NCBI RefSeq assembly: GCF_040054535.1
Contig: NC_090780.1
Coordinates: 1,420,001-1,484,000 of the forward strand
Direction of reading: 5' to 3'
Origin: Antennarius striatus
Lineage: Eukaryota > Chordata > Actinopteri > Lophiiformes > Antennariidae
DNA length: 64,000 bases
Shown: positions 1-64,000 of the stretch, piece after piece
Layout: every line of letters begins with the position of its first letter
Position numbering within the stretch: the first letter of the stretch is position 1
Program-made: the position numbers and the translations under genes
The notes under the pieces: generated by a model
Told to the model about the DNA's origin: nothing
The model's input: only the letters and a program-made list of their open reading frames with translations
Database searches by the model: none

Positions 1-376
1 ACACTGCAGGGCTCTGGTTTTATGGCTGAAACCTGCAGACAGACAACAGCAGTGTTGGCAAAGTGGAGGAACGTCGTCTTGGAGTAAAACACACAAAAAT
101 ACAGATGGCCTGTAGGTCTCAGGTCAGCATCCCTTACACTCAGTACAGTGTATGAACCCAGAACCTCCTGAAGGACTGTTGTGTCAGTCCAGGGTCTGGT
201 GGACCTCTGAAGATCTAGGTGTGAACTGACATTCTGATGGAGAAGTTTCAGATCTTCTCACAGTGTTCATTTCATATAACACAGTATTTATATCATGATT
301 AATATACATTAGTATATACATTAGTATTTACATCAGTATACATTAGTATACACATTAGTTTATACATTAGTATATA

Positions 377-719
377 CAGTGATCTCTCGTTACTCACGAT
401 TATTGTGTTCCGCAAATAACAAAATTTCGCGATACAGCAACAAACTATTTATCTTATGATTTACGGTAATCTAAACGTTTCTGAACCCTCCCCACACTGA
501 TATTAAACCACCTTCTGTCTGTATTACCTTTTCCCAGCACTTTTAAGTGTTTCTTTAATAGACGGAAGTGCGCTGCGTTCCGCGAGTCTTGTAACGTAGC
601 ATACTTCCGGATGCTGTCAGCCAATAGCATGCACATATGGTATCATGTGACTACCTACTAAAAATCCACAATGAGGTGAAGCCGGACATCTTGAAGCACG
701 AATACGGGAGGGATTACTG
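377..719. mobile_element. TA-flanked MITE, copy a
   Basis: A short non-autonomous DNA element. The left end, CAGTGATCTCTCGTTACTCA, is preceded by TA. The right end reads GGGATTACTG, the inverse of the family terminus CAGTAATCCC, but the flanking TA is mutated to GA. The interior has the family landmarks: a 'ccaatagcatgc' block, 'catgtgactacctacta', and an AT-rich 'cgcgatac' block. Related copies lie at 1029-1664, 30475-30634 and 44925-45206. The TA target and terminus type suggest a Tc1/mariner-pogo (Tigger-like) MITE, which is an inference. No coding capacity is seen. Confidence 0.7.
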
Positions 720-1028
720 GACATTAGTATTTATATACATTATTATATACATTAGTATCTATATACATTAATATATGCATTAGTATCTATATACATTAGT
801 ATATGCATTAGTATTTATATACATTAGTATATAAATTAGTATATACATTGCTATAGACAGTACAGTACATTAGTAATTAAATACATCAGAGTTCATTTTA
901 CCTCCAGAAAGTAGTGCATCCCTGGATGCGCTTCAAGAAAGATTTGTGCATCCCAACACGTTTATGCATCCCAAAAGTAATAACAGAATATACGGTCGAA
1001 GCGACGCAAGGATTGAGTTTTGCCAGTA

Positions 1029-1664
1029 CAAGAATCCCTCGCTTACTCACGCTTCAAGATGTGCGGCTTCAGTCCATTGCAGATTTTTTAGTAGGTAGTC
1101 ACGTGATACCGTGCAGGCATGCTATTGGCTGACAGCATCTGTTTGTGCGCTGCGTTCCAAGACTCACAGAATGCAGCGCACTTCCGTGTATTAAAGAAAC
1201 ACTTTGTCTATTAGAGTGTGGGAAAAGGTGATACAGATAGAGGGGGATTGATATAAGTATGACACACAGTGCAGCAGCGAGCAGTCGAGCCTCACCTCAG
1301 ATTGGACTACCAATCAATCAATACAAGATTTAATTAATGAAAGAAGACGAACATCAGAGCTTAAAGATCTGCTTCGAATTACAGATCAGAAAATAACCCG
1401 CCCTGTTCAAACGGAGTGGTACACTTGTAATGAATTTAACCAGTTTTTAATGTCAGACCCCTAATTTAATGGCGAATACACCACTCTGTTTGACTCCTAT
1501 ATATTGACTAATGTCAGTGTCTCACCGCCGTCAACAACATCACAGTTCATAAACGTTTAAATCACCATAAATAATAAAATGAATGGGTTGTCACTATATC
1601 GCGGAATTTCATTTTTTGCGGGTGCTCCTGGAACACATTAACGGCGTATAACGAGGGCTTACTG
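1029..1664 (+). mobile_element. TA-flanked MITE-family element with transposase remnant, copy b
   Basis: A longer member of the family at 377-719, in the opposite orientation. It is bounded by TA at 1027-1028 and 1665-1666, and its right end GGCTTACTG matches the terminus. An internal block at about 1320-1465 is absent from copy a. On the plus strand it reads as a peptide containing [12 protein letters not shown] and [10 protein letters not shown]. The same peptide is found, with substitutions, on the minus strand at 41255-41455 inside an element with different termini. I take it as the C-terminal remnant of a pogo/Tigger-like transposase; the exact superfamily is unconfirmed. Confidence 0.65.
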
Positions 1665-1887
1665 TAGTACAATATAAAAACCAAACAAATGTTTTTGTTG
1701 AGTTGAAGCTTGCGTCCCAGGGACACACGTTGTCTGACGATGGTGTGTCCCCGTCTTTGTAATTGTTTTTCCTTCTTTAATTATGTTTATTTTTTTAATT
1801 CTTTGAAGCATGTTGTGTTAAATTTTCTTGCATGACAAATACTTAATAAATTAAGTTTATATGATTTGATTTATATGATTATTTGTA

Positions 1888-1946
1888 TAGGATAGGATAG
1901 GATAGGATAGGATAGGATAGGATAGGATAGGATAGGATAGGATAGG
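1888..1946. repeat. Pentanucleotide microsatellite (GATAG/AGGAT)n
   Basis: About 11-12 perfect tandem copies of a 5-bp unit (gatag). It is surrounded by AT-rich unique sequence with no gene signal. Confidence 0.9.
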
Positions 1947-2557
1947 TGGAGAGAGACAGATTTGAGGCTCGGTGGAAAGTGACAAACAAACAGAGGAATG
2001 TACAACTATAATAAAAATGAAAGCTATTATAATAGTAAACAATCTATAATGCTATAATCCTCCGGGATTACTAAAGTATATATCTATCAATCTAATCAAT
2101 ATAATGGCAATAATGATGATTAATCATGACGATGATAATGATGATGTCAGATCAAATAAAGTTACAGCTCCTCACCTCTCATCTAATTAGTCTCAGTTCA
2201 TCTAAGATGAACAGTTAGCAATTGATTCAGCAATCAATCAATAAATCAATCAATCAGTCAATCACATCCATCAATGAGGAGCCTTTAGATTCCACAGCTT
2301 TCACAGCAGCTGACAAAGAGTTTCATTGATCCATTTTCACCAAACTGAGGAACTGACTCCAGCAGATCGCTGACAGGAAATGATGGATTAATGGGTGGTT
2401 GTCATGACAACAAATTCAGGCAACTTCCTGATTGACATATACATCATGACAGCAGCTGAACCGAGGTCAGTTCAGCCTGACAATGGGTCGGTTTGAGACG
2501 CAACAACTTGATCTGGTTTGGCATGACAGGAGTTACCTGAAGAGGACGTGTCAGTAT

Positions 2558-2607
<50 letters not shown>

Positions 2608-3128
2608 GGCACAGGTACAACAGGTAAACTATGATTGTGGATAACAGAGTTTGAAACTCTTTCGTTTTAGTCACATGAACTATGATCAAATTCACGTTTA
2701 GCAGAACAACTGGTTCTAAACACTGGAGCACGACGACACTTTCTAATGTCGGTGGACTTGTTTCTAATTTATTATCTAATGAATGTGTTAAACAACACAG
2801 ACTGAACGACAGCCGGGTGTCCACTCACTTTTGGCCACTATGGAGTGTGTGACTGTTACTGACCTCTGAAGCGGAGTTCAACCTTCCTGTCCGCTCGTCC
2901 AGGTAGGTTGGTGATCTTCCTCAGAGTGACGGTGATGGACATGATGATCTGGTACCGGTCCACCTGTCTCACACCTGTCCACCTGTCTCACACCTGTCCA
3001 CCTGTCTCACACCTGTCCAGCTTCTACTGTGCGTCTCCTTCCAGCGCCTTCATCTAGTTATTGTCGTCTCTCTCCTACAGTTGGAAAGGAACCTCTGTGT
3101 GTCTGTTGTTCAGCAGGTGATGCCTGGA

Positions 3129-3190
<62 letters not shown>

Positions 3191-3319
3191 ATGTGTGTGT
3201 ACGTGGGCATACCTATACATGGAGCCTTATAAGTGTGTGTCTGTCTGTTAGGGCAGGTCCTCGCTAATGTTTGAGAAAGCAAATAGAGTTGCTCAACTAG
3301 TTTCCTTCCCAGAGCGCAC

Positions 3320-3364
<45 letters not shown>

Positions 3365-3367
3365 ACA

Positions 3368-3431
<64 letters not shown>

Positions 3432-3630
3432 CGTGAATTAAAATAACCCTTCAGAAGCTGCTTCTGTTAGGAGAATAAACTGAACTTTCACCTGATCTGT
3501 GGACCAAAGCATTCTGGGATGTAATAACCAGTAAAAACAAATATGATCATGTTATATTTTGTTTTAAATTATTAGATCACATTATTTGTCACTAACTCCT
3601 AACATTCAGCCCAGGGGCTGTGAACACGTA

Positions 3631-3677
<47 letters not shown>

Positions 3678-3712
3678 ATGTGTGTGAGGATGTGTGTGTG
3701 TGTGTGAGGATG
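2558..3712. repeat. Cluster of (CA)n/(GT)n microsatellites
   Basis: There are CA arrays at about 2559-2606 and 3320-3429 (interrupted by 'gacacacagac') and GT arrays at about 3132-3187 and 3636-3710. A threefold 19-bp repeat (cacctgtctcacacctgtc) sits at about 2960-3018. Long ORFs here are translations of the dinucleotide ([10 protein letters not shown]) and not genes. Confidence 0.9.
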
Positions 3713-4156
3713 TGTTCAGCATCTGAGGAAGAGGAGCTGACATGAAGACAGGTGTTCAGGTTGGAACTGCAGAACTCCCCCCATTAGACGCTGGTTCCCC
3801 CAAACTGTGACTGTCAGCTGGTGTCCAACAGACAGGAGGTTACTGGTTCTACTGGTTCCATTAACGCTGAGGGTCACATGACAGCCGAGTTAAACTGCTT
3901 CACAAATATTTACTGAGTGAATTTCAATAAAACCACCTGATCTGTGGACCAAAGCATTCTGGGATGAGTAGTTGTTTTTATTTAAAGATAAAGCAGACAG
4001 GAAGTGGTTCTGATCTAAACAGGTTCTAATCCAGACACCTGTGATGTCATCATGAACTTGTTTCTATAGTTGGCTGTGAACCCGGGCATCCGATGACCTT
4101 TGACCCCTCTCCACAGTCAATGCAGCTGACGGTGGTTGAATGCTCCCCGTTGCTGT

Positions 4157-4191
<35 letters not shown>

Positions 4192-4535
4192 CACACACTA
4201 GTGCAGTCCAGCAGACGAGTGATCACATGACCTATGACACGTGTTTCTGCAGAAGTGCAGCTTTTAACACACGTGTGGGTCCTAGCATAGAAGCTATGAG
4301 GTAGCAAGCAGACGCAGGAGGTCATGGGTACCAAAGCAGCAGCAAACAGTCGTTCAGCTGCCTGTTGGGCTACAGTCACACAACAGGAGTCTAAAGGGTT
4401 AACGATTACAGCCGTAAGGAAAGAAACCCGAACCTGATGAAACGGGTTCCAAACATAAAGAATGAACTTAGGTTAATCTGTCAGTGCTACAAGGAGGTGA
4501 GACAGTCTGGACAGGTGGGACAGTCCTCAGGGTTA

Positions 4536-4893
4536 GGGTAGATTAGGATAAAGTAGGACTACTGTAGGCTGGGATTTGGTTAGGGTAGGCTAGGATCACA
4601 AATTTAGGGTAGGGTAGGATTAGTGTAGATTAGGTTAGGATTTTGGTTGGGTTAGGGTAGGTTAGGATTAGGATTGGGTTGGGTTAGGGTAAATCAGGAT
4701 TAGGTTTGGATCAGGAATAGGGATGGGTTGGGATTAGGGTTGGGTTATGGTAGGTCAGGATTGGATTAGTGTAAATTAGGATTAGGGATCAAGGGTATGT
4801 TAGGATTAGGGTAGATATAAATTAGGGTTAGTTTAGGTTAGGTCAGGATTAGTTGGGTTATGATTACGGTTGGGATTAGGGTTGAGTTAGTGT
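4536..4893. repeat. Degenerate TTAGGG-like array
   Basis: About 350 bp of diverged units such as 'ttagggtaggattagggtt', 'gggttagggtagg' and 'ggattaggg'. The composition resembles vertebrate telomeric TTAGGG but unit length is irregular. It may be an interstitial telomere-like satellite or a simple AGGTT-rich minisatellite. Confidence 0.6.
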
Positions 4894-5860
4894 AGTTTAA
4901 TACTGACTGAAGGCAGCTCTCAGCTGCTGGGAACATCTAGTCCAGACGGGTCCAACAGGGTTTTTTTCCTTTGATATCCCAAAACGTTTAATTCACAAAT
5001 ATTTAATGCTTGTTTCAGCACCATGAAACATCTATAAGATGTATCACATTCAATTTGAACACCCCATTGATTGGTAACCCAGGGAGCTGGAGGCGGGGTC
5101 ATGTGACATCAAGGTCGTAAATGTAAAAGTTGTCTGCATTCATCCAGAGGCTCCAGACATCAGCTGACAGCAATCATTCAGCTGATCGATTGACGATTGA
5201 TCAGATCGAATCTGACTGAAGGCAGCTCTCAGCTTCTCATAACATTGACCTCAATGATGTGAGGTCAAATTTTCAAAGGTCAAACAGGGGTCAGTGATGA
5301 TTGAACCGAGTCATGAACCCACCGCCCACCAGTGTCAACACCCACAATCCATCAGGTTGGATCAAACAACCTGATGTCACACAGAAGACGACAAAATAGT
5401 ACACAGAGAAGGCTTCAGAGGCTAATAGAACACATAATGGTATCAAAATATAATGCTATGAAGATATACCATTAAACTGTATTATAAAAATATAATGCTA
5501 GAAAGATATGACACTATTAATGCAATCAAAATGAATTGCAATTAAAAATATAATCCAATAAAGATATAAAGATAACACAATCAAAATACAGTGCTATCAA
5601 AATAAGTTGCTATTAAAACATAATGTTATGAAGATAGAATGATATTCATACTGAGAGGAATGTGCAAAGCGTTATTAAAGCTAATGGGCTCCACACCGAC
5701 AGGATGACGTCATCACTGATCTGGTGTCAGATTTAAGGCGGCAGTTCTGTTAGTGTCCACTAGAGGCCACTGTCATCACTTCTGACAGCAACCAAGTCTC
5801 CTGTTACTATGGCAACGACAATAAAGTACCAGGTCAGCCTAAGACTGACCGTCTTTCTGT

Positions 5861-6078
5861 CGGTCTGTCTTCACCTGTCGGTCTGTCTTCACCTGTCGGT
5901 CTGTCTTCACCTGTCGGTCTGTCTTCACCTGTCGGTCTGTCTTCACCTGTCGGTCTGTCTTCACCTGTCTGTCTGTCTTCACCTGTCTGTCTGTCTTCAC
6001 CTGTCTGTCTGTCTTCGTCTGTCTGTCTTCGTCTGTCTGTCTTCGTCTGTCTGTCTTCGTCTGTCTGTCTTCGTCTGT
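5861..6078. repeat. 18-bp then 14-bp minisatellite
   Basis: Eight tandem copies of an 18-bp unit (cggtctgtcttcacctgt, drifting to ctgtctg...) are followed by about five copies of a 14-bp derivative (ctgtctgtcttcgt). The second block looks like a deletion variant that spread. It lies about 330 bp beyond the cpne1 stop codon. The ORFs on both strands here are repeat translations. Confidence 0.9.
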
Positions 6079-6404
6079 CCGTTGGTCTGTCGGTCCGTCC
6101 AGCACTGTGATTGTTGAACAGGTGATCTGCATAGTTAATCTGGAACCATCAGCAGGAGTCAATAATCAGTCTCTGATCCTCCGTCCTGATGGCTCCACTT
6201 AGAGGACAGACATAAAACAAGAGGGACTCAGGAAGGGAATGGTTGACGATGGCATCCTGATTGGCTGGCAGCTCAGAACCGCTGCACAATTGGATGAAAT
6301 TCTGAAGAGGCTTCAAACACATGTGGCAGCATAGAGCAGAGAGGCGTGGTCTTGCAGGTCTGGAGTGTGCATAGCGGGGTTTCAGGTGGGGGGGCAGATC
6401 TGGT

Positions 6405-11129
<4,725 letters not shown>

Positions 11130-12262
11130 TCAGCTCCTACTGGTCAGTTGGTTCTCACCCATTGGTTCACCTCCATTGATAAATGGAGGGAAGTAACGGC
11201 TGATATTTCTGCTTCCCTTCATCATCAGGTTATCAAAAAGGGAACTCAGAGAACTGACTTGTTCCTCCTTAAAGGGTTAAACCGCTCAGTAGTTTTATAC
11301 ATTTATAAAGATATTATTACAGCTGTGCTTCTGTTCTTTGTCACTTTTAAAGCTACTCCAGACAGTTTAGAGCTCAGTCAGCGTGAAGCTCAAGTTAGAA
11401 CATCAGAAACATCAAGCAAGATGGACCACCACCAGAAGTCAATTCAAGTTAATGATTACATGAGAACCTCAGAGAAACTACTTTCATCATTGCTGAACCA
11501 TTTATATTATCTCTCAAATGTCAGCTTTCTGCTGCTTTCACCTTTAATTTAATGTAAAACTTAATTCTTAAACAGCTATGAACCATTTTATTCCTTTAAA
11601 AACGGATCGCTCCTGTTCTCCAGCTCCGTGATGACGTCACACCCACCTGTAGTTCAGGACGCCCTGGTGTGAGAATTAACCTGACATCCAAGTCGTGTTT
11701 CTGATATATACCTCAAAATATATCTTAAACTGTTGATTGGACACATTTTATCATCTCCACTAAGATTACAAGAATATTAACAAAAAACAAACAGCAATTC
11801 AAGTTTTTATAACTCAGTTCCGTTAAACAAATTTCACTTCTACCACGTCCAAGTAAACATATCATTATCAGTGTAGTATACAAAGGCATTATAAAGCCAT
11901 AATAGTAATCTGTTTGCTTTAACAAAGCCATAAATGCACCATGAACACAACCTCCCATTAACGATCCGCCCTAAAGCCGCTGAACTGCTTCCCGGTCTGG
12001 GCTGACTGTCCAGCGCTGGATTCTCCTGCAGGACCCTGAACGCACCACCGGTCTGACCCAGAGCGCGAGCCCCGCGCCGTGAACCAGTTGGAACCAGTCC
12101 CCCCCCCCCCCCCCCCACAGCAGTGTGAGCACCAGCTACTGGCTCTACTCTATCGGCCGGAGCAAACAAGAAGGCGGACGCGAACCGACCTCCAGTCCGG
12201 AACAGGAAGCGACGCCTTTGCGGTCACGGTTAACTCCCGCAGTCACACGTAATGGTTGTTAC

Positions 12263-12425
12263 CTGCTCGGTTCACGCTCGTCTTCCTCACGAGAAGCCAA
12301 ACTGGACTTTAAAGTCACTAATCACCAGGAACACAAACCACAAGTCCGCTCGTCTCTGTGAAGCAGCTCTAAGCTAACAGGGAGCGGCTCTCGGTCAGGG
12401 CACGAGCTGATTGGACGCGCTGCTA
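12263..12425 (-). promoter_or_regulatory. cpne1: cpne1 putative 5' UTR exon and promoter
   Basis: On the minus strand 'gaaccgagcag' is followed by a good donor, GTAACAACC, at 12262. The next acceptor in register is the one immediately before the cpne1 ATG at 11099. The sequence to about 12425 is more GC/CG-rich than its surroundings, as expected for a housekeeping promoter, and has no obvious TATA box. The exact start is not visible. The homopolymer C-run at 12099-12116 lies in the intron. Confidence 0.45.
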
Positions 12426-15400
12426 CACCAGCATGCTATCATTGGACGACGACACTGTCAGTCACGCCCTCTACCGCTTTTTTTGACCAATGACGTTTTT
12501 TTATCAGCGTGGAAAGGACGCCAGCTAAGGATGACACTGTCAGACGGGTTCTTTCAGAATAAAAGCTGCATCCCAGCAAACCGGAAGTCACCTTTCAGTT
12601 TGAAAGCAGATATCTAACAAAAAGTTAAATAGCAATAATTTCAAGATACATTTTTGAAATCAATCAATAAAAAATCCACTTTCTGTGGAGCAGAACACAA
12701 ACATTTCAAGACGTTTTTTAAAATGGGCTCAAAAGTATTTCAGTTCATACAGCCCACATGGTAACCTGAATTTGTTTCTCCACCAAAGTCTCACAATTCC
12801 TATGTGAATAACCATGAGGAGTATTATTTGTTCCAGATATTACAATATTTCAGTAATTTTGCTACAGGGATTATTAAAGTTTTCATTTATTCTGACAAAT
12901 AAATCAGTTGCCCAATAAAACCAGCCTTATGAAATAGATTGATCATTTAATATCCAGCAACAACAGTGTTTCCACTTCCAGAATGGTCTTTCACAAATAC
13001 AAAGTGTGCTAACTGGATGACTTTTAACAGCTCTTCTGTAAAAAAAACAAAAAACCCCAAGTCATACCATGTCATAATTGGAATTCAATTACATTGCATT
13101 GCTGGAGGCATTCACTGATGACATCATGAAGTCAAACAATTCTTTGAGATTTGAGTATGTGACATGGTTGGGATTTCCTAATAATCAGAGTAAGACCTTT
13201 AGTTAAGACATATTTTGATTAAAAAACTGTTTACAAGGAAAAGCCATGACCTCGCACTCTTTCTGACTTGTTAAGGACATGTTTATGCTTTAGTGTTGAG
13301 GGAACACACTCAACGCCGAGCTGAAGAGCACCCAAGACGAACAGAACAGAACATAACACAGTAAGAGCAGAAAGGGGACAAAACAAACTGAGCATTTCCT
13401 CACAGAGAAAAGGACAAGCTCATTTTATTCATCCTTTAAGGCCGATCCACAACGTAGGAAAAGGAAGAGGCGTCACATCAATGATGACAGAACAGAAAAG
13501 ACCAATTCAGAGATATGAGGAACCCTGTCAAACCCAGTGATCCTCTTTCACAGTGACCCCCCCCTCCACTTCGCCCATCTCTGGATCATCAACTACTTAG
13601 TCTTTACCGAAGTCTAATCCTACTCAAGAGTTCAGCATCTCGACAGACCACGCTGCAGTGTAAGGTCAACAGCCACTGAAGGGGACATACAACAAGGTGG
13701 ACATTTTTCTATTTTTTTTGGATTTCCTCCTGTATTCACTGCAGAATGTTAGCAGTTGCAAACGAATAGTTGTGAGAAGTAGAATTTTATTACGTTAACT
13801 GCAGGTCTGGACTCAGGCCCAGCCCTGCATCTATCATGAGAGTAATTTGAACACAACTTCTTATATAACATTTGGTTCGAAACCAAATTAAAACTGCAAT
13901 AACACAAACATGTATTGCCTCCAGTTAGGTTTGTCAAAAAATGGCCTTTAACACCATCTACCATGTGCCATTTCTTTGGACGTAAACACTACATACAGGA
14001 TAGAATCACTATATCCTGTCCCAACATCGTCCATCAACTACTTTTTACTGTTATATGAAACGTTGCGATGGACATTCATCCTCCATGGTCGCTCCTCAGA
14101 CATTACTGCTGATGCTGCATATGTTGGTGCATTTATCTGTCGTGTCTCAGGTACTGACGTTCTCATCTTGGCGTCTGCCACTCACCTGCAAGTCCTGCCT
14201 TTGCCTCTCTACTGATCAGTCGGAGGGGGCGGGGTCTCAGCAGGTGACTGACAGCTCATTGTCAGTCGTTCTACCATCACCAACCCAACCAACTCTTTAG
14301 ACTAACATCCTCAGCAGAAACCAAGACCTTCATCAAGGGTTCTACAATCATGGTGACAGTCAACCCATTTGTTTAATGCAGGCAAGGGCAAACTACGGCC
14401 CGCGGGCCATGTACGGCCCATTGGGCTTTGTAATCCGGCCCGCCAAGCTTGCTTAAACCATATAATAAATTCTTACGAAATAAATGCAGCTATATTTTCA
14501 CAATAAGCCTTGCATATGTATGCTTTGTTGCCCGTTAAAGGCCCAAACCTTTTATATAATAGATTTTACATATCATTTGCACCATGATAAACATCCATCT
14601 GCTCCTGAACTGGCCCGCCAGTCAAAACGTTTGCCCAGCCCTGCTGTTTGACTTTATTATGACCTGTTTATTCATTTCTTAGTCATATACACCATGTAAC
14701 ACAGGTTGAACATTATCTTCATTTTACCGGTTTGTGAGGTTAATAACCATTTCAAACTATTTCCACCGATGTTTTCAGCTACTACGGTTTGAAACAAGTC
14801 ATTTGTTGAGTGGACGGAAGGTTTGTGGGCCTTTATTTAAAATGTACATGAACACAGCCCTTTAGATGGTGTCATTTAAATCAAGCACAATAAAGGATTT
14901 TTAAAATTACGCGTGTTTCTGTATTAAAAATAATCCTTAAGTTTTATGTTTACAACAAATGAATACTTATTTAATAGTTTGGGTTATTAATATGTTGAAT
15001 AAATGTTAAAATTTAATTTTTTTTAGCTCTAGTCAAAGTTTTAAATTAATTTCTTGAGGAAATATCGGACTTTGTTACTTTGTGTGAATTTTATTTTTAA
15101 GTCTATTTTCTATGGTTTAATAAAATACCGTATATCATCCATGGATAAATTGTGTTAAACAATTTCAGACTCGCTCCACATTTGCTTTGCTCTTTTTGCA
15201 TTGCTCTAACCGAGACACATTCTGGAGGAGACAATAGCATCAGCCACAACAAAACTGGGTCCAACAAAACAAATGTCTTCAAAACTTCACAAACCATTGG
15301 GTTCTCAGATTTCCCACAGACTGCCCATGCCGGACATTAGTTAGCCTACAGAGCAACCATTACTTTAAAAGAACAATAAGTTTACATAATTGTGCCTCAT

Positions 15401-15700
15401 TACAAGCAACATTGAAAGATAAATTTTTATTTTTCTTTGTCTATGTCTCCAAAATAATGACTGCATCAGACAGGAACTGCAAACATTATTAGAACAAAGT
15501 TTAATCACCTTTCAAGTACCTTGTGATGAAGATGTCAAACTGAAGGTCATCTGGATTTAAAATAACACCTAGTCTTCAACTTTTCAAAAGACAGAAAATG
15601 TGATTTAGTGACTCAAATGAATCCCTGAATCAAAAAATTTCCATTATCAAGCAGTGAAAATCAACAGTCAGAGAAAGCTGATGTAGGTAAGCAGGTGTGC
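12426..15700. other. Intergenic cpne1-rbm12 region, mostly unassigned
   Basis: AT-rich sequence without recognisable coding exons apart from the hAT MITE listed at 14379-14642. Minus-strand AATAAA signals at about 13424-13429 and 15715-15720 could serve distal or proximal polyadenylation of rbm12. I see no RNA gene here. Confidence 0.5.
14379..14642. mobile_element. hAT-type MITE
   Basis: The left end, 'caagggcaaactacggcccgc', and right end, 'gtttgcccagccctg', form imperfect terminal inverted repeats of the CAGGGGTGGGCAAACT type. These are typical of non-autonomous hAT elements in vertebrates. The length is about 264 bp and there is no coding sequence. It lies downstream of rbm12. Confidence 0.7.
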
Positions 15701-16716
15701 ATCAAGAAAGTCCTTTTATTGACTAAAGCAAAGGAGACTCATTGTTATATGATCATACAAATTTGTTCACACTGACAATAGTAACAAAAGTTAGCTTCAA
15801 GGTGAAAACATCCAAATTAAAATGATCAAACATGCATACAGCAAAAAAAGCTTCCTAACTAAAAGAAATGCTGCATACTCTCAGCGCTCTAGTGTCCAAA
15901 CACCGATTATGTGCTGCCGAAAAGGAGGAGCTGGGTGGAACGGACCAAAAACACAGCAACATTAGAAAAACATGTGGCAGAGAGGAGAGAATCAGCAGCC
16001 CTGTCATTATTTACAACATGAGTCAGTAGTCTGTCCATCCCACGTCCTCTACATGTCAACGGAGTACTACTTCAATACAAAACTGATCAACATGTTATGC
16101 GAGCAACATATTGTCAATCATTTAAAAATGCAACAGAGCATGTCAGTATAAGTTTTACCATAGCAAAATGGGGCATGTCAACATTTCACCACAGCAACGG
16201 AGCATTAACATTTGATCATGACAGCATTGCTTTTCATCATTATACCACAGCGAATAGAGCATGTACATTTTAAACCACAGCAGCAACAGCATACGTAAGC
16301 GCATACAGCAACACATTTCATCAGCTTCATTATTATCATCATGCTAACATGACAATAAAACACATGGTAATGTTCACTGTGTCAAGTGTAGATACTGTTT
16401 GAGAAAAGATGCATTGGTAACAGGGTGAGAAACAACCATAAAACCTGCCAACACACACACATACATATATATCAATATCACAATTTGCTGAAATTAGTGA
16501 AGATGCAGGACAAGAGTAAATTCTTGAGCACAGTTATCCCATTGGACAGAAACCAAATGGCTGCCTGCCATCATCGACACACAAGTCAAAAATGACAGTC
16601 ATTGGGTAGAACTCAGCAGCAACCAAACTGCTATCTCAGATTTTGTTGGCTTTGTTTCAACAGAAGGTAGTTCCATGTAACGTTTTCTTTATGTGTAGTC
16701 TGATTTGAATGAGGCT

Positions 16717-19416
16717 TTAACCCAGGCTTATTTTGACCTTACGTGCTCCGATTGGTCGATCGTTAAGGTCCATAACGGCAGCAGTTGCTTCCTCGGGGTT
16801 CTGGAAGGCCACCATGGCCTCACCAGTTGGCAAGCCTTTCTCACTGAACTGCAGACAAACTGAGCCTGGCACCACCTGGTAGCCGTAAAAGAAGTCCATG
16901 ATCTCGTCAACAGTGACAGTGAATGGCATATTCTGAAGCCTCACAATAGTTGGACCAGCAGCACCTCGTTGACTGCTGGGATTAGTAGATCCTCCAGGGA
17001 CCGGCTGGCCACGAAGACCGTCAGCTCCTGCTGTGAATACCTGCTGTCCAACAGCCCCACCACTTGCACGTCCTGGGTTGCTGTTGTCGTTGTTAGCCCC
17101 TGCCCCTCGGTTTTGTCCTCCTCCAGCTCCCTTTCTGTTGGCATTTTCAAAGGGGGCCAACCCTCTAAGTCCATCATGGCTGAATGGAGCCCCTCCAGTA
17201 GCTCCAGGTCGAAAGCCAGGTGGCTCCAAAATTGGTGCTCCGGGAAGGCCAGCAACAAGTGGAGGAGCCACGCCCATATTCACATCTGCCAGTCCTGCTG
17301 CTAGGGGAGGGAGAGGAGGAGGTCCTGCCAGACCATTTCCTGGAGTTGAAAATGGTGTCACAAAAGGGGCACTACCGAGGTTTCCCATAGTATTTCTGAG
17401 AAAGCTGAATTCCTCACCACTAATTCCAGCAAATGGATTGATTTGGGATTGCTGGGAACTGGGCTGGGTCTGCAGGTGCTGATTCTGAGTGTGGCTCAAC
17501 TGGTTCTGGTTCTGGCTGCGTTGGCCCCTCTTGTTCTGGGGGGGAGGATTCCTCTCGATTTCCTTCATCTGCTCAAACGTTACAAGGTGGACAAAGGCAT
17601 CGCGACCATTGAGTTTTTGTCGGTGGAGTCTTTCGGCTTTACGGCCATCTTCCTCAGTTCGCAACTGGAAAACAGCTTGGCCTAAACCATTGCCGTTACT
17701 ATCTGTCAGAACCTTCAGGGTATCCTCGTAAAGGCCCACACCTTCCAGGAAGGCACGGACATCCTTCTTGGAGATATTGTAAGGGATGTTGGAGATATGT
17801 GCACAGTTCCTGGGAGCTTTTAAGCCATCGTGGTTCTTGCCTTCACCGTGTACAGCTTCACGTTTTCGGATGGTGTCAATCTTTTCAAGCATTCCCTTCT
17901 GGCTGATTGGGTGGACCTGGATGAAGCGAGTGCCCATGTACTGCATATGTGCACCCAGGGCAGTCTTATAGTCCTGTTCTGTTTTGAACTCAAGAAAGCC
18001 TTCCCCTGTGGCTCGCCCATTGGGCCCATAAGCTATGTAAATGCTGTCCTCTATTATGGCCAAGTTGTTAAAGAATTCCTTTATCTGTTTCTTGTCTGCC
18101 TCATAAGGGAGGCCTTTCAGGTACACACAAAATTCTTGCCGGTGGGGAGACCGAGACCTTCCTCGCTGATCTCTGCCTCCTGACCCAACAATACCACGAC
18201 GGCTCAGCTGGTCCTGCGACTCGCTGTTTAATTTGTTACTAATGTGGGTAGCCAGGCCGGGCCCACCGTCGTTTATGCTGGCCCATTGCCGTTCGGTACC
18301 TGGGTTGATCTCGATGAACCTCTGGCCCATCATTCCTCCCCCCCGCTTCACAGCTTCAAAGCTGTCTTGGGGTGAGAAGAACTTAACCATAGCCCTGCCA
18401 GTTGGCCGGCCCTGTCCATCCCTCAGCAGGCGAACTCCATCCACCCCAAGACCTCGAAAAAAACTCCTAATGTCCACCTCTGTGCAGGAGAATGGGAGGT
18501 TCTGTAGGAGGACAAATAGCTCATCGGGGTTGATCACTCCTGCTCCACTGGCTGCAACAGCCGCCTTCATATGGGCCTGGAGGCCAAGAGAGGCCAGGGG
18601 GGACAGAGGGTTGAAGAGCATGGGGCTGGGGGTTCCAAGCGGGAGGCCAGAGCCCAATCCTGCTGGAGGAGGTAGGGATGGGTTAAAAGGAGGCAGAGAA
18701 GATATGTGGGGGAGGTGGGACATTGGAGGCACTGGAGGGCCTTGGGAGAGTTGGGAAACTGTAGGGACAGGAGGGAGGGAGGACACTGGGGGAGGAACTG
18801 GAATGGTGGGCAGCGTGGGCATGGGAGGCATGGAAGGCATATTTGGAAGTGGAGGGATGGGTGGAGGTCCTGTACCAAGTGCTGCCAGAGCTGTAGTGAT
18901 AGTGGGGGCGGAGCTGTAGCTATTGGGGAAGCTGGGCACTACGCTGGCCACTGCTTTGTTACTTGCTGGCTCCTGAGATGAGCTTGCTGCTGTCACTGAG
19001 ACCTGGTTGATATTGAAACCCTGGTTTCCATGACTACCGGATCTGCCCCCTGCCCCAGGTTGCACTGTGGGTATGGGGGTGGCCACTTGTCGGTTGGCAT
19101 TTCCTGCTGTAGCTGCTGCTGTCTCCACAGTGCCTGACCCGGCCTCAAACCTGCGGCGACTAAGTTCAATCATATTCTGCATTTCAGTCTTGCTGCTAAG
19201 CAACAGTGACACTTTGGAGCCCTTAATGGACCCACCTGTACGCATCATCCCCAGTCGAGCATCTTCATCAGTGGCAAAGACGATGAAGGCCTCGCCATGT
19301 TCACCCCCAACGATGTGCACTCCCCCGTCAGGGATGGTGAGGCCAGAGAAGAAGTGTCTGATGTCCATGGTGCCGGCTACTATGGGAAGACCCTGCAGCC
19401 TGATGACTACCGCCAT
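16717..19416 (-). CDS. rbm12: RNA-binding protein 12 (SWAN), single-exon ORF
   Basis: A continuous 899-codon ORF; human RBM12 has about 930 residues and is likewise encoded in one exon. RRM/RRM-like domains lie at about residues 3-75, 299-375, 427-505, 537-612 and 821-899. Visible RNP-like cores include RAMVKFF, GEGFLEF and GEAMVAF. A proline-rich segment at about 183-270 (PPIPPLPNMP, PPVPPMSHLP) and a second Pro/Gly-rich linker after RRM4 are hallmarks of this family and distinguish it from RBM12B. It is a nuclear RNA-binding protein whose molecular role is not well defined. An acceptor at 19445 lies 28 nt before the ATG, so the 5' UTR is spliced. The 3' UTR probably runs to the minus-strand AATAAA at about 15715. 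Plus-strand ORFs across this exon, including one of 228 codons, are shadows of its biased codons. Confidence 0.97.
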   Translation of the reverse strand: MAVVIRLQGLPIVAGTMDIRHFFSGLTIPDGGVHIVGGEHGEAFIVFATDEDARLGMMRTGGSIKGSKVSLLLSSKTEMQNMIELSRRRFEAGSGTVETAAATAGNANRQVATPIPTVQPGAGGRSGSHGNQGFNINQVSVTAASSSQEPASNKAVASVVPSFPNSYSSAPTITTALAALGTGPPPIPPLPNMPSMPPMPTLPTIPVPPPVSSLPPVPTVSQLSQGPPVPPMSHLPHISSLPPFNPSLPPPAGLGSGLPLGTPSPMLFNPLSPLASLGLQAHMKAAVAASGAGVINPDELFVLLQNLPFSCTEVDIRSFFRGLGVDGVRLLRDGQGRPTGRAMVKFFSPQDSFEAVKRGGGMMGQRFIEINPGTERQWASINDGGPGLATHISNKLNSESQDQLSRRGIVGSGGRDQRGRSRSPHRQEFCVYLKGLPYEADKKQIKEFFNNLAIIEDSIYIAYGPNGRATGEGFLEFKTEQDYKTALGAHMQYMGTRFIQVHPISQKGMLEKIDTIRKREAVHGEGKNHDGLKAPRNCAHISNIPYNISKKDVRAFLEGVGLYEDTLKVLTDSNGNGLGQAVFQLRTEEDGRKAERLHRQKLNGRDAFVHLVTFEQMKEIERNPPPQNKRGQRSQNQNQLSHTQNQHLQTQPSSQQSQINPFAGISGEEFSFLRNTMGNLGSAPFVTPFSTPGNGLAGPPPLPPLAAGLADVNMGVAPPLVAGLPGAPILEPPGFRPGATGGAPFSHDGLRGLAPFENANRKGAGGGQNRGAGANNDNSNPGRASGGAVGQQVFTAGADGLRGQPVPGGSTNPSSQRGAAGPTIVRLQNMPFTVTVDEIMDFFYGYQVVPGSVCLQFSEKGLPTGEAMVAFQNPEEATAAVMDLNDRPIGARKVKISLG

Positions 19417-19444
19417 ATTGACTGCTAAACAACAGCTCTATAAC
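19417..19444 (-). other. rbm12: rbm12 5' UTR part of the coding exon, with the end of a uORF
   Basis: The acceptor 'ttctccccag' ends at 19445, leaving 28 nt of 5' UTR before the ATG. If joined to the donor at 24791, an upstream ATG in exon 1 (within 'gaaaATGgtgtctg') stays open for nine codons and stops at the TAG at 19425-19427. That is 8 nt before the main start. Confidence 0.55.
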
Positions 19445-22400
19445 CTGGGGAGAAAGCAATACTACTGTCAGATGAAGACGAAGAAGAGGATGACCAGTGG
19501 TTTCCAAAAGTTTCAGGAAAAACAGATCTGACTTCACAGGCAAGTAAAAGCTTTAACTTTAAATTGTTACCACACACTAACCACAGACTGCTATTGAACC
19601 CATGTTTGGGTCCTGACATTTGGAAACCAGCGGTGTTTTGAGGAGCTTTGGGGATGGAAAATGGTTAAAAAAAAAAAACCTGACTTGAGGTCACCAGCTT
19701 TGTGCACTTTTTATTTACATTCTCATTCACCTGAATCTGATGTCACACACCCCAGTGTTTTCCATATCTTTATAATTGGGGGGACCCAACCTCCCCCTCA
19801 AAGGTCAACTATATTTAATTCAATTTTCGATATAACACCAAATCAAAACAGAACTTTACCTTTCCTACAGAACAGGTCTTTGCCTTATGCTTTATTAAAC
19901 TGACTAAACATCCTTTTATTTATCTTATTAACACAATAGCATGTCATTTCTGTCTCTACATGGTTCTGCCCTACGCACAAAAACACACACATGTCCACAC
20001 ACATATGTAAGTGAACACGTACCCTCTAGTGGGCAGAAAGTCAACATTGGAAAATTTGTAGTGCAAACCATCTGACAGACACCGACATCTCTGTTTGAAG
20101 TAGAGAAGAAAAGCCTCAGAGCTGAACGCCTATCTTCTGGTACGCAGCAAAAGACCAAAAATTATTCTACAACTAACACCAAATAGATGTGTTGATGTCT
20201 TTCAACATGGACTTCATACATTAGGATATCTAACAGCAGAAATTAACATGCATCCTGCAACTTCACTGTATGTAGCTACGTGTTTGTGAAATCCCACTGT
20301 ATACTTCTCCCACATTATTACACACAAGCCAAGAAAAAATTGTGTGATTTCCCACTACTGAGCCACATTCGGGTTGTAACAGCAGGAGCTTTTTCCAATG
20401 TCTTATAGCATGTTGCACATGTAAACCTCTGCTTACGTTGTTTGGAGTTACGTCGTTCTTGATTATATGGTGGTTTCCAACTTCAGTGAAACACAATGAA
20501 GAAGAAACGACTGAAGACAAGACGGTGACATTTTTTCTGTACAATATTAAAAATAAAATGTTATTGTTTCTAAGCTTAAAATAGATACGTATTTAAAAAA
20601 AAGTATAAATACATTCATAATCATTCCTAGAACTAGGAACAGTTATCTTAAGATTAGCCTGGAAACGAGTTAATTCGACCTATGTCGTTTTTTGACCTAC
20701 AATGCTGGAAACAGTTAAAAACATGAGCCGAGGTTTCCTTGTACCTCAATGTTAGAAATAAAAGTATTATCAGTGGCGGCAGTCAGTTTAGTCGTAGTAG
20801 TACTGAAACTGACCCACCCAGAAGGCCAATACTTTTTGGTTGCACAATATTTTCAGTGAATGGTTGCTTGAAACATCTTTTGAAAATACATGAAGTAGGT
20901 AGATAGAACTGATGTACGTATCTTTGAGCAGAAAGGGTCTTTATGTAAAAACACCACCCTTACCATCCAGACATGCTTGTTCATTGCTATTTTCCTGAGA
21001 TCAGATCTTTTTGACTTCTCAACAAATCTGCAATTTGTTTTCACCTGAGCCGATATACTGTATGTGATGGACCTAAGGAGTACCTTGATCATGTTATAAA
21101 GCATGGCGAGTCAATGCGGTCAGTGCGAATCTCAGTCTGAAGAGGTTTCTCTGTGGTTTCAGTACAAGTCTTTAAGTAATTGGACAACCTCGATTATTTC
21201 AGTTCCTCCAGAGCCACAAGGTTCTGTGCTGAACTTGCAGCTCTCTACTGGATGAGTCATCTGAACCGAGGGGTGACGTAAGTGAAGACAATTGAACAAG
21301 AGGTTTAAGTGCCGGCTCCTTGCACCTACATTTCTTACAAACGTAATGAATGTCCAACCCCCAGCTCACAACGTCCGTAGTCCTCTTTTACGTGTAAGAC
21401 TCCCACCTGTCCAACGAAGCAGGGGCCAACACAGTTGGTGACCCGCACACGGCCAATCATGGAAGGGCTCAAAAAAGCCAAGCTTTTCCATGCCATGTTC
21501 CATCGTTCTTCTTCTCAACAAGAGCCCATAGTACAACTACATCAACAACTTCCCAAGCAGCAGACTACAAGCCGGACTGAGCCACTGGACACCAGATCGC
21601 ACCAAAGTTACAGGAATATTTTCCCAAGTTTGCCAAGGACCAGTAAGAAGTGTATGCAGATCTGCCAGAAAGTCAACATGGTTGTGAGAGAAAATGCCAG
21701 CGTTAAGACTGCAGTCTTAGCAAGATTCGAGAAAATCCACAAGCTAACACCAGAATATAGATTTATAGTAATAAAATAACTTTTGGTTTATTTCAGCTGT
21801 AATTCTTTCTGTACGTTTAAGTGGATCTAATCATTTAGGTCAAGACTATAATCTAACCTATCCTGACGTAATGTTTCTATAAGAGGACCATCTGTCCAAC
21901 ATGGACAGTGTTCTTCAGTCCTGGCAAGGCATGACGGTAATATGACTGCTGGGATCTTTCATGCATGTGTGTCAGAGGCTCCTACTGAGCAGAGATTCTT
22001 TCTTCTTTCTTAAATAAGTATATGTTCAGGGTATAATGACCCCCTTTAGCATGGTATGTCATGGATTCTATAACTCAACCAACTGCAACCACATATACAG
22101 CTGCTTTCTTTGCCTCACTTTCCTGGCAGATGACTAATAAATAATAAAATCTGATGGAATTCTCCGATCTCTAATGACTACATCTATATTTAATGTTACT
22201 TAATGAAAATTAACCATATCGTAAAAATTGACAAGATGTTTCCTCCCATAAATCAGTTATCATCTCATGAAATCTATACAGACGCCTATCTCCTTCTAAG
22301 GTTCATTCAGTGAAAAAAGAAAAAGTTCAAAAGACTGAAAAAGAGAAAGTTATCTTTTTGACATAAGTAATGGCATATGGTTTTTGGGCTGTTTTTTTAA

Positions 22401-24335
22401 AGCAAGATTGAGACAGTGAGAGCTTCGAAATGACAGTATTTGCTTATTCTCAGTCCCACTGAAAGGTCTTTTTAATTCAAGAATCTGTAAAATCCATTGG
22501 AACTTTGAAACCAGCAGCAGTAAAACATCTGAGAATAAAACAACAGCAACTTTTCTGTTCAACAAAAGACATTTGTCCATAATTAAAGCCCATCTTGCAC
22601 AGAGCTGGCACCAAATTAAAAACTGAACTAAAACGAGCTACAACCAACAGGAAACATTCTTCCAACACCACACAACAACCAAGAAGCAATCCAGCAACGA
22701 TATACAGGAGAGCAGGATAGGGTGGATTAGATCTCTGAATCAAACAGCACCAAATTATAATGTCAATCCACCGCTGGCAGGGCTTGGCAACAAGCAAATT
22801 TGTATTAACAACCAGACAACACCATGTGAACGGGAGCATCAGCAGTAACTCATCAACCACAACACAAACAACTTTTCAAGTCAATATCAGCTTCATAAAA
22901 TTTACACAGGAGCAAAATTCGCATAGTGTCAACAAATAACAGCAAAGATATCAACTACAAGATCAGCATTATGAGAAGCAGAAGAACATCCAGAACTGGT
23001 GACCGCACAGTATGAAAAAACAGCAGCTGGTTAGAAGACAAAGCACAACGAAGCTGGATGCACAGCAACATGTTGTCCATCTGACAACGACAGAAACTTG
23101 TCCTTCAGCAGCAGCTAGGGGAACGGATGCTGCTTCCATTGTGTTTAAATTCATCCATGTCTCTGAATCAGCAGAAACATTCCAACCTTTCTATGCTTGA
23201 AGGAACCTGATCCAGATTTCCATATTCTGGTCCTGAGTGAAAGGGAGTCTGCAGATTACATGCAGATTTCTTGATGTTTTCTGTCACATCGTTCTACATC
23301 CAGCCTGAAATCTTCAATGCTAATCTCAGCACCAATAGTTCACACCCAACAATGGATTTAAAACCTGAACATAAATGACACTTCTTGGTGTTAAAACTCT
23401 AATAGTCCTTATCACAAATCCATGGCAGCAGCAGGATTTAACAACGCAGAAGAGGTAACAGCTAATGATGTGAAAGAGGTGGAAAAGGTTCAACTGCAGT
23501 AGGCACTCAGACAAAATCAAGAAACAAAAAGCTCAAATCAGACAGAAAAAAATTCCCATCAAAAACATTTCAACAGAGCAGATTCAGTTCTGAAGAGAAA
23601 GCACCTCAATTTTTCATCTTTACGTCAGATACAACTGTCCTGTTCAACAATCCTCCAAACACACAAGAACAAGATAAGATATACTTTATTTATCCCAAAC
23701 TGGGAAATTTAAAACAATTTAAAACAACAGGAGTGAATGCAGAGCAGTGGCACGCCATCAGGAACTCAGCTGTGGAGACACCAACAAGGACAAAACCCCC
23801 TAATCAACGGATCAATCACACAACCAGGACCTACAAACTCAACACACAGACATGTTCTGTAGCTTGTCCAACCTTTGACCCTTTGTGAACCCCAAACCTG
23901 ACAACACAAAAGAAAAATGACACATTTGAGGAAGTACTGTACTGTATTCTAGTAGTGATCCTAGTCAGGAGGCATCCACCTGATTCCGATGAGCGCTTCT
24001 TCACTAATGCGTCTGGTGAAATAGATGTGAGGCATGTCTGCCTGTCAATCAAAGAAGTCCAATAGCGATCAATAAAATCAATCAAAAACACATCAGCTGA
24101 ACAAATCAAAACCACCGTGGAGCAACTTCTAGTTTTAGAAAAAGCTACACGTCCAGCCGCCGAGTCAGGGCCTGCTTTCTGAACCCCATCGTCGTAAAGA
24201 CAGGTTAAATAAAGCTGCTGTTAATCCAGGACAAGATTTCCGACATTAGCAACAATTGTTGTTTAAAGGATCCAGAATTTATTATCCGTTCCACAGTTTG
24301 GCCGTGAAACCTCCCACTGAGGCAGTGTTGGGAGC
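19445..24335 (-). other. rbm12: rbm12 5' intron, no exons seen
   Basis: An AT-rich intron of about 5.3 kb in all, ending at 24790. No host exon is recognised. It contains a LINE 3'-tail-like stretch at about 23684-23715 (aagataagatatactttatt, followed by tcccaaactgggaaatt), an orphan plus-strand ORF at 21435-21779, and other unassigned sequence. Confidence 0.5.
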
Positions 24336-24786
24336 TGCTAGCTAAGGACGGGTAGCAGCTAGTTTAGCACTGGTAGCAGCTAGCTAAGGACTGGTAGCAG
24401 CTAGTTTAGCACTGGTAGCTGCTAGCTAAGGACTGGTAGCTGCTAGTTTAGCACTGGTAGCTGCTAGCTAAGGACTGGTAGCAGCTAGTTTAGCACTGGT
24501 AGCTGCTAGCTAAGGACTGGTAGCAGCTAGTTTAGCACTGGTAGCTGCTAGCTAAGGACTGATAGCAGCTAGCTAATCGCTGATAGCTACTAATTAAGCA
24601 CTGGTAGCAGCTAGCTAATCGCTGATAGCTACTAATTAAGCACTGGTAGCTGCTAGCTAATCGCTGGTAGCTGCTAGCTAATCGCTGGTAGCTGCAAGCT
24701 AAGGACTGGTAGCAGCTAGTTTAGCACTGGTAGCTGCTAGCTAATCGCTGGTAGCAGCTAGCTAAGGACCGGTAGCAGCTAGCTAC
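24336..24786. repeat. 21/42-bp minisatellite at the rbm12 5' splice site
   Basis: About 21 tandem 21-bp units alternate between types such as 'ggtagcagctagctaaggact' and 'ggtagcagctagtttagcact', giving a 42-bp higher-order period. The array begins within a few bases of the putative exon 1 donor at 24790, so the start of the intron is itself repeat sequence. Confidence 0.9.
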
Positions 24787-24790
24787 GTAC

Positions 24791-25270
24791 CAGACACCAT
24801 TTTCCGCGCTAACACTCGAGTCTTTTGAACCGGAGCCAGCAGGAGACCCGTCACCAAGCCCTCCCGTCAGAGGCTTCTAACAACCGGACGCAGACATGCT
24901 GGTGGAGCTGCTTTCTCGCCGGAGCAGCGCCCGCCACCCCACCCCCCCAGTCCTCTCTGGCCGGGAGCCTCGCTTTGTGTTGGGTGTCGGGAGCTCCGAG
25001 CGGAGCGGGAGGCGCTCAGCGGCTCGTCTCGGCCCCCACTCCCGCTGTGAGTGTAACGCGGAGCGGATCGCCACAGTTTGTCTCTTACCAAGAAATGTGT
25101 CAACAAACACTGTGAGCTTTAAACTCATTAATGAAGCTTTTTGCGGCTGCTCTCCACGCCTCGTCTCTCTGGTCGCCACGGCACGAAATGTCGGAGCAAA
25201 TCTCGCGATACGTGATGTGATGAGGCGAGACTTCGTTTCTCCCGTCGGCGCGACCAGAGACACGTTCAGG
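24791..25270 (-). promoter_or_regulatory. rbm12: rbm12 first exon and CpG-rich promoter
   Basis: On the minus strand 'aaaatggtgtctg' is followed by the donor GTACGTAGC. The upstream 300-400 bp are rich in CG dinucleotides (for example gctccgagcggagcg and gtaacgcggagcgg), unlike the surrounding AT-rich DNA. I place the 5' UTR exon and promoter here. No TATA box is visible and the start site is unresolved. Plus-strand ORFs of 96 and 138 codons across it are CpG-island artefacts. Confidence 0.55.
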
Positions 25271-25621
25271 AGCAACTCGACTTACGAGCTGCTCAACATA
25301 CGAGGGTTGTGAAAGTCATTAGGCACTAGTCGGTGCCAAGAATCGACATGCCACGTGTGATCTGGAGCAGGTGTTCCAAACCAAGTCCAAGTCAGCTTCA
25401 TTGTCAAGTGTACAACACATCCACCACATACAGAACAGGTGAAATTCCAGTCCTCTCTGACCCACGGTAAACAGGCAGTACAACACAGGCAGAACAACAG
25501 GAAGTACAACAGGTAGTACAACACAGGCAGTAGAACAGACGGTACAGCACACGTTTGGCACGGCCCCCTGAACAGTACCAGAAAAATTCCCCCCTGACAA
25601 AACGGTTCCAGAGCTTATCGA

Positions 25622-26235
25622 ATGGATCCAGAATGGAAATGGCACCCTGCATTTTTTAACACACGGGACAGAAATGCTGAAACAGCCTTAATTTGCAGCT
25701 ACGAGGGGAAACTCATGTATTCCCTCATAAAAGCATTCGAGGTGAAACTAGCACTGATTTTGGAACAAGTGAAGAAGTACAACTTCATCCATCTCCCTGC
25801 TACCCAAAACCTCTGCAGAGAACCCAGCGGCCCCGTTCCCAAGCTGAAAGGTGTGTGGAAGCACCTGGAAATGCTGAAGGCGGAGGACTTTGTGTGATTC
25901 TATGAACTAATGCAAACAAAGTCCGTCTTTTCCAGAACCCCTTTGTTGCCGACATCGATGAAGCCCAGCCTTCTTATCAGTTTGAGTTAACCGAGTTACA
26001 GAACTGTGATGTTCTGAAAGACGCATTCAAACCCGACAGTCTCATTGACTTCAATGCTGCCCTCACAAATGACATTACTAACCAGAAAGGGTTACTAATA
26101 TTTGGTTCTGGAAGACAATAAATGTTTACATTTAGGTACCCATGCGATTGTCACAGTTTTTCTGTTACAAACAGACCTTGGTCCTCCATCAAAAGAAGGG
26201 AAAAGTTATGTGGCCCTTACAGGACAAAGTTTGGA
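25622..26235 (+). pseudogene. hAT transposase relic (GTF2IRD2/Charlie8-like type)
   Basis: Conceptual translation gives a stretch with IKAFEVKLALILEQ and NFIHLPA, then a stop and a frame change. It continues with NPFVADIDEAQ, FELTELQNCDVLKDAF and LIDFNAALT. These resemble the C-terminal half of hAT transposases domesticated in GTF2IRD2-like proteins. The end 'gtggcccttacaggacaaagtttggagaccc' resembles a hAT terminal region. At least one frameshift and several stops make it dead. Confidence 0.6.
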
Positions 26236-26239
26236 GACC

Positions 26240-26960
26240 CCCGATCTAGAGCCCATACAATAGGGCAACTTCAACCTGGTGTACAACATGACCAAGTTGC
26301 GGTATTGTTTGGAGTGAGCCATAGTACCATCTCCAAACTTAAGGCCAAGTTCCATATAACGGGACTTCAGAGACAGGCCTCAAAGTGGGTGTCCCAAGAT
26401 GACAACATCCCAAGAAAACATATTTGCAAACAAGGTATGCAGAACGATATGGCCGATGGCTCTTTGCTCAGACAATCCAAAACAGACTGCATACAGTAAA
26501 CCTTTGGTCCCATAGGGCTGCCGGTAGCGTGCCCTGGTCACCCTTCACCATCAGGCCCATCGGTACTGATTCTGACAACACCTGCACTGGAGCCTGCATT
26601 AGGCTCAGTGATGAGTCCAGTTTCTGTATACGGCAGTAAGGTCAAAGAGGAGTGAAGACGTGGAGAACGCTGTTGATTGCTGCACCGACAGAGCAACACC
26701 CTTTGGTGGAGGCAGTGTGATGGTGTTGGGGGGCATCTGCCCACTGGAAAAGCAATGAGGTCATCTCAATGCAGAGAGGTATTGAGATGAGATTCTGCAA
26801 CCAGTGATAATTCTGTATCTCCAGTCTAGGATCAAACTCCATTCTCCAAGATGACAATGCACGCCCCCCCAGGTGAGGTTTATCAGAGAGTACCTTAAAT
26901 GTTTGGGAGTGGACAGGATGGAATGGTCTGCCCACAGTCCTGACTAATACAAACTTCAAA
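26240..26960 (+). pseudogene. Tc1-like transposase relic
   Basis: Fragments in several frames match a Tc1/mariner transposase in order. First is an HTH part containing TIGQLQPGVQHDQVAVLFGV and TISKLKAKF. Next comes SDESSFCIR, where the second catalytic Asp lies in the SDES motif, and then PFGGGSVMVLGG. Stops and frameshifts are frequent. Terminal repeats were not identified. It lies downstream of nfs1 beside the hAT relic. Confidence 0.6.
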
Positions 26961-27878
26961 CACAAAACAAGACAAACCAGTTTATTGCTTAATGGTGCAG
27001 CACTTTATTGGATAATGATGGAAAATGTGTCGCAGTAAAAGAGTAAATGCAGGTGTTCAATAATAATCAGCTGAAGAGGCTGAATGAAGCAAAACAGTGA
27101 AGACGACAAGTCTTCAAACAAGCTCCCAGATTGTGAAGATATGGACCAAACGATAGTTTCAGACTGGTGTTACTGAGCTTTCAGGATCCCCTTCACATCA
27201 CCAACACCTTCAGACCAACATGTGAGCCCCACTCATCAAATACAGTTAGAACCTGACAGATCAGAGCACCGGTCTGGTTATGTGTCCAGGCTAACAAACT
27301 AATCAAAGCCTTGCTGCTACCCTCACATGATAGTCGTGTTTATTTAATACTTGGAAAACAAAAATGTATGAGGAGGAAATATTGGAAGTAAATCGAGTAA
27401 AAACACCTGGATCATCATTAAAAAACCAAATAAATGTTGGCCTGCTGCTTTTGGTTACGATTAGTGTCTTTTCTTTCGATGCAACTTGCTCATCTGATTG
27501 GACTAGATCACCATGGTAACCTCTGATGGGGAGACAGCCCGTTTCAGAGAACGTCCTGAGACACCGAGACAAACTCACACACTTGATGTCACACCTTCTG
27601 CAGGCATTTTACTTCAGAAACGTGTTGGTCGACTAATGGTCGGTGAATCTGCCATATGTCAGTCCCTGACCAATATCTCTGGATACAGCAATGAGAGCTG
27701 CTTCAACAAGGACAAAGAAGATACAGCTACAAACAGACTTCAAGTCAGACAGGAAGTTTGTGCGTGTTTGTATGCAGGAAAAAAAAGCTGGAAAGCTATT
27801 CCCAGAAGTCTCTGAGAGTCGACATGATCATCTTTGTCACTAATTTCTTCAGGCAGGAAGTACCAGGAGGTGGCTTTT

Positions 27879-30690
27879 CTAATGCTGTGACCACTTGATG
27901 CTCTTCAGATCAATGCCTTCTTGAACCATCTCCCACAGAGGACTGAGAGAGACAGAGACAGAGAGACAGAGGAAGAGAGAGACAGAGAGAGGTTATTGGT
28001 TCGTACTGCTGTCAATGTCGCAATCACAGCCATTGGAGGACGATGAGGAATAAATGTACACACGACCAAACGTGTCACTCTGCTGCCGTCGCACGCTTAC
28101 GACCCCGAGTGTCATCCCGTTCTTAAACCGTAGGATTTGATCTGACGTCGATCCACCCTTTACCTCCAGAACAGCTTCCACTGCTCTAGGAAGACTTTCA
28201 TCAAGGTTTAGGAATGTCTTTGGAACGTCTGACCGTTCTACAGGAGGTGTTGCACTATTACTACTTCCATCAGTACTATTATTATTGTTACTACTACTAC
28301 TAGTACTATTACTACCAATATTACTACTACTACTATTATTACTGCTAGTACTACTACTATGACTACTAATACAACTACTACTAGTATTGCTAGATGTCTA
28401 GGGGATTGATTTATACACCTGTAGCCAGGAAGTGATTGGAACGCCTGAATTCAACCATTTGGATTTGTGAGCAAACACTTCTGATGATGAGTGTATGCAG
28501 CACCAGAGGTAGGCTGGTATGTTGACAATATGGTGCTAAAATAAATAACAGAAAACCTGAATAAAACGTGCAAAAGAATATCACAGGAAGAATACAGCAG
28601 AAACCTCACCTCATCTCTCTGAGTCTGGAAACCTGCTGGATACATTTGTTTGCGGTGTAGTCCACCTCTTCTTCTGTGGTGAACCTGCCAATGCCAAACC
28701 TGACACACACACACACACGCACACACAGATGTTTCATGTTTTTGTCTGTGCTTCTCACCTGAGCCGTCCGTCATTTAAATTATTTTGTTTGACTAAACCT
28801 TAACACGACTTCAATTCTTTTTATCATCCTGATTGTATAATCTGAGTAAATTTTGTTGAAATGAAATGACGAGTTCAATAAAACTAAATTATCCACACTG
28901 TAATAAGAATTGTTAGCGGGTTACAATCGGGGTCATGGCTGTACCTGATGGACGAATGAGCCAGGTCTTCATCTGCTCCGATAGCTCTGAGGACGTAAGA
29001 CGGTTCCAGAGACGCTGATGTGCATGCACTGAAGGAACACACAAACACTCATCTATCAGCATTCAAACTCTCACAAAGCTGCTCACAAAACACACCACGT
29101 ATATCCTTCAACACGTGTGGATTATTCCTTTTATATGTTTCACAAAGCCATTCTTGATGGAACGAAACAGGGAGCATGAAAGGTAATTATCCCTCCTGAT
29201 GTTGGAAAAAAACTCTATAGATACAGCCGAACCCACACACATCCGGATGAAGATACGAGGAGTAAAAGTCATGAACGTGAGCAAACTGATGGCTGGCAAG
29301 AGAAAAACCATGTGTGTCTGACCTCCCAGATGACAGAGCAACATCCTTCAGCGCCATCAACAGACTCTCTCCCTCCACATAGGCAAAGGACAGGTTAACA
29401 CAGCCTGCAAAGGAAACACAGTAAGGCTGAGTGATCGTCCTGAAGTACAGGAGTTAAGTCAGAACCATGTGGTGGTAGAGGTAGTAATAGTACTAGTAGT
29501 AGTAGTAGTAATAGTAATACAGTGGTATCTCTACTTATGAATGTCTCTACTTACGAAACTTCTCAGCAGGAAGATTTTGCCTCTAGTTACGAAAGAAATT
29601 TCGAGTTACGAAAGGTAAAACTACAGTATGGGCTGATACTCGCAGCTCCCACAGGTTCCTGAATGCAACATTCTTATAGCTGCTCTGTCATTGGCTAGTA
29701 TCTTCCTGGCATCCCATTGGCTAAGAGGGACCTCTGTGTGGAGCTAGATAAGTGTCTATGCAGCGTCCTCGTCATTCTGCTCTCAACCCATGAGGTGTTC
29801 TGACAGTTTTACGTAAATATATTAACTTTTAGAGTATTCACTATTGACCCCAAGAACGTGACGGAGAAAAGAGGAAAAGAAAAGACCAAGAAAAGATTTT
29901 TTGTCCGTACAAACAAAGCAAGAGATCATAGAAAAGCTTGAAAAAGGGATGCGTTTGGTTGATCTCTCCAAAGAATATGGCTGTAATGCATCTACAATCA
30001 CCATGTTATTAAAACAAAAGGAAGTTGAAGGAGTTTAAGGCGTCACGTGGGTGGTTGGAGAAGTTCAGAAGGAGGACTGGAATTAACTCTGTTGTTCATG
30101 GGGGGGCAAGAGGGCATGAACCAAAGAGGGCAAAAACCAATGAGGACAGCAGTTAAAAGGTAAATGACCGTCATTTTTATTTTTTATTCTTTGTTTTATA
30201 CATTGTGAACAACTCTCATTTATTGTGAAATAATCTAATCCTAACATGTATTTGTTACATGTTTTGATGCATTTTTATGCTTTATTAAACATTTATGTCT
30301 GAATTTTGGGGGGCTTGGAACGGATTAGGGCATTTGCATGGAAAACGTCTCTACTTACGAAATTCTTTCCAGAACCAATTAATTTCATAAGTAGAGGTAC
30401 CGCTGTATTAGAAGTAATAGCGGCAGTTTTTTTTTAAAAGTTTTTTTTTTACACTTTCATAGACTGTTTAAAGCACTTGTACGTGCTCCGCGTTCCGTAA
30501 GTTTCAGAACATGGCGCACTTCCGGATGCTGTCAGCCAATAGAATGCATGTACGGTATCATGTGACTACCTACTAGAAATCCACGATGTAGTGAAGTCAC
30601 GCTTCTTGAAGTGCGAATAAGCGGGGGATTACTGTAGCAGTAATAGTAGTTGTAGTAGCAATACAATAGTACTTCAAAACATAGTTTAAT

Positions 30691-30731
<41 letters not shown>

Positions 30732-33700
30732 ACCAGGGTAGCGTTGCTCTGGATCTCCATTCATGATAACATCAGGAAGCCCAGACGTGATCTTCTGGAC
30801 CAGACGATTAGCAAGTTTGGAGACTCTATCGTGATCATACTGTGGATGCAAACACACACACACACACACACACATGTTAACACACTATGTTTACAGATGT
30901 TTGTGAGGGTTGAGTCTGGGGGCGTGTGGCTTCTTTCACCTCCATCTCCTGCTGAGCGATGCTGCACGCGGCCCCCAGCCCGACGGCTAGAGGGGTGGGA
31001 ACGGTGCCGGAGCGCAGACCTCTCTCCTGTCCGCCGCCATTCTGCAGCGGCTCCAGACGCACTCGGGGCCGGCGACGCACATACAATGCTCCCACACCTG
31101 GACACACACACACACAACCTTATTTATTACAAAATCCATGGAGACCAAACTGAAGGAGGGGGGGCGGCTGGGAAAACGTCAAAACAGGAAGTAAATGCAC
31201 GGTGATGCTCGTGCGACAGCGAACCTTTTGGACCGTATATCTTGTGGCCGCTGATGGACATCAGGTCTATCTTCCAGTCATGAACATCGATGGGAATCTT
31301 TCCAACGGCCTGAGCAGCGTCGGTGTGAAGGAACACTCCTCTAGAGCGACACATCTGACCTGTGGACAAGAAAACAACAGACCTCTCGGCTTTAATGGCC
31401 TAGGGTGTGTGTGTGTGTGTGTGTCACACACACGAGGAACCTGACTCGTGCTCTGGTTACCGATCTCTTTGATGGGCTGTCTGACTCCGATCTCGTTGTT
31501 AACGGTCATCACCGACACCAGAGAGGTGTCAGGACGGATGGCGGCCTCCAGAACCTGAAAACACACACGGTTTTATGCAGTCTGAACGCTCAGTAAACGA
31601 GTCAAACGTTCCGCCTCCATCTGGTCTCTGCGGTAACTGTGTACCTCCAGGTCCAGCAGTCCGTTCTTCTGGACCGGCAGGTAGGAGACACTGAAGCCCT
31701 CGGCCTCCAGGACTCGACACGAGTCTAGAACACACTTGTGTTCTGTCTGAGTGGTGATCACGTGCCGCTTCTTGGACTGGTAGAATCGAGCCACACCCTG
31801 TAGGAGACACAGGAACATCTTAGCCCACTACCAAACTTTCCAGAAACCTCAGTGTGAGGAGAACTCAATGGCTTTAAGGTTATTCTCTCATTATTGCCTG
31901 ACTCAGAACCAATGAGCTTCTGATGTCTGGAGGGCTTTATTTGACCACTACAAAAGGCTTTCACTTAATAACATACTAGGTGAAGGAAGCACCACTGTGT
32001 GGAGATATCTGGACCTCTTAGCCAACAGTAAAGACAAAAGGACCATGTGGCTCCAGCCCTACAGGAGTCTTCTACAGTTAGTCTTCTGTTTCAGCTTTCA
32101 CTCCGCTGGGAGGGTCAGGGTTAGGGTGATGGTAATGGATTAGACCAAGTCTTAGACCAAGTCTTAGACCAAGTCTTAGACCAAGTCTAAGACCAAGTCT
32201 AAGACCAAGTCTAAGACCAAGTCTAAGACCAAGACTTAGACCAAGACTTAGACCAAGACTTAGACCAAGACTTAGACCAAGACTTAGACCAAGACTTAGA
32301 CCAAGACTTAGACCAAGACTTAGACCAAGACTTAGACCAAGACTTAGACCAAGACTTAGACCAAGACTTAGACCAAGACTTAGACCAAGACTTAGACCAA
32401 GACTTAGACCAAGACTTAGACCAAGACTTAGACCAAGACTTAGACCAAGACTTAGACCAAGACTTAGACCAAGACTTAGACCAAGACTTAGACCAAGACT
32501 TAGACCAAGACTTAGACCAAGACTTAGACCAAGACTTAGACCAAGACTTAGACCAAGACTTAGACCAAGACTTAGACCAAGACTTAGACCAAGACTTAGA
32601 CCAAGACTTAGACCAAGACTTAGACCAAGACTTAGACCAAGACTTAGACCAAGACTTAGACCAAGACTTAGACCAAGACTTAGACCAAGACTTAGACCAA
32701 GACTTAGACCAAGACTTTAAATTTTTTTTTTTTTTTAAATTTTATATACTGGTTTGATCCCCGAAGGGAAATTAAGAAAGCACACTCTAGCTACTGATTA
32801 CAAACGCATGCATACATATTTGTGAGTACAGGCCCCTGTATCACACACACACACATAGGGGCCTGTAGGCATGCAGGGGAGGTAGAGTGGCAGGCAGCTC
32901 CTTCTTGGTGCGCCTCAAATGAGCAATTTGTAAAGGGGACGGCACCTTGCTCAAGGGTGCCTCGGCAGTGCTCCGGAGATGAGCTGACACCTCCCACTGT
33001 TAGCTCACCTCCGGGTATTTTTGGGGGGCGGGAGCGGGAATCGAACCGCCGATCTTAAATCATAGGACGACCCGCTCTACCGCCCGCTTTACCACTGAGC
33101 CACTGCCGCCCGACTTAGACCAAGACTTAGACCAAGACTTAGACCAAGACTTAGACCAAGTCTTAGACCAAGTCTTAGACGAAGACTTAGAGAATTAGGA
33201 TTAGGATCAGGGTCAGGCTGCACAGTTACAGTTAACCATGGACTATCTAGCAGCTGACTCACTGCAAAGGCTGCTTTCTACCGAGGGCCAGCGTCAAAGG
33301 AGCTGTTCAGAACAAGCCGTTGTTACGTAAACGTGTGTTTAGGTGCAGAGCATCACACAGGAGCCATGATGGGTCTGAATGAAACACCCGACTTTACATT
33401 AAAGGTGTCAAAGCACACGCAGAAGGGCGGGTGTGACCTGACCTTGATAGACATGTTGTTGGACTCTGTGGCGCCGCTGGTGAAGACGATCTCTCTGGGA
33501 TCTGCTCCAATCAGATCAGCGACCTGCTGCTCAGAGGCGAGACGCCTACCAGTTACTACCTTCTAGACAGGAAGATGACTTCACACACACTTTGTGAACT
33601 AACTGAGGGTCTCTACCTTCCTGGCCGTCTCCATGGCGGTCTCACTCTCCCAGCCATAGGCGTGAGTTCTGGAGTGAGGGTTACCATAGTAGTTCACCTG

Positions 33701-34859
33701 GAAAGGCAACATGGCATCCAGCACACGGGGATCCTACACGCCAACACACACATACACACATAACACTCGGATATCAGATGGTAACGCCTGTAACCGTGAC
33801 AGCATGGGTGGGAGGGCTCACCATGGGTGTGGTAGCCTGGAAATCCATGTAGAGGGGGCGGGGCTCATCTTTGTCGAGGTCTTTCTTCTTGATCTCTGCA
33901 CCGTAAAGAACAGGCAGGAAATGATCACGATGCTCCCGAGATTGAAGCACTAATCTATAATCTAATCTATAATCCAATCTCAAGAAGCACTGTCCTGCTG
34001 TTATCTTTGCATGCAGGGTTTCTCTGTCTTGTACGTAAATCATATTTGAGAGAAATAAACGCTTCTCCCTCCTTTGTGTGGCCTGGTGTCTCTTCCTCTA
34101 GCGGAGTAACGACCACAGTGGTGGACTTGTTTGTGACGTCACACACATCACCCACACACACTTATTACAAAGATGAGGGAATAAAAGTCTAACATCACAC
34201 CAGGTCCAAACCTCCACCATCCTGTACCCTGCTGTTATCCTGAACCTTTTCCTTTGTCTTCTTGGGAGGTCAATGATTGTCTCCTTGAGTGCAATTACAA
34301 AATCAAAACACAACTACTGAACCTTGATGGTGTCACATTGGCTGCCGATCTAATAAAATGTAAGATTTATTTGGAGATTTAAACAAATAATTTAGTAACG
34401 CACTGAATCTCTCTGGGTTTATGGAAGAATATGTACAGTAATATAAAAGTGTGTGTATACACATACATAAGCATACATTATATATAAGCTATATTTAATA
34501 TATATCTACATATATTAAAACATTAAAAAATATGAGTATATATACAGTATACACCTGAGTGTACGGGTTAGGGTTAGGGTTGCAAAACGTTTTAAAATTC
34601 TATTTAAAATTAAAAAATAAACTATTGATATCCATCCCAAACCCAGTTTAAAAAAAAGAATAATGATGAAATGGATCTTAATTTCCCTTCGGGGATCAGT
34701 ATAGTATATAATTTTATTTTGTTTTTTAATTTAAAAATGAAATGTCCAACTCATGTTATAAAACATGAAGTCAGGCTGAACAAAAGTGAATGTTCTACAA
34801 AACAATAATTCAATCAGCAGGTGACTTTCTGTTGTAGGTTCATCATAACTGCGCCACAT

Positions 34860-34912
<53 letters not shown>

Positions 34913-35301
34913 GTGTGCGTTACACAAGAGGTTGTACAACAACACACGCACTAATTGTGTGCAGTAGTTCTATCCCCCACGTTGATCCACATCCACTTTA
35001 ATTCTTAATTCGTTTCACCTGAAGTGTGACCGAGGATAATGCCTGAATAAAAACGGTTTTTTACTGTCCCCTCAGCCCTTCTGAAGCTGATCTCTAGTTA
35101 GTTACTGAGGTGAAAACATTCCGTTCTTAATTTAATTAAAGCTCATGTGAAACTGCGCCACTGTCGCGGTAGCTTCATGCTAGCTGCTCCGGTACCTGTC
35201 TGGATGTCGGCGGCGGCTGTCTGCGCAGAGGCCAGGCGGACAGGGCTCCACAAGCCCGGCCTTGACAGCCGGGTGCACGCGGTTCTGGCTGGGGAAAACA
35301 T
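27879..35301 (-). CDS. nfs1: Mitochondrial cysteine desulfurase NFS1 (13 exons)
   Basis: Exons in transcript order: 35301-35196, 33895-33822, 33733-33617, 33529-33443, 31797-31645, 31554-31461, 31359-31225, 31097-30940, 30839-30734, 29404-29323, 29028-28945, 28699-28610, 27942-27879. The total is 449 aa; human NFS1 has 457. This PLP enzyme converts cysteine to alanine, passes persulfide sulfur to the Fe-S scaffold with ISD11, ACP and frataxin, and also serves tRNA thiolation. Residues 1 to about 35 are Arg/Ala/Ser-rich ([12 protein letters not shown]), an apparent mitochondrial presequence. The PLP lysine is in [12 protein letters not shown] (K250). The mobile catalytic cysteine is C373 in SSGSACTSAS, split across exons 10-11. 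Other anchors are [19 protein letters not shown]-like [11 protein letters not shown] and MNGDP. It ends IKWSQH. All donors are GT. Start choice: first ATG of the CpG-rich exon, fitting the presequence. A minus-strand AATAAA at about 27002 may end the 3' UTR. Confidence 0.97.
28255..28396. repeat. Interrupted (TAC/ACT)n trinucleotide tract
   Basis: About 140 bp of imperfect ACT/ATT/AGT triplets lie in the last nfs1 intron. A smaller (TAG)n stretch at 29475-29517 abuts the Tigger-like element. Confidence 0.85.
29520..30405 (+). mobile_element. Tigger-like (pogo) DNA transposon remnant
   Basis: The terminal inverted repeats are CAGTGGTATCTCTACTTATG at the left and the inverse of CAGCGGTACCTCTACTTATG at the right. 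They are flanked by TA at 29518-29519 and 30406-30407. Between about 29851 and 30040 the plus strand reads as a helix-turn-helix segment ([19 protein letters not shown], then [10 protein letters not shown]), matching the CENP-B-type DNA-binding N-terminus of Tigger transposases. The catalytic domain is absent. The 886-bp element sits in the nfs1 intron between exons 9 and 10. Confidence 0.8.
30475..30634. mobile_element. MITE fragment, copy c
   Basis: Contains 'tgctgtcagccaatagaatgc', 'catgtgactacctactag' and the right terminus 'gggggattactg' followed by TA, all matching the element at 377-719. The left end is truncated at about 30475. It lies in the same nfs1 intron as the Tigger-like copy. 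Confidence 0.7.
32141..32716. repeat. 12-bp minisatellite (GACTTAGACCAA)n, main block
   Basis: About 48 tandem 12-bp units. The left edge carries the variants gtcttagaccaa and gtctaagaccaa, then about 40 virtually identical gacttagaccaa units. The motif includes CTTAGAC...GTCTAAG inverted halves. It lies in the nfs1 intron between exons 4 and 5 and resumes after the SINE at 33111-33190. Confidence 0.95.
32717..33108 (-). mobile_element. tRNA-derived SINE inserted in the minisatellite
   Basis: Read on the minus strand, the head is 'ggcggcagtggctcagtggt', which includes an A-box-like TGGCTCAGTGGT. About 40 bp further on is a B-box-like GGTTCGATTCC. A conserved fish SINE body follows ('ccttgagcaaggtgcc'), then a CA run, then a LINE-like tail (tttcccttcggggatcaaa, followed by a T/A-rich end). 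Its 3' end faces left. The 12-bp array continues on both sides, so the insertion post-dates at least part of the array. Confidence 0.85.
33111..33190. repeat. 12-bp minisatellite, block right of the SINE
   Basis: About six to seven further gacttagaccaa/gtcttagaccaa units continue the array interrupted at 32717-33108. Confidence 0.9.
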
Positions 35302-35470
35302 CTGGACGGGCTGGTTCCGCCGGGAGACCCGCTGACGTCCAACAGCACGCTGAGCGGACCTGAATACCGGTGAACCGGGTGGACCTGCCGGATCCCGGGG
35401 GTGAAGTGAGGGTCAAGACGGACGGTGACTCCACGAACCACCGCAGACGTGAGACTCGCTCGGTTTGCTT
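35302..35470 (-). promoter_or_regulatory. nfs1: nfs1 5' UTR and CpG-rich promoter region
   Basis: The region upstream of the nfs1 ATG is CG-rich and has no intron needed before the start. Minus-strand ORFs here (84-88 codons) overlap exon 1 in other frames and carry no family similarity. The exact start site is not visible. The expected vertebrate neighbour romo1 was not found on the plus strand next to it. Confidence 0.45.
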
Positions 35471-36015
35471 TGAGGTTGAACGTCAGAGGCTGAACGGGAT
35501 GATTTTTAAACAGGCGTGTTTACAAACACCACTTCCGCCAAGTCCTTTCAAAGTAAAATGCACTTAAATACGAGGGAGAGGTTTTTAGCACTTTAAATCA
35601 CTTTGTTAATTTTTTGACAGTCGGAAGTATATTATTTGAACTTAAATGAATATAATGTGCTAAAAACACGCTTTTTGTTTGGTTTATTGAGGTCCTTTAG
35701 GTCCGCTGATCCTGTAAACACGTACAGCTTTACATTCGCAGACTTTCCGCTGTCTCACTGTTTCACAAGACACCACGAGAGGGGCGGGGTTTCGCAGGGA
35801 CACCACGCTTTGTCATTGGTTTAGAACGTTCGTTCTGTGTCACGTGGCCTCGGTATTTCTCTCCCCTGTGATTAATTACGTCCAGGAGTTTCGAAACGTC
35901 TCCTCAACATCCTGTGAGATTTAGTTAAAAACACAACAGCTTTCGTTGGAAGGTTTTTTTTTTAATGTTAATGATAAATTCAGATCAAACGATGTTGTTG
36001 TGTGTACTCTGACTA

Positions 36016-36018
<3 letters not shown>

Positions 36019-36055
<37 letters not shown>

Positions 36056-36066
36056 TACAGTATATG
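36019..36066. repeat. (AT)n microsatellite
   Basis: A run of about 15 TA units plus 'atatatacagtatatg', in the intergenic stretch between nfs1 and the nested Tc1/LINE. Confidence 0.9.
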
Positions 36067-36149
36067 CATGTACAAAAAACTGGAGTGGAAAACATAATTC
36101 CCCATTGTGTGGACAAATAAAGTGGATTTAATCTTTTCAATCTTTAATA

Positions 36150-36346
36150 TGTCCACCTCTAAATGGCTGAAGAAGAACAAAATGATGACTTCGGACTACA
36201 TGGCCTCATCAAAGTCCTGACCTGAATCCTATTGAGTTGCTCTAGCATCACCTTTAAAAAGGGTGTTTATGCTCAAAATTCATCGAATGTAGTGGAATTA
36301 CAACAATTCTACAAGGAAAGGTGAGCTAAAATACCTCCACAGTGTT
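36150..36346 (+). mobile_element. Tc1-like element, 3' part, left of the LINE
   Basis: The plus strand reads as a degraded C-terminus of a Tc1 transposase: 'aatggctgaagaagaac', 'caaagtcctgacctgaatcc' (the SPDLNPIE-type region) and 'gaattacaacaattct'. It breaks at 'ccacagtgtt' and continues at 38962, so the LINE between the two parts interrupts it. Confidence 0.75.
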
Positions 36347-38961
36347 AGATAAGATAAAGATAAGATAAAAGACCTTTATTGTCCCACAGTGGGGAAATTT
36401 GTGCGATCGTGGCAGCGGGGGGGGGGGTCAAACATAAATAGTTAAATAATATACATACATATTAACATCTGCAACATATGAAATTTACATATTCACATAT
36501 TGGAAACATATTAACATATATCATATTATCCGAATGTACATTATATTTACACACCAAAAAAAAGAAGAATATACACTACAGGCTGGTTTTTACACTGCTC
36601 ATCCGGAGTTAGAACGTTGTGTTCTTTGAGTTTGGTGAGTTGTTGTAGTTCCCTGAGTTCTTTGAGTGGTCTGCTGGGAGGACGGCTGGTTGTACAGTCT
36701 GACAGCCGTGGGCAGGAAGGACCTGCGATAGCGTTCCCTCACGCATCTCGGGTGAAGCAACCTATCGCTGAAGGAGCTCTCCAGTGATGTCAGTGTGCCC
36801 TGTAGAGGGTGGGAGTGGTTCTTCATCATTGATGACAGCTTGTTTGTCATCCTCCTCTCCACCACCACCCCCACTGAGTCCAGGGAGCATCCTAGGACAG
36901 AACCCGCCTTCTTAATCAGCCTGTCCAGTCTCTTCCTGTCGGCCGCAGTGATGCTGCTGCCCCAGCAGACCACCCCATGAAAAATAGCTGAGGCTACAAC
37001 CGTGTCATAAAAGGTCTTTAGGAGTGACCCCCGCACTCCAAAAGACCTCAGCCTCCTGAGCAGATAGAGTCTGCTCTGACCCTTTTTATAAAGTGAGTGA
37101 CTGTTGGTGCTCCAGTCCAGTTTATTGTTGAGGTGAACACCCAGGTACTTGTACGAGGACACCACCTCAATGTCCGTACCCTGGATCTTCACCGGTGTAA
37201 CCGGGCAGCGTGATCGCCTGCGGAAATCCACCACCAGCTCCTTGGTTTTACCCGCGTTGATCTGGAGGCGGTTCCGCTGGCACCAGTCCACAAAGTCCTG
37301 GGTCAGTTCTCTGTACTCTCTATCGTCCCCATCGGTGATGAGGCCGACGATTGCAGAGTCGTCAGAGAACTTCTGCAGGTGACATGTGGGGGAGTTGTAG
37401 GAAAAGTCTGCAGTATACAGGGTGAACAGGAACGGAGCCAGAACCGTTCCCTGAGGTGCCCCTGTGCTGCAGACAACTGTGTTCGACACACAGTCCCGGG
37501 TCCTCACGAACTGCAGACGATTGGTCAAATAGTCCAATATCCAGTCCGTAAGGTGGTGGTCCAGCCCAGTGATCTCCAGTTTGTCCCTCAACAGTGCTGG
37601 TTGTATCGTATTGAAAGCACTGGAGAAATCAAAAAACAAGATTCTCACAGTGCTCCCAGGCCTCTCCAAGTGGGACAGTGCTCGGTCTAGGAGGAAAATG
37701 ACGGCGTCATCCACCCCGATGGCAGGCTGGTAAGCAAACTGGAGTGGGTCCAGTGATGGGCTCACCAGGGGGCGGAGATGACAGAGGACCAAACGCTCCA
37801 GGGTCTTCATCAGGTGAGACGTTAGTGCCACCGGCCTGTAACTGTTTAGGTCCTTGGGATGCGGGATCTTGGGCACGGGAACCAAGCAGGACGTTTTCCA
37901 CAGCTGTGGAACCCTTCCCAGCTTCAGGCTCATGTTGAACATGTGTCCAACAATCCCACACAGCTGGTCTGCGCAGGATTTCAGGAGCCTGGAGCTGATG
38001 CCGTCTGGACCCGCAGCCTTCCTCGTCTTGATCCTCCGGAGCTGGTTTCTCACCTGGGACTCAGTGAGGGACAGGGTGGAGCAGGGGGACTGTGTGCTGG
38101 GGGGTGTGGGTGAGGGGGGTGGGTTGAAGAGGTGAACTGTAGGGGGTGGTTGTAATATGACCTGAGCAGTCGGGGGTGGCCGTGAGCTGATCGTTGTAGA
38201 GGGGGAGGGGGAGGAGCTGTGGTGGTGTTGGAGAGGGGCAGGGGCAGGGGGGCGTGGATGCCTGATCGAATCTATTGAAAAATTTGTTTAGGTCATCTGC
38301 CCACTTCTGGTCCCCAGTGACCTGGCGGTCGGGTCCTTTATGGCCTGAGATGGTCTTCAGGCCCCTCCACACCTCGCTGACGTTATTCTGCTGCAGCTGG
38401 TCCTCCATCTTCCTCCTGTACATGTTCTTCCCCTCTCTGATTTTCCTCCTCAGCTCCCTCTGGACAGCCTTCAGCTCGTCCTTGTTTCCAGACTTAAAGG
38501 CCCTTTTCTTCTCCTTAAGAAGGACCTTAATGTCCGGGGTGATCCAGGGTTTGTTGTTGGGATAACACCGTACGGTCCTGGTGGGTACGGTGTTATCCAC
38601 ACAGAAGTTAATGTAATCTGTGACGGTGTTTGTGAGACCGTCAATGTCCTCCCCATGAGAGTCACAGAATAAATCCCACTCTGTTCTGTGGAAACAGTCC
38701 TTCAAAGCATCTTCTGCCTCGTCGGACCATCTCCTCACAGTGCGGGACACAGCTGGTTGCCTTTCCACAAGAGGCTTGTAGACGGGCAGGAGATGAACCA
38801 GGTTGTGGTCTGCTCTTCCCAGGGGGGGGAGGGGTGATGATACGTATGCCTCCTTGGTGTTGGCATAGCACAGGTCCAGTATTTTACTGTCTCTGGTGAA
38901 ACAAGTAACATACTGGGTGAAGGTGGGCAGAGTGGAGGACGGGGGGGCGTGATTAAAGTCC
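36347..38961 (-). mobile_element. 5'-truncated Rex1/L2-type LINE with RT
   Basis: The minus-strand element starts inside the endonuclease domain at the DFNHA motif (about 38955-38940). The endonuclease C-terminus follows (LGRADHNLVHLLPVY), then a linker and the reverse transcriptase (36599-38053, 484 codons). The RT shows KAAGPDGI, LNSYRPVALTS, FFDFSSAFNTI, GAPQGTVLAP, and FSDDSAIVG in place of the FADD box. The linker (to about 38061) and RT are in different frames, implying one indel in the Pro-rich stretch at about 38060-38250. The 3' UTR ends 'ggacaataaaggtcttttatc' plus a (TTATC)-like tail at the left. The candidate 7-bp target duplication CAGTGTT is at 36340-36346 and 38962-38968. The family is inferred from motifs (CR1/jockey group); Rex1 versus L2 is not settled. 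Confidence 0.85.
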
Positions 38962-39095
38962 CAGTGTTGTACAAGTTATCGTGACCACTTGCTTGCCGTT
39001 GTTGCTGCTCAGGGTGGACAAGCTGTTATTAGATTTAGGGGGCAGTCAATTCTTCACGTAGGATCACGTGAGTTCGGGTTTTGTTTTCCCTGCAT
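38962..39095 (+). mobile_element. Tc1-like element, 3' part, right of the LINE
   Basis: 'gttgttgctgctcagggtgg', 'attagatttagggggcagtcaattcttcac' and 'ggttttgttttccctgcat' are the familiar 3' non-coding end of fish Tc1 elements, in register with the part ending at 36346. Confidence 0.7.
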
Positions 39096-39114
39096 AGAAA
39101 CGGTACATCCATCC

Positions 39115-39245
39115 ACCCGTCGCACGCACCCACCTTGTGAGTCGTGAATCTGCTGGAGTCTATCCCTGCTGTTTATGGGCGAGAAGCAGGATACATCCCA
39201 GATGAGACGCCAGCTCATTGCTGGGCCACATGAAAGAAAACACTC
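39115..39245. repeat. Common fish interspersed repeat fragment
   Basis: 'ctggagtctatccctgctg', 'atgggcgagaagcaggatac' and 'gacgccagctcattgctggg' match a very widespread teleost repeat. It recurs in this window at 58778-58960, inverted at 59420-59640, and in part at 62137-62200. I do not assign a class. Confidence 0.6.
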
Positions 39246-40109
39246 ATACCTTCAGAGAATTTGGTGTGACTAGGGGTACGTTTCACAAAGCAGGTTTAGT
39301 TAAACCCTGGGTAAGTTAAGCCTGAAATCAGGGAAAACGCGGGTTTTGGTTTCACAAAGGGAAGTAACGCAACTTTTACAATCCCATCAAGGCTCCCTTA
39401 TATAATGAGGCTGATGATGTGAACAGGAAGTCCAGTCACAACAAAAATGTGCAGGTACATGTAGACTGACTGTTTGAACATGTTAGAAATTGCATCATAG
39501 ATAAACTAAGATCTGTCCAGATAATGTGTGACGCTGCTGACTACATTTCTGATGTGGGGGCAGTGGTTCTGGGTCGTTTCCTCAGCAGCAGACTGTAACG
39601 TGATAGGTAGAGCAAAGGTTTGCAGTAATTCTCTAGTCTCTGTCCTTTATTTCACTCTAATGAATCCACTATATATCACAGGAGACTTTGATGTTTTTTT
39701 ACTGGCACAGTGGTTACCCATGGCAACCGAGGCTGCTGACCCCTGACACTGACCCAGGCCCTCAACAGAACTTCAACTGGGTTCGTGCAGGACGAGATGC
39801 AGGTGGTGATGACCATAGCCCTGGTGAAAGCCCGGATGATTCTAGTTTTCGGTTCTTTTATAACGTAGGATCATTCATGTTTTTGAATATCCTTCTTGTC
39901 AGCTGTTTTTGTAATGTGCATATGCCGATTTACTCTTTTCGATTTACACCTCCATCTACGGTAACTCTAGTCCAACTTGATTCCATTAACCTGGGTGAAG
40001 TCTGGGTGTACCCATCATGCTACGCCTCCGACACACACACACACACACACACCAGTGTCTTACTCACACTGGCCTTGTCTCTCGTCTTCCCATCTTATCC
40101 GGTTCCTGA

Positions 40110-40300
40110 GTGTACAAAAGTTGGAATTTGACCTTGACCTAGTTTTCTCAAGGTCATCATCTCATTTCATCCCCTTTGCTGCCTGAGTCATGTGGTTTTT
40201 GTGTCATCTTTCTATCTGCAACGGTTGTGAAGATATTTAGTGGACTAACGGACGAACACTGATAATTACAATACATCACCGCTTTGAAGTGGGATGTAAT
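40110..40300 (+). repeat. Dispersed repeat with inverted partner beyond dram2
   Basis: 'ttgaccttgacctagttttc' followed by 'tcatgtggtttttgtgtcatctttct' is repeated in reverse complement at about 44836-44925 with about 85% identity by eye. The unit type is unknown; it has no coding content. The two copies flank the dram2 gene in opposite orientation. Confidence 0.65.
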
Positions 40301-40748
40301 AAATCACACAGTTATAGGAAGTATTTATTTATTTAGTTGTTACATGGTAACAAATGTGTAGTAACTGAACTATAGTGTTAGATGTGAAGAACTGTTGTAT
40401 GGATGTACATCACATGACCCCCGTTAGCTTTACGGACATAAGCGGGAAGATATCATTCAAAACTGAGCATAAAACAATGGAGTACTTTAAAACAGCCCTG
40501 AAGTGGACAAATTAGATCAAGGAGTTTCAAAATAAGAGTGCAAAGAAAGGTTTGGGTTAAAGGTCAGTTCAACCAAATTACAGCAAAAAATGAAATTCCC
40601 GTCCCTATCCCAGAACGCCAGAGCATGACCTCTGACCTTTTGAGAGCCACCACACCAGTTTCAAGACTGTCCTTATAAAATTCCTTCAAACAAGATTAGA
40701 AAACATTTAATGTTATAAAAGCAGGTGTTAGGGTTTTTTTTTGCACGG

Positions 40749-43422
40749 TCATGGTTTTCCTGCCAGCAGTGGAGACGACTCGGAGGCTTCAGGATCCCCG
40801 TGACGCGGCGCTGCAGCTTCGTTGTGTGGACAGTCGTACAGGTGGCTGCTCGCCAGATCCGTTTCCACTCGCAAGTTGATTTTCTTCATGCAAATACAAA
40901 CCAGGAACACAAAGTTACACACGAATACACACATGTATTCATGAATACAGGATCTCCGCACTATAAGGCGCACTGGACTATAAGGCGCACCCTCAATAAT
41001 TTGTTTGTTTTATCATTTATTTCACATATAAGGTACACCGGATTATAAGGCGCACACAATATAAAATAAAATGTATTTGATAAACTGCAGCAGCTGTAGT
41101 TACGCAATCCGTCCACTATATGGAGCCGCGCTGCTCAGACAGTCATGATTGCGTTCATGACTTCCTGACTACCTTTGAATGGCCCCTATTGTTCTGTCAA
41201 TAATCCATTCTGAGCCTCATCAAGGAAACCTGATCACTTGATCACTTTACCATCTTAGAAAGAAGTCAACACGCATACTAAAAAACCTGACATTAGAAAC
41301 TGGTTAAATTCATTACGAGTGCAGTCAGTGCCAACAGAGCGGATTATTTCATGATCTGGAGTTCGAAGCAGATATTTAAGCTCCGATGTTCGTCTTCGTT
41401 TATTAATTAAATATTGTTTCGATCGACCCTCCGCCGCCCCCCCCAGATCTATCAACTACATTTGTAAATCAATAAAGCACACCAGACACCTTTGTCCAGC
41501 AGTGACTGCTCTTTATATTTCAGAAAAGGCTGTAAGTTCATCTCTGAGGGTCTTTATTCACCTTTAGTCCAGTTTCTCCGTGTGTTTCCACAGACTAATA
41601 GAATGGACCGTCACTAGATTCCAGATGACAGCACAATGGGGTTTTTAGACCAATTCAGTTTAAAGTGGGTTATTTCTGACGCCAAATAGTTAGAAATACT
41701 GAGATCAGTCAGTCAGTCAGACTTTATTCATAGAATTGTTGAAAGTTCCTCATGTTTTTCTACGTAACCACCGGTGCTCCTACAGTCTGCTCTACCGTCT
41801 GACAGCAGCTCAGTCAGAGCCGGGACTTCGGTGACGCCCCTTGACTACCGTTGTTAGGGGGCGTGGGCCCGTGTGCCTTGTGAGGGGGCCCCCTGGTGGC
41901 GGAGTGCGGCACGACTGGTGGCCAGACTGCAGGCTTTTTTTCAGCGATCATGTTTTTAACCAATATTAATATGAATATTAATCCATATATAAGACGCACC
42001 GGATTATAAGGCGCACTACGGGATTATGAGAAAATTTTAGGCTTTTAGGTGCGCCTTATAGTGCGGAAAATACGGTACACACAAGTATTCATGTTCTATC
42101 AGTGCTCCAGACAAGAACCTGACCAGTGTGAGAGCAGCACGGTACCTGAAAGTCTCTGATGTAGGTGAGGAAGAAGCTGATGAAGGACAGGGCCAGGGAC
42201 CATTCAGACACGGTGCTGATGATGTGAGCAGTGTAGCCCTGAAACACACAAACACCCCCAAGTTGGAACCATGAAGAATAACCTAAAACAGAAACACGTT
42301 CAGCTAAACCCCCGTTAACGACAGTAACGGTTCCAGGAGACGTGAGGTGAATTAAGTCGTTAAACTATAGATAACTATAACATAAACAAATATTATTGTT
42401 GTTAATATTTGGTTAATATGAATCTATCTAAAGCTGACAATTAAATTATATTTTTTAATTTAGTATAGAAAAGAAAAAAAACCTGTCGACATCTCGTCTT
42501 CAGCTGTTTCTTCCTCATCGTGGGTCACGGGGGTTGCTACGGGCTAATAATATGATGTTAATGTTTTATTCTGATGAACTGTTCAGTAACACGATATTAT
42601 GTGTTTTCATGGTTTACTAGTGATTTAATGATTCTGATATTTGTGTCTGCAGGCGTTACGTTGGAGTAAAATGACGTAAACTTGATTTTTTTTTTCCTGC
42701 TGAACGCCGTGACTCCAGACGCCGTGACTCCAGATGCCGTGACTCGTGGTGAAGCTGCTTCTATGTTTTTGAGTCGGTAGAGCTTGACGGTTTATTTGTG
42801 CTCTAGAGCAGAAGAACGGGGACTGACCGTCTCCCCAGGAGTCCAGTGCAGCTTTTGGGCCACGTCCACCCCCGGCAGGCTGCTGTACATCACGACTGAG
42901 GATATGAACACTGACAGGACTCGGTTAAGGTTCGCTTGTGTCCGATGGTGATCTGAGTAACCCAGAGGACACGCCCCCCGTCCCCGTCTACTTCCTGCTG
43001 TAGCTTCATTAAAGGATGCTGCTGACGGCGCTGCAGAGCGTCCAGACCGCGACGCAGAGGCGGACCCGGTAGGCGGTCCTGCTGTGGACGTGAGGCTGCA
43101 TGTAGAAAGACACCAGCGTCTGGACCAGGATGTAGAGGAACCCCACCCCAAAGGTCAGCACCGCCCCCACCAGGTGCAAGGAGAACAGCGTGGTCTTCTG
43201 CTCAGACACACACACACACACACGTGTTCACTGTGACACATTTAACACACACACTGATCCTGGACCAGCAGCACTCACCTGGAAGTTGGCGACGACACAC
43301 ATCCCAAAGGAGCTGACCACGCCCAGCATCAGCCCCGACAGGTTGAGTCTGTGGAGGCGGAGCTTAGGCTCCACCATCAGAGCCTCCACCTGTTTGTAAC
43401 GCACGTACGTGGTAGCCATACC

Positions 43423-43455
<33 letters not shown>

Positions 43456-43805
43456 AGATTTTTTAACTGCATAAACTGTATTAATTACGATATTTTGTTG
43501 TCAGTGTGTGTGAGAGTGTGTGTGTTTTACCTAAAAAGGCTGATACATCCAGCATGATCCCGAACACACACCTCTCTGGTGCCATCGTTCCTGTGTCGCT
43601 GCAACACACAACACAACCATCATCAGTTCTCACCTGTGTGTGTGTGTGTGTGTGGTGTGTGTGTGTGCTCAGACCTGATGTAAGGCACCAGAGGGTCCAC
43701 GTGCCTCAGCACCACCGCTGTGATGTAAGCGAACACGAAGGACGCCGTCGTCCAGATGACCAGCGACACCGGCAGGAAGCACAGCCCCCGCTGGAACCAC
43801 CACAT
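40749..43805 (-). CDS. dram2: DNA damage-regulated autophagy modulator 2 (7 coding exons)
   Basis: Coding exons in transcript order: 43805-43675, 43598-43531, 43421-43279, 43197-43020, 42910-42828, 42238-42146, 40883-40749. The total is 276 aa; human DRAM2 has 266. It is a multi-pass lysosomal/endosomal membrane protein that promotes autophagy. It starts [18 protein letters not shown] (TM1), with [13 protein letters not shown] in the first lumenal loop and YVRYKQV after TM2. VANFQ|KTTLF marks an exon junction, QKLHW a lumenal loop, and SEWSLALSF...FLTYIRDFQ the last TM. The tail ends SSPLLAGKP, resembling the DRAM2 tail rather than DRAM1. Exon 4 has no usable GT donor in frame. Ending it at 43020 before GC gives a split Met codon that aligns with the mammalian residue, so a GC-AG intron is inferred. 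A 5' UTR acceptor lies at 43820. Confidence 0.93.
40945..42076 (-). mobile_element. DNA transposon remnant with CCGCACTATAAGGCGCAC termini
   Basis: The left end, 'ctccgcactataaggcgcac', and right end, 'gtgcgccttatagtgcgga' plus 'aaatacggta', are inverted repeats of a widespread vertebrate family. Further subterminal 'ggattataaggcgcac' repeats are present at both sides. On the minus strand at 41255-41455 there is a transposase remnant ([24 protein letters not shown]). It occupies most of the last dram2 intron (40884-42145). Class assignment (pogo-like) is an inference. Confidence 0.7.
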
Positions 43806-43896
43806 GGTGTGTGTGTGTCCTGCAAACGACACACACATGGAGCTTTATAACCACACACACAGCTTTATAACAACACACAGTGACACACACATAGCT

Positions 43897-43902
43897 TTAT
43901 AA

Positions 43903-43945
<43 letters not shown>

Positions 43946-44015
43946 GACACACATGGAGCTTTATAACCACACACACAGCTTTATAACACACAGTGACACA
44001 CATGGAGCTTTATAA

Positions 44016-44062
<47 letters not shown>

Positions 44063-44212
44063 GACACACATGTAGCTTTATAACCACACACACACACACA
44101 CACACACACAGCTTTATAACCACAGACGCACAGTGACACAAATACATAAACAAACAGTTTGTTTACACACACACACACACACACACACAGACACACACAC
44201 ATAGCTTTATAA

Positions 44213-44282
<70 letters not shown>
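43897..44282. repeat. Compound (CA)n with 'agctttataaccacac' units
   Basis: Long CA runs alternate with a repeated 'acacatggagctttataacc' unit from about 43830 to 44282, ending in about 35 perfect CA copies. It lies in the dram2 5' UTR intron. ORFs here are repeat translations. Confidence 0.9.
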
Positions 44283-44284
<2 letters not shown>

Positions 44285-44336
44285 TATAAACTCTATATGA
44301 AGCCTCACACACAAACAGGAAGGACTGTCTTTTTAC

Positions 44337-44440
44337 CGGAACAACAGCCAACAGGAAACTCGGGAATTTCGCGGGTTTTCTGGTTCCGTCTCCTGAGAAG
44401 TGAAACAGAAACTAACCTCGTGATTGGACCAGAACAGACC
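44337..44440 (-). promoter_or_regulatory. dram2: dram2 putative first exon/promoter
   Basis: On the minus strand 'ctgttgttccg' precedes a donor GTAAAAAG at 44336-44335. The next in-line acceptor (cgtttgcag) is at 43820, 14 nt before the ATG. The 44330-44460 segment is relatively CG-rich. The start site is unresolved. Confidence 0.4.
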
Positions 44441-44547
44441 GCGTGACCCCACAAACCACGTGACTTCACGGAGACATTATCCGTTCAGAACTGGTCAGAA
44501 TACTGAGATACTTATCGACATCATCAGACATCTATGTGAAAGGGTTA

Positions 44548-44549
<2 letters not shown>

Positions 44550-44600
<51 letters not shown>
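44550..44600. repeat. (CA)n microsatellite
   Basis: About 24 CA units upstream of dram2. Confidence 0.95.
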
Positions 44601-44603
<3 letters not shown>

Positions 44604-44835
44604 GTTACTCCTGTTTCCCAGCCTCCATCGTCCTGTCGGATCAAACCCCGGTCTGCTGCTGGACTTCCGGGCTCGTGCGCTTCGTTAAAGCTCAACTCCC
44701 CCCAGTTCCGCTCACAGTGAAGTGCGCATGCGCACGTAAACAAGCCTCATGTGTTTCCGTCATCCCTGAGTACTGTCTGGCAGGAGAGCCCGGCAGGACG
44801 TGAAGCCGTCCGTCCACCAACAACCTTCAGACAGA

Positions 44836-45206
44836 AAGATGAAACAAAAAGCACATGACTCAGGTGATGACCGTGACCTTAAGAAAACTGGGTCAAGGTC
44901 AAATTTCAAGTTTTGTACCCATCGGAAGGCAGTCATGTGATACTGTACGCACATTCTATTGGCTGTCGGCATCCAGAAGTGTTTTACGTTCCGTCAGTCT
45001 CTGACTTCCGTGAGACACAAAAGTGCTTTAAACAGTCTATCAGTGTGTTTTAAAGGTAACACAGATAGAAGGTGGTTTAATATCAGTATGGGGGGGGGGT
45101 TCAGAAACGTTTTAATTATCGCAAACAATAGTTCACTATATTGCGGAATTTTGTTTTTCACGGGTGCTCCTGGAACGCTTTAACTGCGAGTAACGACGGA
45201 TCACTG
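44836..45206. mobile_element. Inverted dispersed repeat (44836-44925) followed by MITE copy d (44925-45206)
   Basis: The first part is the reverse complement of the repeat at 40110-40300. The second has 'attctattggctgtcggcatcc', 'tatattgcggaattttg' and 'gctcctggaacgctttaac', and ends 'cggatcactg' before TA. That matches the MITE at 1029-1664, truncated at its left. Confidence 0.65.
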
Positions 45207-45949
45207 TATGTGATAATAAACGTGAATCCAGTTTGTATCAACTTTATTAGCAACGTCCTCGTAACGTCACACCGTTTGTTTCTTGACGGTTCTGCTAGCT
45301 TGGGAGTTTCAGTTTAGCGGTATTCTGTTAGTGGCCCCTTTAAGAAGGTAGTCATGTGACCGAGGCAAGCATCTCGAGTGACTCATTAAGGACAACTTTC
45401 AACTTCATTCATGAGGTCTGGGCCGTGTTGTTGAAATGTTTTATTTATTAAGCAGTGTACAAACTTCCAACATACTGTGGAGCAGCTTCACCAAAGGAAA
45501 GGTGAGACAACACATGGATGGAACTCCGTTTCCCTTCAAATTAAAATTCTAAGTACTTGAAGCCTCAGACTCACTCAAGTTTTTGTTAAAATTTCTTTTT
45601 AATACTGTCTGGATTTTTCCAGAAAACAAAAACTTTGATCATTTTCTCAGTTACAACTCTGTTCAGACAAGATTAATTTTAATGTGTTTAAATCTTTAGA
45701 CCACTAAACAATTGTTTTTAAAACTTCCAACGCTTTGCCTTTATCTACAGCTTCACTGCGTTAATATTCTCATTATGTTCTTAATACTCCATGTTATATG
45801 CACCACGAGGCGTTCAAGAACAAGCGTTTGTGTGAAGTCATGCATTAACGCCACATCTTCCTCCACCTGGAAACAGAATTTACTTCAGGCAGCTGTTGAA
45901 AGTCCTCGTTAGTCAGGTGGTGGTGGTGGTGGATGTAGAGGAGAACCGG

Positions 45950-47123
45950 TTTGAATAAAGAACTTTTTTTTATTAACTATCATTTGATTCTCATCAGCAG
46001 TCAGATTAAAAACTGCGATGTGACCTCGCCCGACAGCCACCAGTAACAGAAGACAAGCATGCAGCGTCACGTGAACATAACAGTTTTGTTATAACGGAAA
46101 ATTTTTAGCGAAGGTCAAAAGTCCCATGAAAACGTAACTAAAACAATGACGACCCACGACGGCCCGTGTGGTGACACCCGGTTAGAACACACAGAAAACA
46201 CCAACCCACGTTGAAATGACACGACTGCATGAAATATTCACGAGGTACAATGTGGATGAAAACACTGCTTCTTCGTCCCCACACCTCCGCCCGATCCTTT
46301 GTGGTGAGAAACCTAAAAACGAATGGCCGGCTGTTTCGGGATATTCAATAGAAATGAGAATATACTCTAGATTTATTCATTTATCCTAAAGTTCACACCT
46401 ACGGGACAAAGCGGTCCGTCTGAGGCAGAGCTTTGAGACACCAGGCCTGTGGACCTGTGGGGTGTGGAAATAATCTGATGGCTGCTGCGCTTACACCTCT
46501 TTTGCATGAATTGACCCATTTATACATATATAAAATAATATGCCAATAAATTAAAAAAATAATCAATAGGGCCAAAAATCTCGTGACTCTTCAGCTGCTT
46601 CAGTCGACAAACTAAATAAAAAACGTTGGCAGTGAATATAAAGACAAAGGAGTCGACAAACTCATCCTCAGCTGAGACACGGCGCCAGGAGACGTGTGAA
46701 TAAAGGTTCACGACTCAGTCAAAGCAGGACTTGAACTTAAAAGAGAAGCAGAGACAAGAAGTTTGATATTTACAACAGCAAAAGGTCGGGTTATGTAAAT
46801 GTTACAAAAAAAATTAGAATAAGGAGAAGCAAAGAGATTCTTTTCCTGTACATCTTCTTCACACAGACCGGTCTGTGAACGCTCTGGGCAGCGCCGGTTC
46901 TCTCCATGCGGTTCTCAGGAGGACGCTCCGCGTTGTGGCAGGAAACCGACCCGGTTCTGGCCGGTGAGAGAAGTCATGAGGGTTCCAGTGTCCTGTTAGC
47001 TGTCCTCACCTTCAGGTGGCAGGAGCACATCATTTACACCAGGACATCAGCTGCATCCCAACACGGTCAAAAGGGGACAAAAGATGAGTGTGTGGGGGTG
47101 AGGGGGCAGTTAGTCCTGGGTCC
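45950..47123 (-). other. cept1: cept1 probable 3' UTR
   Basis: There is about 1.2 kb of non-coding sequence downstream of the cept1 stop codon. A minus-strand AATAAA at about 45967-45972 would end the transcript. A plus-strand AATAAA sits beside it at about 45955, so the signal is only suggestive. No other gene is visible between here and dram2. Confidence 0.45.
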
Positions 47124-50100
47124 TCAGTGAGCAGCTGAGCTGAGCGCTGAGTGAGGCTTGATTTTAAAAACACAGATGTGCAGATGGCAGGCGATCTGGT
47201 GGCACACGCTGACCGAGTACCGCAGCAGGTCGACGACAGAAAGGATCTGATGGAGAGACAGAAGGGAGAGTCTCTCAGACAAACAGGAAACACTGGCAGG
47301 AAGGTCTCCTGATTGGTTAAAGGTCGAGGGGGTTAAAGCGGCGACTTACCAATGCGATCCACAGCACCAGGTACTCGTCAATAAAACTATTGAAGTACTG
47401 ATCCAGGAACAGCAGGCCTGGTCCCAGGAAGGCTAAATCATGGAGGTGCATCTCGCTTTTTGTCATGTGGGCGACCTGCAGACGCACAAACAAGATCCAC
47501 ACAAAAAAGTTTAGGTTCAGTTCAGTTTAGGTTCAGGTTCAGTTAACTTTAGGTTAGTTCAGTTCAGTTTATTTCAGTTTAGATTTAGTTTAGGTTAGTT
47601 CAGTCTTGGTCAGTTTAGGTTCAGTTAAATTTAGGTTTAGTTTAGGTTTAATTTAGATTTAGTTCAGTTCAGTTTAGTTTAGTTTAGTTTAGTTCAGCGT
47701 TGATGACTTCCTGAAGGAGCACAGGAATGACTTTAACGACCTTCTACTTGCCGGCTGCCATCCCAACTAGTTCCTTACAAACAGCTGTTGTCATGGTGAC
47801 AAAATGCAGACGATTGAGAATAAATGTGATTAAAAACAAAATCTACAGTACTGGGAATAACCTGGATGAGAATAAACCGCTGGAGCTGGAGAACGCCAGC
47901 AGCTGATCGTGTTGTCAAACGTTCCACGACCTTCATGGACTCTGACTTACCACTAATTTATTGGTGATCTTGGCGGAGACAAAGCCAAATGCCAGGATGT
48001 AGAGACACGGATGCTTCTCGAAGAGCTGGACTGCTGACTTCTTGTAGATCATCATGGCTAAAATGATGACTGACCCAATATGTAAGACTGGAGAGAGGAC
48101 GCTGGTTCCCTGTGGACACAAACAACACGCTAGGAGGATGTGTGTGGTATATGGGATATGTCTCTACTGATCAACACACACACACATTTATGATATTTGT
48201 TGTTTTTCCATAATTTATGGGTTAAATGATTTCAGGAGAGGAGGGTCTGCAGACTTACCGCTATTGTAGATCCGTTCTTGCCAACTCCTCCTGTAAATAT
48301 AACTCTGAAATAATTGGTGCAGGAAAATACGGCTCCTAAAAAAGTGCAGATGGCAGGGACAATTTTCATCTGGATATTTAGGATGGGAATCTAGGAGTGG
48401 AGACCAGAAGACAGGGAATGTAAGCAGCATCATAAAAAACAAGCATTTGCAGAAAAGAGAATCAGAAGTGATCAGAATTACCAGCGACTGCCAAAAAGTA
48501 GATCCACCCACAGCGGCCAGCAAATATACGATAATGATGAAGATCTGAACCTCAGTCACGTCAATGCTGAGTGAAGAGAACGCAGAACCGTTAGACGAGC
48601 AGCAGACAGTCATCTGCGTACTGCTGCATGATGAGACGTGTTCTCCTGCATATAAACGTTGAACTTTCCAAAAAGAGACACAACAAAACACTAGAATGGA
48701 AAAATTTGTCTGATCTTGAAAAAGTCTCTTTTGAATTTAATTGTTGCGTCAAAAATGTCAACACAATGGAACAGATGACTGCACAACTCCAACTGAAGAT
48801 GGACATATTTAATCGGAGATGGAAGTCTGTTAAAAAATATCTTGGTGTCAATTAATTCAATGTTGAAAGATGAAAATAAATTTAAAAACCTGTTACATAC
48901 AGTACAGACCAAAAGTTTGGACACACCTTCCTATTCAATGGGTTTCCTTTCTTTTCATGAGTATTTACATTGTAGATTCACACTCAAGGCATCAAAACTA
49001 TGAATTAACACATGTGGAAATATGTACTTAACAAAAAAGTGTAAAACAACTGAAAATTCGCCTTATATTGTAGTTTCTTCTAAGCAGCCACCTTTTGCTC
49101 TGATTACTGCTTTGCACACATTCTGCATTCTCTTGATGAGCTTCAAGAGGTAGTCACCTGAAATTGTTTCCACTTCACAGGTGTAATAAATGGGATTTCT
49201 TGCCTTATAAATGGGGTTGGGACCATCAGTTGTGTTGTGCAGAAGTCAGGTGGATACACAGCTGATAGTCCTACTGAATAGACTGTTAGAATTTTTATTA
49301 TGGCAAGAAAAAAGCAGCTAAGTAAAGAAAAACGAGTGGCCATCATTACTTTAAGAAATGAAGGTCAGTCAATCCGAAAAATTGGGAAAACTGTGAAAGT
49401 GTCCCCAAGTGCAGTCGCAAAAACCATCAAGCGCTACAGAGAAAGTGTCTCACATGAGGACCGCCCCAGGAAAGGAAGACCAAGAGTCACCTCTGCTGCG
49501 GAGGATGAGTTCATCCGGGTCACCAGCCTCAGAAACCGCAGGTTAACAGCAGCTCAGATTAGAGACCAGGTCAATGCCACACAGAGTTCTAGCAGCAGAC
49601 ACATCTCTAGAACAACTATTTAGAGGAGACTGTGTGAATCAGGCCTTCATGGTAGAATAGCTGCAGGGAAACCACTGCTAAGGACAGGCAACAAGCAGAA
49701 GAGACTTGTTTGAGCTGAAGAACACAAGGAATGGACATTAGACCGGTGGAAATCTGGTTTGGTCTGATGAGTCCAAATCTGAGATCTTTGGTTCCAACCA
49801 CCGTGTCTTTGTGCGACGCAGAAAAGGTGAACTGATGGACTCTACATGTCTGGTTCCCACCATGAAGCATGGAGGAGGAGGTGTGATGGTGTGGGGGTGC
49901 TTTGCTGGTGACACTGTTGGGGATTTGTTCAAAATTGAGGGCATACTGAACCAGCATGGCTACCACAGCATCTTACAGCAGCATGCTATTCCATCCGGTT
50001 TGTGTTCAGTTGGACCATCATTTATTTTTCAACAGGGCGATGACCCCAAACACACCTCCAGGTTGTGTAAGGGCTATTTGACCAAGGAGAGTGATGGGGT

Positions 50101-51176
50101 CACCGGACCTGAACCCAATCGAGATGGTTTGGGGTGAGCTGGACTGCAGAGTGAAGGCAAAAGGGCCAACAGGTGCTAAGCATCTCTGGGAACTCCTTCA
50201 GGACTGTTGGAAGACCATTTCCAGTGACTAACTCTTGAAGCTCATCAAGAGAATGCCAAGAGTGGGTGAAGCAGAAATCAGAGCAAAAGGTGGCTACTTT
50301 AAAGAACCTAGAATATAAGACATATTTTCAGTTGTTTCACACTTTTTTGTTAAGTACATAATTCCACATGTGTTAATTCATAGTTTTGATGCCTTCAGTG
50401 TGAATCTACAATTTTAATAGTCATGAAAATAAAGAAAACTCTTTGAATGAGAAGGTGCGTCCAAACTTTTGGTCTGTACTGTATGTGACCTTGTCCTGGG
50501 GAAGGGAATAAAAGGGGTCCATAGTCTAATGTCTGGGAATATTTTGTGTTTCGAATTTTATTTAATTAAATTTTTTATTTACTTAATTATTTTTTTCGTT
50601 GTTTTTGTCCTTGTGTATGTTTCTGTTTAAATAAACATAAAGTTAAAAAAAATGTTGGAACGGCCTCTAAAAGACAGGAAACCTGGAGAAGTTTGAATCA
50701 AGGTTGCCTAGCAACAGCTTGAAAACTTAGAGATGAATATTCATCAACAAACTATAACTTCCTGTTCTGAAAAACAGGCAGAAAACGGGAAGCCCGTTGA
50801 CTCACATGCCGAAGCGCAGCGTTCCCGACACGTAGGTCTGCCAGTGGGCGCAGTAGAACATGAACATCCCAGCGAAGCAGCAGAAGAACATCCAGTCCGG
50901 GTTGGTCCCCATCTGCACCGCGATGGTGGTCCCCAACACCACAAACACTGCAGAGAGAAGCACGTGAACGAACCGGAGGACGCTCTCAGTCGGACAGGAA
51001 GGAGGTGGGGGGGGGCACTGACCGGTGGACAGGGAGTCACAGCCGTGGTCAAACAGCTCCCCCAGTGGAGAGCAGCTGTTGGTGCGTCTGGCCTGCTTCC
51101 CATCGATGGCGTCCAGAGACTGGTAGACAAACAAGCCTGCAGCGGACAGCAGGTACGCCCAGAGGGGGGCCTATAA

Positions 51177-51247
<71 letters not shown>

Positions 51248-51847
51248 GGCAGACGTGTGTTAACGTCAGTTTCAACTCTAAACTCTGGATTCAAAGGATG
51301 CGTTTTCGTATATTGTTTTGAAGTTAGTACAACCGGTGTGAACGACCACCAACCTGTTCCGTGGCCGTTGGGCAGTAGTACACGAGCACGAGCGTGGTGA
51401 GGAAATTGGTCGCCAGGCCGATGATGGTGATCAGATTGGGGGCGATCCAGGAAGGGACTTGAGCTACCAACCACTCCCAGTAACGCTGCATCATGGGCTC
51501 CAGCAGGGAGCGTCCGGCGCTGCTGTACCTGCACACGTGAGTCATGTGATGGAGATGCGAGTCATGTGATGCAGATGCGAGTCATGTGATGCAGATGCGA
51601 GTCATGTGATGCAGATGCGAGTCATGTGAATCGCTGCGCCTGAACCACCTCACCTGTGCTCCTCCAGCCTCTTCAGCTGGTGTCGAGACAGGGGCGGCGA
51701 GGGCAGCTCGATCAGCCGGCGCAGCACCCCGGGGGCCATCCAGCAGCCCTCCTCCATGGCCCCCCCCTGTCCAAGGTCCTTGTCCTGGTCGAGGCCCAGG
51801 CGAGAGCGCAGGCCCCCCCCACGCTGCTGCTGCTCGCTGGTGCTCAT
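47124..51847 (-). CDS. cept1: Choline/ethanolamine phosphotransferase 1 (9 coding exons)
   Basis: Coding exons in transcript order: 51847-51654, 51528-51354, 51170-51023, 50947-50806, 48566-48482, 48390-48259, 48109-47951, 47475-47350, 47246-47124. The total is 427 aa; human CEPT1 has 416. This ER/nuclear-envelope enzyme transfers phosphocholine or phosphoethanolamine from the CDP form to diacylglycerol, the last step of the Kennedy pathway. The CDP-alcohol phosphotransferase motif DGx2ARx8Gx3Dx3D is intact at residues 146-168 (DGKQARR...[10 protein letters not shown]). Other anchors are [62 protein letters not shown] and [15 protein letters not shown]. The start is the first ATG downstream of an in-frame TGA within the exon that begins at 51951. 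CEPT1 rather than CHPT1 is chosen by sequence and the dram2 neighbour. A Tc1 copy lies in the 50805-48567 intron. Confidence 0.95.
47515..47700. repeat. Degenerate 'ttagtttaggttcag' repeat in cept1 intron
   Basis: About 185 bp of irregular TTTAGGTT/CAGTT units lie in the intron between the last-but-two and last-but-one coding exons. Confidence 0.8.
48900..50481 (+). mobile_element. Tc1 transposon, complete ends, dead transposase
   Basis: The terminal repeat starts CAGTACAGACCAAAAGTTTG at 48900, with its inverse ending at 50481. TA lies at 48898-48899 and 50482-50483. The length of 1582 bp is normal for fish Tc1. The plus-strand transposase starts at 49300 ([12 protein letters not shown]) with paired HTH domains over 107 codons to a stop at 49621. 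Reading continues with [30 protein letters not shown] and DDPKHTS, broken by stops at about 49711 and 49765 and a frame loss near 50100. It is therefore inactive. It lies inside the cept1 intron, antisense to the host gene. Confidence 0.92.
51178..51244. repeat. (CA)n microsatellite before a cept1 acceptor
   Basis: About 33 CA units. On the coding strand this is a (TG)n run ending 12 nt before the exon that begins at 51170. Confidence 0.95.
51539..51630. repeat. 20-bp minisatellite filling cept1 intron 2
   Basis: About 4.5 copies of 'gagtcatgtgatgcagatgc' with a strict 20-bp period. The host intron is only 125 bp (51529-51653), so roughly three quarters of it is tandem repeat. Confidence 0.92.
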
Positions 51848-52085
51848 GGAGCCCTCCTCCCTGCCGGTCTGGACCCCGGCGGCGCCTCTGCCACTGTCCC
51901 GTCAAAGGGGCAGAAGATCCACAGCGGGGGCAGGAGGAGGCTTTAGGATACCTGAGAAAAACAAACACACACCGGGTCAAAAATATCATTAACAAGTTTA
52001 GAACTGGGGACTTCTTTATGCATAATATGAAGTCATTAATTATTCATGAGCTAAATTCTGTAACATAGGTGAAGCCTGAGATGTG

Positions 52086-52191
<106 letters not shown>

Positions 52192-52389
52192 CTCCCAGCT
52201 GACTGGATCTGAACGATCCTTTAGCCGACAGCTAACAGGAAGCTAACAGGAAGCTAACAGGAAGCTAACAGGTCGGGAGGTTTGACTAGAAGCTCGTTAT
52301 TGATCCTTCATACGTTCGTTCCTCAGAACATCAATCACAGCCAATAACCAATCACTCCCATTAATCAATCAGTCACTATCGGGGGGTGA

Positions 52390-52700
52390 TTAGCATCAGC
52401 CCCTCGCCGGCACCTCCCCGTCAAGCTAGCCGACCTAGCTAACACCAAAGCTGCTAGCGAGCTGGACGGAGGGTCCACTGACCGGGATTAAAGGACCGGA
52501 GCCACTGGAAATCCAGCGCGGGAGGACAGCACCTCTTCACGGGCCGCGAACCAACAGTCTTCCACCGGCGGACCGTCAAACAGCCGATGTTTACGACCGA
52601 AGCTACCGGACGAGCGGCGGCGGCCGAGGTAAACTGCCACGACCGGTGTCACCGTGGCTGTCACGGGAGGCGAGCTGTCAGGGAAATCTCGCGAGACTTC
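52390..52700 (-). promoter_or_regulatory. cept1: cept1 first exon and CpG-rich promoter
   Basis: CG density is high (gaccgaagctaccggacgagcggcggcggcc region). On the minus strand 'ggtcctttaatcccg' precedes the plausible donor GTCAGTGGA at about 52494. The next acceptor is at 51952, before the coding exon. No TATA box is visible, as is usual for a housekeeping gene. The exact start is unresolved. Confidence 0.5.
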
Positions 52701-53581
52701 CGATGTGTTCAGGAGGAATTTAACCCTCGGGCTGGTCTGACAGGCAGTGAGCCTGAGACGACGGAGGCTCTTTACAGACCCACGGTACTGTCTACTCCAG
52801 CTGTCAGAACCTAGAACTAATGAAACGTTTCTTACTTCTCAATAAAAGAAAGAAATAAAAAAAGAAAAAGTCCAAATCCAGTTTATAAATGTTTGAAGAA
52901 CACATGGACGAAACGATGCTGGTAAAATGTTCTTTATTCTCTCAGCCAGTGGCAAAAGAGAAGGTACTGATGAGCTCTGGGAATAAGTACTGGAAACTCC
53001 CAGATTCAGTAAACAAACAAATGATTAAAAGTAAGCTCAAACTATCAGAGGAGATTTGCTTTATGTAAATTTTAGATGCTTTACTGTGTGACAGCAAGGT
53101 GAATGTTATATTTAGAACCTCCAGTACGTCAAGAGGTACTCAGCCTGACTTCAGCAAATTAACCCAAATTAATATTTAAATTACAGAATTAGTGACGAAA
53201 AAAAAGTTTGCACCTTCATCTGGTTCCCGTTTTGCACATGCCCCGGTGACATGGTAACCCAGATGCTAATATGACAATGTGATAATACATGAAAGTGTTA
53301 GAGGAGCAGATCTTTGTTCTTCATTCATGGCAAATATATTTGAGTTTTTTTAGTGTTGCTGTTTTTAAAATGAAAAACTTTGATCACCTGAAACTTTATT
53401 CTTTAACCCTTCCATGAAGAATCTGACCATAGATCAAGACAGAGGAGAGTTTCTACTCTTGGGGTATGTTTTGCAGCTGACAGGAAGTGTTGGAATGCTA
53501 GATGTCGTTGTGCTTGAAGTTTTCTTTATTGTTTCATGGACACATTATCTTTACAGCGGTTGTTCATGCATCAGTGTGACG

Positions 53582-54397
53582 TCACGGCTCTATGTCGTCC
53601 AGCTGGTCCAGGTAGGATTTAAAGAAGTCCCTCAGGAGCTGCTGCACCTGGTTGGGCTCTGAGCTGCCAGCGGGGTAGCCTGGACCTGGATTCAGAGCCT
53701 GCTTCCAGATCTTTGTCGGCTTGAAATCAGCCGATCGGGTCTTGGCAGTGTGGAGACCCTCAATGGCGCCGGACAACCAGATCAGTCTCCTGAGACTCTG
53801 GATGTTTTTACCGCGGTCGTGCAAGAGCTGATGTTCAGTCACGGCTCGGCGACTGTGGGGAGGAGGAGCATATTAGTCAGTCCAAGTCTCACCCGAGTAC
53901 AGCCCCAGTACAGCCCCAGTACAGCCCCAGTACAGCCCCAGTACAGCCCCAGTACAGCCCCAGTACAGCCCCAGTACAGCCCCAGTACAGCCCCAGTACA
54001 GCCCCAGTACAGCCCCAGTACAGCCCCAGTACAATGTAGAGTCAATGTGGAGTTTAAAGCGGGACACGGAACCCAACCTGCTGCTTATAGAGAATGTGCA
54101 TCTCTTATCTACATATTTAGGTTTTCAAGAGTAATAAATTTGAACGTAAGTCTCGTAAGAAGCTGAAATCCAAACATATTTAGATCTCATTGGTCAGAAA
54201 TATCTAGTTTAGTTTGAGCCGTGTGGAAAGTGTCAGCAGACAGGAAGTGAGCGTCAAACGCAGACGAGACTCATCCTACTCGTAGGACCATCCTTTAGCG
54301 GGATCTCTCACCTCTCATTCTGTTGACAACGGCTGCTCGTAACGACGACAAGAAGCATGACAGCGAGGACTCGTAGAGGTCTGTGGAACCACTGCAT
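53582..54397 (-). CDS. pth4: PTH/PTHrP-family prepro-hormone, probably teleost Pth4
   Basis: Two coding exons, 54397-54312 and 53852-53582, join to give 118 aa. Residues 1 to about 24 are a signal peptide (Arg-containing start, then VLAVMLLVVV, cleavage near SSRC). A dibasic SRR at 29-31 precedes the predicted mature start AVTEHQLLHDRGKNIQ. The first 34 mature residues match the PTH1R-binding region of PTHrP/PTH (human PTHrP starts AVSEHQLLHDKGKSIQ) through IEGLHTA. The C-terminal part (residues about 66-118) has no polybasic nuclear-localisation run like that of PTHrP, and the precursor is short. This and my recollection of fish Pth4 favour pth4 over pthlha/b. The split between a signal/pro exon and a mature-hormone exon at a Ser codon is typical of the family. 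It acts as a secreted ligand of class B receptors in calcium/phosphate and skeletal control. The family call is strong; the orthologue name is tentative. Confidence 0.85.
53895..54033. repeat. 11-bp minisatellite in the hormone gene intron
   Basis: About 12 identical copies of 'cagccccagta' lie in the 459-bp intron, starting about 40 bp from the acceptor of the mature-hormone exon. Long minus-strand ORFs here (repeats of GLYWGCTGAV) are repeat translations. Confidence 0.93.
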
Positions 54398-54925
54398 CGT
54401 CTGGAGCACCGGCCCCAAGGAATCATGGGAAAGATAAACGGACAGGAAGCATCAGAAGACCTCAGGACTCCTCTTAGAATTTGTTTTTTCAGCCCCTCGT
54501 TGCAGGACCAGTAGTTGTGATCACTTTATGTTTAAATAAAGTTTTGGCAAGGAATGGATGAAATTACAAAGACATTTAAAAAATTGTTTTAAATAAAAGT
54601 AAAATAAATCTAAAATAAAATCTAAAATAAATAAATATATCGAAGCGCTAAATGACGCTAGCTTCTGTCCTACGACAAATACAGAACCCACTTTGGTGGG
54701 TCTGTCCTTCAGTTTTGACATTTTTAGTTCGCATTAGTCTGATAAAACAAAATATATTTTTTTTGTTGGGTAATTCTGAATTTTTTAAAATGACAGCCAT
54801 CGCATTTATTTTACATTTGTCTGTTCAGAAGAGAATAATGAACCACATTCACACATTAATGCTATCAAAAAGCTGGAGAGTCACAACAAAACAAGCCGAG
54901 ATTAAATTCAGAGAAAACGACACAG

Positions 54926-54966
54926 TGAAGATGAAGATGAAGATGAAGATGAAGATGAAGATGACG
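54926..54966. repeat. (GATGAA)n short tandem repeat
   Basis: 'aagatgaagatgaagatg...' of about 40 bp lies in the putative first intron of the hormone gene. Confidence 0.85.
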
Positions 54967-54984
54967 ATGCGTCCAGGTGCTTAC

Positions 54985-55075
54985 ATTCTGCCTGTTGGTG
55001 AAAGCCCCTCCTCTGATGCTCAGACGCTGAACACTGACAGACACTGACTTCAGGTCGGGCAGTCAGGCCTTAAAT
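54985..55075 (-). promoter_or_regulatory. Hormone gene putative 5' UTR exon with TATA-like promoter
   Basis: The minus strand reads 'ctttatttaagg' (TATA-like, about 55062-55073). About 80 nt downstream is the donor 'cagaat|GTAAGC' at 54985/54984. The coding exon starts at 54400 after 'gtgctccag', 3 nt before the ATG. A non-coding first exon is the usual PTH-family layout. No direct evidence of transcription is available here. Confidence 0.4.
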
Positions 55076-55079
55076 AAAG

Positions 55080-55168
55080 ACACCCCCCCCCCACACGCAC
55101 ACACACGCACACACACACACGCACGCACGCACGCGCACGCACGCACGCACACACACACACACACACTG
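55080..55168. repeat. C-run plus (CA/CG)n microsatellite
   Basis: A C homopolymer, then mixed CACACG/CACGCACG units with Z-DNA-prone alternating purine-pyrimidine character. It lies just upstream of the putative TATA-like element. Confidence 0.85.
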
Positions 55169-56102
55169 TTACCGTGGGTTATTTCTGCTGATATAAGGAT
55201 GTTCACACACCTGGAGACTCTGTAATCTGATTTTAATCTGGTTTTAATCTACTGTTCCAATCCGTTCTTCTCAGAGCGACTATCTGAAAAATAATAATTT
55301 AGACAAATGGGTCCGATCGGTTCTATTGATGAGCCTAAATGAATCATTCTGGAGTCACTGGATGTGAAGCGTTGGTCCTCAGGTCAGGTGGACGTTAAAC
55401 GTTCCTCAACATTCCAGCCGCCTGGAGCCGGTCTCCAGCCACAGGACCCCCCCAGCCCCCCAGCCCCGTCACTAATGACCTGCAGCTGCTGGTCGCTGCG
55501 CTGCCACCCCTGACAACACCTCCCATGAAGAGTCTCCATCACTGAGGAATGTGGGCTCGTGGGCGGAGGAGTGAATCAGACCATTAGAGAGCCGAGTGGA
55601 GACATTCAAGGACAGACAGAGATGGTCGGACAAAGAAAGAGATGAACAGGAGGAGCAACTAATCATCTGGACAGGTCCAGGAGAACATGATTTACTGACC
55701 AGCCAAAGGACGTCTCATTTTACCTCGGGTTGGTGACTTGTTTGTTTCGTGGTTGGGAGGACAGGTTCCCCTGAAGGTTGCTGACGATCATGGATATTTA
55801 TTTTTATCAGGTTGTACCTTCTTCATCATTTCTTTATCATTCTGGTTATTGGTGTTCTTCAGATACCTTTAATTCCTGAGGGAATAGATGTATAGATGAT
55901 ATTAATGCTAAACAGACATATTTTAGGGTTTGGTTTCTAAAGATGGGTGAACCTGTGGATCTCAAGCCATCTGATTGGTTTACTTTGTAACAGATCCATG
56001 AATTTGATTGATTCTTCATACAATTTTTATTCACTTGTCAGTGTTGTATTACTTTCTTTATGACATGATTAGTATGAGATACTTATTACATCAGCAACAA
56101 AT

Positions 56103-56255
56103 CATTCAATCAATCAATCAATCAATCAACCAATCAATCAATTAATCAATCAACCAACAACCAACCAATCAATCAATCAACCAATCAACCAATCAATCAA
56201 TCATTGAATCAGCCAGCCAGCTGACTGACTGACCGACCGACCGACCAACCGACTG

Positions 56256-56340
<85 letters not shown>
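56103..56340. repeat. (AATC)n/(ATCA)n tetranucleotide array
   Basis: An imperfect then nearly perfect tetranucleotide array with internal 'ccaaccaac' and 'gactgaccg' variants. It runs directly into a dispersed-repeat sequence at 56341. Confidence 0.95.
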
Positions 56341-56341
<1 letters not shown>

Positions 56342-56670
56342 TGTTATTTGTGCAGCCCAAATTCACAACTAACAAATTGCCTCTGGGGGGCTTTAGGCTC
56401 TGCTCAGAGGGACACCCGGTACCCTCAGACCCTCGACCTGGGTCAGGAAAAACTCACCTGGAGGGAGGAGCCTCTGGAAGGACCACAGACGAGGGGCTCC
56501 TCCCCCTGGGACAGGTAAATGTGTGACGGATGTCACAAGTATAGGACACAACAATCATTGGTCACTACAAGCAGAAGCTGTTGTGTTGGTTGACCAGACC
56601 AGCAGCACGTTATTGATCAGGGTTCATCAGGTGCAGCCCCATAACCAAATAAAATCCAGGGCAGGAGTTA
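56341..56670. repeat. Fish interspersed repeat ('tttgtgcagcccaaattcac' type)
   Basis: 'atgttatttgtgcagcccaaattcacaac', 'gcctctggggggctttaggctc' and 'ccagaccagcagcacgttattgatcagg' match a widespread teleost repeat. Its usual 'caattttatttgtatagccc' start would account for the adjoining (AATC)n. The class is unassigned. Confidence 0.55.
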
Positions 56671-56705
56671 TGGCCACACCTTCCTCTAGGTGTTACCTAG
56701 AGGAA

Positions 56706-56890
56706 CACATGGTCACACATTCACCCGATAGCAGGTGTCTAGCAGACGTGTCATGGTCACGCATCCACCAGATAGCAGGTGGCTAGCAGACGTGTCATGG
56801 TCATGCATCCACCAGATAGCAGGTGGCTAGCAGACGTGTCATGGTCACGCATCCACCAGATAGCAGGTGGCCAGCAGACGTGTCATGGTC
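56706..56890. repeat. 44-bp minisatellite, about 4 copies
   Basis: The unit 'cgtgtcatggtcacgcatcc' plus 'accagatagcaggtggctagcaga' repeats every 44 bp (starts at about 56747, 56791 and 56835, with diverged edges). Confidence 0.93.
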
Positions 56891-57345
56891 ACCACACCAA
56901 CACGTTTGGAAACAAAGTCAGAGGAACTCCAGGGAGGAAACTTCCTGTGAAGAAGTTACTGACATAGAAACTGAAATAATAGAGGAGGAGAACGAGGTCT
57001 GATGTTCACGGAGTCGGTTAAAGTTGGGACGGTTCAGGCTTCTGTTCCTTTGATTTCCTCATTCCTCATTGCTGACTGGTTAATCACTGGAGGTGCAAAA
57101 GTCTCTACATGCTCAGAGTACAACAGATACCGGTTCAGGATCAGGACTGGTGCCTCACAATCTTGTAGAAGAGGTTGTCATGGTAACTGGTTGTTGACCT
57201 GTCTCTAAGCCAAAAACAGAGGTGATAATAGTGAGCTGATAATGTGAAGAATGAAAGCAGTGAACTTCTGGACACGGTGATCACAGTTGGTGGCAGGGCT
57301 CACCAACCTCCCAGTAAACAGCTTGACAACAGACTGGGAGACGGC

Positions 57346-57627
57346 CAGGCAAGTCTGAGGCCAGCTTCAGACCAGTTTGAGGCAAGTCTGAGGCCAGCTT
57401 CAGACCAGTTTAAGGCAAGTCTGAGGCCAGCTTCAGACCAGTTTGAGGCCAGTTTGAGGCCAGTTTGAGGCCAGCTTCAGACCAGTTTGAGGCAAGTCTG
57501 AGGCCAGCTTCAGACCAGTTTAAGGCAAGTCTGAGGCCAGCTTCAGACCAGTTTGAGGCCAGTTTGAGGCCAGTTTGAGGCCAGCTTCAGACCAGTTTGA
57601 GGCCAGTTTGAGGCCAGTGTGAAGCCA
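57346..57627. repeat. 11-bp minisatellite in 33-bp higher-order units
   Basis: The 11-mers gaggcaagtct, gaggccagctt, cagaccagttt and gaggccagttt are arranged mainly as 33-bp triplets, with a locally duplicated block. No gene is nearby. Confidence 0.9.
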
Positions 57628-57659
57628 AGGGTTCCTCCATGGGGATATTGACAGTAGAG

Positions 57660-58660
57660 TACGTTTAATACCTATATTCTGAATTATTCCTGTTCATGTG
57701 TACTTTTATTTTATACTTCAAAATATATTTTGTTTTTCCATACTACAATATGTAATATTAATATGTACCAATACAAACACATTTCTCTGTATAAAGAACA
57801 CCTATGCTTAATGGTTTTTGTGGCCGGAGCAATCCAGAGAAGACAGCCCATTTAAACGCAGACAGGGTTCCTGGTCCTCAGATGAACCCAGGACCTTCTG
57901 GACATGAGGCAACAGTACGACTCACTGAACCAATATTTATTTGTTTGTGCACTTTATCAGTTTGAGGTGAATAACCCTTATAGCAGACGCAACCGCAATG
58001 ACTGTAATAAAAACTACAAAATTAAATCTAACAAGCGAATGTTTGTGGCCCTCAAAATAGACATTTAACAATGATAACCCCCTTAAACATCCCATAAAGA
58101 CACCAAGTTCCAGAAATAAGAAAGGTAAACTAGAAGACGGAGGTAACATTTAGGCGATAATGTCAAATTCATAGATCAAAATGGTCAGAACAGCACAATG
58201 GGCTCTGATGAAGGACAGTCTTCACCATCATCTGACTTCCTCTTCCACCAGTGTCCAGTCATGGTGTCAGATATCAGTGAACTCTGGTGATGTCACACAG
58301 TAAGAGGAAGTTCAGCATTGGTGTTACTGGTGTCACAGGTCGTAGGCGGCCTCCTCTTCCTCTTTGAGCATTGGGGATAAATTATTTCCGTGTTTGTTTG
58401 CTAATTTATTTTGGGCAGCCTTGGTTATTCATAAAGTTAAAGTTATAGCTAAAGTTTGAACCCATGCTCAGCGCATCCCCAGTGAAACAGCTGTGCTTGC
58501 AGCCTGATGAAGATGACAGCAGCTGATGAAGAAGAGCGAGAATGACAGAACTGCAGGGCTGCAAACACGGAATCTGTTGAAAAAGGGATTCCTCCTCTGC
58601 ATCACGAAGAGAGAAATATTAACAACTGAATTTGTATGTTTCCAGTTCAAAAAGTGAATG
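57660..58660. other. Intergenic, nothing recognised
   Basis: AT-rich sequence without coding similarity that I can recognise on either strand. It holds no clear transposon ends. Confidence 0.5.
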
Positions 58661-58680
58661 ACACACACTTCAGATTTAAC

Positions 58681-58756
58681 ATCCATCCGTCCATCCATCC
58701 GTCCGTCCATCCATCCATCCATCCATCCATCCATCCATCCATCCATCCATCCATCC
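58681..58756. repeat. (CCAT)n microsatellite
   Basis: About 18 CCAT/CCGT units. They lead directly into the common fish interspersed repeat at 58778-58960. Confidence 0.95.
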
Positions 58757-58777
58757 TCTTTTCAACAATACAATCAC

Positions 58778-58960
58778 AATCTCAAGGGTCAGCTGCAGCG
58801 TACCCCTGTCAGCTATGGGCGAGAGGAAGGGTACACCCTGGACAAGACGCCAGCTCATCGTGGGGCCTCTCGAAAGACAAACAACCATTCCAGCACAGAC
58901 CAGTTCAGTAAACTGCATGTTTTTGGAGGTGGGAGGAAGCCGGAGTACCCTTTTTTTTAT
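58778..58960. repeat. Common fish interspersed repeat
   Basis: 'atgggcgagaggaagggtacaccctggac', 'gacgccagctcatcgtgggg' and 'gcatgtttttggaggtgggaggaagccggag' identify the widespread teleost repeat. An inverted, diverged copy is at 59420-59640 ('ttctccccgtgtctgcgtgg', 'agatgggataggctg'). Confidence 0.75.
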
Positions 58961-59419
58961 ATTTGATTTTCCATAGTTGGACTAATGTATTTAACATTTA
59001 ATAGTAATATTTAATATGTGTAACATATTTAATTTTGTTGGTTGCATAAAACCAATCACTATTCTTCCTCACCGATCTATACATAAAATAAAATCCAACA
59101 TCAACTGTAAATTACAACATTATAAATCGCACCTGAGTATAAGTTGTGAGACCAGCCAAACCATGAAAAAATGCGACTTACAGAATGAAAAATACAAGTT
59201 AAAATTCTCATTGACAATATTTTACTTGGCATCAAAATGAATGCATCAATGCTGTCCGTCCAAAAGATCCATGATTACTTGGAAAAGTATGTGAGTAACC
59301 AGAAAGATGGCAAAGCCAAAAATACACCTTTGAATTTGTGAACTCACAATGAGACTATGACACCTTAGACATAACAGTACACAAAATGCTAGTTATGTAT
59401 GCTAGCAATACGATTTTGG

Positions 59420-59640
59420 GTTCGAGACCAGGTCTGTGTGGAGTTCGTATGTTCTCCCCGTGTCTGCGTGGGTTCTCTCCAGCATGCCGCTGAGGTACAT
59501 TGATCCCCAAATTGTCCCTAAGTGAGAGTGAGCGGATGTTTGTCTTGTCTTGTCCTGTGGCCCCACAATGCGCTGGCGTTGCGTCCGAGGTATTCCCTTC
59601 CTTCACCTGTAGCCAGATGGGATAGGCTGTAAACATGTCG
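59420..59640. repeat. Common fish interspersed repeat, inverted copy
   Basis: This is the reverse-orientation part of the family at 58778-58960: 'gtgtggagttcgtatgttctccccgtgtctgcgtgggttctctcc' and 'gtagccagatgggataggctgtaaac'. It is degenerate and non-coding. Confidence 0.7.
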
Positions 59641-59654
59641 AATGCGTTTGTATT

Positions 59655-59960
59655 TCAGGTCACTTGAAGTTAGGTTTGGTGGGACTCTCTTCAAACTCTT
59701 CAGACTGGGTCTTAAGCCAGTTCCTGTTTAAATCTCCCATAATGACCATTTCCTTGCGAGTCACACCCGGTAGAAGCTGCAACAGGAAGGGGGGCCCCAC
59801 TGACAGCTGAAGGTGTTCTGTAGAGACCAGCAACAAAGACATCTGGTGTTTGAGACCACAAGGACAATGATGTTGGATCTCATACTGATTTAGAGAGAAG
59901 CACTCTAACTTGATCCCCCCTTGTGGAGGGAGGGTAAAGGGTTGTCATGTGGCACACAGA
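59655..59960 (-). pseudogene. LINE endonuclease-domain relic
   Basis: The minus strand reads PFLLQLLPG...KEMVIMGDLNRNWL. The MGDLN-NW core is the conserved GDFN-type motif of APE endonucleases of non-LTR retrotransposons. The surrounding reading is short (60 codons) and degenerate, and no RT is attached. Confidence 0.45.
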
Positions 59961-60289
59961 TGGTAAGACCTCCTTCTGCCAACTCAACCCTCTCTACACA
60001 GTCCCTGGTAAAGCGTCATTTCCCTCCCTGCCCCCCCCCCTTATCACACAAATCATTTCCAGCTCTCTTATCACTTGAATCGTTCTCCCTTTTCACAAAA
60101 CTGTTGCTGTCAGCCCTATACTCAAGAAACCCGGTTCTGAAGCCAGTTCCTTAACGGATTAGTTGTACACGACCACTTCAGTTCTGGGGGGTCCTTTGGA
60201 GAATTGCTGAAAAACTATTTTTACGGATCTCAGACTAAATAAATGACTTTAATAGTTGATGTGTGTGACCGCCTGGGGCCTCGTCACGG

Positions 60290-60640
60290 TCGTGTTTGTT
60301 CTCAGGTCTTGTCACTGTTTCCTGTTTTATTTGAACACTCGTCCTTTTGTCTTTTTTTAAACTGTACTTCCTGCCTCTGTGTTTCCCTCCTGCCTTGCCC
60401 TGATTGGCTTCAACTGCCCCTCATTACCTCCTCCTCCCTTGTGTATTTGTCTGTTCTGAGTCTTTTTCAGGGAGTACATGTCACTAAATTTCTGTTGTGT
60501 TCTTTTGGACTTCGACCTGTTATTTGTTTGCTTGTAGGATACCATTGCTTGTGGATTTGTAGAGATGTTTTGTGGACTGAAACTTGTTCTGAAATAAAGA
60601 CCTTTTATTGTTGGCCCTGCTTTGGAGTCCTCGTTTGGTG
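60290..60640 (+). repeat. Retroelement end, copy 1
   Basis: Contains about 100 bp (60367-60466) that recur almost unchanged at 62319-62417, followed by 'gaaataaagaccttttattgttggccc', an AATAAA-bearing end. It looks like the 3' end or LTR of a retroelement. The class cannot be set from this piece. ORFs through it are not conserved. Confidence 0.5.
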
Positions 60641-62051
60641 GCTCCAGACTCATAATGTTTATTATGGATCGGTTGTGATCTAAAACATCCAGATGTGTGA
60701 GACTAAAGATGGGATGGTTGTAGATGGAGCGTCTGACAGAGTTGTGTCCGTTCCTGTACCTCCTGCTGACTCAGGTTCACATGTCTTCAGTCTCCAAGGC
60801 TTCCTCTGGTCCGTCCCAGACCGACACCTCATACGTGTTGTAGCCGGTTACGCCACCTGTCCCAGCTGTCAGATCTTGAGGCCCCCGTGGAGGGGCCCCT
60901 ACACCACCTGTCCCAGAGTCTTTCATTTTGGCCTCAGTCACGAGCCTCTTCACATTGGCTCTCTCCTCTTGAGTCTCATCATGACTCACACTGAAGCTCT
61001 GATCTGGTTCAGGGTTCAGGTTCTCTCGAACTGGAGCGTTTCCTGTTTCGTGACTTACCGCCACCAGCAGAGGGTGCCTTCGAGCCATAAACTACACAGA
61101 CGTGAGGACATTGAACTGTCTAATGACAAAGCAGGTCACCTCTGTTCCACATCTACATTATACACACAGACACCAGAGAGAAGCTGCTTACCTTCACACA
61201 CACTCCTTTAAATCTACATCCATGTGCAGTCGTTGGGGTTCACATTGATTAGAATTGATGATGTGTCGTTTCCAGCCTGATGGTCAATGAAGAGTGTTTT
61301 TGTGTTGTGTAACAGAGTTCTGTCAGTGATGAGCTGCTGGATCCAAACAAACGTCACAACGTGTCTGGAGGTTCTCAGTCATTCAGGTCGAGGGAAGAAC
61401 AAAGAACGTTTTTTTAGTTGAATTAAATGGGTGATCATAATGAGGTACCAGGAAGAGCATCAAATCAACAGGAAAGAAGGAAAAACAGCTTCAGATTTTC
61501 ATCAATATTCAAATTGCATCACAGGGATTTGAAACAACAACAGTGTCACAATGAGGAGGCTGTGGGGTTTTATTGTTCTAGACTAACGGTGTAATTAAAT
61601 GTTAATTTATATCAACAGGACAAAATATGAATATTTATAAATTTGCTGATATCTGTGTTTATGGTAAATTATACCTAACTGAGGTCAAAGGTCGACTGTT
61701 AAACACCAAACTGTTGTTAGGTCTGAGTAAACTTGATGATGTCTACACAATACTTCAAAAACAATGGTATAATAGGTAAACTGAAAAATGTTAAGAGGTA
61801 AGTTTTTGATTATTTGTTTTATTGATCAAATCGGTTTTTAGAAATACAGATAATAGGGTTTACAAGTTATAACAATAATACTTATTATTATTACAAATTA
61901 TATGATGTGGAGACATTTCACTGAAAGCCATCAATATTAACCACCAGATGGCGCTAAAGTGAATCACAGGGGGTTAAAGAGACAACATGATTTTAATGTT
62001 TATAACACACGTCAGTCCTGTAGGACGTGTTAGTGTGTTCATCCTCTGGAC

Positions 62052-62110
62052 ACCATGAACACCATGAACACCATGAACACCATGAACACCATGAACACCA
62101 TGAACACCAG
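62052..62110. repeat. 9-bp minisatellite (CATGAACAC)n
   Basis: About six perfect 9-bp units. It is followed by part of the common fish interspersed repeat ('gctggagcccatcccagctg'). Confidence 0.93.
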
Positions 62111-62309
62111 CACCACGTGATGTTAGTTCTCAGTGGTGTTGCTGGAGCCCATCCCAGCTGTACATGAGTGACAGGCAGGAAACACCCCAGCAGGGGTCCA
62201 CAGTGCATTGTGGTAAATAAATAAGTTAATTTATGAAAAAAAAAATCAAAATAATGTTTAAATAAAAATCAAAGTTCAAAATAAAATAACAAAATTGAGA
62301 TGAAATGTG

Positions 62310-62450
62310 AACACTGTACTTCCTGCCTCTGTTTCCCTCCTGCCTTGCCCTGATTGGCTTCAACTGCCCCTCATTACCTCCTCCTCCCTTGTGTATTTGT
62401 CTGTTCTGAGTCTTTTTCTGTTCTCTCTCTCTCTCAGGCCTTTGTGTGGT
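62310..62450 (+). repeat. Retroelement end, copy 2
   Basis: The core shared with 60367-60466 (tccctcctgccttgccctga, ttggcttcaactgcccctca). It lacks the AATAAA-bearing 3' portion and instead joins 'ctctctctctctcaggcc'. Confidence 0.6.
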
Positions 62451-62699
62451 GGATCATCGGCAATCGGCTACCTCTGTCTGCTTCCGTGGCTGGCGATATC
62501 AAAAGCTGCACAATGGTCCTGTTTCACCATCCACTAGGGGAGTCTGGTTTTGTGTCATTTGGTTCTGTTTTGGGTTTTGGCAGGGTAATCATACACTGTA
62601 ATCTTTTTTAGATCAATGACTTAGGCACTGTCTGGTCTGTCCTCAGAGTGGTGGATCCTCTGATCGGTGACCTCTGTGTGCTTCATGGGCTGGTGGTGA

Positions 62700-62950
62700 C
62701 TCTACTGGATGGATCAGCGTGCCTTAGTCATACATTTATTACTGTTATTATTACTGTGTTGTTAATCTGTACATGTCATATCTATTGCTTCGTCTGTCCA
62801 CTCCTGGAAGAGGGGTCCCTCCTCTAGTCTTCCTGAGGTTTCTCCCATCCATTTTTCCCCTGTTAACCCTTGGGGACTGATTGGTACCAAAAGTGACATT
62901 TTTGTTGTTTTTATGTTTTTCTTTCCCAATAAATCAGTCAATTAAAAGGC
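62700..62950. repeat. Fish interspersed repeat ('gaagaggggtccctcct' type)
   Basis: 'tccactcctggaagaggggtccctcctc' and 'cttcctgaggtttctcccatcc' are typical of a common teleost repeat end; 'cccaataaatcagtc' follows. The class is unassigned. Confidence 0.55.
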
Positions 62951-63129
62951 TAAATATATTAAATTTTGCCAGTCATTTTCTTTCAACTTTATTTTCTAAA
63001 TTCCTTAATGCCTGTCATTGGAAGTGTATAGAATAGTAGATTGTCACCGTGTACACACAGGAACCAATTGGTACAAAAATGGTCTCATTGACTCCCATTA
63101 TAACCACATATTTTTCATATGCTATAGGC

Positions 63130-63192
63130 ATATATATATATATAATATATTAATATATTATATATGCATATTATATATATTACTATATACAA
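63130..63192. repeat. (AT)n-rich low-complexity tract
   Basis: 'gcatatatatatatataatatattaatatattat' and similar. It gives a spurious Ile/Tyr-rich ORF. Confidence 0.85.
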
Positions 63193-63460
63193 TAATGCTG
63201 CCATGTTATAATGCAACATGATCTTCATTGTCTGCAGCAAGCCACTGTCCCCACATTGACCCCACAGCCCAGACACAGTCTGTGTTTACTCCTCCTGTTT
63301 ACTCCTCCTTATTTTCGTTCCTTCATTCACAACAACTACCTTCATGAAAGGTAGTGGGTGTGACAGAAGGACATGAAAAAGGACATGATTTGTTTTGCAG
63401 GTCTGTGTTTACACACCTGCAAAAATATGTATTTCCATTCATCCAATAGGTGAGCGGAGG

Positions 63461-63499
63461 CTTCTTTTGATCCAGCAAAATTTGCTGGATCAAAAGAAG
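63461..63499. repeat. Perfect 19-bp palindrome with 1-nt spacer
   Basis: CTTCTTTTGATCCAGCAAA, one A, then its exact reverse complement. The right arm leads straight into the piggyBac transposase relic. Confidence 0.95.
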
Positions 63500-64000
63500 T
63501 CACTGTAGATAAATGGTCGCTTTTAGGGGCCGTTGTTCATTCAAACAATACATGCCTTCCAAACCAGCCAAGTACGGACTCAAAATCTGGGCTTTGTGTG
63601 ATGTCCAGACCTCTTACGCGTGGAGGCTCCAGGTTTATACGGGGAGGTCTGCGTCAGCTCCGGTGGAGCGCAACCAAGGAATGCGTGTGGCACTTGAGCT
63701 CACTGAATCGCTCCAGGGCCACACGCTGACCACGGACACTTTTTTTTTACATCTTTTCCGCTGGCTGGGGGGGCTGGCTGTGCTCCCCCCGCAGCTCTTA
63801 GACAGTAAACAGCGGCAAGTGCAGTCATCGTTGTTCGGATTCACGCATGAAGACAGCGATCGTGTCATATGTCGTCCCCCCCCCCAAAAAAACAAAACAA
63901 AACAAACGTGCTTCTCCTGAGCACAAAACACCGGGAACCAGAGGTCCAGGAATCGGGGAAAACCCCCCCACAAATAATAATGGACTATAATCGCTGCAAA
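63495..64000 (+). pseudogene. piggyBac (PGBD4-like) transposase relic, cut by window end
   Basis: The plus strand reads MVAFRGRCSFKQYMPSKPAKYG, then IWALCDVQTSYAWRLQVYTG, NQGMRVALELTE and a TTDTFF-like stretch. This is the conserved catalytic-core region of piggyBac/PGBD transposases. The text then jumps to LPPQLLDSK and QSSLFGFTHED, implying an internal deletion. After a frameshift it continues to MDYN-like sequence at the window edge. The upstream half is missing. It is a dead fragment. Confidence 0.75.

What the first reader, a model, noticed from the sequence alone, without database searches (positions are those of the whole stretch)
53582..55075. Compact PTH/PTHrP-family hormone gene directly upstream of cept1
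Two coding exons splice to a 118-aa precursor with a signal peptide, a dibasic site and a mature N-terminus AVTEHQLLHDRGKNIQ. A TATA-like element and a non-coding first exon can be proposed at 54985-55075. It lacks the polybasic mid-region of PTHrP, which favours the pth4 lineage reported lost in eutherian mammals. Such short hormone exons are easily missed by automated annotation, and one intron carries an 11-bp minisatellite.
Basis: partly seen in the sequence, partly recalled or inferred. Interest (0 to 1): 0.75.

Follow-up and report, generated by a model that had tools for sequence, protein, structure and literature searches.

The report
Frogfish parathyroid hormone 4 gene
This is the striated frogfish's copy of pth4, a parathyroid-hormone-family gene known from fish, frogs and birds, and it is already annotated in public databases, so the find is correct but ordinary.

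Summary
On the minus strand, exons 54397-54312 and 53852-53582 splice (GT-AG, 459-base intron) to a 118-residue precursor with a hydrophobic N-terminus, an SRR site and a PTH-family core (Pfam PF01279 E 4e-12). The protein is identical (118 of 118) to a public record, "parathyroid hormone 4 [Antennarius striatus]". Residues 1-34 share 26-31 of 34 with 118 listed Pth4-type relatives, at most 15 with 120 listed Pthlh-type rows and at most 13 with 16 Pth1 rows. The intron lies before SRR, the published mark of teleost pth-l. cept1 follows on the same strand. The idea that the gene is easily missed does not hold here: it was annotated. The non-coding first exon is unproven, and two looser tree tests do not exclude other placements.

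Minor extra: L8, K13, R19 and G26 each occur in at most 5 of 118 relatives, so this Pth4 lacks the "MHD" motif said to mark all PTH-L. Its mature region is among the most diverged of 13 species compared, while its Pthlhb is ordinary.

The parts
54312..54397 (-). coding exon A: ATG, signal-peptide-like region, up to the split Ser codon (AG|T)
   Evidence: 118-aa product identical to P0001
53853..54311 (-). phase-2 intron, GT-AG, 459 nt, directly before the SRR site
   Evidence: position matches the published teleost pth-l rule (passage)
53892..54033 (.). 11-bp minisatellite, 12.9 copies, in the intron; 39 nt lie between it and exon B
   Evidence: sequence
53582..53852 (-). coding exon B: SRR, mature hormone, C-terminal tail, TGA
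53744..53845 (-). mature residues 1-34, AVTEHQLLHDRGKNIQSLRRLIWLSGAIEGLHTA, the expected receptor-binding part
   Evidence: role by homology
53525..53530 (-). AATAAA poly(A)-type signal about 50 nt past the stop
   Evidence: a motif match only
54985..55045 (-). possible non-coding first exon ending at a GTAAG donor-like string; its start is a guess
   Evidence: no transcript evidence
55070..55077 (-). TATA-like TTATTTAA
   Evidence: a motif match only
48218..51847 (-). part of cept1 (first coding exon to the IDVTEVQIF exon), next recognised gene downstream of pth4 on the same strand
   Evidence: exon pieces joined by eye match CEPT1 structure 8gyw_B at 2.9e-122 against 2.5e-99 for CHPT1 9uet_A; CDP-OH_P_transf 2.1e-7 for 50805-51170

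Best explanation
It is the pth4 (PTH-L) gene of the striated frogfish. Shown here: gene structure, identity to the annotated record, family, and neighbour cept1. Inferred from homologues: the precursor enters the secretory pathway, is cut after SRR, and its first 34 or so residues bind and activate class B PTH receptors. In zebrafish, Pth4 made by hypothalamic neurons acts on bone mineral and phosphate balance (PMC5640766, passages); the same role here is inferred.
For: 118 of 118 residues identical to parathyroid hormone 4 of Antennarius striatus; genome size 548.38 Mb against 548.56 Mb for the published frogfish assembly; Pfam Parathyroid 4e-12; window in the Pth4 group 99/94; core identity 26-31 of 34 to 118 Pth4-type rows; intron before SRR; two coding exons as reported for PTH-L of Xenopus and chicken; low K/R tail (maximum 4 in 12 residues, inside the 1-5 of 116 Pth4-type rows and below the 5-9 of 120 Pthlh-type rows); a separate Pthlh of the same species exists (P0124; L001).
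Against: The frogfish peptide has LHD at positions 8-10, whereas a review says that all PTH-L peptides investigated have MHD; but 5 of 118 other listed rows also have L8. Its branch is long (0.37), and AU tests do not reject a place outside the other Pth4 rows (p 0.382) or together with all Pthlh rows (p 0.293). No expression evidence was available.
Confidence: 0.97

Rival explanations
1. It is a diverged PTHrP gene (pthlha or pthlhb) that lost its polybasic tail.
For: The best solved-structure matches are PTHrP chains (3ffd_P 1.1e-7), and L8, K13 and R19 are shared with the PTHrP chain printed. The AU test does not reject a tree with the window and all Pthlh rows on one side (p 0.293).
Against: At most 15 of 34 core residues shared with any of 120 listed Pthlh-type fish rows, against 26-31 with Pth4-type rows. 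Grouping with pthlhb alone is rejected (p 0.001). The genome has a pthlh locus elsewhere whose protein is 100% identical to P0124 over 129 residues.
Confidence: 0.02
2. It is a decaying pth4 copy (pseudogene) in the frogfish lineage.
For: Long end branch (0.37 against a median of 0.065) and the lowest median core identity of 13 species compared.
Against: Intact frame, splice sites, signal-peptide-like region and AATAAA. The four core changes against the commonest Pth4 residues are L8, K13, R19 and G26, and each also occurs in other listed rows.
Confidence: 0.03

Closest known systems
Teleost Pth4 / PTH-L (e.g. Morone saxatilis P0002, 70% identity; Takifugu PTH-L CAG26462.1 is named in PMC3009671)
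   Same: precursor length (118 in P0002), SRR site, core residues, short tail of low K/R content; two coding exons and intron before SRR by the published descriptions
   Different: L8 in place of M, K13, R19 and G26 in the core, and K35 seen in none of 118 rows; a more diverged mature region than most of 13 species compared
Fish Pthlha/Pthlhb (PTHrP)
   Same: PTH-family N-terminal region, basic processing site before the mature peptide
   Different: at most 15 of 34 core residues shared; Pthlh-type rows have strongly basic tails
Fish Pth1a and pth1-like
   Same: family and small precursor
   Different: at most 13 of 34 core residues shared with 16 rows

Membership tests
PTH family (PF01279) | match to the Pfam Parathyroid profile above its cut-off | tested here: met
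   47.2 bits against 22, residues 30-74
teleost pth4 (PTH-L) | groups with Pth4 rather than Pthlh or Pth1 | tested here: met
   99/94 in a 77-row tree and core identities; AU tests of two looser alternatives do not reject them (p 0.293; p 0.382)
teleost pth4 (PTH-L) | intron directly before the SRR motif, no KR site | tested here: met
   Ser codon of SRR split by the intron; QQNE-SRR-AVTEH, no KR before it; rule from a passage of PMC4354418
teleost pth4 (PTH-L) | MHD at mature residues 8-10 (stated for all PTH-L investigated, PMC4354418 of 2015) | tested here: not met
   LHD here; M8 in 113 and L8 in 5 of 118 other listed rows, so the motif is common but not a strict requirement
teleost pth4 (PTH-L) | activates PTH receptors; hypothalamic expression | not testable with these tools
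   needs peptide and tissue assays
pthlh (PTHrP) | polybasic C-terminal region | tested here: not met
   maximum 4 K/R in any 12 residues against 5-9 in 120 listed Pthlh-type rows

The most novel reading that the evidence does not exclude
In the frogfish lineage Pth4 evolved faster than Pthlhb, dropped the MHD motif and took three residues found in tetrapod-type PTHrP (L8, K13, R19). A single family search saw only one pthlh locus in the genome, so Pth4 might have partly taken over a PTHrP-like receptor role after a loss of pthlha.
Probability: 0.05. Interest if true: 0.35.

Novelty: already known. Interest (0 to 1): 0.12.

Why it matters
It matters little as a discovery, because the gene is annotated in this species and in many other teleosts (names). 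It is a sound example of a two-exon hormone gene read correctly from raw DNA, and it adds a case in which the MHD motif of PTH-L is not kept.

Tried and rejected
The bacterial promoter scan of 54900-55200 does not apply to a vertebrate promoter and was not used. Conserved cept1-pth4 linkage in other fish could not be tested: no other fish genome was reachable with these tools. A synteny argument for a human chromosome was dropped: the window also holds rbm12, and two quick marker-family searches put their hits on C2 (PF05405) and on C4, C1, C22 and, 11.6 Mb from the window, C5 (PF02234). Papers: 30 hold at least two of pth4, parathyroid hormone and cept1; the 20 listed show no cept1, as do the 20 listed of 1,526; pth4 with frogfish gave 0 papers. 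One search translated the wrong frame, and one search printed the stop coordinate and length one off through a slicing slip; one search has the correct values. A pthlha query against the own genome did not complete.

Full report
Observation. The minus-strand gene is as described. Coding exon A is 54397-54312, the intron 54311-53853 (GT-AG, 459 nt) and exon B 53852-53582 ending in TGA; the joined frame gives MQWFHRPLRVLAVMLLVVVTSSRCQQNE-SRR-AVTEHQLLHDRGKNIQSLRRLIWLSGAIEGLHTAKTR... of 118 residues. The hydrophobic stretch, the SRR site, AATAAA at 53530-53525 and the 11-bp intron minisatellite (12.9 copies) are present. The TATA-like string (55077-55070) and a GTAAG donor-like string at 54984 are present, but the non-coding exon built on them remains a proposal.

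Identity. Pfam assigns the Parathyroid family at 4e-12. The closest protein in the large database is 118/118 identical and named parathyroid hormone 4 [Antennarius striatus], on a sequence of 26,659,741 bases; next is Morone saxatilis pth4 at 70%. That search found 171 proteins at E <= 0.001, of which 120 were listed and used here. The window's own genome has 548,383,777 bases; the published striated frogfish assembly is 548.56 Mb (PMC11192929, passages). So the gene is known and annotated.

Which paralogue. Of 34 core residues the window shares 26-31 with 118 Pth4-type rows (the 120 listed less P0001 itself and the truncated P0117; most bear fish names, some are unnamed), 4-15 with the 120 listed Pthlh-type rows (208 found) and 5-13 with all 16 Pth1 rows. 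A 77-row tree (window, 29 Pth4, 17 pthlha, 15 pthlhb, 15 Pth1, picked by me from the listings; several pthlhb rows are named only PTHrP-like in the source and the letter is mine) puts the window among the Pth4 rows at 99/94. Against this, the window's branch is long (0.37, median 0.065), only 141 columns were kept, the bootstrap had not settled, and AU tests do not reject a tree with the window beside all Pthlh rows (p 0.293) or one with the other Pth4 rows as a clade without it (p 0.382); window plus pthlhb alone is rejected (p 0.001). [quoted passage not shown] the tail has at most 4 K/R in 12 residues against 5-9 in the 120 Pthlh-type rows. PMC3009671 (passages; [quoted passage not shown]

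Other family members in the genome. PF01279 listed four places: a pthlh locus (L001, 100% to P0124 over 129 residues), pth4 (L002), a pth1a-like exon (L003, 76% to P0255) and a weak pth1-like exon (L004, under the cut-off). The tool scores only the best candidates of a loose first look, so absence of others is not proof.

Neighbourhood. cept1 is the next recognised gene downstream on the same strand; exon pieces joined by eye match the CEPT1 structure 8gyw_B better than CHPT1 (2.9e-122 against 2.5e-99). Its first ATG, read from the frame, lies near 51847, about 1.7 kb past the pth4 stop. Beyond it are Frag1/DRAM-type exons at 43.0-43.8 kb (two of three pieces over the cut-off), a reverse transcriptase at 36.6-38.3 kb and rbm12 at 16.7-19.4 kb. 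Upstream of pth4, frames of 65 residues or more in 55.5-64 kb were listed; of the four tested with Pfam one is a clear match, a DDE_Tnp_1_7 transposase at 63.5 kb, and I recognised no gene among the rest by eye.

Mechanism. By homology, a secreted precursor is cut after SRR and its N-terminal 34 residues act on PTH receptors. PMC5640766 (passages) reports that zebrafish Pth4 from hypothalamic neurons regulates bone mineral density through phosphate balance. None of this was tested for the frogfish peptide.

What is slightly unusual. Against 118 Pth4-type rows, L8 occurs in 5, K13 in 4, R19 in 3, G26 in 4 and K35 in none. L8, K13 and R19 are also the residues of the PTHrP chain printed. In 14 species for which I picked both proteins from the listings (Pth4 could be compared in 13), frogfish Pth4 had the lowest median core identity (29 of 34; the others 29.5-32) and shared the lowest mature identity (65.1%, equal to Lampris; Sphaeramia 66.2%), while its Pthlhb was ordinary (79.9%, range 75.2-85.1). 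This is a small lineage effect and may partly reflect that no other anglerfish Pth4 stood, by name, among the listed rows.

Noticed in passing
whole genome G000 (L001-L004): The PTH-family search saw one pthlh locus (matching P0124) and no second one that would be pthlha; either pthlha is lost or the first-look filter missed it. A direct pthlha query did not complete.
   Followed up: partly
53744-53845: Frogfish Pth4 has LHD where 113 of 118 listed Pth4-type rows have M8, plus other rare core residues.
   Followed up: yes
16717-19437 (-): Single open frame of 906 residues, an RNA-binding protein 12 (rbm12) gene by its matches to solved RBM12 domains (best 1.3e-46).
   Followed up: yes
36599-38287 (-): Reverse transcriptase frame (RVT_1 9.3e-26), probably a LINE.
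   Followed up: no
63513-63917 (+): Fragment with a DDE_Tnp_1_7 transposase domain (2.7e-19); piggyBac-type is my recollection of the family.
   Followed up: no
43012-43844 (-): Frag1/DRAM/Sfk1-family exon pieces, probably dram2, beyond cept1; the gene name is recalled.
   Followed up: partly
public records listed: Fish Pth4 proteins are named inconsistently: some rows carry PTHrP, parathyroid hormone or parathyroid hormone-like hormone b names (e.g. P0011, P0019, P0039).
   Followed up: no
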